64,000 bases of DNA from Spiroplasma helicoides (GTDB lineage: Bacteria > Bacillota_I > Bacilli_A > Mycoplasmatales > Mycoplasmataceae): contig NZ_CP017015.1 of assembly GCF_001715535.1 (NCBI RefSeq), positions 124,001 through 188,000 of the forward strand. The letters run 5' to 3'. The translations under genes and the position numbers were made by a program. The notes under the pieces are model-generated. The model had not been told where the DNA came from, did no database searches, and saw only the letters and a program-made list of their open reading frames with translations. Shown here in pieces: positions 1 through 64,000 of this stretch (position 1 is its first letter; each line of letters starts with the position of its first letter).

Positions 1-12
1 AGGAACATTAAA

Positions 13-489
13 ATGAGATTATTCACAAAGAAAAAAAATTTAGAAATATTTGCACCTGTAGATGGTGAAATAATAGATATTCACACTGTTCAAGATGAAG
101 TGTTTGCAGAAGGTATGCTAGGAGAAGGTTTAGCTTTTGTTCCAGATAACGGTGAATTTGTTGCACCAGTTGATGGAAAACTTGTTACTGTTTTTCCAAC
201 AGGTCACGCATACGGGATCAAAAATAAAAACGGCGTAGAAATTTTATTACATATTGGTTTAGATACTGTTTCACTAGAAGGTGAAGGGTTCGATGTAAAA
301 GTTAAACAAGATCAAGAAGTTTCTGTAGGAGACTTACTTGTTATAGCTGATTTAGAATCGATTGCTAAAAAAGTTCCATCAACTCAAACACCATTAATTT
401 TTGTACCTGAATCAATGAATGGTAAGTCATTGGAAATTGTTGCTAAAGGAAAAGTTAAAAAAGGTGACTTAATAGTTATTATTAAATAA
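13..489 (+). CDS. crr: PTS glucose-type enzyme IIA component
   Basis: This cytosolic phosphocarrier accepts phosphate from HPr and passes it to a sugar-specific IIB domain. The 158-residue frame is full length for a free-standing IIA(Glc). The two family histidines are visible: His65 (in GHAYGI) and the phosphorylated His80 (in LLHIGLDTV). The first residues (FAPVDGEII) match the usual start of the beta-sandwich. An SD (aggaa, 1-5) precedes the ATG. It is monocistronic here, with a terminator directly after the stop. In low-GC bacteria a free IIA(Glc) can serve several EIIBC permeases; which one it serves cannot be told from this window. Confidence 0.95.
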   Translation: MRLFTKKKNLEIFAPVDGEIIDIHTVQDEVFAEGMLGEGLAFVPDNGEFVAPVDGKLVTVFPTGHAYGIKNKNGVEILLHIGLDTVSLEGEGFDVKVKQDQEVSVGDLLVIADLESIAKKVPSTQTPLIFVPESMNGKSLEIVAKGKVKKGDLIVIIK

Positions 490-500
490 TATCATCACAA

Positions 501-526
501 AAATGTTCATAGTAGAACATTTTTTT
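501..526 (+). terminator. Rho-independent terminator after crr
   Basis: Stem AAATGTTC/GAACATTT with a 6-nt loop is followed by a T run, 12 nt after the crr stop. Confidence 0.85.
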
Positions 527-566
527 ATTTAAAATAGTACAATCATTTTATAGACATTTTGGAGTT

Positions 567-1820
567 GTGAATACATTGGAAACAAAAGATTACTATGAGA
601 TTTTAAAATTAAAAAAATCTTGTAATTCAAAACAAATTAAGACTTCTTTTATAAAATTAGCTAAAAAACATTATCCTCAAAATAATAAAGAAAAAAAACT
701 AGAATTAAGTTTTGTTGAAATAGCTGAGGCATATGAAATTTTAATAGATAAAGAAAAAAGACATATTTATGATTCATATGGATTAAAAGGTTTGTACGGA
801 GAAGGTTTTGAGAATTATAAAACATTATCATTTAACGAGGCAATTTCTATTTTAAAAGGTTTGACAGATAACTCATCTCAAAAGAGTTTTTTAGATTTTC
901 AAAATAAATATTATGAAACATCTGAATCATTTAATTTTAATGGTTTGAACTGAAAAGTAGATGGAATCATATTTGTTACTGCCGGCTTATTTGTACCTTT
1001 ATTTTTCTCAATTATAGCAGTAACTCTTTTTGGTCTAAAAACTAACCCATCCGCTCAAGTTGTAATACAGTTTGTTCAGATTATTTCGGTTATGCTTGGA
1101 TTTATTGTCTTATTCCAAAAACATAGATCTATTTATTTGAAACAAGGTTATGCCTGAGAATTTTTTTATTTTGTATTACCAATTGTTTTCATTTTGATAG
1201 CCTCTTTGTTATCTGCTCTTGAAAATAATATCAAAGTAATGATGCTAGAACTAATTCCTAAATTAATTTTGGCAATATTTATAATAGTTTATGACAAAAG
1301 ACTAGTTAAAAAAATTAAAGAAACATTCAAAAATCATCTAGGTTCACTAGTTGTTACTGTTATAATTGGAACTATTGTTATGGTTGGTGTAAGTCTATTT
1401 TTGACCGAGATTGTGGAAACTAGATTATTCAAACTTGGTGATTCTAATAATCAAAATGCATTAATTGGAGTATTAAATGATCCAAATGCTGCTAAATCTA
1501 CAAAAATAGGTTATGCTATACTTTTAATGGCTTATGCTGTTATTGTCGCTCCTTTTGTAGAAGAAGTTGTTTTTAGATATTGCTGATTTTTAAATTCTTC
1601 AAATAAATGATTTGGACTTATAACTAGTGCTATTGTATTTGGTTTTATCCACTACGGAATAACGGGTGATTATGAGCATTTACTATCATATACATGAGGT
1701 GGGGCGGTTTTAGGTGGAGTATTTGTTTTTACAAAAGGAAATACAACACACACCTGGTTAATGCACTTTTTAAATAATTTATATAGTGCTATAACAATTT
1801 TTGCTTTTGCAAGCTGATAG
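567..1820 (+). CDS. J-like domain fused to a CPBP intramembrane protease
   Basis: One 417-codon frame, reading several TGA codons as Trp, joins two parts. Residues about 5-75 look like a DnaJ J-domain (KDYYEILKL start, AEAYEILIDKEKRHIYDSYG end). The HPD tripeptide that activates DnaK is replaced by YPQ (36-38). From about residue 130 come roughly eight membrane segments with the three CPBP/Abi (Rce1-like) protease motifs: EEVVFR (332-337), FGFIHYG (His362) and HFLNN (His400, Asn404). The protease part therefore looks catalytically complete. The start is GTG 567, only 2 nt after the GGAG, or TTG 576, which has better spacing and gives a normal J-domain N-terminus. The stop TAG overlaps the SD of the next gene. 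Targets are unknown. Confidence 0.85.
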
Positions 1821-1827
1821 GAGAAAC

Positions 1828-2721
1828 ATGACATTATTTGAAATTAACAAAAATGACGAAAATCAAACAATATTTAATTATATTAAAAAAAATTTTAAAA
1901 ATACAAGCTTATCAATAATATATAAATGGTTTAGAACTGGAAAAGTAAAATTAAACGATAAAAAAGTTAAAGATCTTAAAACAATTTTAAATAATGGAGA
2001 TTTGGTAAGAGTTTTTGATACTAGCACACCGGTTAAAAGAGTTGTTGACACCAATAGTGATTTTTCAAAACTAGTAATCATTTATGAAGACGAAAATATA
2101 TTAATAGTTGATAAAGACTCTAATGTAGAAATGCATTCAAATTTTAATGATTGCTTAGACTCAATGGTTAGAAGCTATTTGATATCAACCAAACAATATG
2201 ACATTGATAGTGAAACATCTTTTGTTGTAAGTCATATCCATAGATTAGACAAATTAACCCAAGGTTTAGTTATATATGCCAAAAATAAAAAGACTCTTGA
2301 TACACTATTAACAGCAATTCAAGATAAAGATTTGATAGAAAAATATTATTTAGCTAAATTGGAAGAAAATACAATTAAGTTAGGACAAATAGATGGATTT
2401 ATTAATTATGATTCAGAAGACAAAAAGGCAAAATTTAGTGTAAAAGAAGTAAAAAGATATAAAAACTGCTCACAGATTCACAAGTGATTTGACGAAAAAA
2501 GTAATATTTTAGAAATAAGACTACTTACTGGAAGAAAACATCAAATAAGAGCTATTTGTGAATTCTACAAATGTCCAATTTTGAGTGATTTTAGATATGG
2601 AGCAAAAAGAACAACCAAAAAAAGTATCGCATTAATAGCATATAAATTGAAGTTTAACAATTTTACAGATCATTTAAGTTACTTAAATGATAAAGAATTT
2701 ATGTCCAAAAAAACATTTTAA
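1828..2721 (+). CDS. RluA-family pseudouridine synthase (RluC/RluD type)
   Basis: It converts specific uridines of rRNA to pseudouridine. The protein has 297 residues. An N-terminal S4-like RNA-binding segment (about 18-75) is followed by the catalytic domain with motif HRLDKLTQGLVIYAK; Asp141 is the predicted nucleophile. Motif III (RLLTGRKHQIRA) lies after the in-frame TGA at 2485. The ATG at 1828 is chosen because AGGAGA (1819-1824) lies at ideal spacing; an upstream TTG in the same frame has no SD. It is probably co-transcribed with the preceding protease gene. The exact target uridine cannot be assigned. Confidence 0.92.
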
Positions 2722-2759
2722 AAAAATGATAAAATTATTTTTAGTTAGGGGGAGCAGTA

Positions 2760-4673
2760 ATGTTATCTACTAGACAAAGTATTTTTAGTACTATAATAGG
2801 GACATTAATCTCCCTTATAAACTCGATTATACAGTTACTAACTATGTATTTTGTTTTGCAAAAATTTGGAACACACTTTAACGGGTATGTTAGGTTAGTT
2901 TCTTCATTCTCTATGTTAATTTCAACAGCCGAAAGTTCTTTAGGTGTTGCAGCAACAATATTAATGGTAAGACCAATAGTGCAAAATGATTGAATTACAG
3001 CTAATGAAATTTATTCTACATCTAAAAAATTGTATAGAAAAGCAAGTATTACTGAATTAATATTGGTTTTTTCTTTATGTTTATTATATCCTGTATATGC
3101 TGGTGTAACTGGTGATGGTGGTAGTGTATTTGATAGCAACAGTTGAAGTAGAATTGGAATAGAACTAGCAGACACACAATTTGTATCATATTGAACATTG
3201 ATCGTTATTGCATTTTCATATAGTTTAAAAAACTTTATTGGAAATTATTGATTTAATTCCTATGAATGTGTCGTAGCAGCCGATAATAAAAACACAGTTA
3301 GAAAAGTCATTATACTATTTACTGATGTTGTGATTTATATGTTAATGTTCTTGTTGTTGAGTTTTGAAAGCTTGCCTGCATATGCACCATTTTTGGTAAT
3401 TCTTGCATATAGTCCTATAAAGGGTTCGTTGATAGCTGTTTATGTAAAAAGAAAATATGTATGACTAAAATATTATCGAGATTTTAATAGTTTTAAATTA
3501 ACAACAACCGCCGCAAAGATTTCAAGATCATCAATAGGTACTTCTCTTCTAATAAATTTAGATGTGATTATCGCAGCCCTTGTTTTAGGTCTAGGTGTAT
3601 CGTCTACACTTTCTTTGTATCTAGTAATTGCTGTAAATACAAGATTGATAATGACCAACTTTATAACATCTTTTAGAGAATTTTTTGTTACATTGGTTGC
3701 CAAAAGGGGAAGAATCCACTGGGAAAGCTATGTTAAATATGAATTATATACATTTTTAGTTGCTTCATTCACTTTCATTAATATGTCGATACTGTCACCT
3801 TACTTTGTAAGTAGTTTATATGCCGAAAATGCTTTGAATACTTTAACAACAGAAACTAATAATGCTAATTTTAACGCATTGTCTTATATGTTTTACAACC
3901 CAACCTTTTCTATAATATATGCTTTGTCAACAGCATTTATAATTTTGTGTCAAGGTCAAATTACATTAATTCATGCCAAAGGACGTTATGGAGAAGTGTC
4001 AAAGTTTCAAAATATTTTAGGGGTAGTTTATTTATTTGTAACACCATTTCTAACTTATTTATGTAAATTATTAAAAGTTGGTGGAGAAGAAAATGAACTA
4101 ACATCTGGAATAATAATGTTATATTCAATAAAAATAGTTTTTTTAATCATTAGATATTTATACTTGTGAGTCTATGTTTGAAGATATGCAACTTATAACT
4201 CAACATTAAAGCATGTTTGAAATAATGTTATGATACTGGTTCTTCCGTCATTATTAATGTCACTTATCAACGTTTTTGTTATAAATAAGAATTTTGATAT
4301 TAAATCACATACCAATGCACAAAACTCATCTGTGTTACCATTAATATCATTATTTTTTGGAATAATATTAGTAACAAGTCTATTATTGATTATTGTTGCT
4401 TATGCATTTTCACCAAAAACAATGAATGGAATTATAAAAAATATGCCAATTATAAATAAAATAATCAAGAAAAAAGATGAAGACGCAAGAAAAAAAAGAT
4501 TTGAAGAAAATGGAATTGATGTTTCTGAAATAGTCGATAAAGCTAGTGAATTATCAACAGCAATGTATGGAATTATTGACGAGTCAACAGCTTCTACTTT
4601 GTCACTTGATACTGTTAAAATAAACGTGGAATCAAAAAATGATAAAATTTATGTATTAAAAGGGAATGAATAA
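2760..4673 (+). CDS. Polytopic membrane protein, possible polysaccharide/lipid flippase
   Basis: A 637-residue frame reads through at least seven TGA codons. About 12-14 hydrophobic segments are visible, starting with an N-terminal stretch (STIIGTLISLINSIIQLLTMY) that resembles Wzx/MurJ-like flippases of the MOP superfamily. The C-terminal ~110 residues are hydrophilic and charged (KKKDEDARKKRFEENG), probably a cytoplasmic tail. The SD AGGGGGAG (2747-2754) supports the ATG. The family call rests only on overall look and the N-terminal segment, so the substrate is unknown. It is followed within 66 nt by a second large membrane protein with its own promoter-like element. Confidence 0.6.
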
Positions 4674-4712
4674 GACTCAAAATCTAAATAAATCATATTT
4701 CATTTTTATAAT

Positions 4713-4720
4713 GTTATAAT
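4713..4720 (+). promoter_or_regulatory. Extended -10 element
   Basis: TGT-TATAAT lies about 10 nt before the SD of the gene starting at 4739, implying a very short leader. The same TGTTATAAT string precedes the small RNA at 11604 and the helicase operon at 51158. Confidence 0.45.
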
Positions 4721-4738
4721 CAATATGGTGGATTAGAT

Positions 4739-6361
4739 ATGTCAGGTATTTCTCTTTGAATTCCAATATTGATAGCTGCAATATGTATATTTATGTTTTA
4801 TACATCAGGTGTTACAATATTAGAACTTTTAAAATTTAATATAAAAAATCCTTTTGCTTCTATTGCGGCAGGATTTTTTGCATTTTTTACCTACATTTCA
4901 ATTCTTACATTCCCACTTCAACTTATATCCGTTTTACCTTATGTATTTTTTGTATACTATTTGTGAGGTTTAACAATTGTTTACATTATTTTTTGTTTCA
5001 TATTTACCAAGTACTGGCTATCACTAGATTGGTTTTGAAAACATTTTTTAATTTTTGCAATAGTTGTTGCAGTGGTTGGGGGATCAACTTATTTTCAGTT
5101 TATAAATTTAGCAGATGACAATTTTGCTAGACACAAAAATATGCTATCGATATTGTCGTGACTTAAAGATAACCAAGTATCGTTTTTTAACAATGCTACT
5201 TTATTTAAGTTTTTAGGATTTAAACCATTTCAAGGTTGATATACATTTCAATTGGCTGTCACATTATTGTTTAATACGCAGAGCTATCAATTCAAAGATA
5301 TAATTGTACCATTTACTTTTATTTTAGATATATTTTTAACTAGCTCAATTTTTATATTTATGTTTGATTCATTTCACAAATTGCAATCTGCTAGAGCTTA
5401 TAAAAAGTATTCCTTAATGGGTGTATCATTATTTATTTTTACAGGAACTAAAACAGCATTTTTACTTTTTGGTAACTCTTTTTGATTAGGTGACACAATT
5501 TTTATTTACTTGATATTTTATGTAATGATTTTAGGTTTAAGATATACAGGTATTAAGTATCGAGAAAGAAGTAACCCAATATTTATTGGGACAGTGTTGG
5601 GAGGATACATCTCTTTTTCTTGAGATAACTCTTATCAAGTTTTATTTATTATTTATTGCTTATTATTTTTAGTTCAAAGAAGATATAGACAAAACTTTAC
5701 GAAAGATATTTTGAAACTTTCTTTATTCCCGATTATAGATCTAGTCTTTTTTAATATAATTTTAGGTTACTATATTCAAACAACTTTATTCTTGGCAATT
5801 CTTTTATTGTTGTTCATTGTTATTTATATAATGTCTAAAAATTACTCCAACATTATTAAGTTCGAAACATTTGTGGATGATAAGATAAATTGAGTTACAT
5901 TAATACTTCCTGTTGTATTTATGGGTGTATCCATTGCTATAACACTTGGTTCCAACCAATCATTAATTAGTGCTGAAGATACTTATCTAAATTTTTTATA
6001 TGACTGAACAGCGGTATTCTCTAATGTAAATCTTAGATTTTGAATAACATCAAGTTTGGCAATGTTTATTTTGGCAATATCTTTTTTATGAATATTTATC
6101 AGAAAAAAATTTAACACATCTATTTTGACAGGAATGGTTGACTTACTTTTAATTAACTACTTAACTTTCTATAACCCAATTGTTGTTAAATTTATAAACT
6201 TAATATATCCAATGATGTTACAGTCAAATGGTATTATAATAATTATTCAAGGAGCTGTTTTATTAAATGTAATAATTTATTGATTGTTTAATAGAAGTGA
6301 AGACAAAAAAAATATAAGTGAAATAAAAATAATTAGAAATTATAATTGACTAAAAATTTAA
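4739..6361 (+). CDS. Large polytopic membrane protein of unknown function
   Basis: The protein has 540 residues, with about 13-15 membrane-spanning stretches separated by short loops and almost no soluble domain. I see no transporter signature, glycosyltransferase motif or conserved charged pair that names a family. An SD-like GGTGG (4727-4731) precedes the ATG. The frame is continuous through many TGA codons. The gene ends with a stop (TAA 6359-6361) that overlaps the AAGGAG SD of ligA, so it is likely co-transcribed with ligA and gatCAB. The neighbour upstream is a possible flippase, so a shared envelope role is possible but unproven. Confidence 0.65.
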
Positions 6362-6369
6362 GGAGAACT

Positions 6370-8364
<1,995 letters not shown>

Positions 8365-8367
8365 ATA

Positions 8368-8658
8368 ATGAAAATAGATAAAAAATTAATTAAAGAACTA
8401 GCTGATGACATAATGCTAGAAATATCAGATGAAGAAGCGGATGCCTTTTTAAAAACAGAAAAAGAGTTATTAGCTAAATTTGAAAAAGTGTTAGTTATTA
8501 ATGTGGACAATGTTGAACCTAGTTTTTATTGTTTTGATCATTTGAATAATTTTCTGAGAGATGATAATAAAAAAGAAGTAATATCTAAACAAGAGTTACT
8601 TAATAATGCACCTAAGTCAAAAGATGGCTATGTAATTATAGAAAAGGTGGTAAAGTAA
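8368..8658 (+). CDS. gatC: Asp/Glu-tRNA amidotransferase subunit C
   Basis: This 96-residue subunit wraps around GatA and stabilises the GatCAB complex that converts Glu-tRNA(Gln), and in some bacteria Asp-tRNA(Asn), to the amidated form. The N-terminal helical part (LIKELADDIMLEISDEEADAF) and the central NVDNVEPSF segment match the family. It lies 3 nt after ligA and 2 nt before gatA, in the usual C-A-B order. Only the short length limits certainty, and the context removes most doubt. Confidence 0.93.
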   Translation: MKIDKKLIKELADDIMLEISDEEADAFLKTEKELLAKFEKVLVINVDNVEPSFYCFDHLNNFLRDDNKKEVISKQELLNNAPKSKDGYVIIEKVVK

Positions 8659-8660
8659 AT

Positions 8661-10124
8661 ATGGAGACAAAGTATTTATCAATTTCTGAAATTCATAACA
8701 AATTAAAAAATAAAGAACTAAGTGTTAAAGAACTTATAAATGATGTGCACAAAAACTTAGAAAGCCATTTGAGTAGTAATTTTTTAGTGACTTTATTAGA
8801 GAATGACTTTGATGGTGATGAATTACAAAAAATGTTTGATGAACAAAATCTATTGTCTGCTATTCCCTTTGTTACTAAAGATAATTTTTCTACAAAAGGA
8901 ATACTTACAACCGCCGGGACAAAAATATTGGAAAACTATTATCCACCAATTGATGCAACTATTACTAAAAAATTGAAAGATAAAAACACAATTTTGTTAG
9001 GGAAATCAAGCTTAGATGAACTGGGAATGGGTGGTACTGGATTATTTGGTTTTAATGGTGAAGTACATCACCCATTTGACAAAGATAGAATAGCTGGAGG
9101 AAGTTCAAGTGGTAGTGCGTATGCTGTTGCTGCTGGTTTAGTTCCTTTTGCAACTGGTTCTGACACAGGTGACTCAATTAGAAAACCCGCAAGTTTTAAT
9201 GGAATAGTTGGTTTCAAACCAACTTACGGAAGCATATCTAGATATGGTGTTATTCCTTATGCTCCCAGTCTTGACCACTTAGGATATTTTACAAGATCTG
9301 TCGAAGATGTTGCAATACTTTGTGATGCAACATACGGTTATGATGAAAAAGATTTCACATCAATTGATAATACTAATGAGTATTACAAAAACTTTAGTAA
9401 ATCTCCTAAACAAATAAAGTTTGGTTTTATTAAACAAGTAGAAAAATATATGAAAACAGACTTGAAAGATTCTTACGAAAAGCTATTTGAAAAAATAAAA
9501 AAAGATGGACATACAATTGAGTATATTGATTTTAATGAGCAACTTTTAGAAAGCATCCCTGCTGTTTACATGATGATATCTTTCTCTGAAGCGGTATCTA
9601 CACATGCAGATTTAGATGGTATTAATTTTGGCCTAAGAGCTGAAGGTTCTGATTATATTGAAATTATGAAAAAATCAAGAACTAAATATTTTGGACCAAA
9701 TGTTAAAAAAAGATTTACTATAGGTAGTTTACAATTGAAAAAAGAAAATCAAGAAGAATTATTAAATAGGTCAAAAAAAGTAAGAACACTTATTATTCAA
9801 GAAATTAAAAAACTTTATGAAAAAATAGATATCTTAATTTTACCCCCAAGTTTTAGTGTTGCACCTTTAATAAAAGATGTTTTAGGAACAGATATTGAAG
9901 ATAGAGATGATAATCAAGGTGTTTGAATTGAAGATATTCTAATTTTAGGGAATATGAGTGGTATGCCATCAATCACATTACCTTTTATAAAAGAAAATAA
10001 CTTACCAATTGGAATTAATTTAAATGCAAAACCAAAAGCAGATTTGGAATTATTACAAGCATCAAATTATTTAGAACAATTACTAAGCAAAGTTATAAAC
10101 AAGGAGGGTAAGTTTAATGAGTAA
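8661..10124 (+). CDS. gatA: Asp/Glu-tRNA amidotransferase subunit A
   Basis: This is the amidase subunit, which hydrolyses Gln to supply ammonia to GatB. The 487 residues contain the amidase signature with the Ser-cisSer-Lys triad: Lys73 in VTKDNF, cis-Ser149 in GGSSSGSA and the nucleophile Ser172. The residue before the nucleophile is Asp (TGDSIRKP) where the family normally has Gly (TGGSIR), which is unusual. The single TGA at 9924 is Trp; the frame then continues to TAA 10122-10124, overlapping the gatB start by 8 nt. That overlap implies translational coupling. Confidence 0.96.
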
Positions 10125-11559
10125 TTTTGAAGTAATAATAGGAATAGAAAATCACGTTGAACTTAAAACAAATACAAAAATGTTTTCTCCCGGACCAGTA
10201 ACATTTGGTGCAGAACCCAATACTCAAATTTGTGAAATTGATTTGGGTTATCCAGGTACTATGCCTTCAGTAAATAAAGAGGGGGTTAGACTTGCTCTTT
10301 TAGCTTGTAATGGATTGAATATGCAAATAGATAACATTCTAAGGTTTGATAGAAAAAACTATTTTTATCCTGATTTAGTAAAAGGTTTTCAAATAACCCA
10401 ACAATTTTACCCAATTGGTAAAGAGGGTAAAATTGAAATAAATCTTGATAACGGAGAAAAAAAAGTTATTGAGATCGAAAGACTTCACATAGAAGAAGAC
10501 ACTGCAAAACAAATACATAAAGGCGAATTTACATATCTTGATTACAACAGAAGTGGAATTGGACTTATTGAAATTGTTTCAAAACCAGTTATAAGAAGTG
10601 CCTACGAAGCGGTTGAATATGTTAATACTCTTAGAGAAATATTACTTTTTTTAGGTATTAGTGATGTAAAGATGAATGAGGGTTCACTGAGATGTGATGT
10701 AAATATTTCATTAAGACCGTATGGTTATGAAGGATTTGGTAATAAAGTTGAGATAAAAAATTTAAATTCATTAAATAATGTCAAAAAAGCCATTGAATAT
10801 GAGATAAAAAGACAATCTGATTTGATACTTGCTGGTGAAGTTGTAAGACAAGAAACTAGAAGATTTGATGAAAATTCACAAGAAACAATATTGATGAGAG
10901 TAAAAACAGATGCTATTGATTATAAGTATTTTCCAGAACCAAACCTACATCCAATACAGTTGGAAAAAAAATGAATTCAAGAAGTTATTGATAATTCACC
11001 AGAATTACCAGCTTTAAAAAGAAAGAGATATTTAGAAGAATACAATTTAAATATAGAAGAAGTTAATTATATTCTGGCAAGCCTTGAACAAACCAATTTT
11101 TTTGAACAAACCATAAAATTAGGTTCTAACCCAAGAAAAGTAACTAACTATTTAATGTCTGATATTAAGGCTTTATTAAATAAAGATAATATAACTATAG
11201 AAAAATCAAATATTAAACCTGATCACATATTTAAAATAATATCTTTGATGGATGATGGTGTAATTTCATCAAAACACGTTAAAAGCATAATTCCAATAAT
11301 TTACGAAAAAGGACTTGATGTTGAAATTATTGTAGAAGAACATGGTTTAAAATTAATAAATAATGAAGATGAAATCTTGTCATATTTAAAACCTATTGTT
11401 GAAAGCAATGTTTTGTTAATTCGTGAGCAATATGCAAATCGACCTGAAAGAGTAGAAAAAACTCTTATGGGCCAATTGATGAAAGAAACTGGTGGAAATG
11501 TAAACCCAGATAAAGCAATAGAATTATTAAATAAAATAATCAAAGAAATAATTAAATAA
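10117..11559 (+). CDS. gatB: Asp/Glu-tRNA amidotransferase subunit B
   Basis: This subunit binds the misacylated tRNA and carries out the kinase and transamidation steps. The 480 residues start with the typical EVIIGIENHVELKTNTKMFS and include the KNYFYPDLVKGFQITQ segment. The C-terminal helical and YqeY-like tail ends with GGNVNPDKAIELLNK. The SD AAGGAGG (10101-10107) lies inside the end of gatA. One TGA (10972) is read as Trp. The gatCAB block implies that the cell makes Gln-tRNA indirectly. An inverted repeat without a proper T run follows. Confidence 0.96.
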
Positions 11560-11603
11560 AAATATGCATTTTTTGTAAAAAAAAATGCATATTAGCATAT
11601 ATG

Positions 11604-11612
11604 TGTTATAAT
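11604..11612 (+). promoter_or_regulatory. Extended -10 element before a candidate small RNA
   Basis: TGT-TATAAT is followed about 7 nt later by a run of hairpins and no ORF. No clear -35 box is present, as expected for an extended -10 promoter. Confidence 0.5.
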
Positions 11613-11618
11613 TTTTTT

Positions 11619-11734
11619 GTGATAGAGATATCACACTTGTAAAAAGGTTTTACCTAATAATTTTAAACTAATTATTTTATTCCCGACACATAAATAATAA
11701 GTAATTAAAATAGATGCTTGCATCTATTTTTTTT
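11619..11734 (+). ncRNA. Candidate structured small RNA, class unknown
   Basis: About 115 nt between convergent gatB and ktrA hold four perfect hairpins in series: GTGATA/TATCAC closed by a GAGA (GNRA) tetraloop (11619-11634), GTAAAA/TTTTAC (11639-11653), AATAATT/AATTATT (11656-11676) and a terminator stem AAAATAGATG/CATCTATTTT with a T run (11707-11734). A promoter-like element sits just upstream. No coding frame is present. I do not recognise tmRNA, SRP RNA, RNase P or 6S features. A regulatory small RNA is the simplest reading, but expression is not shown. Confidence 0.5.
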
Positions 11735-11762
11735 GTTCCAATAAAAAAGAAGAGTGATTAAA

Positions 11763-12455
11763 CTACTCTTCTTCTAATTCTCCTCTAATTTTTAATATTA
11801 GATCATTTATCATGTTGTTTTTTGCAAACACAACCAAAACATCATCTTCTTTTAAAGCTGTATATTCATCTGGGATAACAATTTTTCCATTTCTTTTAAT
11901 TTGAACAATGTTGAAATCTTTGTTGGTTGTAAGTCCTGACTCACTTATAGTTTTATCAATAACTTGTTCCTCTTTAACAACAATATTAGTAAAGCTGTAC
12001 TCACCATCGGTTGATTGTACATCCCCATCAATGTCAAACAAAGTTTTAGTAGCTATTAATTTACCAGCCAATACATCGGGTATAATAACTTTATCCTCAG
12101 ATATTCCAAGTGCTAATAATATTCTTTTGTGCCTTCTATCCCTCGCGTTAACAATGATGTTTTCAACACCTAAGTCAATTAAGTTTAAAACAGTTAATAT
12201 TGAAGATTCCATATTAGAACCTAAACTAACAATTACACAATCAAACTGTGATATCCCATTTCTTTCTAAAGCACTTTTATTGGTTGAATCTAATACCACA
12301 ACCTCAACAGAGTCAAATTCTGATACATAAAGGTTCAATTTTTCTTCATTGATATCAAACATTTTAATATGTTGCTTTTTTTCATCTAAAGTTTGAGCAA
12401 CAGACAAACCAAAAAAATTGGAACCTATTATTGCAAAACTTTTCTTTTTTGCCAT
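11763..12455 (-). CDS. ktrA: Potassium uptake regulator, KtrA/TrkA RCK protein
   Basis: This cytosolic RCK ring subunit gates the KtrB potassium channel in response to bound nucleotides. The 230 residues have an N-terminal Rossmann fold with a glycine-containing loop (IIGSNFFGLSV), an acidic residue at the end of the second strand (MFDINEEK), and a C-terminal TrkA-C-like domain (about 145-230). A -10-like TATAAT lies on the minus strand at about 12487-12492 and a purine-rich SD precedes the ATG. Its partner ktrB is about 6 kb away, so the two are not one operon here. Confidence 0.92.
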   Translation of the reverse strand: MAKKKSFAIIGSNFFGLSVAQTLDEKKQHIKMFDINEEKLNLYVSEFDSVEVVVLDSTNKSALERNGISQFDCVIVSLGSNMESSILTVLNLIDLGVENIIVNARDRRHKRILLALGISEDKVIIPDVLAGKLIATKTLFDIDGDVQSTDGEYSFTNIVVKEEQVIDKTISESGLTTNKDFNIVQIKRNGKIVIPDEYTALKEDDVLVVFAKNNMINDLILKIRGELEEE

Positions 12456-12589
12456 ACTTGTTTTTCTCTCTTTTCTAGTCTAAAATATTATACATCAATA
12501 AGATTTTTTATCAGAAAATATTGTATTTTGATGAATGTTGATTTTTTAAATAAATGTGATAAAGTAAAGTAAGTTTAAGAAGGATAAAT

Positions 12590-13279
12590 ATGTTATTAAA
12601 AAAAGAGGTTAAAAAAAGATCGATAAAAAATATCGCTAGTTTAATATTGGTGTTTTTTCTTGTGTTTTTTTCTCATTTAGCTTTACAAATAATCTTTGAT
12701 GTATCAGTCATTATTCACAACATATTTTTAGATACTCATTTTTTCTTGTTTTTAATTAGATATGTTTTATTGTTGGGTATTTATTGATTGTCTAAAAAAG
12801 CAATTAATCAACAGTTTATGAGAACCAGTGAAACTAAAATTAATATTAAAGAAAAGTTGGTTATATTATTTGCTACGTTTATAAATACATTCTACTCAAT
12901 TAAAACATTGGATATTGAGACAATAAATATGCTTTGCGACACATCATTAGAGTCATGAAGTAAGTATTTAGTTTGAAATGCCGGATTGATACTAGGTTTA
13001 GTTCTTTCAATATTTGCTTATGTAGTAAGTTATGAATTTAACGTATTGCAAAACTCTGTTACAGAATATTCTAAAAAAATAATAAAATTTATAATTTCTA
13101 TTTTAAACTTTAAGTTTATATCTTATTTTTTAAAATTAGTTCAAAATATCAAAATATTTTTGATTCTTATAAAAAAAAGAACTGAATTTAATTTTACTAT
13201 TTCTAATTTCAAAAAAACTCAAATAATAAAAAAAGACAAATTTATATTTGGAGATTATTTAAGCTACTCTTTTATGTAA
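12590..13279 (+). CDS. Membrane protein of unknown function next to an ABC transporter
   Basis: The protein has 229 residues. A basic N-terminus (KKEVKKRSIKN) is followed by about four membrane segments, and the C-terminal ~60 residues are basic and hydrophilic. The SD GAAGGA (12578-12583) precedes the ATG. The gene ends 35 nt before the fused ABC transporter and shares its direction, so co-transcription and a shared role are plausible. No family is recognised. Confidence 0.6.
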
Positions 13280-13314
13280 TTTTTTAATTTATATAAAAGA
13301 GAGGAAGAAAAGAA

Positions 13315-15144
13315 ATGGAAAACAAACAAGAAATTAATAAAACAAACAATATAGAAGTATTAAAAAAGGATGTATTACAAAACAGTATTGAAGTAAAAGG
13401 ATTAGTGAAAAAATTTAAATCAGGATATGGTATTGAAGATATTAATTTTATAGTAAAACCAGGTACAGTATTTGGTTATTTAGGTCCAAATGGTGCGGGA
13501 AAATCAACAACAATTAGATCATTGATGGGTTTTATTAAACCAGATAAAGGTAATTCTACAATTAAGAACTTAAAAGAAAAATCAATTGAAGACATAGTTT
13601 CTTATGATTCTTGAAAAGATAAAAATCAAACACAAAAAATAATAGGTTATGTACCAGGAGAGATAGCATTTCCTGAAAATATGACAGGTATAAATTTATT
13701 GAAAATGGTTTTTAAGTTAAGAGGAATGTCAAATTGAGAAGATGTAAAAAAATATATTTATTACTGAGAATTTGATCCTAATTTAAGAATTAAAAAAATG
13801 TCTAAAGGGATGAAACAAAAGTTAGCGCTTGTCATTGCTTGAATGCACAATCCAGACATAATAATTTTAGACGAACCAACCACTGGATTAGATCCATTGA
13901 TGCAACAAAAGTTTGTGGCTTTAGTGAAACAATCAAAAGAAGAAGGTAAAGCGATTATAATGTCTAGTCACATATTTTCAGAAATAGAAAAAACATGTGA
14001 TATAGTATCAATAATAAAAAAAGGACAAATAGTTTCCACCATTGACATTTCTAAAATTAGATACAATGAAGAAAAAACTTATGAAGTTAAGTTTAAAGAA
14101 AAAATAAAAGAAGATTTATTAAAATCAAATTTATGAAAAGCAGAACAATTAAGCCATAGGTCAGCATTAGTTTTTATTAAAAACGAAAATATTAACCAAT
14201 TTTTAGAGTATGTTTCAAAGAATCAAGCTGAATTTTTAAAAGAACACCCTTTAGATTTGGAACAATACTTTATGAAGTATTATGAAAATGAGATATCAAC
14301 TGTTGTTAAAGATAATATTGAAAAGTACAATGAAGAGCCAGAAAAAACTTCACATGTTAAGGCGAGTGTTGAATTCATAAATAGAAGTTACAAAAAAATG
14401 GCAATTTTATGAACTTGTTTAACAATATTACCAATAGCAATGTTAAGCATATTGATATTTACAATGTATTCAAAAGGAACCTTTGAAGTTCTGCCAAATA
14501 ACATAATGAAATCAGAAGCAGCAATTAAAAAACAATTTTCAAGTATTCTAGATATGATGTTTTTTGGAAATCTAGGTTTCTTACTACCAGTTATATTTAT
14601 AATAATAAATTCAGGAAGTATTGTTGCTGGTGAGGTGGAAAAGGGAACTATGGTGAACTTTTTAACAACGAACCTAACAAGAAAAAGTGTCATACTTACA
14701 AAAATGTTCACTTTTATTAGTTACATTGGATTAGCAGTGTTTTTAGACTTAATTATTACATTAGCTTTAATATATGGTTTGAACATTCAACAATTTGTGG
14801 ACATATCAAATCTTACAACTAAATTTATTGGTTTATTCTTATTATTATTTGTGATAAGTGCAATCGGATTTATTTCTAGTTGTTATTTTAACAGAATGTC
14901 ATATGCACTTGTTTTGGTTGGAGCAATTGTTATAATTTCATGAGTATTGACAATTGCTGCTAAAGCAGACGCATCATTAGATTGAATGAAATACTTATCA
15001 ATCAACACATTATTTGATTATAGTTCTTTAGATGCAAGCAAACTTTCAACTTTTTTAGGTCAGTATTTATTTATGGCTCTTGCTGGTATTGGTTTATTTG
15101 TAGGTGCTTACTTTGTGTTTACAAAAAAAGATTTACCTTTATAA
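13315..15144 (+). CDS. ABC transporter, ATPase and ABC-2-type permease in one chain
   Basis: The 609-residue fusion has its ATPase first: Walker A GPNGAGKS (57-64), signature MSKGMKQ, Walker B IIILDEP (Asp186), D-loop TGLDP and H-switch SSH. About 150 linker residues follow. The permease (about 360-605) has six hydrophobic stretches and the ABC-2 motif region GSIVAGEVEKGTM, typical of exporters. The frame crosses many TGA codons. The MSKGM signature instead of LSGGQ is common in the CcmA/drug-export type. The substrate is not predictable; exporting lipids, peptides or drugs are all possible. SD GAGAGGAAG lies before the ATG. Confidence 0.85.
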
Positions 15145-15216
15145 GAAAAAATTTAAGAGTATAATATATTTGAAAATATATAGGGTACATTAATCTAAGC
15201 ACTAGTGACTAAAATA

Positions 15217-15225
15217 TGGTATAAT
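15217..15225 (+). promoter_or_regulatory. Extended -10 element with a long leader
   Basis: TGG-TATAAT lies about 185 nt before the start codon at 15409. The leader between them has two hairpins (see the next entry). Confidence 0.4.
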
Positions 15226-15259
15226 CATAGTGTTAGTATATGTTGTATATATAACTATT

Positions 15260-15376
15260 TTTTCTGTTAAAAAAAGGTTTGGTTAAATTAAAATTAAACA
15301 GAAAATTATCAATAAAAATTATGAATTAAAAAGTAGAATTAAAAGTGTGTATTAATAAGTTTTTTATACACTTTTT
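15260..15376 (+). promoter_or_regulatory. Structured 5' leader with two hairpins
   Basis: A 9-bp stem TTTTCTGTT/AACAGAAAA (15260-15268/15297-15305) is followed by an 11-bp stem starting AAAAGTGT and closing ACACTTTT (15341-15351/15365-15375) with a short T run. The second could act as an attenuator before the gene at 15409. No known riboswitch class is recognised. Confidence 0.35.
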
Positions 15377-15408
15377 GAATATTATCAATTATTTAAGGGG
15401 GACTATTT

Positions 15409-16539
15409 ATGTATTATGTGTTAGTAATAAAAAGGGATTTTTATGTTGTAGATCCAAATATGCGTATGATTGCACTTTTTAATACTTTTGCACAGGCTAT
15501 AAAATTAAGTGATATGCTAAATGCACAAAGAGCTCTGTTTGAAAATAGTGGAAAACCTCAAGCAGCATTTGATGCATATGTAGATAGATTGATAGCTTCT
15601 TTTGGAGGAGTTAATATGATAAATCCCTCTGGTCCAGGTCCACGAATGTCTTCGAGATATGGTGGTTTATATGACAATAGCACAAAACTATTGGGATATG
15701 GTAACGAATGAGGAATGGACAACTTTAACCAACCATTTAGAAGAACAGATATGAACAGAGGGTTCAATCAGTTCGGTGGCTTTGATGATTCTAATGATGT
15801 TGACTACATGTCTAGAAATGAATCCAATGGTAATTATTACTCAAGAGAAAACAATAGAGGTCAAAGATACAACAATAATTATAGAGATGATTTTGACAAT
15901 CCACGATATAATCAAGGACCTTACCAACCAATGGATAGAAATCAAAATTATTATGGTAAAGATAAAAATGACTACTATGATAATTCTGGTTATGGTTATG
16001 ATCAACAACGTTATCGTGATGATAGAAACGAAAGATATAGTCGAAACGAATGAAACGAATGAAACGACCACGAAGATCGCAACTCTAGATATGACAGAAA
16101 TGATCGTGACAGAAATGATCGGGATAGAATTGAAAGAACTCAACGTTTGGAATATAATGAAAAAAGATTTGAAAATAAAGAAGAATCAAGAACAAATGAT
16201 AGAGATAGTGTAAAAAGATTTAATAATGAAAAAAATAATAAAAACTCAGAACCAAAAAGCGCACTATTTAACTATTATGAAGATGATGATTCTGGCAAAA
16301 GATCTAGAAGTAAAGAAACAGCACGTTATTCAAGTGGTAAGTCAACATACGATGACGATGAATATATTGAAAAAAGTATGGACAAATCAATTGAGCAAGA
16401 TGTTGAGTTTTTAACAAACAAAACATCTCGAAAATCTGATTCAACAGGTAATACAGGCGAAATGTTCTTGTCAGAGGCTGAAATATCTAAATTTATAAAA
16501 AAATTGGCAAGTGGCAAAGAAGTCGAAGACAAAAAATAG
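15409..16539 (+). CDS. Low-complexity Tyr/Asn/Arg/Asp-rich protein with a conserved-looking N-terminus
   Basis: The protein has 376 residues. Residues 1-65 are ordinary and predicted folded (YYVLVIKRDFYVVDPNMRM, then helices). About 66-300 is a disordered stretch rich in N, Y, R, D, G and Q, with many YYxR and RNDRDR-type pieces. The C-terminal ~40 residues return to normal composition (SEAEISKFIKKLASGKE). The frame is continuous: TGA at 15709, 16051 and 16060 read as Trp. The SD AAGGGGGA (15395-15402) is strong. There is no signal peptide or membrane segment, so it should be cytosolic. The composition is that of prion-like or condensate-forming domains. Function unknown. Confidence 0.8.
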
Positions 16540-16549
16540 TTATCAATTT

Positions 16550-16617
16550 AACACCTAAAATAAAATGGATAGTAAAAAAACTTTTATTGTTAAAATTTTA
16601 TTAAGAGGTGTTTTTTT
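16550..16617 (+). terminator. Long imperfect terminator hairpin
   Basis: AACACCT (16550-16556) pairs with AGGTGTT (16606-16612), with further pairing inside and a T run after it. It ends the low-complexity gene. Confidence 0.65.
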
Positions 16618-17302
16618 ATATAGAAACTAAATTAAAAGATAACAAATTTTTAATAAATGCTGATTTTGAAAAGTCATAAACTATGAATACTGTATTATAG
16701 AATAACTTAATGACCATTACACCCAAAACATAAAAAGCAAATAGCTAGATTAAACAAGAGTGAGTTCTTAAATGATAAATTTTATTTTAAAAAACTCTTT
16801 AATCATAGTTTAATAATACAAAATATTTATAAATATATGGATAAAATAACTTAAAAGTAATTATAAAACAAAAATTTCAAAGTAATATAGTTGGTTCATA
16901 AAAAACTTTAATATATCATATGGTAACTGCATTGCAAATAGTTTAAATTTAATATAAATATAGACGCAAGTTATAAAAAATGCTCTAGGAAAAGCAAATT
17001 TACAAATTACAAAAGATCTATAAATTTAATGAAGTTGCTAACTGCTGAAAAAATATAATAGTCCTAAATGTAAATTGTGTATACAAAATAAGTTTAAAAA
17101 ACTTGTTCAGTAATAATGTAATAAGTATTTATATATAAAGAAAAAATAATTACCAAGATAGGTCATATGAACCTCTTTTGGGACTATTAAGAATAAGGGT
17201 ATTTAAACAAATATAAATTAAAAAAAATAAACATGTAAACACTAATTCAATAGTTTTTGTCACATAAATTTTTCTAATTAATTTCAAGCTCATAGAAAAC
17301 AT
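16618..17302. other. About 0.7 kb without an intact gene, possibly decayed coding DNA
   Basis: No frame longer than about 50 codons survives in any of the six frames, even with TGA as Trp. Short open stretches rich in Lys, Asn and Ile (for example around 16705-16855) suggest remnants of one or more genes. I cannot match them to a transposase or other family. The base composition is even more AT-rich than the flanks. Confidence 0.3.
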
Positions 17303-17340
17303 AAAAAAATCTCCATACAAAATTCCTATGGAGATTTTTA
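17303..17340 (-). terminator. Bidirectional terminator after the minus-strand ABC ATPase
   Basis: Stem AAAATCTCCATA/TATGGAGATTTT with a 9-10 nt loop and runs of A and T on the two sides. Confidence 0.85.
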
Positions 17341-17361
17341 TTTTAAATTTTTAAATAACTT

Positions 17362-18354
17362 TTATTTTTGAGCTTCTTCAGTAGAAGCGTTTTCTACTAT
17401 TTTAGAATTTTCTTTTTTTTCTTTATCTTTCAAAGCTTTGTAAATAGAGTCCATATTAACAGGTAATTTCACTAAGTTCTGAATAGGTGTAGAAACTTTA
17501 ATAAGATATAGAAAAATTCAGTTAATTTCTTTTGTTGTGTTTGTAGCAAACACAATTGACTTTTCAAGTTTATCATATTCAAAAACTTTAATATTTTTAC
17601 TTCTTAAAAACTCTTGAAATGGTTCATAGTCAAAATCCTCATAAAAATAAATCTTATATTTTGTGTACATATTTAAATCTAATTTTGATCCGGCAAATAC
17701 TTGTGTGCCATCTTCTAAAATAACATAATAATCAATTAAATCATTAATTTCATCAATGTTGTGAGATGTAATTAAAATAGTTTTCCCCATCTCTTTATAT
17801 TTTATAAGTAAATTTCTCATTTTATTTCTTCAACCTGAATCTAAGTTTGCTCCAGGCTCATCTAAAATAACAACTTCTGCATCTTTTATACCACAAATGA
17901 TCAAACTCAATCTATTTTGCATACCCCAAGAAAAGTTTTTTACTTTTTTGTTTGCATCTTTTTTAAGATCGAAAAAATCTAATCAATAATTTATCTTTTC
18001 TTTAATATCTTTTTTTCTAACACCAAGAACTATACACATATTTTTTAAGTATGTCATAAGAGTCATATCACATAAAGAAAACTCCATTTGTGTATAAAAA
18101 CTTATGAATTTATTTGCTTTATATGAATTTCATTTTTTTTTAGAAAATCCACAAACTTTAATTTGTCCTTTATATCTAGTTATAGCCCCGATAATAGATT
18201 TAATAACAACAGATTTACCACTTCCACTTGCACCTAAAAGAGCTACTGTTTTACCTTTTTCAAATGAAAAATTTAGCGGACCTACTACAGTCGTTCTAAA
18301 CTTTTTGATATAATTATTAAATTCGATAATACCTTCTTCCACACAAATCACCAC
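17362..18354 (-). CDS. Stand-alone ABC transporter ATP-binding protein
   Basis: The protein has 330 residues. Walker A is GASGSGKS, the signature region reads NFSWGMQNR (far from LSGGQ), Walker B is EVVILDEP with GANLDSG as D-loop, and the H-switch is TSHN. A C-terminal extension of about 100 residues ends in a charged tail. It is on the minus strand with no permease gene beside it, so it must work with one encoded elsewhere. The start GTG 18354 follows a GGGTGG SD-like string; GTG 18345 is an alternative. A TATAAT-like element lies upstream on the minus strand at about 18387-18392. Confidence 0.8.
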
Positions 18355-18504
18355 CCATTTACTAAATCCACATGTGAAATATTTATTATTATATCAATAC
18401 TAATAGTACCAAAAAAATGCATATTTAACAAGGGTATTACTCAGAAAATAATGTAAATAAATTCTAACTTTAAAAGATAGTTATTTCATAATTCTTAAAT
18501 ATTG

Positions 18505-18510
18505 TATAAT
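18505..18510 (+). promoter_or_regulatory. -10 element of ktrB
   Basis: TATAAT preceded by TTG lies 17 nt before the GGGAGAG SD and 30 nt before the ATG of ktrB. Confidence 0.45.
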
Positions 18511-18540
18511 AATTAATAGTTTTATATGGGAGAGTAAAGA

Positions 18541-20145
18541 ATGAAACCTCTAAATGAACAACAGGATAAAAAAAAGCTAAAAAAAGATAGAAGACTGATA
18601 AGAAAAACAAAAAAAATTGAAAGGGAAGTTTCTAAAAAAACAACTTTTCAAAAATTAAAATCTTGATGACCTCTGTCAAAAATTAGTGGAAAGATCATTA
18701 TAGGATATTTAACTGCAATTGTAATTGGGGGATTTTTACTTTCTATTCCAGGGGTTGTAATTGATAAAGAATCAGAATGAAACTTCATTACTGGTATGTT
18801 TACGGCATCAAGTGCAATATCTGATACAGGAATTACAATTTTACAAACCAATTCTCAGTATAGTTTTATTGGACAAATTTTAATTTTAATAATGATTAAA
18901 ATTGGTGGAATTGGTTTACTTACTATTAAAATCGTAATATTGGGTTTATTGAATAGAAAAATATCAATAAATGATCAATATGTAGCCAAAACCGAAAGAG
19001 GAACAGGAACAGTCAATAATGCTGTTGAAATGATTAGGGATGGTTTTGTTTTTTTAATTGGAATTGAAATTTTTGGTAGTGTTATATTATTTTTTGGTTT
19101 CTATTTTACACCAATGGCTGAATACAATTATGCTGGTAAAAGTTTTGATATAACAAATCCATATCAAGATTTTTCAAAATCATTGTGAGCATCTATCTTT
19201 CACTCAGTGAGTGCTGTTAATAATGCTGGATTTGATATACTTTCAAACTCATCACTTCAACCATATAATCAAGTACAAAATAGAGGATATTTTTTACAAG
19301 TAATTTTTATGCTTCAATGAATTATTGGTGGTCTTGGATATCCCACTTATCATGATATTAAAAGAAAAATTCAAGCAAGAAAGTTAGGGAAAAAAGTTAG
19401 ATTCTCATTATTTACAAAACTAAACTTTGTTGTATATTTAATTTTATTAATTTTAGGACCAATTTTAGTTGTTCTTTCAGAAATGTTAACAGTTGAAAAT
19501 AGCGACATAATGTATCCAAACGGAATAAAACAGCCAACAGAAGCGTGAGTCTTTGACATCATTTTTAACGTAACTTCCTGTAGGAATGCAGGTTATTCCA
19601 CTGTTGATGTCAATAATTTCACGGCAGGTTCTAAATTTATTATGGCTATATGAATGTTTATTGGAGCAGCTCCATCTTCTACTGCAGGAGGAATTAGAAC
19701 AACAACATTTGCAATTTGTTTCTTAGAGATATATTCAATTATTTTAAATAAACATTCAGTAGAAGCATTCAAAAAGAAAATTCCAGACGAAAATGTCAAA
19801 AGAAGCTTTGCTGTTGTATTTTTATCATTTTTTATAGTTATAACAAGTATATTTGTTGTCTATTTAGACTCAAACAAGATGTTATATGATAGAGAAGCGC
19901 AAGTTGATAATACTGAATACACGATAATTCAGTTAATTGTCTATGTATGTAGTGCATTTGGTACTGTTGGATTCCAGCCTTTTAATAACTCTGAGATTTT
20001 AGCAATGGGAGTTATAAGTAAAATAATGCTTGTATTAACAATGTTTATTGGGCAATTGGGTATTTCAAATACTTTATTAGCATTTGTTAAACCTAAAAAT
20101 AGACAGAATTACACATATCTGGAAGAAGAAGTTACTATTGGATAA
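18541..20145 (+). CDS. ktrB: Potassium channel-transporter subunit KtrB/TrkH
   Basis: This is the membrane pore subunit of the Ktr K+ uptake system, working with the KtrA ring. The 534 residues begin with a basic ~50-residue cytoplasmic N-terminus (KKLKKDRRLIRKTKK), unusually long. Four M1-P-M2 repeats follow, each with a filter loop: SAISDTGIT, SAVNNAGFD, TSCRNAGYS and SAFGTVGFQ. All four keep the filter glycine. The frame crosses TGA codons such as 18664. SD GGGAGAG is 7 nt before the ATG. ktrA lies about 6 kb upstream on the other strand. Confidence 0.93.
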
Positions 20146-20188
20146 AATTATTTTATTTTGTAAAAAAATTTTCAATATAAATATATAT

Positions 20189-20218
20189 AAAAAAACCTTT
20201 TAAATAAAAGGTTTTTTT
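20189..20218 (+). terminator. Terminator after ktrB
   Basis: Stem AAAACCTTTT/AAAAGGTTTT with loop AAAT and T run. Confidence 0.85.
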
Positions 20219-20240
20219 ATATCTTTTATTTACATAAGAG

Positions 20241-20268
20241 TTGACACACTTTTTTAAAGTTGTAATAT
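20241..20268 (+). promoter_or_regulatory. Promoter of the P-type ATPase
   Basis: TTGACA (20241-20246), 16 nt spacer, TAATAT (20263-20268), 37 nt before the ATG. Confidence 0.5.
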
Positions 20269-20304
20269 CTATTGAGTATACACAGTATTAGAAAAGGTGA
20301 AGGT

Positions 20305-23100
20305 ATGGAAGAAAATTTAAACAATAAGGAGATACCACTCTCCGAAGTTCTTTTGAAATACGAAAAAAAATGACACACATTGTCAAATGAACGTATTTTA
20401 AAAATATTAAAAACCAATCAAAATACTGGTTTATCAACCAAAGAAGCTCAAAAAAGGTTGGAAGAGTTTGGTAAGAACATACTTCCAAAGCCTAAAAAAC
20501 CAAATATTTTTTTGATATTCTTAAAAAGTTTTTTAGACCCTTTATCAATAATGATGGCAATAGCTGGTATTACATCATTAATTATTGGTTTAGTATCAAA
20601 TGATTTTCAACCAGCAGATAAAGCAGGGCTTGTTATTGTTGTTGTAATAATATTAACTAACTCATTTATTGCAACTGTTCAAGAATGAAAGTCTGAAAAT
20701 CAAAAGATTTCTTTAAGTGAAAAGCAGCAAAAGGCCTTAGTTTTAAGAGATGGTAAAAAAACAACTATCGATATTGAGGAATTAGTTCCGGGAGATATCA
20801 TTTTTTCAAAATCAGGAGATTCAGTGCCAGCTGACTCTAGAATTATTGATAACCAACTTTTAAAAGTAGATGAGTCTGCTTTGACAGGGGAAAATGAGGC
20901 TGTTGAAAAAGTAGACGATATTATAAAAGAAGCAGAGATTGTCTTGGGAGATCAAAAAAATATTGCATTTATGTCAACACTTGTTGTTGAGGGCAAAATG
21001 GTTGGGGTTGTCTTTAATACAGGTAAAGAATCTGAAATAGGGAAAATAGCTTCAAATATAAGTGAATCAAAAAGAGTTAAAACACCCTTAGAAAAAAAAG
21101 TAACAAAGTTAACATTTTTTATTGGTATTGTTTCAGTTATATTAGGTATTTTAATTTTTGGAGTTGCATTTTCATTAAAAAATAGGGCTGATTTTCCAGA
21201 GGATATGAAAAGTATTTACAAACAAATGTTACTTGCAGTATCTTCTGCAATTAGTGTTATTCCAGAATCACTTACAATAATTGTAAAAATTTGTTTAATG
21301 GTAGCTACTAAAAAAATGGCTAAAAAACATGTCTTGATAAAAAAACCAAAATCAATTGAATCACTAGGTAATGTTAATGTTATTTGTTCAGATAAAACAG
21401 GCACACTTACGCAAAACAAAATGTTTGTTGATGGTCTTTATGTTCATGGTCAAGAGCAAGATTTGAAAGAGTATGATATTACAAATCAAAATGACTTGAT
21501 TAATTGTATGGCCCTTTGTAATGACGCTTTTATAGGTAGAAAAAAAGAAAAAGTCGGAAGTGCTACAGAACTAGCTCTTATAGAGTATTTGATTGCGAAT
21601 AAAATAAATTATTTAAACTTGAGAAAAACAAACAAAAGACTTGATGAAATTCCATTCGATTCTAAAAGAAAAATAATGTCAACAGTATGTGAAGTTGATG
21701 GTAACATAGTTGCTTATACAAAAGGGGCGATGGATTATTTACTTCCAAATTGTAAACATATTTTAGAAGGAGACAAGGTTAGACCAATCGAAGACAAAGA
21801 TATTGAAAATATCAAATCTCAACTTATGATTTTTGCAAAAAAAGGTATGAGAACTCTTGGTCTTGCCAAAAAAGACTTAAAAGACCTAGATGATGAATTT
21901 GAAAATAAACTCGTTTTTATTGGTTTGGTCGCAATTATTGATCCTCCTCGTGAAGAGGTTGCTCACTCTGTAAAAGAAGCACATGATGCAGGTGTTAGAG
22001 TAATTATGATTACAGGTGATCACAAAGTAACTGCTTTTGAAATCGCTTCAAGATTAGGTATTGCAGATGAAGAACACCAAGATGTGATAACTGGACAAGA
22101 TATATCTACTTTAAGTGAAGAAGAACTAAGAATAAAACTTAAAACCACAAACGTTTTTGCCAGAGTAAATCCAGAGCATAAAGCAATGATAGTTGATATA
22201 TTGCAAGCAGACAGTAATATTGTTGCAATGACAGGAGATGGTGTAAATGATTCTCCAAGTCTAGTAAAGGCAGATGTTGGAATTGCTATGGGTATAACTG
22301 GAACTGAAGTTTCAAAAGAAGTGAGTGATGTTATTTTAAGTGATGATAACTTTAAATCAATCATTTCTGGGATAAATTCAGGAAGAAACGTTTATGAAAA
22401 AATAAAATACTCAATTTCTTTCTTGGTTGCAGCAAATATAAGTCAAGTGTTAACAATTTTATTGATATTAGGGATTTACCAAACAACAGCCTTAAACTCA
22501 GTTAACGTATTGTTTCACATATTTGTTGTGGAAACAATTGTTGCAATTCCAATTGGTATGCAAAGAGAGAGAAGTGGGGTTATGTTAAACCCTCCTCCCA
22601 CTCATAAAAAAGAGAGTTTGCTTAAAGGTATAATAATTCAAATATGTTTAACAACTTTTTTTAATACATTGTTTGCTGTTTTAAGCTATTGAATAACTCA
22701 TATTTATTTAAATGGACAAGATACAAAACTAATTCACGACTATGCTAAGGGTGGTGTTTATATTGTCATAATGTTTTCACCAATTTTTTACGCAATTTTG
22801 TTTAATAATCGTTTTTTACCAATAATTAATGCACATAAAGTTACAATTGTTGATAAATACAAACCAAATAAATGACTATTGATTCTTATGTTTGTCGCCA
22901 TATTATTAACAATTTTAACAATGTTACCTTTTGATGCATTGAATGAGTTTTTTGATTTTAAAACAGTTGATCTAGATATTTGTTTGTTGTTGATTTATAT
23001 TTTGTTTGTTGCACTTGTACCTATTTGCATTTGATCTTCATATAGATTGATTACCTATATCATGTGTAAAAGTCAAAATAACTCTAAAAAAATTAATTAA
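20305..23100 (+). CDS. Cation-transporting P-type ATPase (P2-like)
   Basis: The 931-residue pump has the phosphorylated Asp363 in DKTGTLT, the actuator loop LTGENE, MITGD and the hinge MTGDGVNDSPSL. The order A-domain, P/N domains, then six C-terminal membrane segments fits Ca2+/Na+-type P2 ATPases. The cation-site residues differ from SERCA: the TM4 motif is PESL (320-323), the TM5 Glu position reads Gln (NISQVL), and TM6 lacks the N..TD pattern and has only Glu743. Specificity is therefore uncertain; Ca2+ is a guess. The ATG follows GGTGAAGG. A compact terminator follows. Confidence 0.9.
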
Positions 23101-23121
23101 ACAGCTAAGGCTGTTTTTTTA
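23100..23121 (+). terminator. Terminator after the P-type ATPase
   Basis: Stem AACAGC/GCTGTT with loop TAAG and T run, directly at the stop codon. Confidence 0.85.
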
Positions 23122-23141
23122 TATTCATATTATTAATTAAC

Positions 23142-23169
23142 TTGATTTTGTCTCTGTTATCTTTATAAT
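23142..23169 (+). promoter_or_regulatory. Promoter of the surface-protein cluster
   Basis: TTGATT (23142-23147), 16 nt spacer, TATAAT (23164-23169), 26 nt before the ATG at 23196. Confidence 0.5.
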
Positions 23170-23195
23170 GATACATATATTAAAGGGGCGTAATT

Positions 23196-23888
23196 ATGAT
23201 ATTCAATAAGCTTAAAAAAAGTTTTTATTTAATTACAGCACTTTACTTTTTGGTAAATGTTCAATTTTTTGGTGCTTTTTTTACAGAGATAGGTCAATTT
23301 ATTGATAAAATACAAATATTTATTTTAATCTTTTTAATAATTTCAATCTTAATATTTTTAATTGTGGAATTTTCTAAGTTCATTGAAAAAATAAACTTAA
23401 ATATAAATGAAATTATTTCATTCAAATGACTGGTAAAAAGAGAAAATATAAAAGACATATATAATTTTACCTCACTTTTAATACCATTTGTTATTTTTAA
23501 ATCAGTGACATTTGTGTTAAATATTGCTCTATTTCAAGGTGACTTTAGTATTCTATTTGTCTTTATTGGATTTACTTCACTTGCTCTTATATTAACTCTA
23601 ACTTCATTGGTTATGATTATAGTTTATATTTCATTTTTAAAAGCAAATGTTAAGGAATTTAGAGAACATAATTTAGCTATCTTTTTAAGTAATTTTGATA
23701 TAGAAAAAAGGTTTATCAATAGAAAAAGTTTAATTCAAATTAAAGATGGTCTTGACTTTGAACAAACAAAATCTTACTCAATAAATATTTTTGGTAAAAA
23801 TAATCAATATATTTTAAAAATTAAATCTTATTTTTCTATATTGTTGAATAATAACAAAAAGGCCACAACACCACCAAACTCTATATAA
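23196..23888 (+). CDS. 230-aa membrane protein, paralogue of the 29193 gene
   Basis: About four membrane segments (two near residues 10-65, two near 95-150) are followed by an amphipathic region and a C-terminal tail, FSILLNNNKKATTPP, six residues from the end of the shared motif to the stop or less. The gene at 29193-29885 has the same length and topology and ends in the same tail although the codons differ. Each copy sits just upstream of an exported or lipoprotein gene. AAAGGGG precedes the ATG. No family is recognised; a membrane helper for the neighbouring surface proteins is a guess. Confidence 0.7.
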
Positions 23889-23960
23889 TACATTTTTAAT
23901 AATTAACAAATATAAATTTTAATTATTATATTTTTTTGTATATTAAATTTAGATTATATG

Positions 23961-23997
23961 GGAGGAAAGTTTTATAATTTTATAAAACCTTAAAAGT
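23961..23997 (+). promoter_or_regulatory. SD separated from its start by a perfect hairpin
   Basis: GGAGG (23961-23965) is 32 nt from the ATG at 23998. Between them GTTTTATA/TATAAAAC (23969-23976/23981-23988) forms an 8-bp hairpin with a 4-nt loop. Folding it would leave about 12 nt between SD and start. Alternatively the TATAAT inside it is a -10 box giving a nearly leaderless mRNA. Confidence 0.4.
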
Positions 23998-26900
23998 ATG
24001 AGAAAACAAAAACCATTTTTTAAAAATTCTATAGCAAATATTTTTAAAAACAAGATTCAGTTTGTGACTGTGATTATATTGATATTTGTAACGTCATTAA
24101 TTTTTACAATGTGTTATACAGCAACAACAAGAATTAATGGATCTTACAAAGACTTTATATCTGAAAAAAATAGTAATCTTCATGACTTTGTTGGTGATTT
24201 ATCTAACTCAAATTTTAATTCTGAAAGTAATGATGATCCATTCAAGGATGTTAGTGTTTCTGAAATTAGAGACAATTTATATTTTTCTTATCTAGAAAAT
24301 AAGCTTAAAAACACTGAAAATGAATTTTATTTCGATAGAGTAGAGGCTAGAACTTTTTCCTTATCATCAGGCAAAACTTTTAAAACAATAACTTTAAATC
24401 CAGACCAACAAGTTGATAGATTAGTTGTTGAGGAAGGTATGAGTATTGATACATGAAAACAATATACTTTAGCAACAAACAATTTATCAACTAGATGAGC
24501 ATATATTGATAAAAGATTTGCTAATGAAAATAACATTAAAATAAATGACATTATTAGGTTAGAAGATGATAACTACGGTACTAGTGTTTTGGTAAAAGAT
24601 AGTGAAATAGAAAAAGTGGATTTAACACCTTATGCCAAACAAGATATTAATACTTGATTTGAAAATTCTGATTACAACACTCAAAATTGATTCCAAGTTG
24701 TTGGATTTGGATCATCAGCGGACTATGTTGCACCAATTGTTGATGGTACAAAAGTATTGCCAAATATTAAAAATGAAAGTTTAGTATATGTAAATCCTTT
24801 AAATTTTGGTATAAACACTGGATATTATGAAACTCTTTTTCCCAAAAATAACTTTGGTTTAACAGATTATAGTGATTTAAAAATATGGTATAGAGACAAT
24901 TGAACTTCAAACGAAGAAAAATTAAGAGTTATGTCAAGCAACGACAAAGAAGTATACTTTGTTGGTAAATTTGCGAAATCTAATGATATCTCATCAAGTG
25001 TTAACATTTTAAATAATTATATTTCTAATTTTGATGAAGGACAAAAAGTAGGTTTAAAATCATTTTATCAAAACAACATAAATCCAGATAAAAAATTAGT
25101 TACACAAATTAATGACAAAAATTATTTGATGAGTTCTAGAGAAACAATGTATCATACAGTGATAACTTTATTCAATGTAGTTTTATACTCATTAATGGCA
25201 GTAATTTTACTTATTGGAGTAATTATTTTGGTTGCACAATTAAAATCACAAATTGAAAAATCGTTTTCTCAAATGGGTGTTCTTATTTCACTTGGGTATA
25301 AAAAATCACAATTAATTATTTCAAGCAGTTTATACCCGCTTATAATTGCTTTAACTGGTGGGGTTTTAGGTTACGCAGCAGGTATACCAATTCAGCAAAT
25401 TATAGTAAATATATTTTTGAAGTTTTTCTCTGTTCAAATAACAGCCTTTATTATTAACTGAGAAACATTTGTTTTTGCTATTTTTGGTATATTTTTAATA
25501 TTAGAATTAATAACTTTAATAACTTACTGAACAATGTTTAATAAATTCAAGCCATTAGAAATGATTAATTTTGAAAGTAGAAACTCAACTAATAAATTTA
25601 ATTTAATTGTTAAAAAAGCCGTTGTTAGAAACAAAAAGAAATTTAATCAAAGATTTTCTGGTGCAATTTTTTCTGGTTCAATAATGAAAATAATTGCGGT
25701 TGCTGCTGCTTTATTTGCAGGTTCAACAATGATAACAGTGGGAACTATAATACCAAAGGTTATGAAAGATAATAAAACATATATGTTTAACGGTGATGAA
25801 TATGATAATAAATTAGAATATTATTCACCGCTATACAATTCTCCAACTTCTTTCTATAAGACATATAATCCATCAGTTGGAAATACAAACGTTGATGAAA
25901 TGTCAGTTGATCAGCTAGTAGATATGTATGCTAAAAATCAAATAAGCGGAAGTCTATTTACACCTTCAAATGATTTGGGTGAATTAAATGACACAACTTA
26001 TAAAAATATCAACTTAGATTATTTAAAAAGAAAAGAATTAGAATTATCTGGAAGTAACAACAAAAATTTACTTGCATCTTTAACAAATAGTTTGTGGCCA
26101 GATTTATTTAAATATGTACGTAAAGATTGATTATTAAGTAAGCAATCATTTATGGATGTTTTATTTGATAATGTTAAATCAAAAGAAAATGTCAACGATT
26201 TAGAAAATTTAAGATTATTTTATTTAAAATACAGAAACACAATTGGATTGAATATTAGAAGAGATGGCTATTTTGAAAAAATTGCAACCTACAATATAAT
26301 CGATCGAAATGGTGGGAAGAATAATAACTTAATAAGCAATGCAGAGTTTATGAATTTTGCAAACACATCTATGTTGATTAGACTAGATGATGATGGAAGA
26401 ATATCCGATGATGAAGACTTAGAAAAAAGTCTATATCAATATATTGAAAAAGATTATCGTTGATTAAGTGATGAAGTTCAACTTTGTGGACAAATATACA
26501 ACTGAATAGTTGCATTTTTTGGAGATAACTTACAACAAGCATTTCTGCAAGGAGTGTATACAAGTGCCCCAACAACAGTTAGAGAAAATATAAATAAAGA
26601 ATTCAACAAAGATAATGGTCAATTTAATGTTTTATTTGGTTTGACTCCATTTAATAAAAACACTGATTTTATAGGAACATATATAAAATCAATATTTAAT
26701 GGTGAAAGTTTTAATATATATGGAGTGGAAAATGGAAGTTATCAAAAATTATATGACAAAAAAAATAATGATTTAATAAGTGAATTAAATGATGATAATT
26801 CAATAGTAATCAATCAAACGTTAGCTAAAAAGCTTGGTTTAGGTATAGGACAAAACATAGATATAGAGAATATAATTGATTATTTATCTATAAATGACAA

Positions 26901-28113
26901 AGAATTAGATGTTAATAGTTGAGATACAACAACCATAAGTGCCGAAGATAAAGAAACAAAAAACACAAGTTCAAAAAATATATATAAAAATTCGCTATTA
27001 AATTCCGATCTAAAAGGATGGACTAATAAAGAACTTAAATATGTCGGTGAGGATGAAAGCGCTAATGATAAAGAAGCTAATTTACCATACTATTCAAAAA
27101 TAGATTTAAATAGTGATAACTCAGTTTCACCAACAAATATGTCTAAGTTGGTTCAACAAGGAAATGTTAAAATAGCTAATAAAAGTATTAAAAATACATA
27201 TCATATTGTTGGCATAGCAGAACAATACGGTGAGTCAAAAGCATGGATAAATAATGATCAAGCTAACATAATTAGTAATTATGACAAAATTAAGCCAATT
27301 TTATTTAGTGTATTTATAAAAGAATGATTAAATCCAGTTGGACAGAGAAATGAGTCTGTTAGTGAGTTTATTCAGAAACTACAATCATACGATAACAAAT
27401 CAGATAATTATGAAAGCAACTATAAAGATTTTGTTGAATGAACAAAAGAAAAAGAAGAAAATAACGAATACTTAAAATTGTTTGAAAATGAATACCCAGT
27501 TTTCAATTATAAAATATCAACAGACAAATCATTTACAGACTTAACTAAGGGAATTACAACAATTCAAAGATATGGTGACTACTCTGTATTTGGCTTAAAA
27601 GGTGGAACAATATCAGGAAATAGATCTGTATCATATGCTGCTTTAGCACAGTCAGGAATTGAAAATGCTTGACAATATGATAGCGCCATCGATATATTGG
27701 ACAGAATTAATAAAACATTAAATGCTATAATATACATATTATTGGGAATAGTTCTATTAATTTCTGGCGTTGCCATACTTCTAACAATTAACTCAATAAT
27801 ATTTAAAAATCAAAAAATTATTGCTGTTATGAAAATATTGGGATATAGCGAAAAATACATTTTTGGTGTATTTGTTGGTATGTATATTCCTGTTGCAATA
27901 TTTGGAGCCTTATTAGGATTTGCTGTTGGATGATTTACACTATCAGGCGTAATGGGTGTAAGTATTGCAAACATTTTATTGCCTTTTAATTTCTATATTT
28001 GGTATTTAGCTGTTGGAGTACTAGGTACTCTACTACTTTATTTTTTAAGTGTTATTATTAGTTGAAATGCACTTAAAAAAGTAAGTATGCTAATTGCGGT
28101 GCAAGGAGGTTAG
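23998..28113 (+). CDS. Giant FtsX/MacB-like ABC transporter permease
   Basis: One 1371-residue frame spans many TGA codons. A basic N-terminus and first membrane helix (about 20-42) lead to a large extracellular region (about 45-395), then a three-helix FtsX-type block (about 395-510). A second extracellular region (about 570-1230) and a final three-helix block (about 1235-1365) follow. The two blocks contain FtsX-like pieces such as QMGVLISLGYKKSQL and AVMKILGYSEKYIFGVF. This layout fits exporters or surface-protein translocators. No ATPase is adjacent; the lone ATPase at 17362 is one possible partner. The upstream in-frame stop at 23983 fixes the ATG. Confidence 0.85.
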
Positions 28114-28115
28114 TT

Positions 28116-29177
28116 ATGAAAAAATTAATGACAATCATGGCTAGTATTTCACTGTTGATATCTCCGTTATCATCAATATCATGCAATAAACAAGAAAATA
28201 GCATCGATGAAATTGAAAGACCAGCTCCAATACTACCTATTCAAAAAAAAGGTTTTGAAAAAGTTAAGGTAGATTCTATAAATATTCAAAAAATCACATA
28301 TAATATTGATTTTTATAATCAAATAAATGATTTATTAACTAAAAGTGGTTTTGATTTAAGTCAAATTGATTATCAAGTTAATAAAAATAAATTACCTATT
28401 AGTTTAAATGATGATTTATTCAGAAATGGAGTTTATTATTGAACAATAACAAACAAAAATAACTCTGAAGATGAAATAACTGCAACAATTACAATTAGAA
28501 ACTCACTACACTTAGCTGATTTGTTTACTTCACTATCGATTGGTACTATTCATGATAGAAGACCAAGAACTATTTTGATTGGTTTAATGCAAGCAAACTT
28601 GGGAATGATAAATATGCTAGATCAAATAGCAGATCAGCTAATTGACATTAACAAATACGTTGAAAATGATGATAATCACTCAATAATCAAAATAAATGAT
28701 CAAACCCCTAACTTTAGCGAACAAGCCAAGCCTAAAAACTTTTATGGACAAATAAATGTTACATATATCGTTGTGCCATTTAATTATGATTCACTTAAAA
28801 AAAGAGGAATTAGTTTAGATGAGCTTTACAAAGACAATAAATCAAGCAGCTCTAGTATGTCGCTAAATTTAGGAGTTGTAAATTCCCAAAATATTTATTC
28901 AATTTTGATGGTTTTTATAATACAAAATTTTGCATCAGCAGTGGATTGTTGATGAATACTTGTAAATGACATTAATTCATCGAATTTTGAACCAAAACAA
29001 GACGAAGACAAAGGGAGTGTAAAGGGTAAAGACTTTAAAATCGATATTTCTTTTAAACCCTTTGATAAGTCAGCACCAAGTAATGATCCAGATGTTATGG
29101 ATAAAGTTTCCTACATTATGGACCAAAAAGACCCAGTAACATTCAAGTATCGTTATTTGAAAGGAACTCAAGAGTAA
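28116..29177 (+). CDS. Lipoprotein coupled to the giant permease
   Basis: The 353-residue precursor has a lipoprotein signal (MKKLMTIMASISLLISPLSS) with lipobox SISC, Cys at about 23. The mature part is hydrophilic with no recognised domain. The SD GGAGG (28105-28109) overlaps the end of the permease gene, and only 2 nt separate the stop from the ATG, so translation is coupled. It may act as an extracellular partner or cargo of the permease. TGA codons at 28440 and 28950-28953 read as Trp. Confidence 0.8.
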
Positions 29178-29192
29178 TTTTGGTAAGATAAA

Positions 29193-29885
29193 ATGAACTA
29201 TTTGATAAAAGTTAAAAAACTTTATATATCATTATCTGTATTATATTTGATAATTAATATACAGAGTTTTTTCTTCGAAAATAGTTTTTTTGATTCTATG
29301 TTTGATAAGGCAAACACAATTTTATTAGTGTTTTTCCTAATGATTCTTTCGATTTCAATTTTGACTGAATTTTTTAGAGTAATAGATAAAATTGGAACCA
29401 ATAGAAACACTCTTAGTTCTGTAAAATGGTTATTTAAATGAGAGTCAATCAAACAGCTAAGTATTTTATTTGTTAGTTGTTTACCAATACTTGCATATAA
29501 ATTATTTGTTTATTTAAATATTAAGACTATAGACTTCAATTTAAACTTTATGATAACTTTATTTTTAGTAAGTATTTTAGTTTTAGTAAGTTTTTTAATA
29601 TTATTTATTTCTTATATAGTATTTACATCTCTTTATAGAAAAGAACTTGAAAAAATAGGGGAATCTTTAATCTTTCATGAATTAGAAAATTGTAAACGAT
29701 TTTTAACTGTAAGTGAACTAGAAACAAAATTTAAGCATATAAATATAAAATTTGAAAACTCAACAAAGAATTTCATAAGAAAAGAAAGAATGTTGTTTTC
29801 TTTAAAAATAAATGTTTATTTTTCAATTTTATTGAATAATAATAAGAAGGCGACAACTCCACCTCTAACTTATTTGTATTATTAA
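29193..29885 (+). CDS. 230-aa membrane protein, paralogue of the 23196 gene
   Basis: It has the same length as the 23196 protein, four membrane segments in the same places, and the same C-terminal tail FSILLNNNKKATTPP, with synonymous differences (for example AAC AAA against AAT AAG). The rest has diverged strongly. It starts 15 nt after the lipoprotein stop, with TGGTAAGA as a weak SD. It ends 37 nt before another lipoprotein gene. A duplication of a helper/lipoprotein pair is the simplest history. Confidence 0.7.
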
Positions 29886-29922
29886 TAATAAAAATAAATA
29901 AAGAAAAAGAGGAGAAAATTAT

Positions 29923-31299
29923 ATGAAAAAATTATTAAGTTTATTAGCAGCTACTGGATTGGTTGCAAGTGCTGGATCAGTTGCTGTTGCATGTAACAAA
30001 AAAGCCGAAGATAAAACAAACGATACTAATACCGAAACAATTTTTGACTTATCAAAAACACAAGTTGATCACTTAATTGTAGGAAATAGAGTTAACGGAG
30101 TTTATAACCGTGATAAAGCGCCCGGAGAAGACGGCTTTGTAATAACTGAAGAATCTGTTTTATATGCATTTGATCAATTAAATGGACAAAATTTAACCAC
30201 AAATGACGTGACAATTAAAATTGACTCACAAGGAGAAAAGGGCGCAGCTGGGGTTGCAACAATTACTGCAAAAGATGATTCAAAAAAGGCATTGGGAACC
30301 AAAACTTTCACACTAAATTCAAAATTAGATCCAGATCAAATTTTTAAAAATAAAAATGTGGGTGTATTAAAATTACCAAAAGTTGTTTATGAAAAATATA
30401 ATGATTTACTTGCTGATTCAAGTAATAAAATGGGACTGGCTTCAGTTATATTTGAGCAAATTGGTGGGGCAAATCCAGTAATCGAACCATTAGCACAAGT
30501 AATTGCAATTTCAGGATTGCAAGCAATGATGGTTGAGTCACAGCTGACAAATACAACTTATACTATTAATGAAATGCCTCAATTAGGCGGTGTATTTTTA
30601 GGAAAAAAACTTACTTTTAATTATACAGTTGGATTGGATGATAGAGTAACTTTACAGTCTGCTCATAAAAGTAAAGAAGATTTTAAGGTCAAAGGAGAAT
30701 CATTATCTGATTCAACAAATAACTTTGAAATAGCAAAAAAAGAATTATATTCATCATTTGAAGATGATTTTAAATCTAAAGTTTCAGAAGAAGATTTTAT
30801 AAAATTCACTAAATTGACTGTAGACGGAGATCAAAATTACCAAATTGTTTCTATACCAGGGTCAGAAAACTTATATGCACACGATTCAATGTGACTAAAT
30901 ACATTTGCCCCTCAACTTGCAAAAGCTGCTGGAGATGGAAAAGCATTTGCAGCAAATGATGCAATATCTTTGACAGTTCAAGGTAGTAAACCAACTTTAA
31001 CACCAGAAATTAGAGAAGTACCTGAAAGTGTAGATGTTAAATTAAGCAAACAAGATGAGGATGGTACAGATATAGCGGATATACAAATTTATTATCCTTC
31101 TGCAAATACCAAACTTGTACCATCTATAACTACAGATGGAGAAAAATATATAGATAAAACTAGTTTAATTGCAGATTACGATGCAGATTACTCTAAAAGA
31201 TGAACAGTTACTTTCAAAGCTAAAGCTGTTGGTTCAACAGACATAACATTAACATACGGTAGTGTTCAAAAAACAGTTAAAATAAACATTACACAATAA
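29923..31299 (+). CDS. Lipoprotein with a possible Ig-like C-terminal domain
   Basis: The 458-residue precursor has the typical spiroplasma-style leader MKKLLSLLAATGLVASAGS followed by lipobox VAC (Cys24) and a Lys-rich start of the mature protein. The middle is mixed alpha/beta without a recognised family. The last ~80 residues (SITTDGEKYIDKTS ... VTFKAKAVGSTDITLTYG) look like a bacterial Ig-like (Big-2 type) beta-sandwich. The SD GAGGAG (29910-29915) is strong and a terminator follows. It is likely an abundant surface lipoprotein. Confidence 0.85.
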
Positions 31300-31307
31300 T
31301 TTTTTGA

Positions 31308-31333
31308 AAAAACTAGTTTAGCTAGTTTTTTTT
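31308..31333 (+). terminator. Terminator after the lipoprotein gene
   Basis: Stem AACTAG/CTAGTT with loop TTTAG and long T run. Confidence 0.8.
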
Positions 31334-31427
31334 ATTGAAAAAAATAAAAAAAAATGCAAAATATATAAAAAATATAGTATTATTAATTTTGGCTATATTA
31401 TTCGTTTCAAGATTTTTGAAAAATATA

Positions 31428-31457
31428 TTGATTTTAATTAATAATGTATGCTATTAT
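31428..31457 (+). promoter_or_regulatory. Promoter of the first tRNA array
   Basis: TTGATT (31428-31433), 18 nt spacer, TATTAT (31452-31457), about 20 nt before tRNA-Asn. Confidence 0.45.
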
Positions 31458-31476
31458 GATTAAGTAGTTTTTATAT

Positions 31477-31552
31477 GGCTTTTTAGCTCAGTTGGTAGAG
31501 CAACCGGCTGTTAACCGGTTGGTCGCAGGTTCGAGTCCTGCAAAAGCCGCCA
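31477..31552 (+). tRNA. tRNA-Asn (GTT)
   Basis: Acceptor GGCTTTT/AAAAGCC, anticodon loop CTGTTAA, T-loop GTTCGAG, discriminator G and encoded CCA. Confidence 0.96.
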
Positions 31553-31559
31553 TTTTTAT

Positions 31560-31635
31560 GGCCTGTTGGTGAAGCGGTGAACACACACGGTTTTCATCCG
31601 TGCATACACGGGTTCGATCCCCGTACAGGCTACCA
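31560..31635 (+). tRNA. tRNA-Glu (TTC)
   Basis: Anticodon stem CACGG/CCGTG with loop TTTTCAT, acceptor GGCCTGT/ACAGGCT (terminal G-U), discriminator A, encoded CCA. With GatCAB present, this or a Gln tRNA would be the amidation substrate. Confidence 0.94.
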
Positions 31636-31648
31636 TATTATTTATTGT

Positions 31649-31724
31649 GGAGTGCTAGCTCAGTTGGGAGAGCTCCTGCCTTACAAGCAGGCGGTCGGCG
31701 GTTCGAGCCCGTCGCACTCCACCA
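31649..31724 (+). tRNA. tRNA-Val (TAC)
   Basis: Acceptor GGAGTGC/GCACTCC, anticodon stem CCTGC/GCAGG with loop CTTACAA, encoded CCA. Confidence 0.96.
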
Positions 31725-31732
31725 TTTATTTT

Positions 31733-31808
31733 GCTGATGTGGCTCAATTGGCAGAGCAACTGACTTGTAATCAGTAGGTTGTAGGTTCAAGTCCTATCAT
31801 CAGCACCA
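31733..31808 (+). tRNA. tRNA-Thr (TGT)
   Basis: Acceptor GCTGATG/CATCAGC, anticodon stem ACTGA/TCAGT with loop CTTGTAA, encoded CCA. Confidence 0.96.
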
Positions 31809-31818
31809 GTTGTGAATA

Positions 31819-31850
31819 TAAACGATCTCACATTTGGGATTGTTTTTTTA
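31819..31850 (+). terminator. Terminator after the first four tRNAs
   Basis: Stem AACGATCTC/GGGATTGTT (with G-U pairs), 6-nt loop, T run. Confidence 0.7.
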
Positions 31851-31897
31851 TAGCAATTTATTTAAAAGATTTATAAAGTTTAAAAATTTTATGTTAT

Positions 31898-31903
31898 TAT
31901 AAT
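31898..31903 (+). promoter_or_regulatory. -10 element before tRNA-Lys
   Basis: TATAAT lies 12 nt before the tRNA-Lys 5' end. Confidence 0.45.
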
Positions 31904-31915
31904 TTTGTTTACATT

Positions 31916-31991
<76 letters not shown>

Positions 31992-31995
31992 TTAT

Positions 31996-32080
31996 CCGGG
32001 ATTGGCGGAATTGGCAGACGCACCAGACTTAGGATCTGGCGTGGTAACACGTGGGGGTTCAAGTCCCTTATCCCGGACCA
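31996..32080 (+). tRNA. tRNA-Leu (TAG)
   Basis: A class II tRNA with a variable arm (GTGGTAACACG region), acceptor CCGGGAT/ATCCCGG, anticodon stem CCAGA/TCTGG with loop CTTAGGA, encoded CCA. It would read the CTN Leu codons, including the rare CTC/CTG of the potA leader ORF. Confidence 0.95.
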
Positions 32081-32093
32081 TTTATGAAGATTG

Positions 32094-32122
32094 AATCTTA
32101 GAAATTTTCTAAGATTTTTTTT
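32094..32122 (+). terminator. Terminator after tRNA-Leu
   Basis: Long stem AATCTTAGAA/TTCTAAGATT with T run. Confidence 0.85.
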
Positions 32123-32189
32123 ACAATAAAAAATATATTTAGTTAAAATTATAAATATCTATTTTAGTATAATAAGGCCAGGTGAAAAA

Positions 32190-33029
32190 ATGAAAAAAGA
32201 TTTAAAAGAAAAAGTAATTGTATTTAGTGATTTAGATGGAACAGCACTTAAATCAAATAATGAATTTAGCGATAACTTAATAAACACTGCAAAAGCACTA
32301 CATGAAAATGGTCATCAGCTTATTACCATTACAGCCAGAAGTACTTATGATGGTATTTTTAGACAAGCAAAAAAACTTGGTTTAGATACAACCGGAGGAA
32401 TAGCGGTTGCGAATAATGGAACACATATTTATAATTTTTCAACAAATAAATATTTAAGAGAAGAATATATTGGTAATGAAATGTTGAAAAAAGTTTTTGA
32501 TAAAACTTATGGTAAAATAGGAAAGTATAAAGTACATTACTTCTCAAATGAAGCAACATATGTATATGGTGATGGAGAAAACTCTCGTCATTGAAGTGAT
32601 GTTATGCAAGTGGAATATGTAGTTATAACTTCTTTTGAAGATATAAGAAACAAAATAAGTCACTTAACAATAATATTAGACAACAATGCTTCAGAAAAAG
32701 AAAAACTTGAATTTTATAAAGAATTTGAGTTTGTAGATAATGAATTAAGTATTGCACAATATACAAGTAGAGTATTTGATCTTTCTCCTAAAGGAATTGA
32801 TAAAGGAGAAGCAATTCAGTTTATTTTAAAACACTTTGGATGAAATGAAACTAATACTTCAACATTTTGTTTTGGTGATAGTTTTAATGACGTTCCCATG
32901 TTTAAGGTTGCTCAATACCCTGTTGCTATGGGAAATGCTATTGATAAACTAAAAGAACTTGCAAAATATAACACTTTATCAAATGATGAAGATGGAGTGT
33001 CTAAATTTATAAATGAAAATATACTATAA
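32190..33029 (+). CDS. HAD-superfamily phosphatase, Cof type
   Basis: The protein is 279 residues long. Motif I is DLDGT (FSDLDGTAL near residue 14), motif II a Thr in ITITAR, and motifs III/IV lie near KGEAIQFI and FGDSFNDVPMF. A type IIB cap lies between. Members dephosphorylate small phosphorylated metabolites such as sugar phosphates or FMN; the substrate here is not predictable. The frame uses TGA at 32592 and 32841. The stop is followed 14 nt later by trxA. Confidence 0.9.
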
Positions 33030-33043
33030 GAGGAGATAAAATT

Positions 33044-33346
33044 ATGGCAAAAGTAGTTACAACAATCGAAGAATTTAAAGCAGAAATCGGAAAAGAAAAC
33101 ACAGTTGTGGATTTCTTTGCAGAATGATGTGGTCCTTGTAAAATGTTTGCACCACTATTTGATCAAGTAGCAGAAAGCGAAAAAGATGCTAACTTTATTA
33201 AAGTTGATATTGACCAATTGAGAGAGGCAGCAGATGAGTATGGAATTCAATCAATTCCTACTGTACTAAAATTTAAATCTGGAGAAGAAGTTAATAGACA
33301 CGTTGGGTCTCTAGGTAAAGATGATTTAGTAAAATTTGCAAAATAA
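33044..33346 (+). CDS. trxA: Thioredoxin
   Basis: This is a 100-residue cytosolic dithiol/disulfide reductant. The active site W-C-G-P-C (Cys29, Cys32) has its Trp encoded by TGA at 33125, direct proof of the modified genetic code. The cis-Pro loop is IQSIPTVLKF. The SD AGGAGA sits 8 nt before the ATG. It lies between two HAD phosphatase genes with short gaps (14 and 6 nt), so the three are probably one transcript. Confidence 0.97.
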
Positions 33347-33352
33347 AACAAT

Positions 33353-34189
33353 ATGATTAAATTAATAACACTAGATATCGATGGTACTTTATTAGGTAAG
33401 AAAAAAAAGGTTTCATCTGAAAATATTAAAGCAATTAATGAAGCTAGAAAAAAAGGTATAAAAATTTGTATAGCTTCAGGTAGAGCTTTGAATAGAGTTG
33501 ATGAAATAGCACATGAAATTGGAGTTGCAGATTCTCAAGAATATGTAATAACAATGAATGGGGCAGCTATCTATAAGTATGATGAAAACAAAAAACCACA
33601 ATTAATACAAGAAACTTTATTTCCGATTGAGGATGTAATTTATATTTATAATGCTGTTTTAGAAAATGGTGCAAACTGCTTTTCTTATTCTTATGACCCC
33701 GATATTGCATATATTATAAGAGATAAAGGTCTGTTTATTTGATTTATGAAAAAAATAAGTCATAGAACTATTAGAATTTATGAAAAAGATAAGATGGATC
33801 AAAAAGCTTATAAGATAATAATTTATGGTAAGAAAAAACAAGTTGATAAAATAAAAAAACAACTAGAAAAAAGAAATTATGAAATATTTTCTTGAAGTTA
33901 TGTTTCAGGAAATACAGCTAATTTAGAAGTTAATCCTAATGGTGTTGACAAATTATATGCTTTACAAGACTTGGCAAAACTAGAAAATATTCAACAAGAG
34001 GAAATAATGTATTTTGGTGATGGTGATAATGATAAAAAAGTAATTTCTTGAGCTGGTCATGGCGTTGCTATGAAGAATGCTTCAAAAGACATTAAAGACA
34101 TTGCAGATCATATTACAGGACATCATAAAAAATCTGGTGTAGCAAAAAAAATTTATGAATATTTAGAAGAACTTGAAAATGCTGAATAA
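33353..34189 (+). CDS. HAD-superfamily phosphatase, Cof type
   Basis: The protein is 278 residues long. Motif I is LDIDGTLL (Asp8 and Asp10), motif II the ASGR region, motifs III/IV the MYFGDGDNDKKVI segment. The type IIB cap lies between about 85 and 190. It is a paralogue of the 32190 protein in family but clearly diverged. No good SD sits before the ATG; it starts 6 nt after trxA and is probably coupled to it. The terminator stem starts before the stop codon. Confidence 0.9.
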
Positions 34190-34199
34190 GCATTTTTTT
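34176..34199 (+). terminator. Terminator overlapping the stop codon
   Basis: Stem AAAATGCT/AGCATTTT, with the TAA stop starting in its loop, then T run. Confidence 0.85.
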
Positions 34200-34230
34200 A
34201 TTTTTTATTTATTAAATTTAAAAAATACTC

Positions 34231-34236
34231 TATAAT
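34231..34236 (+). promoter_or_regulatory. -10 element of the pot operon
   Basis: TATAAT lies about 21 nt before the GGAGG of the leader ORF. Confidence 0.45.
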
Positions 34237-34271
34237 AGATTAAGAACAAATTATTCGGAGGTAATACAACA

Positions 34272-34397
34272 ATGAGATTAACAGAAGTTATAAATATTTC
34301 ACAATATATCATTGAAGAATGACTTGATGTTGTTATTACTAGAATTGAATGATTTGAAAAGATTTTAGAGACTGAACAACTCCTCCTGAATGCGTAA
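34272..34397 (+). CDS. 41-aa leader peptide upstream of potA
   Basis: A small ORF with a strong SD (CGGAGG, 34256-34261) encodes 41 residues starting MRLTEVINIS, with two TGA-Trp codons and a predicted amphipathic helix. It ends in three consecutive rare Leu codons (CTC CTC CTG, codons 37-39), then AAT GCG TAA, GC-rich for this genome. It ends 57 nt before potA. I read it as a regulatory leader rather than a functional protein. It could instead be a real small membrane-associated protein. Confidence 0.6.
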
Positions 34398-34444
34398 TGA
34401 TTAAGATTACGCGATAACAATTTAATATATGTCTATTAGAGGAG
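34380..34444 (+). promoter_or_regulatory. Possible translational attenuator of potA
   Basis: CTCCTC (34380-34385) can pair with GAGGAG (34439-34444), the SD of potA, enclosing a 7-bp hairpin GCGTAAT/ATTACGC (34392-34412). The overlapping CCTCC (34382-34386) could instead pair with the GGAGG of the leader ORF (34257-34261). A ribosome stalled on the Leu codons would cover this element and free the potA SD. Confidence 0.5.
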
Positions 34445-34454
34445 AAATACACCA

Positions 34455-35516
34455 ATGAAAATTGATAAAAATATACTTGAGATTCGTAACTTAACTAAAA
34501 GTTATGATGGAAAAGTTGTTTTAAAAGGTGTTAGTTTTAACGTGCACGAAGGAGAATTTATTACTTTATTAGGACCTTCAGGTTGTGGTAAAACAACAAC
34601 TTTAAACATAATTGGAGGACGTGAAAAACAAGACTTAGGTACTTTATTATTTGAAGATAGAGACTTAACTCCTGTTCCAAGTAACAAGAGACCGATTAAT
34701 ACAATTTTTCAAAACTATGCATTATTTCCGCATTATGATGTTTATGATAATATTGCATATGGTCTTCGTATCAAAAAAATGAAAGAAGACTTAATTGAAC
34801 AAGAAGTTATGAAATACATCAAAAAGTTTTCATTAGAAGGACATGAAACTAAAAGAATCCATGAGTTAAGTGGTGGACAAAAACAGCGTGTTGCTATAGC
34901 TAGAGCACTTATTTTGAAACCCAAAATTCTACTTTTAGATGAACCAATGTCAGCTCTTGATGTAAAACTAAGAAAAAACATGCAAGATGAATTGAAAGCT
35001 TTACAAGAAGAGATTGGAATTACTTTTATTTTAGTAACTCATGATCAAGAAGAAGCTTTAACATTGAGTGACAGAATTGTTGTTATGAACGATGGAAATA
35101 TACAACAAATTGGGACACCAGAAGCAATTTATAATGAGCCTGAAAATAGATGAGTTGCCAACTTTGTTGGAACATCAAATATAATTGAGGATGCAGTAAT
35201 GATTAAAGATCAAAAAGTAAAATTTGATGGTTTAGAATTTGACTGTGTTGATAAAGGTTATGGAGAAAATGAATCTAACATTGATGTTGTCATAAGACCT
35301 GAGGATATCAAAATTTTAGAACCTGGAAAAGGCTATTTTGATGGAATAGTTGATGACATAATCTTTAAAGGTGTTCACTATGAAATAACAGTAAAATGTG
35401 ATAATAATAGAATTTACAAAGTTCATACTACAGAGTATCATGATTTTGATAAAAAAGTTTCAATCAAATGAGGACCTAACGACATCCATGTAATGTGAAA
35501 AGAAATTGATGAATAA
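34455..35516 (+). CDS. potA: Spermidine/putrescine ABC importer ATPase
   Basis: This is the ATP-binding subunit of the PotABCD polyamine importer. The 353 residues have Walker A GPSGCGKT (40-47), Q-loop [12 protein letters not shown], signature LSGGQKQR (from about 138), Walker B ILLLDEP, and H-switch VTHDQEE. A C-terminal TOBE-like regulatory domain (about 240-353) includes [21 protein letters not shown] is 9 nt before the ATG. The end overlaps potB by 8 nt. Mollicutes that cannot make polyamines depend on such uptake. Confidence 0.95.
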
Positions 35517-36525
35517 TTCAGAAAACAAAGATTTAATAATTCAAGATGAAAATCTAGTTGAAGATATCATTGAAAACAAAGACAACGTGGATGTAGAGAC
35601 AGAACTTGAAGAGATTGAAAATATTGAAGCTATAGGTGAGTCAGAATTTGTTTATCAAAAACCACCTTTAAAAGAAAGAATAGCAAACTTCAAAGTTGTT
35701 AAAGCTTTGAAGGGAAAAATATGACCTATATTATTACCATTTTTTATAGTGATGATATTTTTAGTTGTGCTTCCGTTATTGGGTATAATTATTTTTTCAA
35801 TAATTGATCCATCTGGTAATAGTATGAAATTTAAAGCTAACTTTGAAAATTTTGTAAAGTTTTTTAACTCACAAAATATTATGGCTGTATTGGGTCTTTC
35901 GTTATTGTATGCATTTGTTGCAAGTTTAATATGTGTTGTATTTGCATACCCAATAGCTTTTATAATGGCTCAGCTAAAAAATAAAATGCTTGCAAAAAAT
36001 ATTTGAGTATTGATTACACTACCAATTTGAATAAGCATGATTCTAAAAATTATTGGTTTAAATAGTTTATTGTCAGTGGTGGCCTCATCATTTTTAGGAA
36101 CACCAGGTGCAATAGTTCTAGGAATGGTATATATGTTTTTACCATTTGCAATTTCACCAATTTATAATGCAATTGAAAATCAAGATCCAAGCTATTACAT
36201 AGCAGCCCTTGATTTAAAAGCAAGTAAGTCAAAAGCATTTTGACACACAATTTTTAGACAATCACTTCCAGGAGTTTTTGCCGGCTTTACTTTGGTGATA
36301 ATTCAAGCTGCAACATCACTTCTAATCGTTAGATATATGGGTGATGGAAAAATAAGCTTAATAACATCAATTATTGAAAACTATTTCTTTAAAGGAACAG
36401 ATTTTGGTTTTGGTGCAACTATTGCTGTGGTACTGGCTATATTATTATTCTTTATTATGGGAATAATGAAATTAATATCAAACAAATTTGAAGTAAGGGG
36501 GTCTAGAAAATGAAAAAGTTCCTAA
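35509..36525 (+). CDS. potB: Spermidine/putrescine ABC importer permease PotB
   Basis: The 338-residue membrane subunit is preceded by an acidic ~70-residue cytoplasmic extension (residues 1-71) not seen in standard PotB. About six membrane segments follow from Trp72. The EAA-type loop (ALDLKASKSKAFW) that contacts PotA is present. The ATG 35509 overlaps the potA end. TGA 36511-36513 is Trp here: the frame runs four codons further to TAA 36523, so the overlap with potC (ATG 36510) is 16 nt. Confidence 0.93.
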
Positions 36526-39500
36526 AATCTAGTTACTTTGCATTAATACTTTTATTCATTTACATTCCAATTGCTGTAATGATAATGTTTTCGTTTAACT
36601 CAGGCAATACAGTAAGTAAATGAGAATCATTTAGTCTAGATTGATATAAAACATTTCTAGAAAACTCACCATTTATAAAATCAATAGTTGTATCATTGTT
36701 TGTCGCGATAGTATCAACATTGATATCTATTGTGATTGGAGTTCTTGCAGTTATTGGTTTAACAAGAATCAAAACAAAACCTGCAAAGAGCTGAGTTAGA
36801 ATAGCAAATATCCCACTTGTAAATGCTGATGTTATTACAGCGGTTGGATTAATGTTGTTCTTTGTATTTGCTGGAATTAAGTTTGGAATTTTCTCACTTA
36901 TAGCAGCACACGTTTCATTTAACGTACCATATGTAATAATCACTGTTTTACCATTTATGGCAAGAATAGATAAAAACTATTTAGACGCTTCAAGAGACTT
37001 GGGTGCAACAAATACAAAAACAATATGAAAAATAGTTCTACCCATTTTGACTCCAGCAATTATTACAGCTGCTGCAATTTGTTTTGCTATGAGTTTTGAT
37101 GACTTTATTATTTCTTACTTTACTGGAGGAGAACAAACTAACGTTTCATCATTCATTTATACAGCAAAAAGAATGCAACCTTACATTAATGTTTTTGGGG
37201 TTTTAGTTGTTGTAGCAATCGTAATAATTGTATTAATTTGAAATACAATTCAAATAATTGACCAAAAAACTAAACAAACTAAGGAGTTAATTAAAAAAGG
37301 TGATTACAAAATCAAACAAATTAATCACCTAAAAAATAGAATTGCATATTGAAATAAATGTATCGAAAAACAAAATGTACTAAGATTTAGTTGAAATTTT
37401 GTGGAATGATTCAAACTTAAAATTTATGGTTTACAATTAAAAGCATTAAATAGTAAAAACTTAAATGCAAAAATTAGTAAACTAGAATGAAAAATTGCAC
37501 GTTTAAATGACGAAATAAAATCTGAGACTAGATACAAAACAATTGTTACCAAGTTGAAAGAAAAGAAAAAACAAATTGAGCAAAAAATTGCTAAATTAGG
37601 TAATAACAAAAAAGTTTATAAATTAGAGGCAATTAGCATCAAATTAGAACACAAAATTACAAAATATCAAAAAGAAATCGATTGAATTAAAGAAAGAGAT
37701 GAGTTGGACAAACAAAAAGCTCTTGAAATCGGAGAAGAAATTGCTGAGTTAAAATCAGATCTTGCAAAACTTTCAAAAGACAATAAAGATGTAGAATGAT
37801 ATAATAACAAAATTGCAAATCTTACTAAAAAACAAAAAGAGTTAAACGAAGGGGTTAATAAAGCAAAACTTCGTGAGGCTATTGCAAAACTTGCAAATAT
37901 GAATAGTTCAATTATTTCAAACATTGATAAAAAACACGAACAATGATTAAATCAAAAACATAAAGTGTTTAGAAAAATCGCTTTTGCAGCAAACATTGAT
38001 AAACAAATTGCAGCATTAGATAAAAACGCTGCAAATTATCAATCAGAATTAGATAGATTAAATGCATTAAGAAGCGAAAAAAATAGTATGATTGAACAAT
38101 CATACTATGCAAAAATATCAAAAGCAGAAGATAAATTAAACAAACTAAATGGAGAGATAAGCACTAAAAAAGCAAAATACTTTCCAGACATTACAGCTGA
38201 AGGATATGTTGCAAAAAGAAAACCATGAATTCAAAAAAGTTGAAAAAGACTTACAATGGGTATTTTATTAGTAGGTTCTTTTGGAGCACTAACTACAGCA
38301 TATATAAAAAATAACATTTATGATTTAGTTATCGGTAACTGAGGTAGCTACATTGACCCAACTTTAATAACTGATTTTGAAAAAGAAAATGGCGTTAAAA
38401 TAAACTATCAACAATATGATTCAAATGAAAGTTTATACAACAAAAGTTATACCTTTAGCTATGATATTATGGTTCCAAGTGATTACATGGTAAAAAAATT
38501 AGCACAAGAAAATAAATTAGCAAAAATAGATTGATGTAAAGTCACATCTTTACAAACACCTAACTATCCAGGACATGGACAAGCTTGTGAAAATAAAGAT
38601 AATAACCCTGATTTTGAACCAACTGAAACTTATGACAAAATTAATGACACTCTTGTAAATATTTTAAATAAAACACAGTTAGATCAAACTAGTGAAGTTA
38701 TTTTAAATTATGGAATTCCTTGATTATGAGGGGATGTTAGAATGGTGTTTAACATGAATAATCCAGATATGGTTGATTTGTTAGAATCAAAAGGAATATA
38801 TAACAAAGAAACTAAAGAAACAGATTCAAGTAAATTATCATGAAACATTTTATGAGAAGCTGCAGATAAAGGATTTAGATTAACTCTAAATGAAGATCCT
38901 AAAAATGAGTTTATGTTTGCTTTTGAAAAACTATTTGGACAAGTTCAAGCTATTAAACCATCAGAATCAAACCATAACCTTTCAAAACAACAGCAAATTG
39001 ATATAGCAGAGCAAGAAGTAAAAAGTTTATTGGCACACAGAAACGTTGGTTTATATGGTGATCAATTAACTGATAAAGTACATAGCGGTGATTTTGATAT
39101 TGCAGTAATGTATAATGGTGATGCTATTTATGCTCATTCAGGAGATTATGAAAGCGAAGGAGAAGAAGGAGAAGGCGAAAACTCAGATAATCCTTCAGGA
39201 AATGATGAAAACTCTGAAGCTGAAGAATCAGCAAATGAAATGAGAGTAACAAACAAAATTGAAGGTGGGGACCCAGATCTAGAATCAATTACAATGGTTC
39301 CAGGAGCACCAGCAGAATATGAAGGTTTTGAATCAATTAATCAAAAAACAAATATTTGAAGTGATAATTTAGTAATAAGTGCTGACAATAGAAACTTAGA
39401 TTTAACATACAAGTTTATCAACTTCATTTACACAAGAGATTCTCAAGAAAAAATAGCTGAAGAAACTGGAGCAACTGTTCCATTGAATTATATTGTAGAA

Positions 39501-39632
39501 AATGCACCATATGAAGGTGTTTTAGCCGACTGATATAAACCAACTGATGATGGAGATCCATTTGATTTAGATACAACATGAGATAATTACCTTGTGGATA
39601 AATTTAATAACATAATAGCAACCAAAAACTAG
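36510..39632 (+). CDS. potCD: PotC permease fused to a PotD substrate-binding protein
   Basis: One 1040-residue chain carries both functions. Residues 1-255 are the PotC permease, with six membrane segments and the EAA loop (ASRDLGATNTKTIWKI). Residues about 256-575 form a long charged coiled coil, predicted cytoplasmic. A single membrane helix at about 583-600 (MGILLVGSFGALTTAY) then leads out of the cell to a PotD-like binding domain (about 605-1040). An acidic Gly/Glu/Asn-rich insert sits at about 880-915. No frameshift is present; the frame crosses about 20 TGA codons. A terminator overlaps the TAG stop. Confidence 0.93.
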
Positions 39633-39648
39633 TTAACCTAGTTTTTTT
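39625..39648 (+). terminator. Terminator of the pot operon
   Basis: Stem AAAACTAG/CTAGTTTT with loop TTAAC, overlapping the stop codon. Confidence 0.85.
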
Positions 39649-39675
39649 ATTTTTTCTATTATTGCTTTTTTTTGA

Positions 39676-39681
39676 TATAAT
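39676..39681 (+). promoter_or_regulatory. -10 element before tRNA-Cys
   Basis: TATAAT lies 12 nt before the tRNA-Cys 5' end. Confidence 0.45.
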
Positions 39682-39693
39682 ACTATTTGTAAT

Positions 39694-39768
39694 GGTACCA
39701 TAGCCAAGAGGCTAAGGCATGGGACTGCAACTCCCTGATCGTCGGTTCGACTCCGACTGGTACCTCCA
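39694..39768 (+). tRNA. tRNA-Cys (GCA)
   Basis: Acceptor GGTACCA/TGGTACC, anticodon loop CTGCAAC, T-loop GTTCGAC, discriminator T (usual for Cys), encoded CCA. Confidence 0.95.
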
Positions 39769-39782
39769 AATTAGACTCATAT

Positions 39783-39801
39783 AAGGCATATAGCCTTTTT
39801 T
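39783..39801 (+). terminator. Terminator after tRNA-Cys
   Basis: AAGGC/GCCTT stem with loop ATATA and T run. Confidence 0.75.
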
Positions 39802-39830
39802 TTATGTTAAAATGTATTTTGGGTGGTTTA

Positions 39831-40403
39831 ATGACTAGAGAAGAGTTTATAGAATATACAAGAAGCAATTATGATATTATTGACATGAAAAATGAAGAAG
39901 TAGCTTATTGGATGAATAAATTGGCTTGTGAGGCTCATGAGATACTTAATAAAATAAACAATTTAAAAGTTTTAGATACTAATAAAGTAGTTGAATTATT
40001 TTCTGAGCTTACAAGTTCAAAGATTGATAACTCATTTAGATGCTTTCTTCCGTTTTACACAGATTTTGGAAAAAATATAAAGATAGGTAAAAATGTTTTC
40101 ATTAATAAAAACTGCAATTTTCAAGATCGAGGTGGCATATGTATAGGAGATAATGTACTTATTGGAATGAATGTTAATATAGCTACTTTGAACCACGGTT
40201 TGGAAAAAGACAAAAGAAACTTCATTTATCCCAAAAAAGTTATTATTGAAAACAATGCTTGAATTGGTTCGGGAGTAACAATTGTACCTGGAGTTACTGT
40301 TGGTGAAAATACAATAATTGCTGCAGGTGCAGTTTTAACAAAAGATGCTGATTCTAATTCAATATATGCAGGAGTTCCTGCAAAAAAAATTAAAAGTTTA
40401 TAA
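39831..40403 (+). CDS. Maltose/galactoside-type O-acetyltransferase, left-handed beta-helix
   Basis: This 190-residue protein is an acetyl-CoA-dependent sugar O-acetyltransferase of the LacA/Maa family. The N-terminal helical cap (about 1-65) is followed by hexapeptide repeats (IGKNVFINKNCNF, IGDNVLIGMNVNIATLNH, then VTIVPGVTVGEN). The catalytic His is in NIATLNHG. The ending GVPAKKIK is typical. The start ATG 39831 has GGGTGG upstream; an earlier in-frame ATG at 39804 lies in the tRNA terminator T run and lacks an SD. The acceptor sugar is unknown. Confidence 0.9.
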
Positions 40404-40460
40404 AAAAACTAACATTTTTTAAATTTATTGTTATAATAATAAATGTCAAATTTAAATTAA

Positions 40461-40491
40461 TTGACACAAAAACACAAAAGTATATTATAAT
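40461..40491 (+). promoter_or_regulatory. Promoter of the second tRNA array
   Basis: TTGACA (40461-40466), 19 nt spacer, TATAAT (40486-40491), about 20 nt before tRNA-Arg. Confidence 0.55.
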
Positions 40492-40510
40492 TATTTTGTT
40501 TGCTTAATAT

Positions 40511-40587
40511 GCGCCTTTAGATCAATTGGATAGATCGTTTGACTACGGATCAAAAGGTTAGGGGTTCGAGTCCCTTAAGGCGCGCCA
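40511..40587 (+). tRNA. tRNA-Arg (ACG)
   Basis: Acceptor GCGCCTT/AAGGCGC, anticodon stem TTTGA/TCAAA with loop CTACGGA, discriminator G, encoded CCA. The A34 is normally edited to inosine by TadA. Confidence 0.95.
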
Positions 40588-40643
40588 TTATAGAAAATTG
40601 AATATTATAATATACATAGATTTGTAATATTCATTATGTATAT

Positions 40644-40720
40644 CGGGAAGTGGCTCAGCTTGGTAGAGCATTCGGTTTGGGACCGAAGGGTCGCAGGTTC
40701 GAATCCTGTCTTCCCGACCA
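40644..40720 (+). tRNA. tRNA-Pro (TGG)
   Basis: Acceptor CGGGAAG/CTTCCCG, anticodon stem TTCGG/CCGAA with loop TTTGGGA, encoded CCA. Confidence 0.96.
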
Positions 40721-40749
40721 TTTATAAAATTTTATATTTTATCATATAT

Positions 40750-40825
40750 GGGCCCGTAGCTCAGCTGGGAGAGCACCTGCCTTGCACGCAGGGGGTCGAC
40801 GGTTCGATCCCGTTCGGGTCCACCA
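40750..40825 (+). tRNA. tRNA-Ala (TGC)
   Basis: Anticodon stem CCTGC/GCAGG with loop CTTGCAC, acceptor GGGCCCG/CGGGTCC, encoded CCA. Confidence 0.96.
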
Positions 40826-40830
40826 TATAT

Positions 40831-40907
40831 GGCGGGGTAGCTCAGCTGGTTAGAGCGCTCGGCTCATACCCGGGAGGTCAAGAGTTCAAGTCTCTTCCCC
40901 GCTACCA
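40831..40907 (+). tRNA. tRNA-Met (CAT), elongator
   Basis: Acceptor GGCGGGG/CCCCGCT (terminal G-U), anticodon loop CTCATAC, encoded CCA. It lacks the C1-A72 mismatch of the initiator. Assigned as elongator by comparison with the other two CAT tRNAs nearby. Confidence 0.85.
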
Positions 40908-40922
40908 TATATTAATTTTACT

Positions 40923-40999
40923 GGACCTTTAGCTCAGTTGGTTAGAGCATCCGGCTCATAACCGGATGGTCATTGGTTCGAGTCCAATAAGGTCCACCA
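40923..40999 (+). tRNA. tRNA-Ile2 (CAT, lysidine type)
   Basis: Acceptor GGACCTT/AAGGTCC, anticodon stem CCGG/CCGG with loop CTCATAA, encoded CCA. Its C34 would be modified to lysidine to read ATA. The Ile2 assignment rests on sequence resemblance to known Ile2 tRNAs. Confidence 0.75.
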
Positions 41000-41054
41000 T
41001 AATTTGACTCCAATTAATGCGCGAATTATGAGGGACATAATTACGAAAAATTAC

Positions 41055-41147
41055 GGAAGATTACCCAAGTCCGGCTGAAGGGATCGGTCTTGAAAACCGA
41101 GAGTCGGGGAAACCCGAGCGGGGGTTCGAATCCCTCATCTTCCGCCA
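41055..41147 (+). tRNA. tRNA-Ser (TGA)
   Basis: A class II tRNA with a long variable arm (GTCGGGGAAACCCGAGC), acceptor GGAAGAT/ATCTTCC, anticodon loop CTTGAAA, discriminator G, encoded CCA. Confidence 0.95.
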
Positions 41148-41152
41148 TTTAT

Positions 41153-41228
<76 letters not shown>

Positions 41229-41232
41229 TTAT

Positions 41233-41309
41233 GGCCCCATAGCGAAGTTGGTTATCGCGCCTCCCTGTCACGGAGGAGATCACGGGTTCGAGTCCCGTTG
41301 GGGTCGCCA
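41233..41309 (+). tRNA. tRNA-Asp (GTC)
   Basis: Acceptor GGCCCCA/TGGGGTC, anticodon stem CCTCC/GGAGG with loop CTGTCAC, discriminator G, encoded CCA. Confidence 0.96.
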
Positions 41310-41317
41310 TTATTTAC

Positions 41318-41393
41318 GGTTTTGTAGCTCAGTTGGTAGAGCAGTTGACTGAAGCTCAACGTGTCGGCGGTTCAATTCCGTCCAAAACCACCA
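41318..41393 (+). tRNA. tRNA-Phe (GAA)
   Basis: Acceptor GGTTTTG/CAAAACC, anticodon stem GTTGA/TCAAC with loop CTGAAGC, encoded CCA. Confidence 0.96.
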
Positions 41394-41409
41394 TTCCATG
41401 AAAACTGCA

Positions 41410-41430
41410 AATACCCAAGGGTATTTTTTT
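41410..41430 (+). terminator. Terminator of the second tRNA array
   Basis: Stem AATACCC/GGGTATT with loop AA(G) and T run. Confidence 0.8.
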
Positions 41431-41448
41431 TATATAAAATTTTATTAA

Positions 41449-41475
41449 AAAAAATCTGCTTTGCAGATTTTTTAT
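41449..41475 (-). terminator. Terminator of the minus-strand ABC exporter
   Basis: Stem AAAATCTGC/GCAGATTTT with loop TTT, flanked by A and T runs, directly after the minus-strand stop. Confidence 0.8.
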
Positions 41476-43484
41476 TTTTCACTAAGATTAGATTTATATA
41501 ATTCTTTAAATAAGCCATCAACTTTTATCAACTCTTCATATGTTCCTGATTGAACAATCCCTTCACCTTGTTCAAAAACGAATATTTTATCAAAGTTTTT
41601 TATTGTTCTTAATCTATGAGCAATTGAAACAGTTGTCCTTCCAAACATTAATTTTTCAAGTTCCTCTTGAATTTCTTTTTCAACTATATTATCCAAAGCA
41701 CTTGTTGCTTCATCCAAAACTAATACTTCAGGATTTTTTAAAATAAGTCTAGCAATAACCAAACGTTGTTTTTGACCACCTGACAATTGCGCTCCTCTTT
41801 CAAATAACATAGTATCGTATTGATTAGGTCAACTCATTATCAAATCATGTAACTTAGCTTTTTTTGCAGCTTCTTGTACTTCTTCAATACTTCTTTCACC
41901 AAGACTATAACAAATGTTTTCATAGATAGTACCACTTAAAATTTGTGGTTCTTGATCTACATAACCCACTTTATCTAATCATGATTTTAAATTTAAAGAT
42001 TTTAAATCTGTTTTATCATTTATAAGAATTTCTCCTACACTTGGGTCATAAAATCTCAATAATAATTTAGCAATTGTTGATTTACCACATCCTGTAGGAC
42101 CAACAAAAGCATACTTTTTACCTTTTTCAAGATTTATCTCTAAGTTGTTCAAAATAATTTTGTCATCACCTGGATAAGAGAATGTAACTTTATTAAATTT
42201 AATATTATTGACATTACCTTCAAATTTATTTAATTCATGTTTATTTATATAAATTTCTGATTTCAAAATTTTTGAGATATTTATCGCTGCTGCAATTGAT
42301 TCTGGTCCTTCAGCAATTACTTGTCTTAATTGTAGAATAGGAACAGCCATTACAATAACTCCGCTTGTAAATGATGTCATAATACTTACAAGTTTATTTG
42401 TATTGTCATGGTAAAGTATTACACCAAATATAATTGATGCTATTGAGAATGTACCAACACCACCCACAAGAAGGGCTGCTGGAAGTTCTGAGAAAAAGAA
42501 CTTAATTTTGTTTTTTAAATCTACAACTTTTGCTCCTTTTTCAAAACTTTCTTTCTCTTCATCAAAGTTACCTGTAGCTTTTATAAGTCTAACGCTGTAT
42601 ATTTTTTCATTTACTTGGTTGTCAAATTTTTGATTTAATATATCTATTTTTTTTGTAGCCTTAGTAGTTATTATTATAAAAACTCCTATAACAGCTAAAC
42701 AGCCAACTAGAAGACCAAAAACTCACATTGATAATTTTCAATCCACAAAGAACATCATTACCGATGAAAGCACAAATGTTGACATAGATAAACTATAAAC
42801 TATTGGCGCTTCTTTAATGTGTTTAGCAAGTATATTTGATTCTTTTACTAAAGTACCAACTATTTCACCAGTTTTATTTTCTCTAAAATAATGTAAATCT
42901 TGATCTATTAGTTTGTTAATAAGATTTTTTTTGATTAATGTCTCATAACTTTGAGAAATATAACCTCCTATTATAAAAACTGCATAGGATAAAATTATTA
43001 CAAGTACAATATTTAAAACTATTATGTATACTAAATCAAAAAGTCCAAAACTATGTCCTCATACATTTACTGTTAAACTATATACTCCATTATGCATTTG
43101 ATATTCTACATTGCTATACATAAATCTGTGTATAAACTCTTGCATAAACTCAGGTTTATTTAATTCTGCACCAACATACTGTCATTGCTCACTAAACTGT
43201 TTCCAAAATATATCATTTGGGTGAGCTGCTGAATATTGGTTTAAGAAATCTTGCAAATCATCAGTATTTGCAAGAGTGTCAACAGTTCCTTTTGTTATTA
43301 ATAATTGAGTAATGAACTCAATAACTTTTATATTTAAAATTAAGCATAATGCCATTAGAAATGTACCAAAAAACAATAAAAAGCTCATTATTGGTCTATT
43401 TTTTATAGCATTGCTTAGATGATAATTAAGATCTCTCTTAATTTCTTTTTTCTCTCGTCGCGTTTTTTTTAGTTTAACATCCAT
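41472..43484 (-). CDS. ABC exporter, permease and ATPase in one chain (MsbA/MdlB type)
   Basis: The 670-residue half-transporter probably works as a dimer. A basic N-terminal segment ([15 protein letters not shown]) precedes six membrane helices, with an insert of about 55 hydrophilic residues between TM1 and TM2. The ATPase (about 400-670) has Walker A GPTGCGKS, signature LSGGQKQR, Walker [13 protein letters not shown] and H-switch SIAHRL. The start is ATG 43484 because GAGG lies 6 nt upstream; an ATG at 43496 would lack an SD. A minus-strand TATAAT sits at 43512-43517. Substrate unknown: lipids, peptides or drugs. Confidence 0.9.
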
Positions 43485-43668
43485 ACTATGCCTCATTTCT
43501 AGATAAATTTTATTATATATACCGATTCTTATCAACCAATTAATTATTTTATTTAAAAAATAAAATAATTATTGTAATAAAAATTTTTTTTCATATAAAA
43601 TAACTAAGTACACATTTTTTATTTAAACAAAATGTAAGTAACTATATTCAAAAATTCCAAAAATATAG

Positions 43669-43697
43669 TTGCAAAATAAAGACCGATGCCTTATAAT
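43669..43697 (+). promoter_or_regulatory. Promoter of tRNA-Ile
   Basis: TTGCAA (43669-43674), 17 nt spacer, TATAAT (43692-43697), 12 nt before the tRNA. Confidence 0.6.
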
Positions 43698-43708
43698 CTT
43701 ATTGTTTT

Positions 43709-43785
<77 letters not shown>

Positions 43786-43798
43786 TTTTTTTGAAAAG

Positions 43799-43827
43799 CA
43801 AGGCACTTTTATTTAAGTGCCTTTTTA
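43799..43827 (+). terminator. Terminator after tRNA-Ile
   Basis: Stem AAGGCACTT/AAGTGCCTT with a 6-nt loop and T run. The MATE gene starts just downstream. Confidence 0.85.
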
Positions 43828-43855
43828 TTATAATTTTTTGAAAGGAGTAATCAAA

Positions 43856-45667
43856 ATGACTGAAGTTAAAAAACCTGATAGCCAAGAGTTTGAAACAACA
43901 AATATCAAAAAAGGTAATAAAGTTAAAAAGCGTTTTTTTGCAACAGGTCAATGATATAAGATTGCTCTTACTTTAATTTTGTGATCAGTATTACAAGAAG
44001 TCATTATGGCTTCAACTGATTTAGTTGATAATATTTTTGTTAATAATTTATACCCACACCAAATTGATGGATATAAAGAACTTAATGATTACATTTTAGG
44101 TAGTGGTTGAGTTGAATCAATCACTTCTGACAAGTTAGAAGGACTAGGACTTCATGAACTATTTGGTTATGCAGGCTCTGGTATTATATATTCTCCCGGA
44201 CAAATAGGTGTAAATGCTGTTAGTTCAAGTAACCAAATGTATGTGATTATGTTCGCTATGGCATCTGGATTTTGTTATGGTTCAGGAATTTTTTCAGCTC
44301 AATATTTTGGAGCAGGAGAATATCAAAAGCTGAAACAAATCACAGCCTTAAAAATGTATTTGACATTTGCTATAACAGCAGTTTTTGCAATTTTTGGAAT
44401 AAAAGGAATTTGCCATAATTTTATTGAATTTACAACTCATCCAAATTATCAACTGGCATCTCAAACACCAAACTATAAACTGGACAGCGCATCTTCAAAA
44501 GAACAAGTTCAAGAAGTTTACAACTACATTCAAAATAAAGTTGCAGTTTTAGCAACAGAGCAAGGGGAAAAATATTATAGAATTGTTTCTATAACTTATC
44601 CTTTACTAACAATCAATCAAGTATCAGTAACAGCCCTTAGAGAAACAAGAAGACCATTTTACTCATTTTTCATGGCTTCTATAGCATTGGTTGCAAACTG
44701 TACAACTAATCTTTTCTTAACAGCACCAACTTTTATACCTGGATTTACAGGTTTTGGTATACAAGGAGTAGGTTATGGAACAATGTTCTCTCGTTGTTTA
44801 CAAACAGTTTTTATTGTTGGGTTACTTTGCATTAAAAAATTTGAATTCATACCTTCATTCAAACACTTTAGAATAAAGAAAAAACTTTTAAAAATGGCAT
44901 TGAAAAAAAGTTTACCAATACTTTTAAATGAAACTTTATTTGCTTTCGGTCAAGTTCTTCAAGTTAAAATGAGAGCTATGTATTCAGTTGACTCTTTGTC
45001 CGCGAACGCTATGTTCGAGACGATGCTTATGGCATTCTTCTCTCCAATGTATCATGGACTAAATGCCGGAATATCCACCTTAGTTGGCAATGAGCTTGGA
45101 GCTAAAAATTTTGAAAAGGCAGAATACAATGGTAAGCATTTGATGAGACTTAGTTTTATGATAGCTTGTTGTTTTGTGATAATTTTTTCTGGATTATCCT
45201 TTGTTGTGCCAAAAGCAATTTTTCCAAATACAACCCCAGAAGGTAAAAAAATTGGGGAATGAATGGTGTTTATTTATACAATGACATATCCAGTTATACT
45301 AATGAACTCTTGTGTTTACTCTATACTAAGGGCAGGGGGAAATGTTACTGGAGCATTCTTGATGGATTCAGCATTCAACTGGACATTCCAACTACCAACT
45401 TTAGCAGTCTTAATTTATGAAAATACATTTATAAATCCCAATGGATTTGTAAATTTGGAAATAATCTATGTACATTTAATTGTATGTATGTTTGAGGTTG
45501 TTAAATTGATACCAGCTTTAACATTTTACTTTAGAAAAAAATGACTTAGAAGTATTATTGACGAGTCAGAGTTCAAACATAAAGACATACCAAATGAAAA
45601 GTTAAAATTAAAAGAGAAAAAGAAAAAACAAGAAGAAAAATCAACTGAGGAAAAAGTAGTTAAATAA
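43856..45667 (+). CDS. MATE-family efflux transporter
   Basis: The 603-residue protein has about 12 membrane helices. The loop GSGIFSAQYFGAGEYQKLKQ and the second-half segment ISTLVGNELGAKNFEKAE are the two repeats typical of MATE transporters. An unusually long hydrophilic loop lies between the first helices (about 60-115), and a basic C-terminal tail ends the protein. Family members export cationic drugs or metabolites by Na+ or H+ antiport. AAAGGAG precedes the ATG. The terminator stem begins within the last codons. Confidence 0.88.
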
Positions 45668-45680
45668 ACTACTTTTTTTT
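45651..45680 (+). terminator. Terminator after the MATE gene
   Basis: Stem AAAAAGTAGTT/AACTACTTTTT overlapping the stop codon, with T run. Confidence 0.85.
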
Positions 45681-45693
45681 ATAGTACATAGTG

Positions 45694-45699
45694 TATAAT
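45694..45699 (+). promoter_or_regulatory. -10 element of the mgtA unit
   Basis: TATAAT lies 13 nt before the AAAGAGGTGG that serves the small ORF at 45727. Confidence 0.4.
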
Positions 45700-45726
45700 T
45701 AGATAGGTTTAGAAAGAGGTGGTAAT

Positions 45727-45819
45727 ATGAGTCTTCCTTCCAGTTACAGTTTTTATGGAATGAAATATATAAAAAATGAAACGAGTGCTCTTATTAACGC
45801 TTCTTTATGCGTTATTTAA
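45727..45819 (+). CDS. Possible 30-aa leader peptide upstream of mgtA
   Basis: ATG 45727 has a good SD (AGAGGTGG, 45715-45722) and opens a 30-codon frame (start MSLPSSYSFY) ending at TAA 45817. The ending overlaps a 6-bp hairpin, TAACGC/GCGTTA (45795-45814). mgtA starts 25 nt further on with a separate SD. In enterobacteria an mgtA leader peptide (MgtL) controls expression by Mg2+; this one is not similar in sequence, so the role is an inference. It could be a chance ORF. Confidence 0.4.
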   Translation: MSLPSSYSFYGMKYIKNETSALINASLCVI

Positions 45820-45844
45820 TAGTTCTCTTGTAGAAAGGGATATT

Positions 45845-48556
45845 ATGAAAATGGCTAAAAGAGTATCGAAAGATGCAAAAAATAATACAATAAAAAATAA
45901 TTTACAAAAATACTCAAAGCTAGATCAAGAAGAAATTCTTAAAGACTTTGAAATTCAACAATTTGGTTTGAAAGAAGCTGAAGTTGAAAGACAATTAGAA
46001 AAATGTGGAGCAAACAAACTAGATCCCAAAAGATTTAATTTTCCATTAGTTTTTTTTAAATGTTTTTTCAGTCCTTTTAATTTGATTCTTATAATAATAG
46101 ATGTTTATAGTTTTTATAACTATATTGGGGCTATTGCTGAGGAAAAAGATACTTTTGACTTAGCTGGTGCATTAATCGTTTTAATAATGATTTTATTAAG
46201 TGGTTCAATAACATTTTTACAAGAGTTGAGGTCGTTTTTTGTTATTAGAAAAATGACATTTGATAATAAAAAAACAACTCATGCAATCAGAGATACAGAT
46301 TATGATATAAAAAATATTGATAATGCTAACTCAATAAAATTAATTAAAGAAGCAAAATCAATAGATTCAGAAGATTTAGTTCCTGGTGATTTAGTCTACC
46401 TATCAAATGGCGATTTAATACCTGCCGACATAAGAATCGTATGATCTAACAATTTATATTTAAATCAATCATCTCTTACAGGAGAATCTTTTCCTGTTCA
46501 AAAAAAAGAAACAAATAGTAATAAAGAATACTTGGAATTTGAAAATATTTGTTTTACAGGTACTAATGTAGTTTCTGGATCAGCTTTAGGAGTTGTTTTA
46601 TCTACTGCAAAATACACTTATTTTTCAACTATTAATGACAAAGTTACCCAAAAAAGACCGAAGTCATCATTTGATAAAGGGATTAAAAAAGTTACATTTC
46701 TTTTAATAGCATTTATGTTATCAGTTACTCCAATAGTATTTTTGGTTTTTGGATTAAGACCATTAGAAGATAACGAAAAATGATTAAATGCGGCATTATT
46801 CTCAATCTCAGTTGCCGTAGGATTAACTCCCGAAATGTTACCAATTATAATTACTGCTAATTTATCAAGAGGTTATGCAAAAATTAAAAAACAAGAAGTT
46901 CTAGTTAAAAATCTTAATGCTGTTCAAAATATGGGTGCCATTGATATTCTTTGTACAGATAAAACTGGAACAATAACAAGTGGTGAAATAGTTTTAGATA
47001 AAGTATTAGATTTGACAGGAAGTAAAAGCGAATTTGTTAATCACGCTTTATACTTAAATAGTTATTTCCAATCAGGATTTCAAAATCCAATCGATCAAGC
47101 AGTTTTAATAACTGATAAATTAGCAAAACCAAATGTAGAAGAATATACAAAAGAATGAGAAGTGCCTTTTGACTTCAAAAGAAAAATCCTATCAGTAATT
47201 CTTACTAAAAATGATGAAAAAGAGATTTTTACAAAAGGTGCAGTTGAAGAAGTACTTGCAATTTGTAATAGAGTTCTTATCAACGGTAAAATTGAAAATT
47301 TAACAAAAGATTATATTGAAAAAATTAAAAGTAAAACCAAAGAAATGAATACTGAAGGTTACAGAGTTGTTGGAATAGCTCATAACCACCTAGAAGATGA
47401 AGATATTGAAGAAGATTTAGTATTCTTAGGGTTTGCAACTTTCTTTGATGAACCAAAAGTCACATCAAAACAAATAATTAAATCATTAAAAAGCAGAGGT
47501 ATTGAAACAAAAGTTCTTACAGGTGACAATGAAGTTATAACAAGAGCTATTTGTAAAAAAGTTGACTTTAAAATAACAAAACTTTATACAGGAAAAGAAA
47601 TTGAGGAAATGAGTGAAACTCAATTAGCAAGAGCTGTAATTGATGCAAATGTTTTTGTTAAGTTAAGTCCAATACATAAATCAATTATTATAAAAGCTTT
47701 AAAAGACCAAGAACATATAGTTGGATTTATGGGGGATGGTATTAATGATGCACCCGTTTTGAGAGAGTCTGATGTCGCTATTTCATTCATAGATGCATCA
47801 AACATAGCTCAGGATGCAGCAGACATTATATTAGTTAACGACTCATTGATGGTAATCGAAACAGCTGTTCACGAAGGTAGAGCTAGTTTAGCAAATATTT
47901 TGAAATATATTAAAGTTACAATAGCATCAAACTTTGGTAATGTTTTAAGTGTTTTGGTAGCATTGTTCTTAACAACAGTGGAACCAATGCAACCAATTCA
48001 CTTGTTGTTACAAAATTTACTTTACGACATAGTTATGTTTGCATTTATTTTTGACAAAGTAGATGCTAAGTTCACAGAGAGTCCTAGACCGTTGCGAACC
48101 AAGAATATCATATGGTTTACAATTATTAATGGACCAGTCAGTTCAATATTTGACATATCAACATTCTTAGTTTTATTATTTGCATTCAAGTCACAAGTTG
48201 GTGTTCCATTTGGTATGGGTGTAAATAAAGATACTCTTCCAGAACATTCAGTAGCAACATTTAACGCTTCATGGTTTGTGGTTGGGTTAATGACACAAAC
48301 TGCAGTTATGCAAATGTATAGAACTGAAAAATTACCATTTATTCATTCAAACGCTTCTATTCAAGTTAACATAGCTACAGTGTTTGTTTGTGCAATGGCA
48401 ATAATTGTTCCATATACTCCAATAAATCAATTAGTACAAATGGAGCAACCACCACTAGTATTTATGCCTGTGGCTATAGGATTTGTACTTTGCTACATAA
48501 CATTAGCACAATGTGTGAAAATGGCATATATTAGAAGATTTAAAGAATGATTATAA
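45845..48556 (+). CDS. mgtA: Mg2+-transporting P-type ATPase, MgtA type
   Basis: This 903-residue P3B-type pump imports Mg2+. The phosphorylated Asp372 is in LCTDKTGTI; the TM4 motif VGLTPEMLPIIITANL and the following VKNLNAVQNMGAIDILC are nearly diagnostic for MgtA/MgtB. Also present are LTGES, the hinge MGDGINDAP and the C-terminal membrane block. The ATG at 45845 follows AAGGGA by 4 nt, ATG 45851 has 10 nt spacing; either may be used. An in-frame ATG at 45776 lacks an SD. The last codons are TGA (Trp), TTA, TAA. Confidence 0.93.
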
Positions 48557-48579
48557 AAAAATCTCATAGAGATTTTTTT
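48556..48579 (+). terminator. Terminator after mgtA
   Basis: Stem AAAAATCTC/GAGATTTTT with loop ATA and T run. Confidence 0.85.
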
Positions 48580-48671
48580 ATTTTTTCTTAATAAAATTAT
48601 TTAAAATTATTGTTTAGATTTATTTAAGTGTTTATAATCAAGTAAGACTAAATTTAAGGAAGGTAATTATT

Positions 48672-51089
48672 ATGGAATACTCACATAAAAAAGTTGAAAA
48701 AAAATGACAAAAGTATTGAGAGGAAAATCATACTTTTAAAACTACTGATAAAAGTGACAAAAAGGCTTACATATTAGATATGTTCCCATATCCTAGTGGA
48801 GCAGGACTTCACGTTGGTCATCCAAAGGGCTATACAGCAACTGATGTGTTTTCAAGAATGAGAAGGCTACAAGGTTACGATGTATTGCACCCAATTGGTT
48901 ATGATGCTTTTGGTTTGCCCGCTGAACAATATGCTCTTAAAACTGGAAATGATCCAACTGAATTTACTTTAAAAAATATAGATATTTTCAGAGAACAATT
49001 AAAAACATTGGGTTTTAGTTTCGATTATGAAAAAGAAGTAAATACAAGTAATCCAAATTATTACAGAATAACACAATGAATATTTCAACAACTTTACAAG
49101 CAAGGTTTGGCAGAAATAAGATATGCAGATGTTAACTGATGCGAAGGATTAGGAACCGTTTTAGCGAATGAAGAGGTTGTTGTAAAAAATAACAAAATGT
49201 ATTCTGATATTGGTGATTTTGAGGTAGTCAAAAGACCCATGAAACAGTGAGTATTAAAAATTACTGAGTATGCTGATAGACTTATAGATGGTTTAGAAGA
49301 CCTTGATTGACCAAAATCTCTTAAAGATCTTCAAAGAAACTGAATTGGTAGATCAGAAGGACTAGTAATAAAATTCCAGTCACAAAACAATAATTTAAAA
49401 ATTCCTGTATTTACAACTAGACCAGATACTATTTTTGGAACAACATATTTAGTATTGGCACCTGAAAGTGATTTAGTAAAATCTTTAGTAACAAATGAAT
49501 ATAAAGAAAAGGTTAATCAGTATATTGAAGAAGCAAAATCTAAGACGGATATTCAAAGACAAGATGAATCAAGAGAAAAAACTGGTTTATTCACAGGCGC
49601 ATATGCAATAAATCCATTTACAAATAAACCAATTCCTATTTGGGTTGCTGATTATGTCCTTAATGACTATGGAACAGGTGCTGTAATGGGAGTTCCAGCT
49701 CATGATGACAGAGATTGAGATTTTGCAACTAAATATGGTTTAGAGATAATTCATGTTATTGAATGCAAAGATAAATCAAAGGCATTTGTTGGTGAGGGTA
49801 AACATATAAATTCTGATTTTCTGGATGGTCTAAATAAACAAGAAGCAATTGAAAAAATAACAAAAAAAATATTAGAACAAAACCTTGGAGAAAAAAAAGT
49901 AAATTATAAACTAAGAGATTGACTATTTTCAAGACAAAGATTTTATGGTGAGCCATTCCCAATCGTATTTTCAGAAGATGGTCAAATTGCTCTAATTGAT
50001 GAAAAAGACCTACCAGTTGAATTACCCAAAGGGGCATATTTAAAACCATCCGGGACTGGAGAGTCTCCTTTGGCTAATATTCATGATTGGGTAAACATTG
50101 AATACAAAGGTAAAAAAGTTAAAAGAGAAACAAACACAATGCCACAATGAGCAGGTTCTTGTTGATATTATTTGGCATATATTTTAACTATTTCACCAAA
50201 TAACCTAATGGATATTAATAGCGAAGAAGCACAAAGACTATTTAAAAAATGACTTCCAGTCGATTTATACATTGGTGGTCAAGAACACGCAACTCTACAT
50301 CTACTTTATGCACGTTTTTGACATCAAGTTCTTTATGATATAAAAATAGTTCCAACTCCAGAACCATTTCAAAAACTTGTAAATCAAGGAATGATTTTAG
50401 CTGAGTCTGGTGAAAAAATGTCAAAATCAAAAGGAAATGTAATAAATCCAGATGAAATCGTTGAATCACATGGCGCAGATACTTTAAGATTATATGAAGT
50501 TTTTATGGGTCCATTAGAAGCATCACTTCAATGAAGTTTTACAGGTCTTGATGGGTCTAGAAAATGATTAGATCGTGTTTATAGAATGATTGAAAAATTT
50601 GAATTTAGTTCAGAAAATAATGGTCACTTAGACTTTATTTATAATGACGTTGTAAAAAAAGTTACAAGCATGATTGAAGACTGTAAATTCAATACCGCTG
50701 TATCTCAATTGATGACTTTTGTAAATGCTGTTTACAAAGAAGAAGAACCAGTATATATAGAATACATCAAAAATTTTGTAGTTATGCTTTCTCTATATGC
50801 CCCACATCTTGCTGAGGAGTTATGAGAAAAATTAGGGAATAAACCTAGCGTGGCTCTACAAAGTTGACCCCAATATGATGAATCTAAGTTGGTTCAAAAC
50901 GAAGTTACAATAGCAGTACAAATTAACGGTAAACTAAGAGCGACATTTGAAATTGAAAAAGGCACAAATGAAGCAACATTGTTAGAAAAAGCTAAGAATA
51001 TTGAAAATGTAAAACCTTATATCGAGAACAAAACAATAATAAAAGAAATTGTAGTCGTTGATAAAATTGTTAATATAGTTGTTAAGTAA
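48672..51089 (+). CDS. leuS: Leucyl-tRNA synthetase
   Basis: This class I synthetase charges tRNA-Leu. The 805 residues contain the HIGH-type motif HVGH (47-50) in [13 protein letters not shown] and the KMSKS motif at 582-586. The CP1 editing domain is intact ([33 protein letters not shown]); some mycoplasmas have lost it. A C-terminal anticodon-binding helix bundle and a small C-terminal domain end in NIVVK. SD AAGGAAGG precedes the ATG. About 15 in-frame TGA codons read as Trp. Confidence 0.97.
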
Positions 51090-51112
51090 AAAAGTGCCTA
51101 GGCACTTTTTTT
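51088..51112 (+). terminator. Terminator after leuS
   Basis: Perfect palindrome AAAAGTGCC-TA-GGCACTTTT with T run. Confidence 0.88.
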
Positions 51113-51157
51113 GTAAATTAAGTGTAAATGCAACTTATTTTTTTAAAACTAAATAAA

Positions 51158-51166
51158 TGTTATAAT
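51158..51166 (+). promoter_or_regulatory. Promoter of the helicase-AAA-radical SAM operon
   Basis: TGT-TATAAT (extended -10), 23 nt before the ATG at 51190, with TAGGAGAT as SD. No other clear promoter is seen until 60825. Confidence 0.5.
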
Positions 51167-51189
51167 TAATTAAATATTAGGAGATTTAT

Positions 51190-54100
51190 ATGGGCAAAGT
51201 AATCGAAAATGATGGGACAAAAGAACTTTTTTTAGACTTTTCTTATTTAAGAAATGTTCTTTTTGTTGATAAACTTAGTCAATTAGATCTTGTAATCCAA
51301 AGATTAAATATAGAAGGTATACAAAGCTATAATGATTTTGATCAATTTTTAAGAAACTCGATGATAAAACAAGCTTTTATTTGTTTGGTAGATGATAAAA
51401 CTAGAAAAATAATTAATAAAAGTGGTGGCAGCAAAGTTTATGATGCAATTATAAGAATTGAGTTAGATACCATAAGTCAATCAAAAATGCCCAAAAGTAC
51501 AAGCTTGGGATTTTTTGTGAATATAGATCCTGAGTATCCAGCTTTAACTGTTGCTTCAATTTTTCAAACTAGATTAAAATTATCGCCACAAGAATTTGAA
51601 ACTACCATTAAAGAAGTACCGCTGCAAATTATAAAGTTCAATAAGCAAATACCAGTTGATGAGTTATTAAGAAGAAATATAATCAACTCTTCTACAATAT
51701 CTAATATCAATAAAATTACCTCTACTTTTGAGCAAGAAAAAAATCGCTGATTAAAGTATTTGGACTTTATGAGTGATCTTTTAGTTGTCCAAAGAAAAAA
51801 CTCACTACCATATCTAGGAACTGATCTGGCAGAAGTTCTAAAAATTGACAAAAAAGATCTAGATGATGAAATAAAAGATAAAACCATAAAAGAACTTAGA
51901 AATAAAACATTTGCATATTTTGATTTAGGTCATGAAAGTTTTTTAAAAAGCAAAGACATTAAATACGATGTTGTAAATGTAATAGTTTTGGATATTTTAG
52001 TTGATTATGAAAATAAGTTAGAAAAAATAAAAAAAACAAGTGAGCTTGCTCTAATTCCTTTTAAGGCTAACAAGCTTTTTGTAAATAATTATGTTTTACA
52101 AAAAAATTTTAAAACTATTTTTGATTTTGATTTTGAAAAAAATCAAGAGAATATGTTTTCTGTAAATCTATCATATCTTTTAGGAACATATGGTGAACCA
52201 AAACCCCTTATTGATTATTGAAAAAAGAAAAAAGAGATTATTTTAGGGGCAAAAAAAGAGTTTGAAATGTTTGAAAAAAAATATTTTGAAGAAATGACAG
52301 ACTGAAAAGTTCATAAAGTAATTTATGAAATAGAAGAAGAGTTTGATGAAAATTTATTTAAAACTAAAAATAATTATGACACACTAAACTCGGGTTACAT
52401 TGCTTTTGTTGGAATAGGTGAAGATGTTCTAATTGATAGAAGTAGACAAACTTTAAAAAGAATATCTGAAGGTAATACAAAAAATCCTTATTTAACAAAT
52501 TATTTATTTAATACAAAACTTATTGAATTATCTGAATCATCAAATGAAATTGATTTAGAAGATAGTGATTTTTATTTTGCTTTGAACAGTGAACAAAAAA
52601 GCGCTGTAAAAAAAGCATTGAACTCAAAAGATATTTTTTTATTACAAGGTCCACCTGGTACTGGTAAAACTCAGGTTATTTGTGAGCTGATATATCAGTT
52701 AGCTAAATTAAACAGAAAAGTTTTGATATCAAGTCAAAATCATGAAGCCATCAAAAACGTGGTTGACAGATTACCATATGAACCAAATATAAATAGAATA
52801 AGATTAACAAATCAACTGAATCATAAATCAAGAAGTGCAAACAACTTTACACCAGAAAGAGTTGTTTACAATTATTATAAATCAATTACTAAATCAATAT
52901 TTGATGATTTATCAGTTGGTAAAAATAATGTAGAAGATTTTAAAATCATTGAAAATAAATTAGAAAAACTGCTATTAAGTAGCAAAGGATATCATCAAAA
53001 TAGTACTCAAATGAGAGAGATACAAAAACAAATTGATGAAATAAATGAAAAAATAAAAATAATAAAAACAGAAGAAATAAAAAGTATACATAATAAAACT
53101 TATTTGAAAGAAGAAATTTTTAATATAGATAATCTTATTGAAGTAATAAGCAATTTAGATTTTAAAATATCTATAAACATATCTGAGGAGATAGAAAAAT
53201 TATATAAAAACGAAATTAGTTTTAGTATAGAAGATTTTATTTTGAAGTACATAGATCATGAAATAAATGAAATAAATATATTTAACAAATTAAAATTGGT
53301 TTGTGAAGAGACAATTTTTAAAAATGAATTTTTCATTGACATACAAAAAATAAAAAATAACATTATAAATTATAAAAGAGAAGCTGAGTTTGAACTTGCA
53401 GATAAAGAAGAGCAACGATTAGAAGAGTTTGAAAAATTTTTACTAAAAGATACTATGTGTTTAGCACTTGTTAAAATTTTTGCAAGGTTTAGATCAGAAT
53501 TAGAAAATCTAAAACTAGATTTAGAATTAAGTTTAAAAAAAATAAACGCAAGTGAAGACAATGAAATGCAACTTAACTCTTTGGAAGTACACAAAAATGA
53601 TTTATTATTAACAAGACAAAAACTTTCTGAACTAGCTGGTGGTAATAGCAATGAACTAAGAGATTTAATAAAATTTGCTAACTCAAAATTTAATTTAAAT
53701 TTAGGAATAACTGATGTTGATTTGGAACAACAAGTAACACAACAACTAAATGATTATAAAAATAAATTAGAAAAAAGTTTAAAAAGAACTAAAGAGTTAA
53801 AAGATTTTTTTAATCTAGTTTCTAGCTATGCAAAAAATAATTACGGAATAATCGATAAATGAGATGAAGAATTGGCTACACAAGATTTTTCAAGCCAGTT
53901 AATACAAGAAACTCGTAGATACTCATCATCTATAATAAATAACTTGGTTAATGTCTATGCAATGACTTTAACTTCAACTAATCTTTTTAGATTTAATAAA
54001 GATTTACAAGCAAAAAAAATGGGTCTTGAAGAAATAAATTTAAGAACTTTAGATGTTGATGTTGTAATTATTGATGAAGCTTCAAAAGCAACGCTTTTAG

Positions 54101-55038
54101 AAATTCTTATGCCATTAGTTTATGGAAAAACATTAGTGCTAGTAGGGGATTACAGGCAGTTACCACCAATTTTAAAATTACAACCAGAAGATGTAGAGAT
54201 AGTTAATAGAGAGTTGAAAAAAGAATATAGCTATCAAGAATTATTTGAACTATTAGATCAATCAGCATTTAAAAATTTCATTGGGGCCAGAAATAGTTCG
54301 ATAACAACCATGCTAAAAACTCAGTATAGAAGTCATCAACAAATCATGGAAGTGGTAAATAAGTTTTATGATAATGAATTAAAAGTTGATCAACAAGTAA
54401 GTGAACATAAAAGGCATGATTTAGTTATAACTTCAAAAACAGGCGCTGAGATTGTAAGTCAAAAGAGTTCTGTTTACTGAATTGATTCGACATACGGAAC
54501 AAACGGCGAAGTTATTTTTGAAAGCAGTGAAGACTACTCAACAAGCTTATTTAATGAGTTAGAAATTAAATTAACAGTTGAGTTTTTGAAAAGACTAGAT
54601 GTTTCGCTCGATAGTAAAACTTACAAAAGAAAACCATCAGTTGCTGTAATTAGTTTTTATAATTTACATGTAAGAAAACTATTTATCGAAATTAGAAAAC
54701 AAAAGTTCAAAAACTTTTCATTAGTTATAAATACTGTGGATGATTTTCAAGGTAAAGAAGCTGACTATGTAATTGTAAATATGGTAAGAAACCCAGAAAG
54801 ATTATCACAAACTAGTGGAAGAGATTTTCTAAAAAAATACGAAAGAATAAATGTTGCATACAGTAGAGCTAGAGAATTACTAGTTATTATCGGAGCTAGC
54901 AGAGCCGTTAATGATATAAGAGTTCAGATACCAACAGTTGAAGATCCGAATATATCAAATACATACGATGTATATGCAGATATAATAGCAAAAATTAATT
55001 TCGACGGTGGTTATTTAACAACCAAAGATTTATTATAG
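51190..55038 (+). CDS. UPF1/Dna2-like SF1 helicase, operon gene 1
   Basis: The 1282 residues form an N-terminal region of about 450 residues without recognised motifs, then a superfamily 1B helicase: Walker A GPPGTGKT (487-494), Walker B VIIDEAS (Asp962), GDYRQLPP, TQYRSH, DDFQGKEADYVIV and VAYSRAREL. Between motifs I and II lies a ~450-residue insert, largely coiled coil and rich in Lys, Glu and Leu. The frame crosses few TGA codons. It probably unwinds or remodels DNA or RNA. The stop TAG abuts the SD of gene 2, showing co-translation. Confidence 0.85.
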
Positions 55039-55047
55039 GAGGTAATT

Positions 55048-57318
55048 ATGATTTTTGACAAGATAGAGATAATGTATAATAAATATTCATTACCTATTAA
55101 AATTAAATACTCAGAATCTAGAAAACCTACATTTGTAGAGTTTTTGATATTGTCAATTATTTATGATTATCCAAGAAAAAACTTAAGCTTAAAACAAATA
55201 TTAAATGATGATTTTAAAATATATAACATTGATTTATTTGAGAGAGCATTAAAAGATTTAATTGCATACAAGGTTATTGAATTAAATAAAACTACTGCCG
55301 GTTGAAGTACTTTGGGAATAGATTTAGAAATAGAAAAAATTGAACTTAATCAAAAAGTTAAAGAACAATTTATAAATGAAGAATATATAATATCACAGTA
55401 TGATAAAACACTTGATGTTAAATGAGTTTATGATCCTATTGAAGATTCTTTTGATATTGTAAAAGATGTTGAGTGATCAAGAAGAGTTCAAGGGGTAAAA
55501 CTAACAAATAAAATTAAAGAAACTAGTATTAGCCAAAACTTTTATATAAAAGATTTAATTAAGAAAAATGTTAATGAATTTATTGAGTTAAAAAAAGAAA
55601 TTTTTGGTGATAATGCAAAATTTTCTAATGTTACTTTAGCTAATGGAATTGATTTAGCTGATCATAAAATTGCACAAGAACTTACCGAATCATTACCTTG
55701 TGCGAATGAAGTTAGTATAGAGTTATTTGATAATGATGCTTTTATTATAAATACAGAAAATGAAAAACTAAAAATATTTTTAAAAACACAAAAAGATTTA
55801 GCAAAAAATATTGTTAGAGATATTTTAAAAAGTTATTCAGACAAAATCAAAGATCGATTTTTTGCTAAAAAAGACTTTGAAAATAAAAAAAATTTTTTAA
55901 ATGAACCAGATATTTTATCTAATTTAATTGTAAAGTCTACTTGAAATCTGTTACTTATTAATGGAAGAGATGTCTTATCTCCTGATAAAGTTTTATCAAA
56001 TAAATCACTTATAAATAGTTGCCAAATAATAGTATTTTATAATTCTAAATCTAACAATAAAACAATAGAATATCTTGGAGATAAAATTGTAGTGTATGTG
56101 GATAGTAGCAGAGAAGCTCTATTAAATGATAATACTTTAATTTATATCGATTCAGAAAATAAAGTTAATGGATTTGCACTTGTAGAAAAAAAACTAGAGT
56201 CTGTTGGGGCAACTATACCAGTTGTCTATTCTTACGATCAAAATCCAAAATTAAATTTGGCAAAAGTATTTGAAGATAACCTAGAAAGACTTTTATTAGA
56301 TTATGAAGAAGAGCTGAAAAACGAAAATTTAGATGTATCAACTATGATGTTTTTATTTTTAAAAAGAGTAGGGCTACAACAAAAACTAACTGACATAATT
56401 AAAAAACATTTACAAAAAGATTTTTATGCTGGAAATAATTATAAAAAGTTAACAGAATACTTTGCAAGTAAAGAAAATGATGAAGCATATTATTTTATAG
56501 AGAATTGTTTATCTGAAATAATTATAACTATGTCTAAAGATATTAAAGACGATCAAATATTACACGTTTTAAATTTATATAATTTTAAAAATCAAAAGAA
56601 TCTTTTTAAAGTTTTAGAGAATATACATTTAGATAAAGAAGAAAATATGTTGTTTTTAATATCTGATATTCTTGATAAAAATAACGTAGACTGATGAAAA
56701 AATAATACCAGAAATTGCTTAGTTACTTTATTGGGATATGCAAATAAATATATGACTAGGGAACTATTTGATATAAATAAATATCAATCTAAAACCTGAG
56801 CTTTGCATGCAGCAACCTTAAATATGATATGCACAATTAAGAAAAAAGTGTTTGAAAAAAATTTTACTTCTGTAGAAAAACATTACAAAAATATGTTGAA
56901 TGGTGTTGTAGATCTTATGAGAAGTAATGTTAAAATAAATAATCAAAAAGATTATTTGATTAAAGTTGCAGAAAATTTAAAGGATTTGTATAAAGATTTT
57001 TATAAATATAAAAGTCAGGAGCTAACAGAACTTGATTCAGATTTAATAAGCTATAAAGTTCAAGTTGAATCTGCTAATTTTATTAGCAGATTGGAAAATA
57101 AAATAGATATGTTGATTTCACCAGAAGCTCAAAAATTTCCTATTGAAGTAAAAGTTGAATGAGCTAAACATATCGAAAATAAAATAAAAGAAGTAGATAA
57201 AATATTTAAAAATGATGAATCAATATTATATGAAGCTTTAAATTTAGTTTTTGGTGAAAAAAAAGAATTTGATGTAAGATTTTTAGAAAATTATAAAAAA
57301 AGATTTGGAGGAATTTAA
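55048..57318 (+). CDS. 756-aa protein of unknown function with a possible winged helix, operon gene 2
   Basis: GGAGG (55039-55043) precedes the ATG; the stop TAA is immediately followed by the next ATG. Residues about 25-85 (FVEFLILSIIYDYPRKNLSLK...) look like a winged helix-turn-helix. The middle (about 290-400) is alpha/beta with hydrophobic strands (CQIIVFYNSKS, YLGDKIVVYVDS). The C-terminal ~350 residues are helical, ending in charged helices. There are no enzyme motifs I can name, no signal and no membrane segment. Being locked between the helicase and the coiled-coil protein argues for a shared complex. Confidence 0.75.
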
Positions 57319-58404
57319 ATGAGCTTAACAGTTCAACAAATGATTTTAAATAGTAAAAAGCTACACGAACTACTTAAAAAAGATATAGATTCAATCATGA
57401 AGTTTATTCAAGAATTAGTTGATCAATGTAAAGACATCGACAATGCCGGTTTTTTTACAGAAAAATTAAAGTCATTATTAAAGAACTCTAAATTTTTACT
57501 TGAAGAATTAGAAACCAAAGATAATATTCTTTTACAAGAAACTATCGATGAAAATATTTTGTTAGAAAATTATAATGTTGCACAACAATTTGCAATAAAA
57601 AAACGTAAACAATTAGCTGACTTAAGAGCAGAACTTTATGTTATAAAAGCAGAGGTTGTAAAAAAAGAGCAAAATGAAATAATGAAAGCATTTGAAAATA
57701 CTAATAAAAGTTTTGAGCAAGTTAAACACGAATTAATTAATAAGCAAAAAAACTTAGATGATAAAGTTTTGGTAAAAAATTATTTAGAACAACACGAAGC
57801 AAGTTTGGTAAACAAAAGTTTACCAGAAATTTACAATTTAATAAATGTAAATGTTTTTAAAGTTGATAATCAATATGAACTAATAGCAAGGGAAATGATA
57901 AAAGAAGTAACTGAAAGTTGTGGCAATGATCAAGATGTTGTTGATGAAATTACACAAAGAGCTAAAGCATTTATAAATAAAAAAAATGAAAATGAACTAA
58001 TGAAAAACGCCAAGGAATTTATTTCAAGTTCATCTGAACTAATTGAAAATGAATTAATAAGAAGAGAAAATGTCATAAAAATTGTGAAAGCAATAAGAGA
58101 AGTTGGATACATTGTAAAAGAAGATAACATAAGAAAATTAAAAGAAAAAAATATTATAATGATACATGGAGAAAAAATAACCGGAGAAACAGCAGACTTT
58201 GCAGTTAATTTAGATGGAAGTTTCATTTACAATTATGAAGGTTTTGAAAATCATGATCATGATGCTGATGTAAATGAGTTTATTGATAAACTTAGAAGCC
58301 TTGGCATTAATACAACTGAGGCTATCAAAAAACAATATAGAGAGCCAAAGTTTGTGGCAAATAAAAGTAAGCTAATTAGTAAAAATAAAAACTCAGGGAA
58401 GTAG
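57319..58404 (+). CDS. 361-aa coiled-coil protein, operon gene 3
   Basis: The ATG directly follows the stop of gene 2 (TAAATG), with GGAGG inside gene 2 as SD. Residues about 10-260 are almost all helical and rich in Glu, Lys and Asn. A compact C-terminal domain (about 275-350) has MIHGEKITGETADFAVNLDG and the His/Asp-rich NHDHDADVNEF. That domain looks conserved and could bind metal, but I cannot name it. Likely an adaptor linking the AAA protein or helicase. Confidence 0.75.
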   Translation: MSLTVQQMILNSKKLHELLKKDIDSIMKFIQELVDQCKDIDNAGFFTEKLKSLLKNSKFLLEELETKDNILLQETIDENILLENYNVAQQFAIKKRKQLADLRAELYVIKAEVVKKEQNEIMKAFENTNKSFEQVKHELINKQKNLDDKVLVKNYLEQHEASLVNKSLPEIYNLINVNVFKVDNQYELIAREMIKEVTESCGNDQDVVDEITQRAKAFINKKNENELMKNAKEFISSSSELIENELIRRENVIKIVKAIREVGYIVKEDNIRKLKEKNIIMIHGEKITGETADFAVNLDGSFIYNYEGFENHDHDADVNEFIDKLRSLGINTTEAIKKQYREPKFVANKSKLISKNKNSGK

Positions 58405-58412
58405 GTTAAAGT

Positions 58413-60236
58413 ATGAGTGTAAAAAGAGAGTTAAATCAGTTAAAAAACTTGATAGGGATTAAAAAATCAATTATCTTAGAAGGTAATGTTGATGATGTAT
58501 ATGAATTAAATGGAAAGTATGTAAATATTCAAGAATATATAATGGAGTTATTTAGTTCCAAAAAATATACAGATAGATTTCTATATGATAGAAATTCAGG
58601 TATAAGAGGAAGCAAACTAAGTAACCTAATCTTAACAAGTGAAGCAAACAATGCAGAAGGGGAAAGTGCAGCATCAGAGTTTGAAGAACTTTTTAATAAC
58701 TCTGGAAGTACAGATGCACAAGAGAAACAAGATACAAACAATATAAAAAATCCTTTACAGTTTTTTTCTGTCCTAAATAAAAACTTAAATAGGGCAGATA
58801 ATAAAAAAATGGGATTTGTTGCAGACTATACAGATTATTTTTTTAGTGATCAATCTTTAGACCAAGACGACAGAGCAGTCTTAACTGAATTTTCAAAAAC
58901 TTTGAAAGAATCTGAGTTTATAATTTCAAAAGTAGATGAATTAAGTAATTGTGTAATTTTTATTACTAAAAAAATTAACCAGCTTCCACCAAGTCTTTAT
59001 TTAAATAATCCAGAAATATTGATTTTATCATTGCCAAAACCAAATAGAGATGAAAGACACAATTTTTTAGCTTCTGTAAAATCTAGAATACAAGTTACAG
59101 ATATAAGCACAGAATTTGATAATATAGTTGACGCAACAGAAGGTTGAACCATTAAAGAACTGTCTCACTTTGTAAAATTTTCATGTAATTTTAATCAGCC
59201 TATACCTTTTAATAAAATGTTTAACATATATAATTTTGGTGAAAAAAGTTCACCATGAGAAGATCTTAGTTATGAAAAAATGTTGAAACTAAAAGATGAG
59301 TTAAGCAAAAGGGTTATTGGACAAGAAGATGCAGTTGATAAAGTTGCAAAAGTTATTTATAAAGCTTTCACAGGTTTAACTGGAATAACTTATTCTGCAA
59401 AAAGAACCAAACCAAAAGGAACTTTATTTTTTGTTGGACCAACAGGAACCGGAAAAACTGAGTTGGCAAAAGCTATTGCACAATTTATCTTTAATGATGA
59501 AGCTAATTTAATTAGATTTGACATGTCTGAATATGGACAAGACAACTCAGATCAAAAACTAATTGGAGCACCTCCAGGTTATGTTGGTTTTGAAGGTGGA
59601 GGACAACTAACAAATTCTGTTAAAGAAAAACCTTTCTCTGTTATTTTATTTGATGAAATTGAAAAAGCACATCCTAAAATGTTTGATAAGTTTTTACAAA
59701 TCTTGGAAGATGGTAGATTAACAGACAACACCGGTCAAACTGTAAGCTTTAGTGAAACATTTATAATATTTACTTCTAATATAGGAGCATCTGAAGTAGT
59801 TCCTAGTGCAAATAAAGAAGACGTGTATAATGAATTTGTAAAAAGAGTACAAAATCACTTTACTTTTGAACTAAATAGACCTGAATTGTTAGGAAGATTC
59901 GGAAACAATATCATTCCTTTTAACTTTATTAAAGATAAAAGTTTAAAAGCTAAAATTGTTAAACAAAAAGTTAGACCTATACAAATAGCAATTTACGAAA
60001 AATATAAAGCTGAACTTCATATTGATTTGCAAGACGAAAGTATTTTAGATAATTTATTAAAAGATGCGGATGAAAGACGTGGTGGAAGAGATGTTTTAAA
60101 CTCATTGGAAACTAATTTAGTAGATCCTTTATCAGAGTTTATTTTTGAAAATCTTCATAAACTTAAAGCTGGTACTAAAATCTTTGCAAAATCTAATACC
60201 GAAAAAAGAAAGTTAGATTTTTTAATAAATGGCTAA
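58413..60236 (+). CDS. Double-AAA ATPase with a Clp-D2 second domain, operon gene 4
   Basis: The protein has 607 residues. Residues 1-285 resemble a classical AAA domain that has lost its P-loop: there is a sensor-1-like strand (CVIFITKKINQLPPSL) and the following LSLPKPNRDER, but no Walker A. Residues about 290-607 are a complete ClpB/ClpC D2 domain: Walker A GPTGTGKT (342-349), Walker B ILFDEIEKAHP (Asp414), sensor 1 FTSNIGA, arginine finger RPELLGRFGN, sensor 2 RRGGRD. No N-domain or ClpP-docking tripeptide is evident. An unfoldase or remodelling motor is likely. Its end overlaps gene 5 by 8 nt. Confidence 0.88.
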
Positions 60237-60825
60237 CATAAACGTTGGTAGATTCTTGATGAATAGTGAAATTGAAGGGCCGGGTACAAGGTTTGTTGTT
60301 TGATTACAAGGTTGTACAATAGGTTGTAAAAGCTGTTGTAATCAAGAATTAATTCCAATGGTTCCAAAGTTTTTAATGCCAGTCAGTTTTTTGTTTGAAA
60401 AAATTAAAGAAGCAAAACAAAAATACAATATAGAAGGAATTACTATATTAGGGGGTGAACCCTTCATTCAACCCGATGGTTTAGAAGAGCTGATTGATCT
60501 TTGTTATGAAAATGATTTAACTATAATTTGTTTTACGGGATATATTTATGAAAATTTAAAAGACGAATATTCTAATATACTTAAAAAAATTGATATTTTA
60601 ATTGATGGCCCTTTTATTGCAAATCAATTAGATATAAAAAGAAGACTAATTGGAAGTAAGAATCAAAGGGTAATTAAAATTACTGATAAATATAAGGATT
60701 GCGACTACTTTGAACAACCACATTCTCAATTTGAAATACAATTGTTTAAAGATAGAGTTATAATAAACGGTGATGGTGTAGCCATCGATAATGAGCACGG
60801 ACAGGTTTGTTTTAAAATAAAATAA
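60229..60825 (+). CDS. Radical-SAM activating enzyme, NrdG-like, operon gene 5
   Basis: This 198-residue protein has the CX3CX2C [4Fe-4S] motif (Cys29, Cys33, Cys36) in the order GCTIGCKSC, followed by GITILGGEPFIQPDG, the usual SAM-binding GGEP region. The size and layout fit glycyl-radical activases such as NrdG or PflA. No glycyl-radical enzyme gene is in the window. The ATG overlaps the end of gene 4 (ATGGCTAA). It may modify a partner protein of this operon; equally it may have an unrelated NrdG role. Confidence 0.85.
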
Positions 60826-60844
60826 AAGAAAGAGGAATTAACTA

Positions 60845-61492
60845 ATGAGCAATACTTATGAATATATTAAAAATAGAAGATCTGCTAAACGATATCAAAC
60901 TGATTTTGAATTATCTGAAAAACAAATTGAAGAAATTTTAGAGGGTATTAGATATTCTCCATCATCATTTGGTATGGAACCTTATAGAGTATATTTCATA
61001 CAAAATCATGAAATTAGAGAAGAACTATGACCTGAATGATGAAATCAACCAGCCGTGAAAGAGTGCAGTGGTTTAATTATATGAACAACATTCAAAGAAA
61101 AATATATGAAAAGCACTGTAATTGATAAACAAATTACAAATATTACAGATCCTCAAAGCGATAAAGCCGAAGCATATATTAAAAATGGGATTGAATCATT
61201 TTTAAAATCTCAAAATACTGATTTTGATAATTGAACAGCACGACAAGTTTATATTTCAATGGGTGTCACTCTAATAATGGCAAAAGAAATGGGACTAGAT
61301 TGTTGTCCAGCAGAAGGTTTTAAAAGAAAAGAGACAGATGATATTCTTGCAAAACATGGAATAATAAATCCAGAAGAAGAACACACTACTTTGGGAATGT
61401 TTATTGGTAAAATCGATACAACAAAACAAAATCACTACTCATACACTAGATACAAAAGACCCAAAGAAGAAGTATATAAAATTATTAAGTAA
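60845..61492 (+). CDS. Nitroreductase-family FMN oxidoreductase
   Basis: The 215-residue protein has the family start (YIKNRRSAKRYQTDFELSEKQ) and FMN-binding pieces (RYSPSSFGMEPYRVY, EMGLDCCPAEGF). NfsB-like enzymes reduce quinones or nitro compounds with NAD(P)H. It starts 19 nt after gene 5 with AGAGGAA as SD, so it could belong to the same transcript, ended by the terminator at 61491. Its function is probably independent. TGA codons at 61027-61039 read as Trp. Confidence 0.9.
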
Positions 61493-61516
61493 AAAAAGTG
61501 TGCAAACACTTTTTTT
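61491..61516 (+). terminator. Bidirectional terminator between convergent nitroreductase and folD
   Basis: Perfect stem AAAAAAAGTGT/ACACTTTTTTT with GCAA loop; the long A and T runs serve both strands. Confidence 0.88.
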
Positions 61517-62354
61517 AATTATTTTTTAAATATAGTTTATATACATTTTCCAAAAGACAAGCTATTGTCATTGGCCCAACTCCACCAGGAACCGGTGTAA
61601 TATATTTCACTATTTCACCAACTTCACTAAAATTTACATCCCCACAGTAATGACCATCAATAAAATTAGCACCAACGTCTATAACCACCGTATTTTTGTT
61701 TATGAAGTTTTTATTTATTAAGTTTGCTGAACCAGCAGCACTTATTAAGATATCTGCATTAGTTGCTATTTCTTCTAAATTTCTTGTTTTTGTATTGCAA
61801 ATTGTTACCGTTGCTGATTTATTTATTAGAATATTAGCCAATGGTTTACCAACTATATTACTTCTCCCAATTATAACTACATTGGAACCAACTAAATTAA
61901 TATTTTTTCATTCTAAAAGTTTAATTATTCCTGATGGTGTAGCCGGATATATATCGGTGTTGTTTAAAACAACATTACCAATTGTTGTAGGGTTAAATCC
62001 ATCAGCGTCTTTGGATGGATATATCAAACTATTTATTGTGTTTGCATTTATTTGTTTAGGCAATGGTAATTGCACAATAATTCCATCAACACTTGTATCT
62101 TCATTTAGTTTTTTGATTTGTAATTCTAATTCTGACTGTGTTATATCTTCTTTTAATTTTATATACTCATTTAACATACCGATATTGTTAGCGCCTTTTA
62201 TTTTGTGTTTTATGTATTTGTTGCTAGCACTATTATCTCCAACTTGAACTATAGCTATTTTTGGTAATCTTTTTTCTTTTATTTTTGATATTTTGTTTTT
62301 TAGACCATCTAAAATTATATTTGATAATTCTTTACCACTAATTATATTTGACAT
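61515..62354 (-). CDS. folD: Bifunctional methylene-THF dehydrogenase/cyclohydrolase
   Basis: It interconverts 5,10-methylene-, methenyl- and 10-formyl-THF using NADP+. The 279 residues keep the catalytic motif SNKYIKHK, the PLPKQINAN segment, the dinucleotide site GRSNIVGKP and PVPGGVGPMT near the end. It is divergent from fhs, with which it forms a one-carbon module that feeds formyl groups for purine and initiator-tRNA synthesis. The single TGA (61905) is Trp. Confidence 0.95.
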
Positions 62355-62430
62355 ATTAACTTTTTTTCCTATTCTAATTACAAATTAATTATATAATTAA
62401 AGCGGACAATTAACAACACAAGGAGAAACC

Positions 62431-63996
62431 ATGGATAAATTATTGAAAACTATTAAAAAACTTAATATTAATGCCGATCAATATGAAATTTGTGGTAAAG
62501 AAATTGCTAAACTAAAGTACTGAAAATTTGAAGATGAAAATAAAAAAGGTAAACTGATTTTAATGACTTCAATAAATCCAACAGCTGCTGGAGAGGGTAA
62601 AACCACCACCGCTATAAGTCTAGCTGATGGGCTAAACTATATTGGCAAAAAAGCTATTCTTGCTCTTAGAGAACCAAGTTTGGGTCCTGTGTTTGGTTCA
62701 AAAGGAACTGCAACAGGTGGAGGACAAAGTATTGTTGAACCAATGGAAAGAATAAACCTTCATTTTACAGGAGACCTTCACGCTATTACTTCAGCAAATA
62801 ATTTAATTTCAGCAACTATTGATAACGAATTATATTGAGGAAATAAATTAAATATTAATTGTGAAAAAATAATATGAAAAAGATGTATGGATTTAAATGA
62901 TAGGTCATTAAGAGAAGTTGAAATAAATATAAAGAAAAACTTAAAGCGAAAAGAGTCATTTACAATAACTGCAGCGAGTAACATAATGACAACTTTGTGC
63001 TTATCAAAAAATTTGAACGATTTTAAACAAAGATTAGAAAACTCAATTGTAGCATATGACAATGATAACAACCCAATCTTTATGGAGCAGCTTAAAATTA
63101 CGGGTGCAGTCTTAGCACTATTGCTATATGCTATTAGACCTAATTTAGTTCTTACTAAATACAACTCTCCAGCTCTTATTCATTTAGGTCCGTTTGCAAA
63201 TATTGCGACAGGAACTAATTCTATTATTTCAACTTCGCTAGGTTTAAAGTTATCTGAATACACTATTGTTGAAAGTGGTTTTGGATCTGATTTAGGTTTT
63301 GAAAAATTTATGAACTTAATAAATTATCAAAATGATTTAGTTCCAGACTGTGTTGTAATGGTAATTACTTTAAGAGCATTAAAACTCCATGACGATTTTA
63401 ACAATAGCTTTAAGCATTTAGAAGCTCACTTAAAGCATGTAACATTATATAATTTAAATTTAGTTGTGGCTATCAATTTTATTGAAGGCGATAGTGTTGA
63501 AGATTTAAAAAAATTACAAGAATGATTAGGGGCAAATAATTATGAATGGGAAATGAATAACGGTTATAATTTAGGACCAAAAGGTTCAGAAGAGTTAGCC
63601 AAAAAAGTGATAAAAGCTTGTGATACTGAACAAAATTTTAAACCACTTATTACTCCAACTGATAGCATAATTGAAAAAATAAATAAAGTCGTTAAAAACT
63701 TTTATTACTTAAATGAATTTATAATAGAAGATGAATGCCTTGAAAAAATCAAAGTATTAGAAAAATCAGAATACAAAGATTATCCAATTTGCATGGTGAA
63801 AGATCATAGTAATATAGATGGAAATATTACAAAGGATAAGAATTACGTTTTAAAAATCAAAAATGTTGAAGTTAACAGTGGAGCTAAATTTATTTTAGTA
63901 TATACCAACAATATTTTTAGTATGCCAGGACTTAGTAAAGATGCTAACTATAAAAATATTTATTTATTAGACTATAAAATTGTTGGCTTAAAATAG
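62431..63996 (+). CDS. fhs: Formate-tetrahydrofolate ligase
   Basis: It makes 10-formyl-THF from formate, THF and ATP. The 521 residues carry the nucleotide motif [11 protein letters not shown] (canonical PTPAGEGKTT), [20 protein letters not shown], and [14 protein letters not shown]. It is about 35 residues shorter than the usual ~555, with trimmed loops. SD AAGGAG sits 5 nt before the ATG. The stop TAG is followed by GGAGG at the window end, so another gene continues downstream, presumably co-transcribed. Confidence 0.95.
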
Positions 63997-64000
63997 GAGG
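63996..64000 (+). promoter_or_regulatory. SD of a gene beyond the window
   Basis: GGAGG directly overlaps the fhs stop, implying a coupled downstream start outside the window. Confidence 0.6.

Follow-up and report, generated by a model that had tools for sequence, protein, structure and literature searches.

The stretch of DNA analyzed here (the window) comprises 64,000 nucleotides of Spiroplasma helicoides (contig NZ_CP017015.1, positions 124,001 to 188,000). The host genome is a single contig of 1.33 Mb, reads TGA as tryptophan and has seven MreB-family genes. Positions 51190-60825 of the window hold five open reading frames, all on the forward strand, and ORF reading with TGA as tryptophan confirmed each of them. 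Gene 1 (51190..55038) encodes a 1282 aa SF1B helicase of the UPF1/SMUBP-2/DNA2-like kind. Gene 2 (55048..57318) encodes a 756 aa protein with a winged-helix-like N-terminal region, an alpha/beta middle and a helical-repeat C-terminus. Gene 3 (57319..58404) encodes 361 aa that form coiled-coil helical hairpins followed by a C-terminal alpha/beta domain. Gene 4 (58413..60236) encodes a 607 aa AAA protein whose first AAA domain is degenerate and whose ClpB-type D2 is intact. The product of gene 5 (60229..60825; 198 aa) belongs to the NrdG/PFL-activating-enzyme type of radical-SAM proteins. The gaps from gene 1 to gene 4 are 9, 0, and 8 nt, genes 4 and 5 overlap by 8 nt, and the spacing is similarly short in most relatives. 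The original prediction described exactly these five tightly spaced genes within 9.6 kb.

What marks the borders of this operon? A perfect palindrome, AAAAGTGCCTAGGCACTTTT, with a T run after it lies at 51090..51109 of the forward strand. It likely ends the upstream leuS gene, setting leuS apart from the five-gene operon. It does not appear in the output of the consensus scan and was read by eye in the sequence. A promoter-like element had been predicted in front of gene 1, and this holds only in part. A possible -10 element, TATAAT (51161..51166, forward strand), and a GGAG box before the ATG of gene 1 are both present by direct reading. However, consensus promoter matches in the region are at chance level (75 vs. 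67 +/- 8). At the other end, no obvious terminator was seen in the 19 nt that separate gene 5 from the next gene, so the operon transcript may extend past gene 5. The next gene is a nitroreductase-like ORF (60845-61492) with its own ribosome-binding site. This ORF adjoins the operon in several relatives too and may share its transcript.

It is clear that the five genes are one unit, as had been proposed, and the recurrence of their order far exceeds chance. Searching with gene 3 gave a match in each of the other 19 genus genomes and in 5 of the 17 other genomes of the family. The order from gene 1 to gene 5 and the tight spacing are kept in every locus retrieved, one copy in the genus being damaged, and the genes around the operon vary between genera. 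In a class-wide sample there are gene 3 homologues in six distant Bacilli. Five of these have genes 1, 4, and 5 in the expected places with a gene-2-sized ORF between, and the sixth (L078) lacks genes 1 and 2. A sample of the phylum added two genomes with all five genes, one of them a TGA-recoding relative from the same order. A weak match to gene 3 in G112 (L082) has no operon there.

The original prediction had suggested a search of gene neighborhoods outside the mollicutes, and this finds the same five genes together in distant bacteria and on plasmids. Scanning 84,980 species genomes with one short peptide pattern gave at least 43 loci, which is a lower bound. Of the 43, 37 have the five genes in order, five break off at the end of a contig, and the last, the L078 locus, is a remnant. 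These loci come from Bacilli, Clostridia, Helicobacteraceae, Gamma- and Betaproteobacteria, and one Lentisphaerae MAG. Across 49 complete loci the pairwise divergence of the five proteins is correlated (r 0.89-0.98). It is this parallel divergence, together with the fixed order, that makes the five genes a unit. Could L078/L111 be an exception? Genes 1 and 2 are absent there beside an ABC transporter and gene 3 is shortened, which is the picture of a deletion remnant or an assembly join. E. coli genomes gave ClpB likeness only, and the operon was not found in the phage records searched. One contig classed as viral in IMG/VR holds all five genes (L150:2243-12395); it is either misclassified or a mobile element.

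The assignment of gene 1 as an SF1 helicase is borne out by matches to the AAA_11 and AAA_12 domains and by structural matches to SMUBP-2, Sen1, DNA2, and UPF1. An insertion of about 470 aa separates Walker A (aa 487) from the DEAS of Walker B (aa 962). The helicase motifs are intact in 49 of 49 copies.

Gene 2 combines a shared body with exchanged ends. Its N-terminal part is common to Spiroplasma, Bacilli/Clostridia, and proteobacteria (profile comparison probabilities of 97%, 97%, and 93.5%), and by this measure gene 2 is one family across the three groups. The proteobacterial proteins end in a PIN_4 domain (E down to 7e-24), with the acidic PIN residues D, E, D, and D invariant in 15 copies. 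Those of Bacilli/Clostridia end in a DUF4145-like, HEPN-type domain with an invariant R..RN...H (RNxxxH). The Rx4-6H active-site motif of HEPN domains is therefore present, its R and H being invariant in 17 aligned copies. The motif was found in 24 gene 2 copies of the 49-locus set and also in the TGA-recoding relative that belongs to the same order as the window's organism. A constant body with an exchanged toxic RNase end is typical of conflict systems (polymorphic effector systems).

What has happened to this end in Spiroplasma? Pfam finds no nuclease domain in the window's gene 2 or in 12 relatives, and neither Pfam nor profile alignment finds PIN or HEPN in the window's copy. The predicted structure (mean pLDDT 88) finishes in helical repeats instead. 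With no recognizable nuclease in gene 2, the effector RNase appears to be gone from the window's genus. The winged helix proposed earlier for gene 2 is consistent with the predicted structure. Foldseek gave no match below 0.001 for gene 2 or gene 3. A middling VIA-align match of gene 2 aa 282-402 to Tdp1 (Z 5.7, rmsd 3.6, 98 aligned) was not used as evidence, and the remaining VIA-align matches of genes 2 and 3 were otherwise just common helical arrangements that were likewise set aside. Directly after gene 5, some Bacilli/Clostridia loci have an RNase III-like ORF (PF00636) that is a possible accessory effector (L123:12347-12844, L124:12350-12856, L125:12353-12850, and L108:10105-10614).

Gene 3 had been called a coiled coil, and it does consist of long, coiled-coil helices plus a small C-terminal alpha/beta domain. 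That domain carries a conserved DGxxxY...GxxC/HxxD motif, in which the Cys of other bacteria is His in the window's family. A likeness of the C-terminus to DUF2997 is confined to 3 of 40 members (best E 0.014). Middling VIA-align matches of aa 249-341 to the spermine synthase N-domain and to KA1 (Z 8.3 and 7.6) were not used as evidence. Gene 3 was also considered as a glycyl-radical target. However, the candidate glycine at position 311 is Asn in the window's copy, and the remaining glycines do not have a glycyl-radical context.

Gene 4 was described as a double AAA protein, and half of this description stands. The second domain, a D2 of the ClpB type, is intact: Walker A lies at aa 342, a DEIEK motif is present, and aa 287-597 align with ClpB D2. 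However, the first AAA domain (aa 1-285) is degenerate, with Walker A missing in 49 of 49 copies. Gene 4 thus can have only a single working ATPase domain, the second.

The radical-SAM activase type of gene 5 is likewise supported. It matches Fer4_12, NrdG, and PFL-AE, its best structures are those of PFL-AE, it retains CxxxCxxC (aa 29-36) in 49 of 49 copies, and it also has GGEP and DGPF motifs. The idea that it installs a radical on a classical glycyl-radical partner is not supported. None of the five operon proteins has a glycyl-radical domain. Moreover, 8 of the 20 genus genomes have no Gly_radical match, although all eight bear the operon (with gene 5 split in G014). The PFL-like gene of the window's genome adjoins a separate radical-SAM gene. 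Gene 5 therefore probably serves no classical glycyl-radical partner as its activase.

Genes 4 and 5 are also paired in other helicase loci. On a plasmid of Aristaeella lactis (L101:1137-18999) the locus that holds their homologs also encodes a phosphatase, an FHA protein, serine/threonine kinases, and a helicase with DUF4011, and this may be a related phospho-regulated system. As a side observation, on a plasmid of Rhizobium leguminosarum (L146:13986-24082) the gene 4 and 5 homologs precede genes for a helicase of 2086 aa and a gene-3-like protein of 452 aa (E 9e-4), which looks like a second architecture of the same kit.

The complete set of five genes is found on five kinds of plasmid, namely those of Moellerella, Photobacterium, Acinetobacter, Polaromonas, and Leisingera. 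Neighbors on these plasmids (conjugative or other) include ArdA, DarT, an HsdR-like gene, TIR, and integrases. A survey of flanking genes, made without a matched control, recorded type IV restriction enzymes, Csx1/Csm6, CARF-HEPN proteins, AbiEi, and similar genes. Viperin (pVip) models are matched by four of the flanking genes surveyed. Two radical-SAM genes adjoin the five-gene operon on a plasmid of Photobacterium toruni (L097:3410-5478).

The setting in the window and its relatives in the genus is a different one, with the operon sitting among leuS, folD, and fhs. Within the genus, distances between operon proteins follow those of LeuS, FolD, and Fhs (r 0.77-0.94). The dN/dS of the operon genes is about 0.02-0.34, which is similar to or somewhat above that of leuS and folD. 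Therefore, the operon has been inherited vertically for a long time under purifying selection. Among the five, gene 2 has diverged most rapidly and genes 4 and 5 most slowly. One genus member, G014, has a change of frame in gene 1, stops in genes 1 and 2, and a split gene 5 (L035:3399-12924). Loss of the operon seems to be tolerated at least there, sequencing error being an alternative. In Mesomycoplasma hyorhinis the operon has decayed, and parts of genes 1 and 4 are left (L145:3428-11310).

What might such a machine do? The swapped toxic ends, the patchy spread, and the plasmid or defense-gene neighbors lead us to regard the operon, on balance, as the Spiroplasma branch of a widespread, unnamed bacterial conflict (defense) system. 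Phage/plasmid defense and RNA/translation quality control had been the main options proposed before, and the RNase ends on relatives of gene 2 make defense or RNA-directed action the best reading. In the complex that we infer, the UPF1-like helicase of gene 1 would travel along RNA or single-stranded nucleic acid and detect a foreign or stalled feature. The signal would pass to gene 2, whose winged-helix half would dock on the helicase. In most lineages the RNase end of gene 2 (PIN or HEPN) would then cut RNA and stop the infection or kill the cell, which is where an antiviral effect would arise. Gene 4 would form a ClpB-like ring assembly with one working ATPase ring, the other being a pseudo-ATPase. 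Gene 3 may recruit this assembly, which would remodel or unfold a partner and so keep the effector inactive or activate it. By an oxygen-sensitive chemical change, gene 5 would license or switch a partner, for which gene 3, gene 4, and the target RNA are the most likely candidates. In the window's genus the RNase is apparently gone, and the other catalytic parts have been kept under selection and inherited vertically. Probably the machine is now a fixed surveillance function, either a defense that lacks a nuclease of its own or quality control of RNA or translation. A recognized RNase that is lost in an operon that is always present suggests a changed, permanent role in Spiroplasma.

Two observations do not fit easily with defense. 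The operon is in every genome of the genus, among housekeeping genes and vertically inherited, which is unusual for a defense system, and the window's gene 2 has no recognizable nuclease. What if the operon is simply a housekeeping apparatus? In this scenario the helicase would strip stalled RNA-protein complexes and the ClpB-like ring would extract proteins, with no antiviral role. Presence in 20 of 20 genus genomes, vertical inheritance, strong purifying selection, and the absence of a nuclease in the lineage are all as this predicts, and a UPF1-like helicase together with an unfoldase resembles surveillance machines. However, the operon is missing from sister genera (12 of the 17 family genomes), has decayed in M. 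hyorhinis, and is damaged in one relative. Elsewhere it is patchy and borne on plasmids with swapped RNases. Quality control as the sole function is thus rather unlikely, but it is a rival to be taken seriously.

Two other scenarios are far less probable. In one, the operon is a radical-enzyme pathway: gene 5 would activate a glycyl-radical partner, which the remaining genes would fold or repair under anaerobiosis. This would account for the closeness of gene 5 to PFL-AE and NrdG. However, such a partner is hard to place given that the operon lacks a glycyl-radical domain, that 8 of 20 genus genomes lack a Gly_radical match, that the PFL-like gene of the genome has its own radical-SAM neighbor, and that Asn replaces the glycine of gene 3, and we consider the scenario very improbable. 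Slightly more improbable still is a toxin-antidote or plasmid-maintenance module that is retained selfishly, with the RNase as toxin and the AAA/radical-SAM part as control. Plasmid locations and RNase ends are what such a module would display, but at 9.6-11 kb with a large helicase the operon greatly exceeds known modules of this type in size. Nor does addiction fit persistence in Spiroplasma chromosomes once the RNase is missing.

Returning to the conflict-system reading, a more specific version can be put forward tentatively, and we hold it to be possible rather than probable. It states that the radical-SAM enzyme and the ClpB-like ring together act as a gate on the UPF1-type helicase and its exchangeable RNase, and that the Spiroplasma branch became a permanent machine after losing the RNase. 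If true, this gating would be a form of bacterial immune control of a kind not described so far. An unfolding ring and radical chemistry would also be new to immunity, and Spiroplasma would offer a natural case of a reduced genome that keeps a conflict system without a recognized nuclease.

How does the operon compare with known systems? PADLOC 2023, Pfam, NCBIfam, and the open papers that were searched gave no name for the five-gene module. PADLOC returned only Mokosh-like helicase models and generic ClpB-like models (PDC-M37B and DolB), and none of its systems covers the operon. Among the helicase models of PADLOC, MkoA and MkoC of Mokosh come closest to gene 1 (MkoA E 2.6e-94). However, genes 2-5 have no Mokosh counterpart, and neither the kinase nor the PLD nuclease of Mokosh was found in the operon. 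Membership in Mokosh, which calls for the MkoA/MkoB kinase pair or an MkoC helicase-PLD fusion, was rejected accordingly, with the helicase part alone matching, no kinase match, and no PLD family assigned. The second AAA domain of gene 4 resembles that of ClpB/ClpA, but gene 4 is not a ClpB disaggregase: it has no ClpN domain, only one P-loop (49 of 49 copies), and a score of 267 against a ClpB cut-off of 1232 bits. Gene 5 is like PFL-activating enzyme and NrdG in size and in its CxxxCxxC, GGEP, and DGPF motifs. Nevertheless, it falls below the NrdG cut-off (93.7 vs. 126.1 bits) and has no glycyl-radical partner in the operon, and it is no prokaryotic viperin either, scoring 24.9 against a curated cut-off of 180 bits. 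Hachiman HamAB is a two-gene system in which a sensor helicase controls an effector nuclease of the DUF1837 type (PMC12278908). By analogy the sensor-helicase/effector-nuclease logic is the same, although HamAB has two genes and another nuclease.

The closest published design, likened by description, appears to be the CnuH/CnuE part of CoCoNuTs. In these systems and their relatives, UPF1-like helicases are paired with elongated wHTH effectors (PMC11090510), and it is this likeness of the helicase and the wHTH-effector half that overturns the earlier view of a wholly unrecognized combination. Gene 1 agrees with the description of Type II/III CnuH in being an SF1 helicase of the UPF1-like kind that carries a large insertion behind Walker A. 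Gene 2, the gene downstream, may correspond to CnuE as described, with a wHTH-like half and an exchangeable nuclease end. Its relatives carry HEPN (with RxxxxH, as in CnuE) or PIN, and the window's copy shows neither. Coiled coils and the operon layout are also alike. In the published model the wHTH effector docks on the helical insertion of the helicase (PMC11090510), and docking of this type would fit genes 1 and 2. However, CoCoNuTs have a McrB-type GTPase (CnuB) and McrC (CnuC), and neither is among the five proteins according to Pfam, PADLOC, and NCBIfam. Therefore, judged by its proteins, the operon is not a CoCoNuT. Instead of the McrB GTPase, the operon has a ClpB-type AAA protein whose D1 is dead, together with a radical-SAM enzyme and a distinct protein with coiled coils. 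The PIN ends of gene 2 and the nuclease-less lineage of the window are further differences. A five-gene module that spans several phyla would extend the helicase and wHTH-nuclease design by a protein-unfolding ring and radical chemistry.
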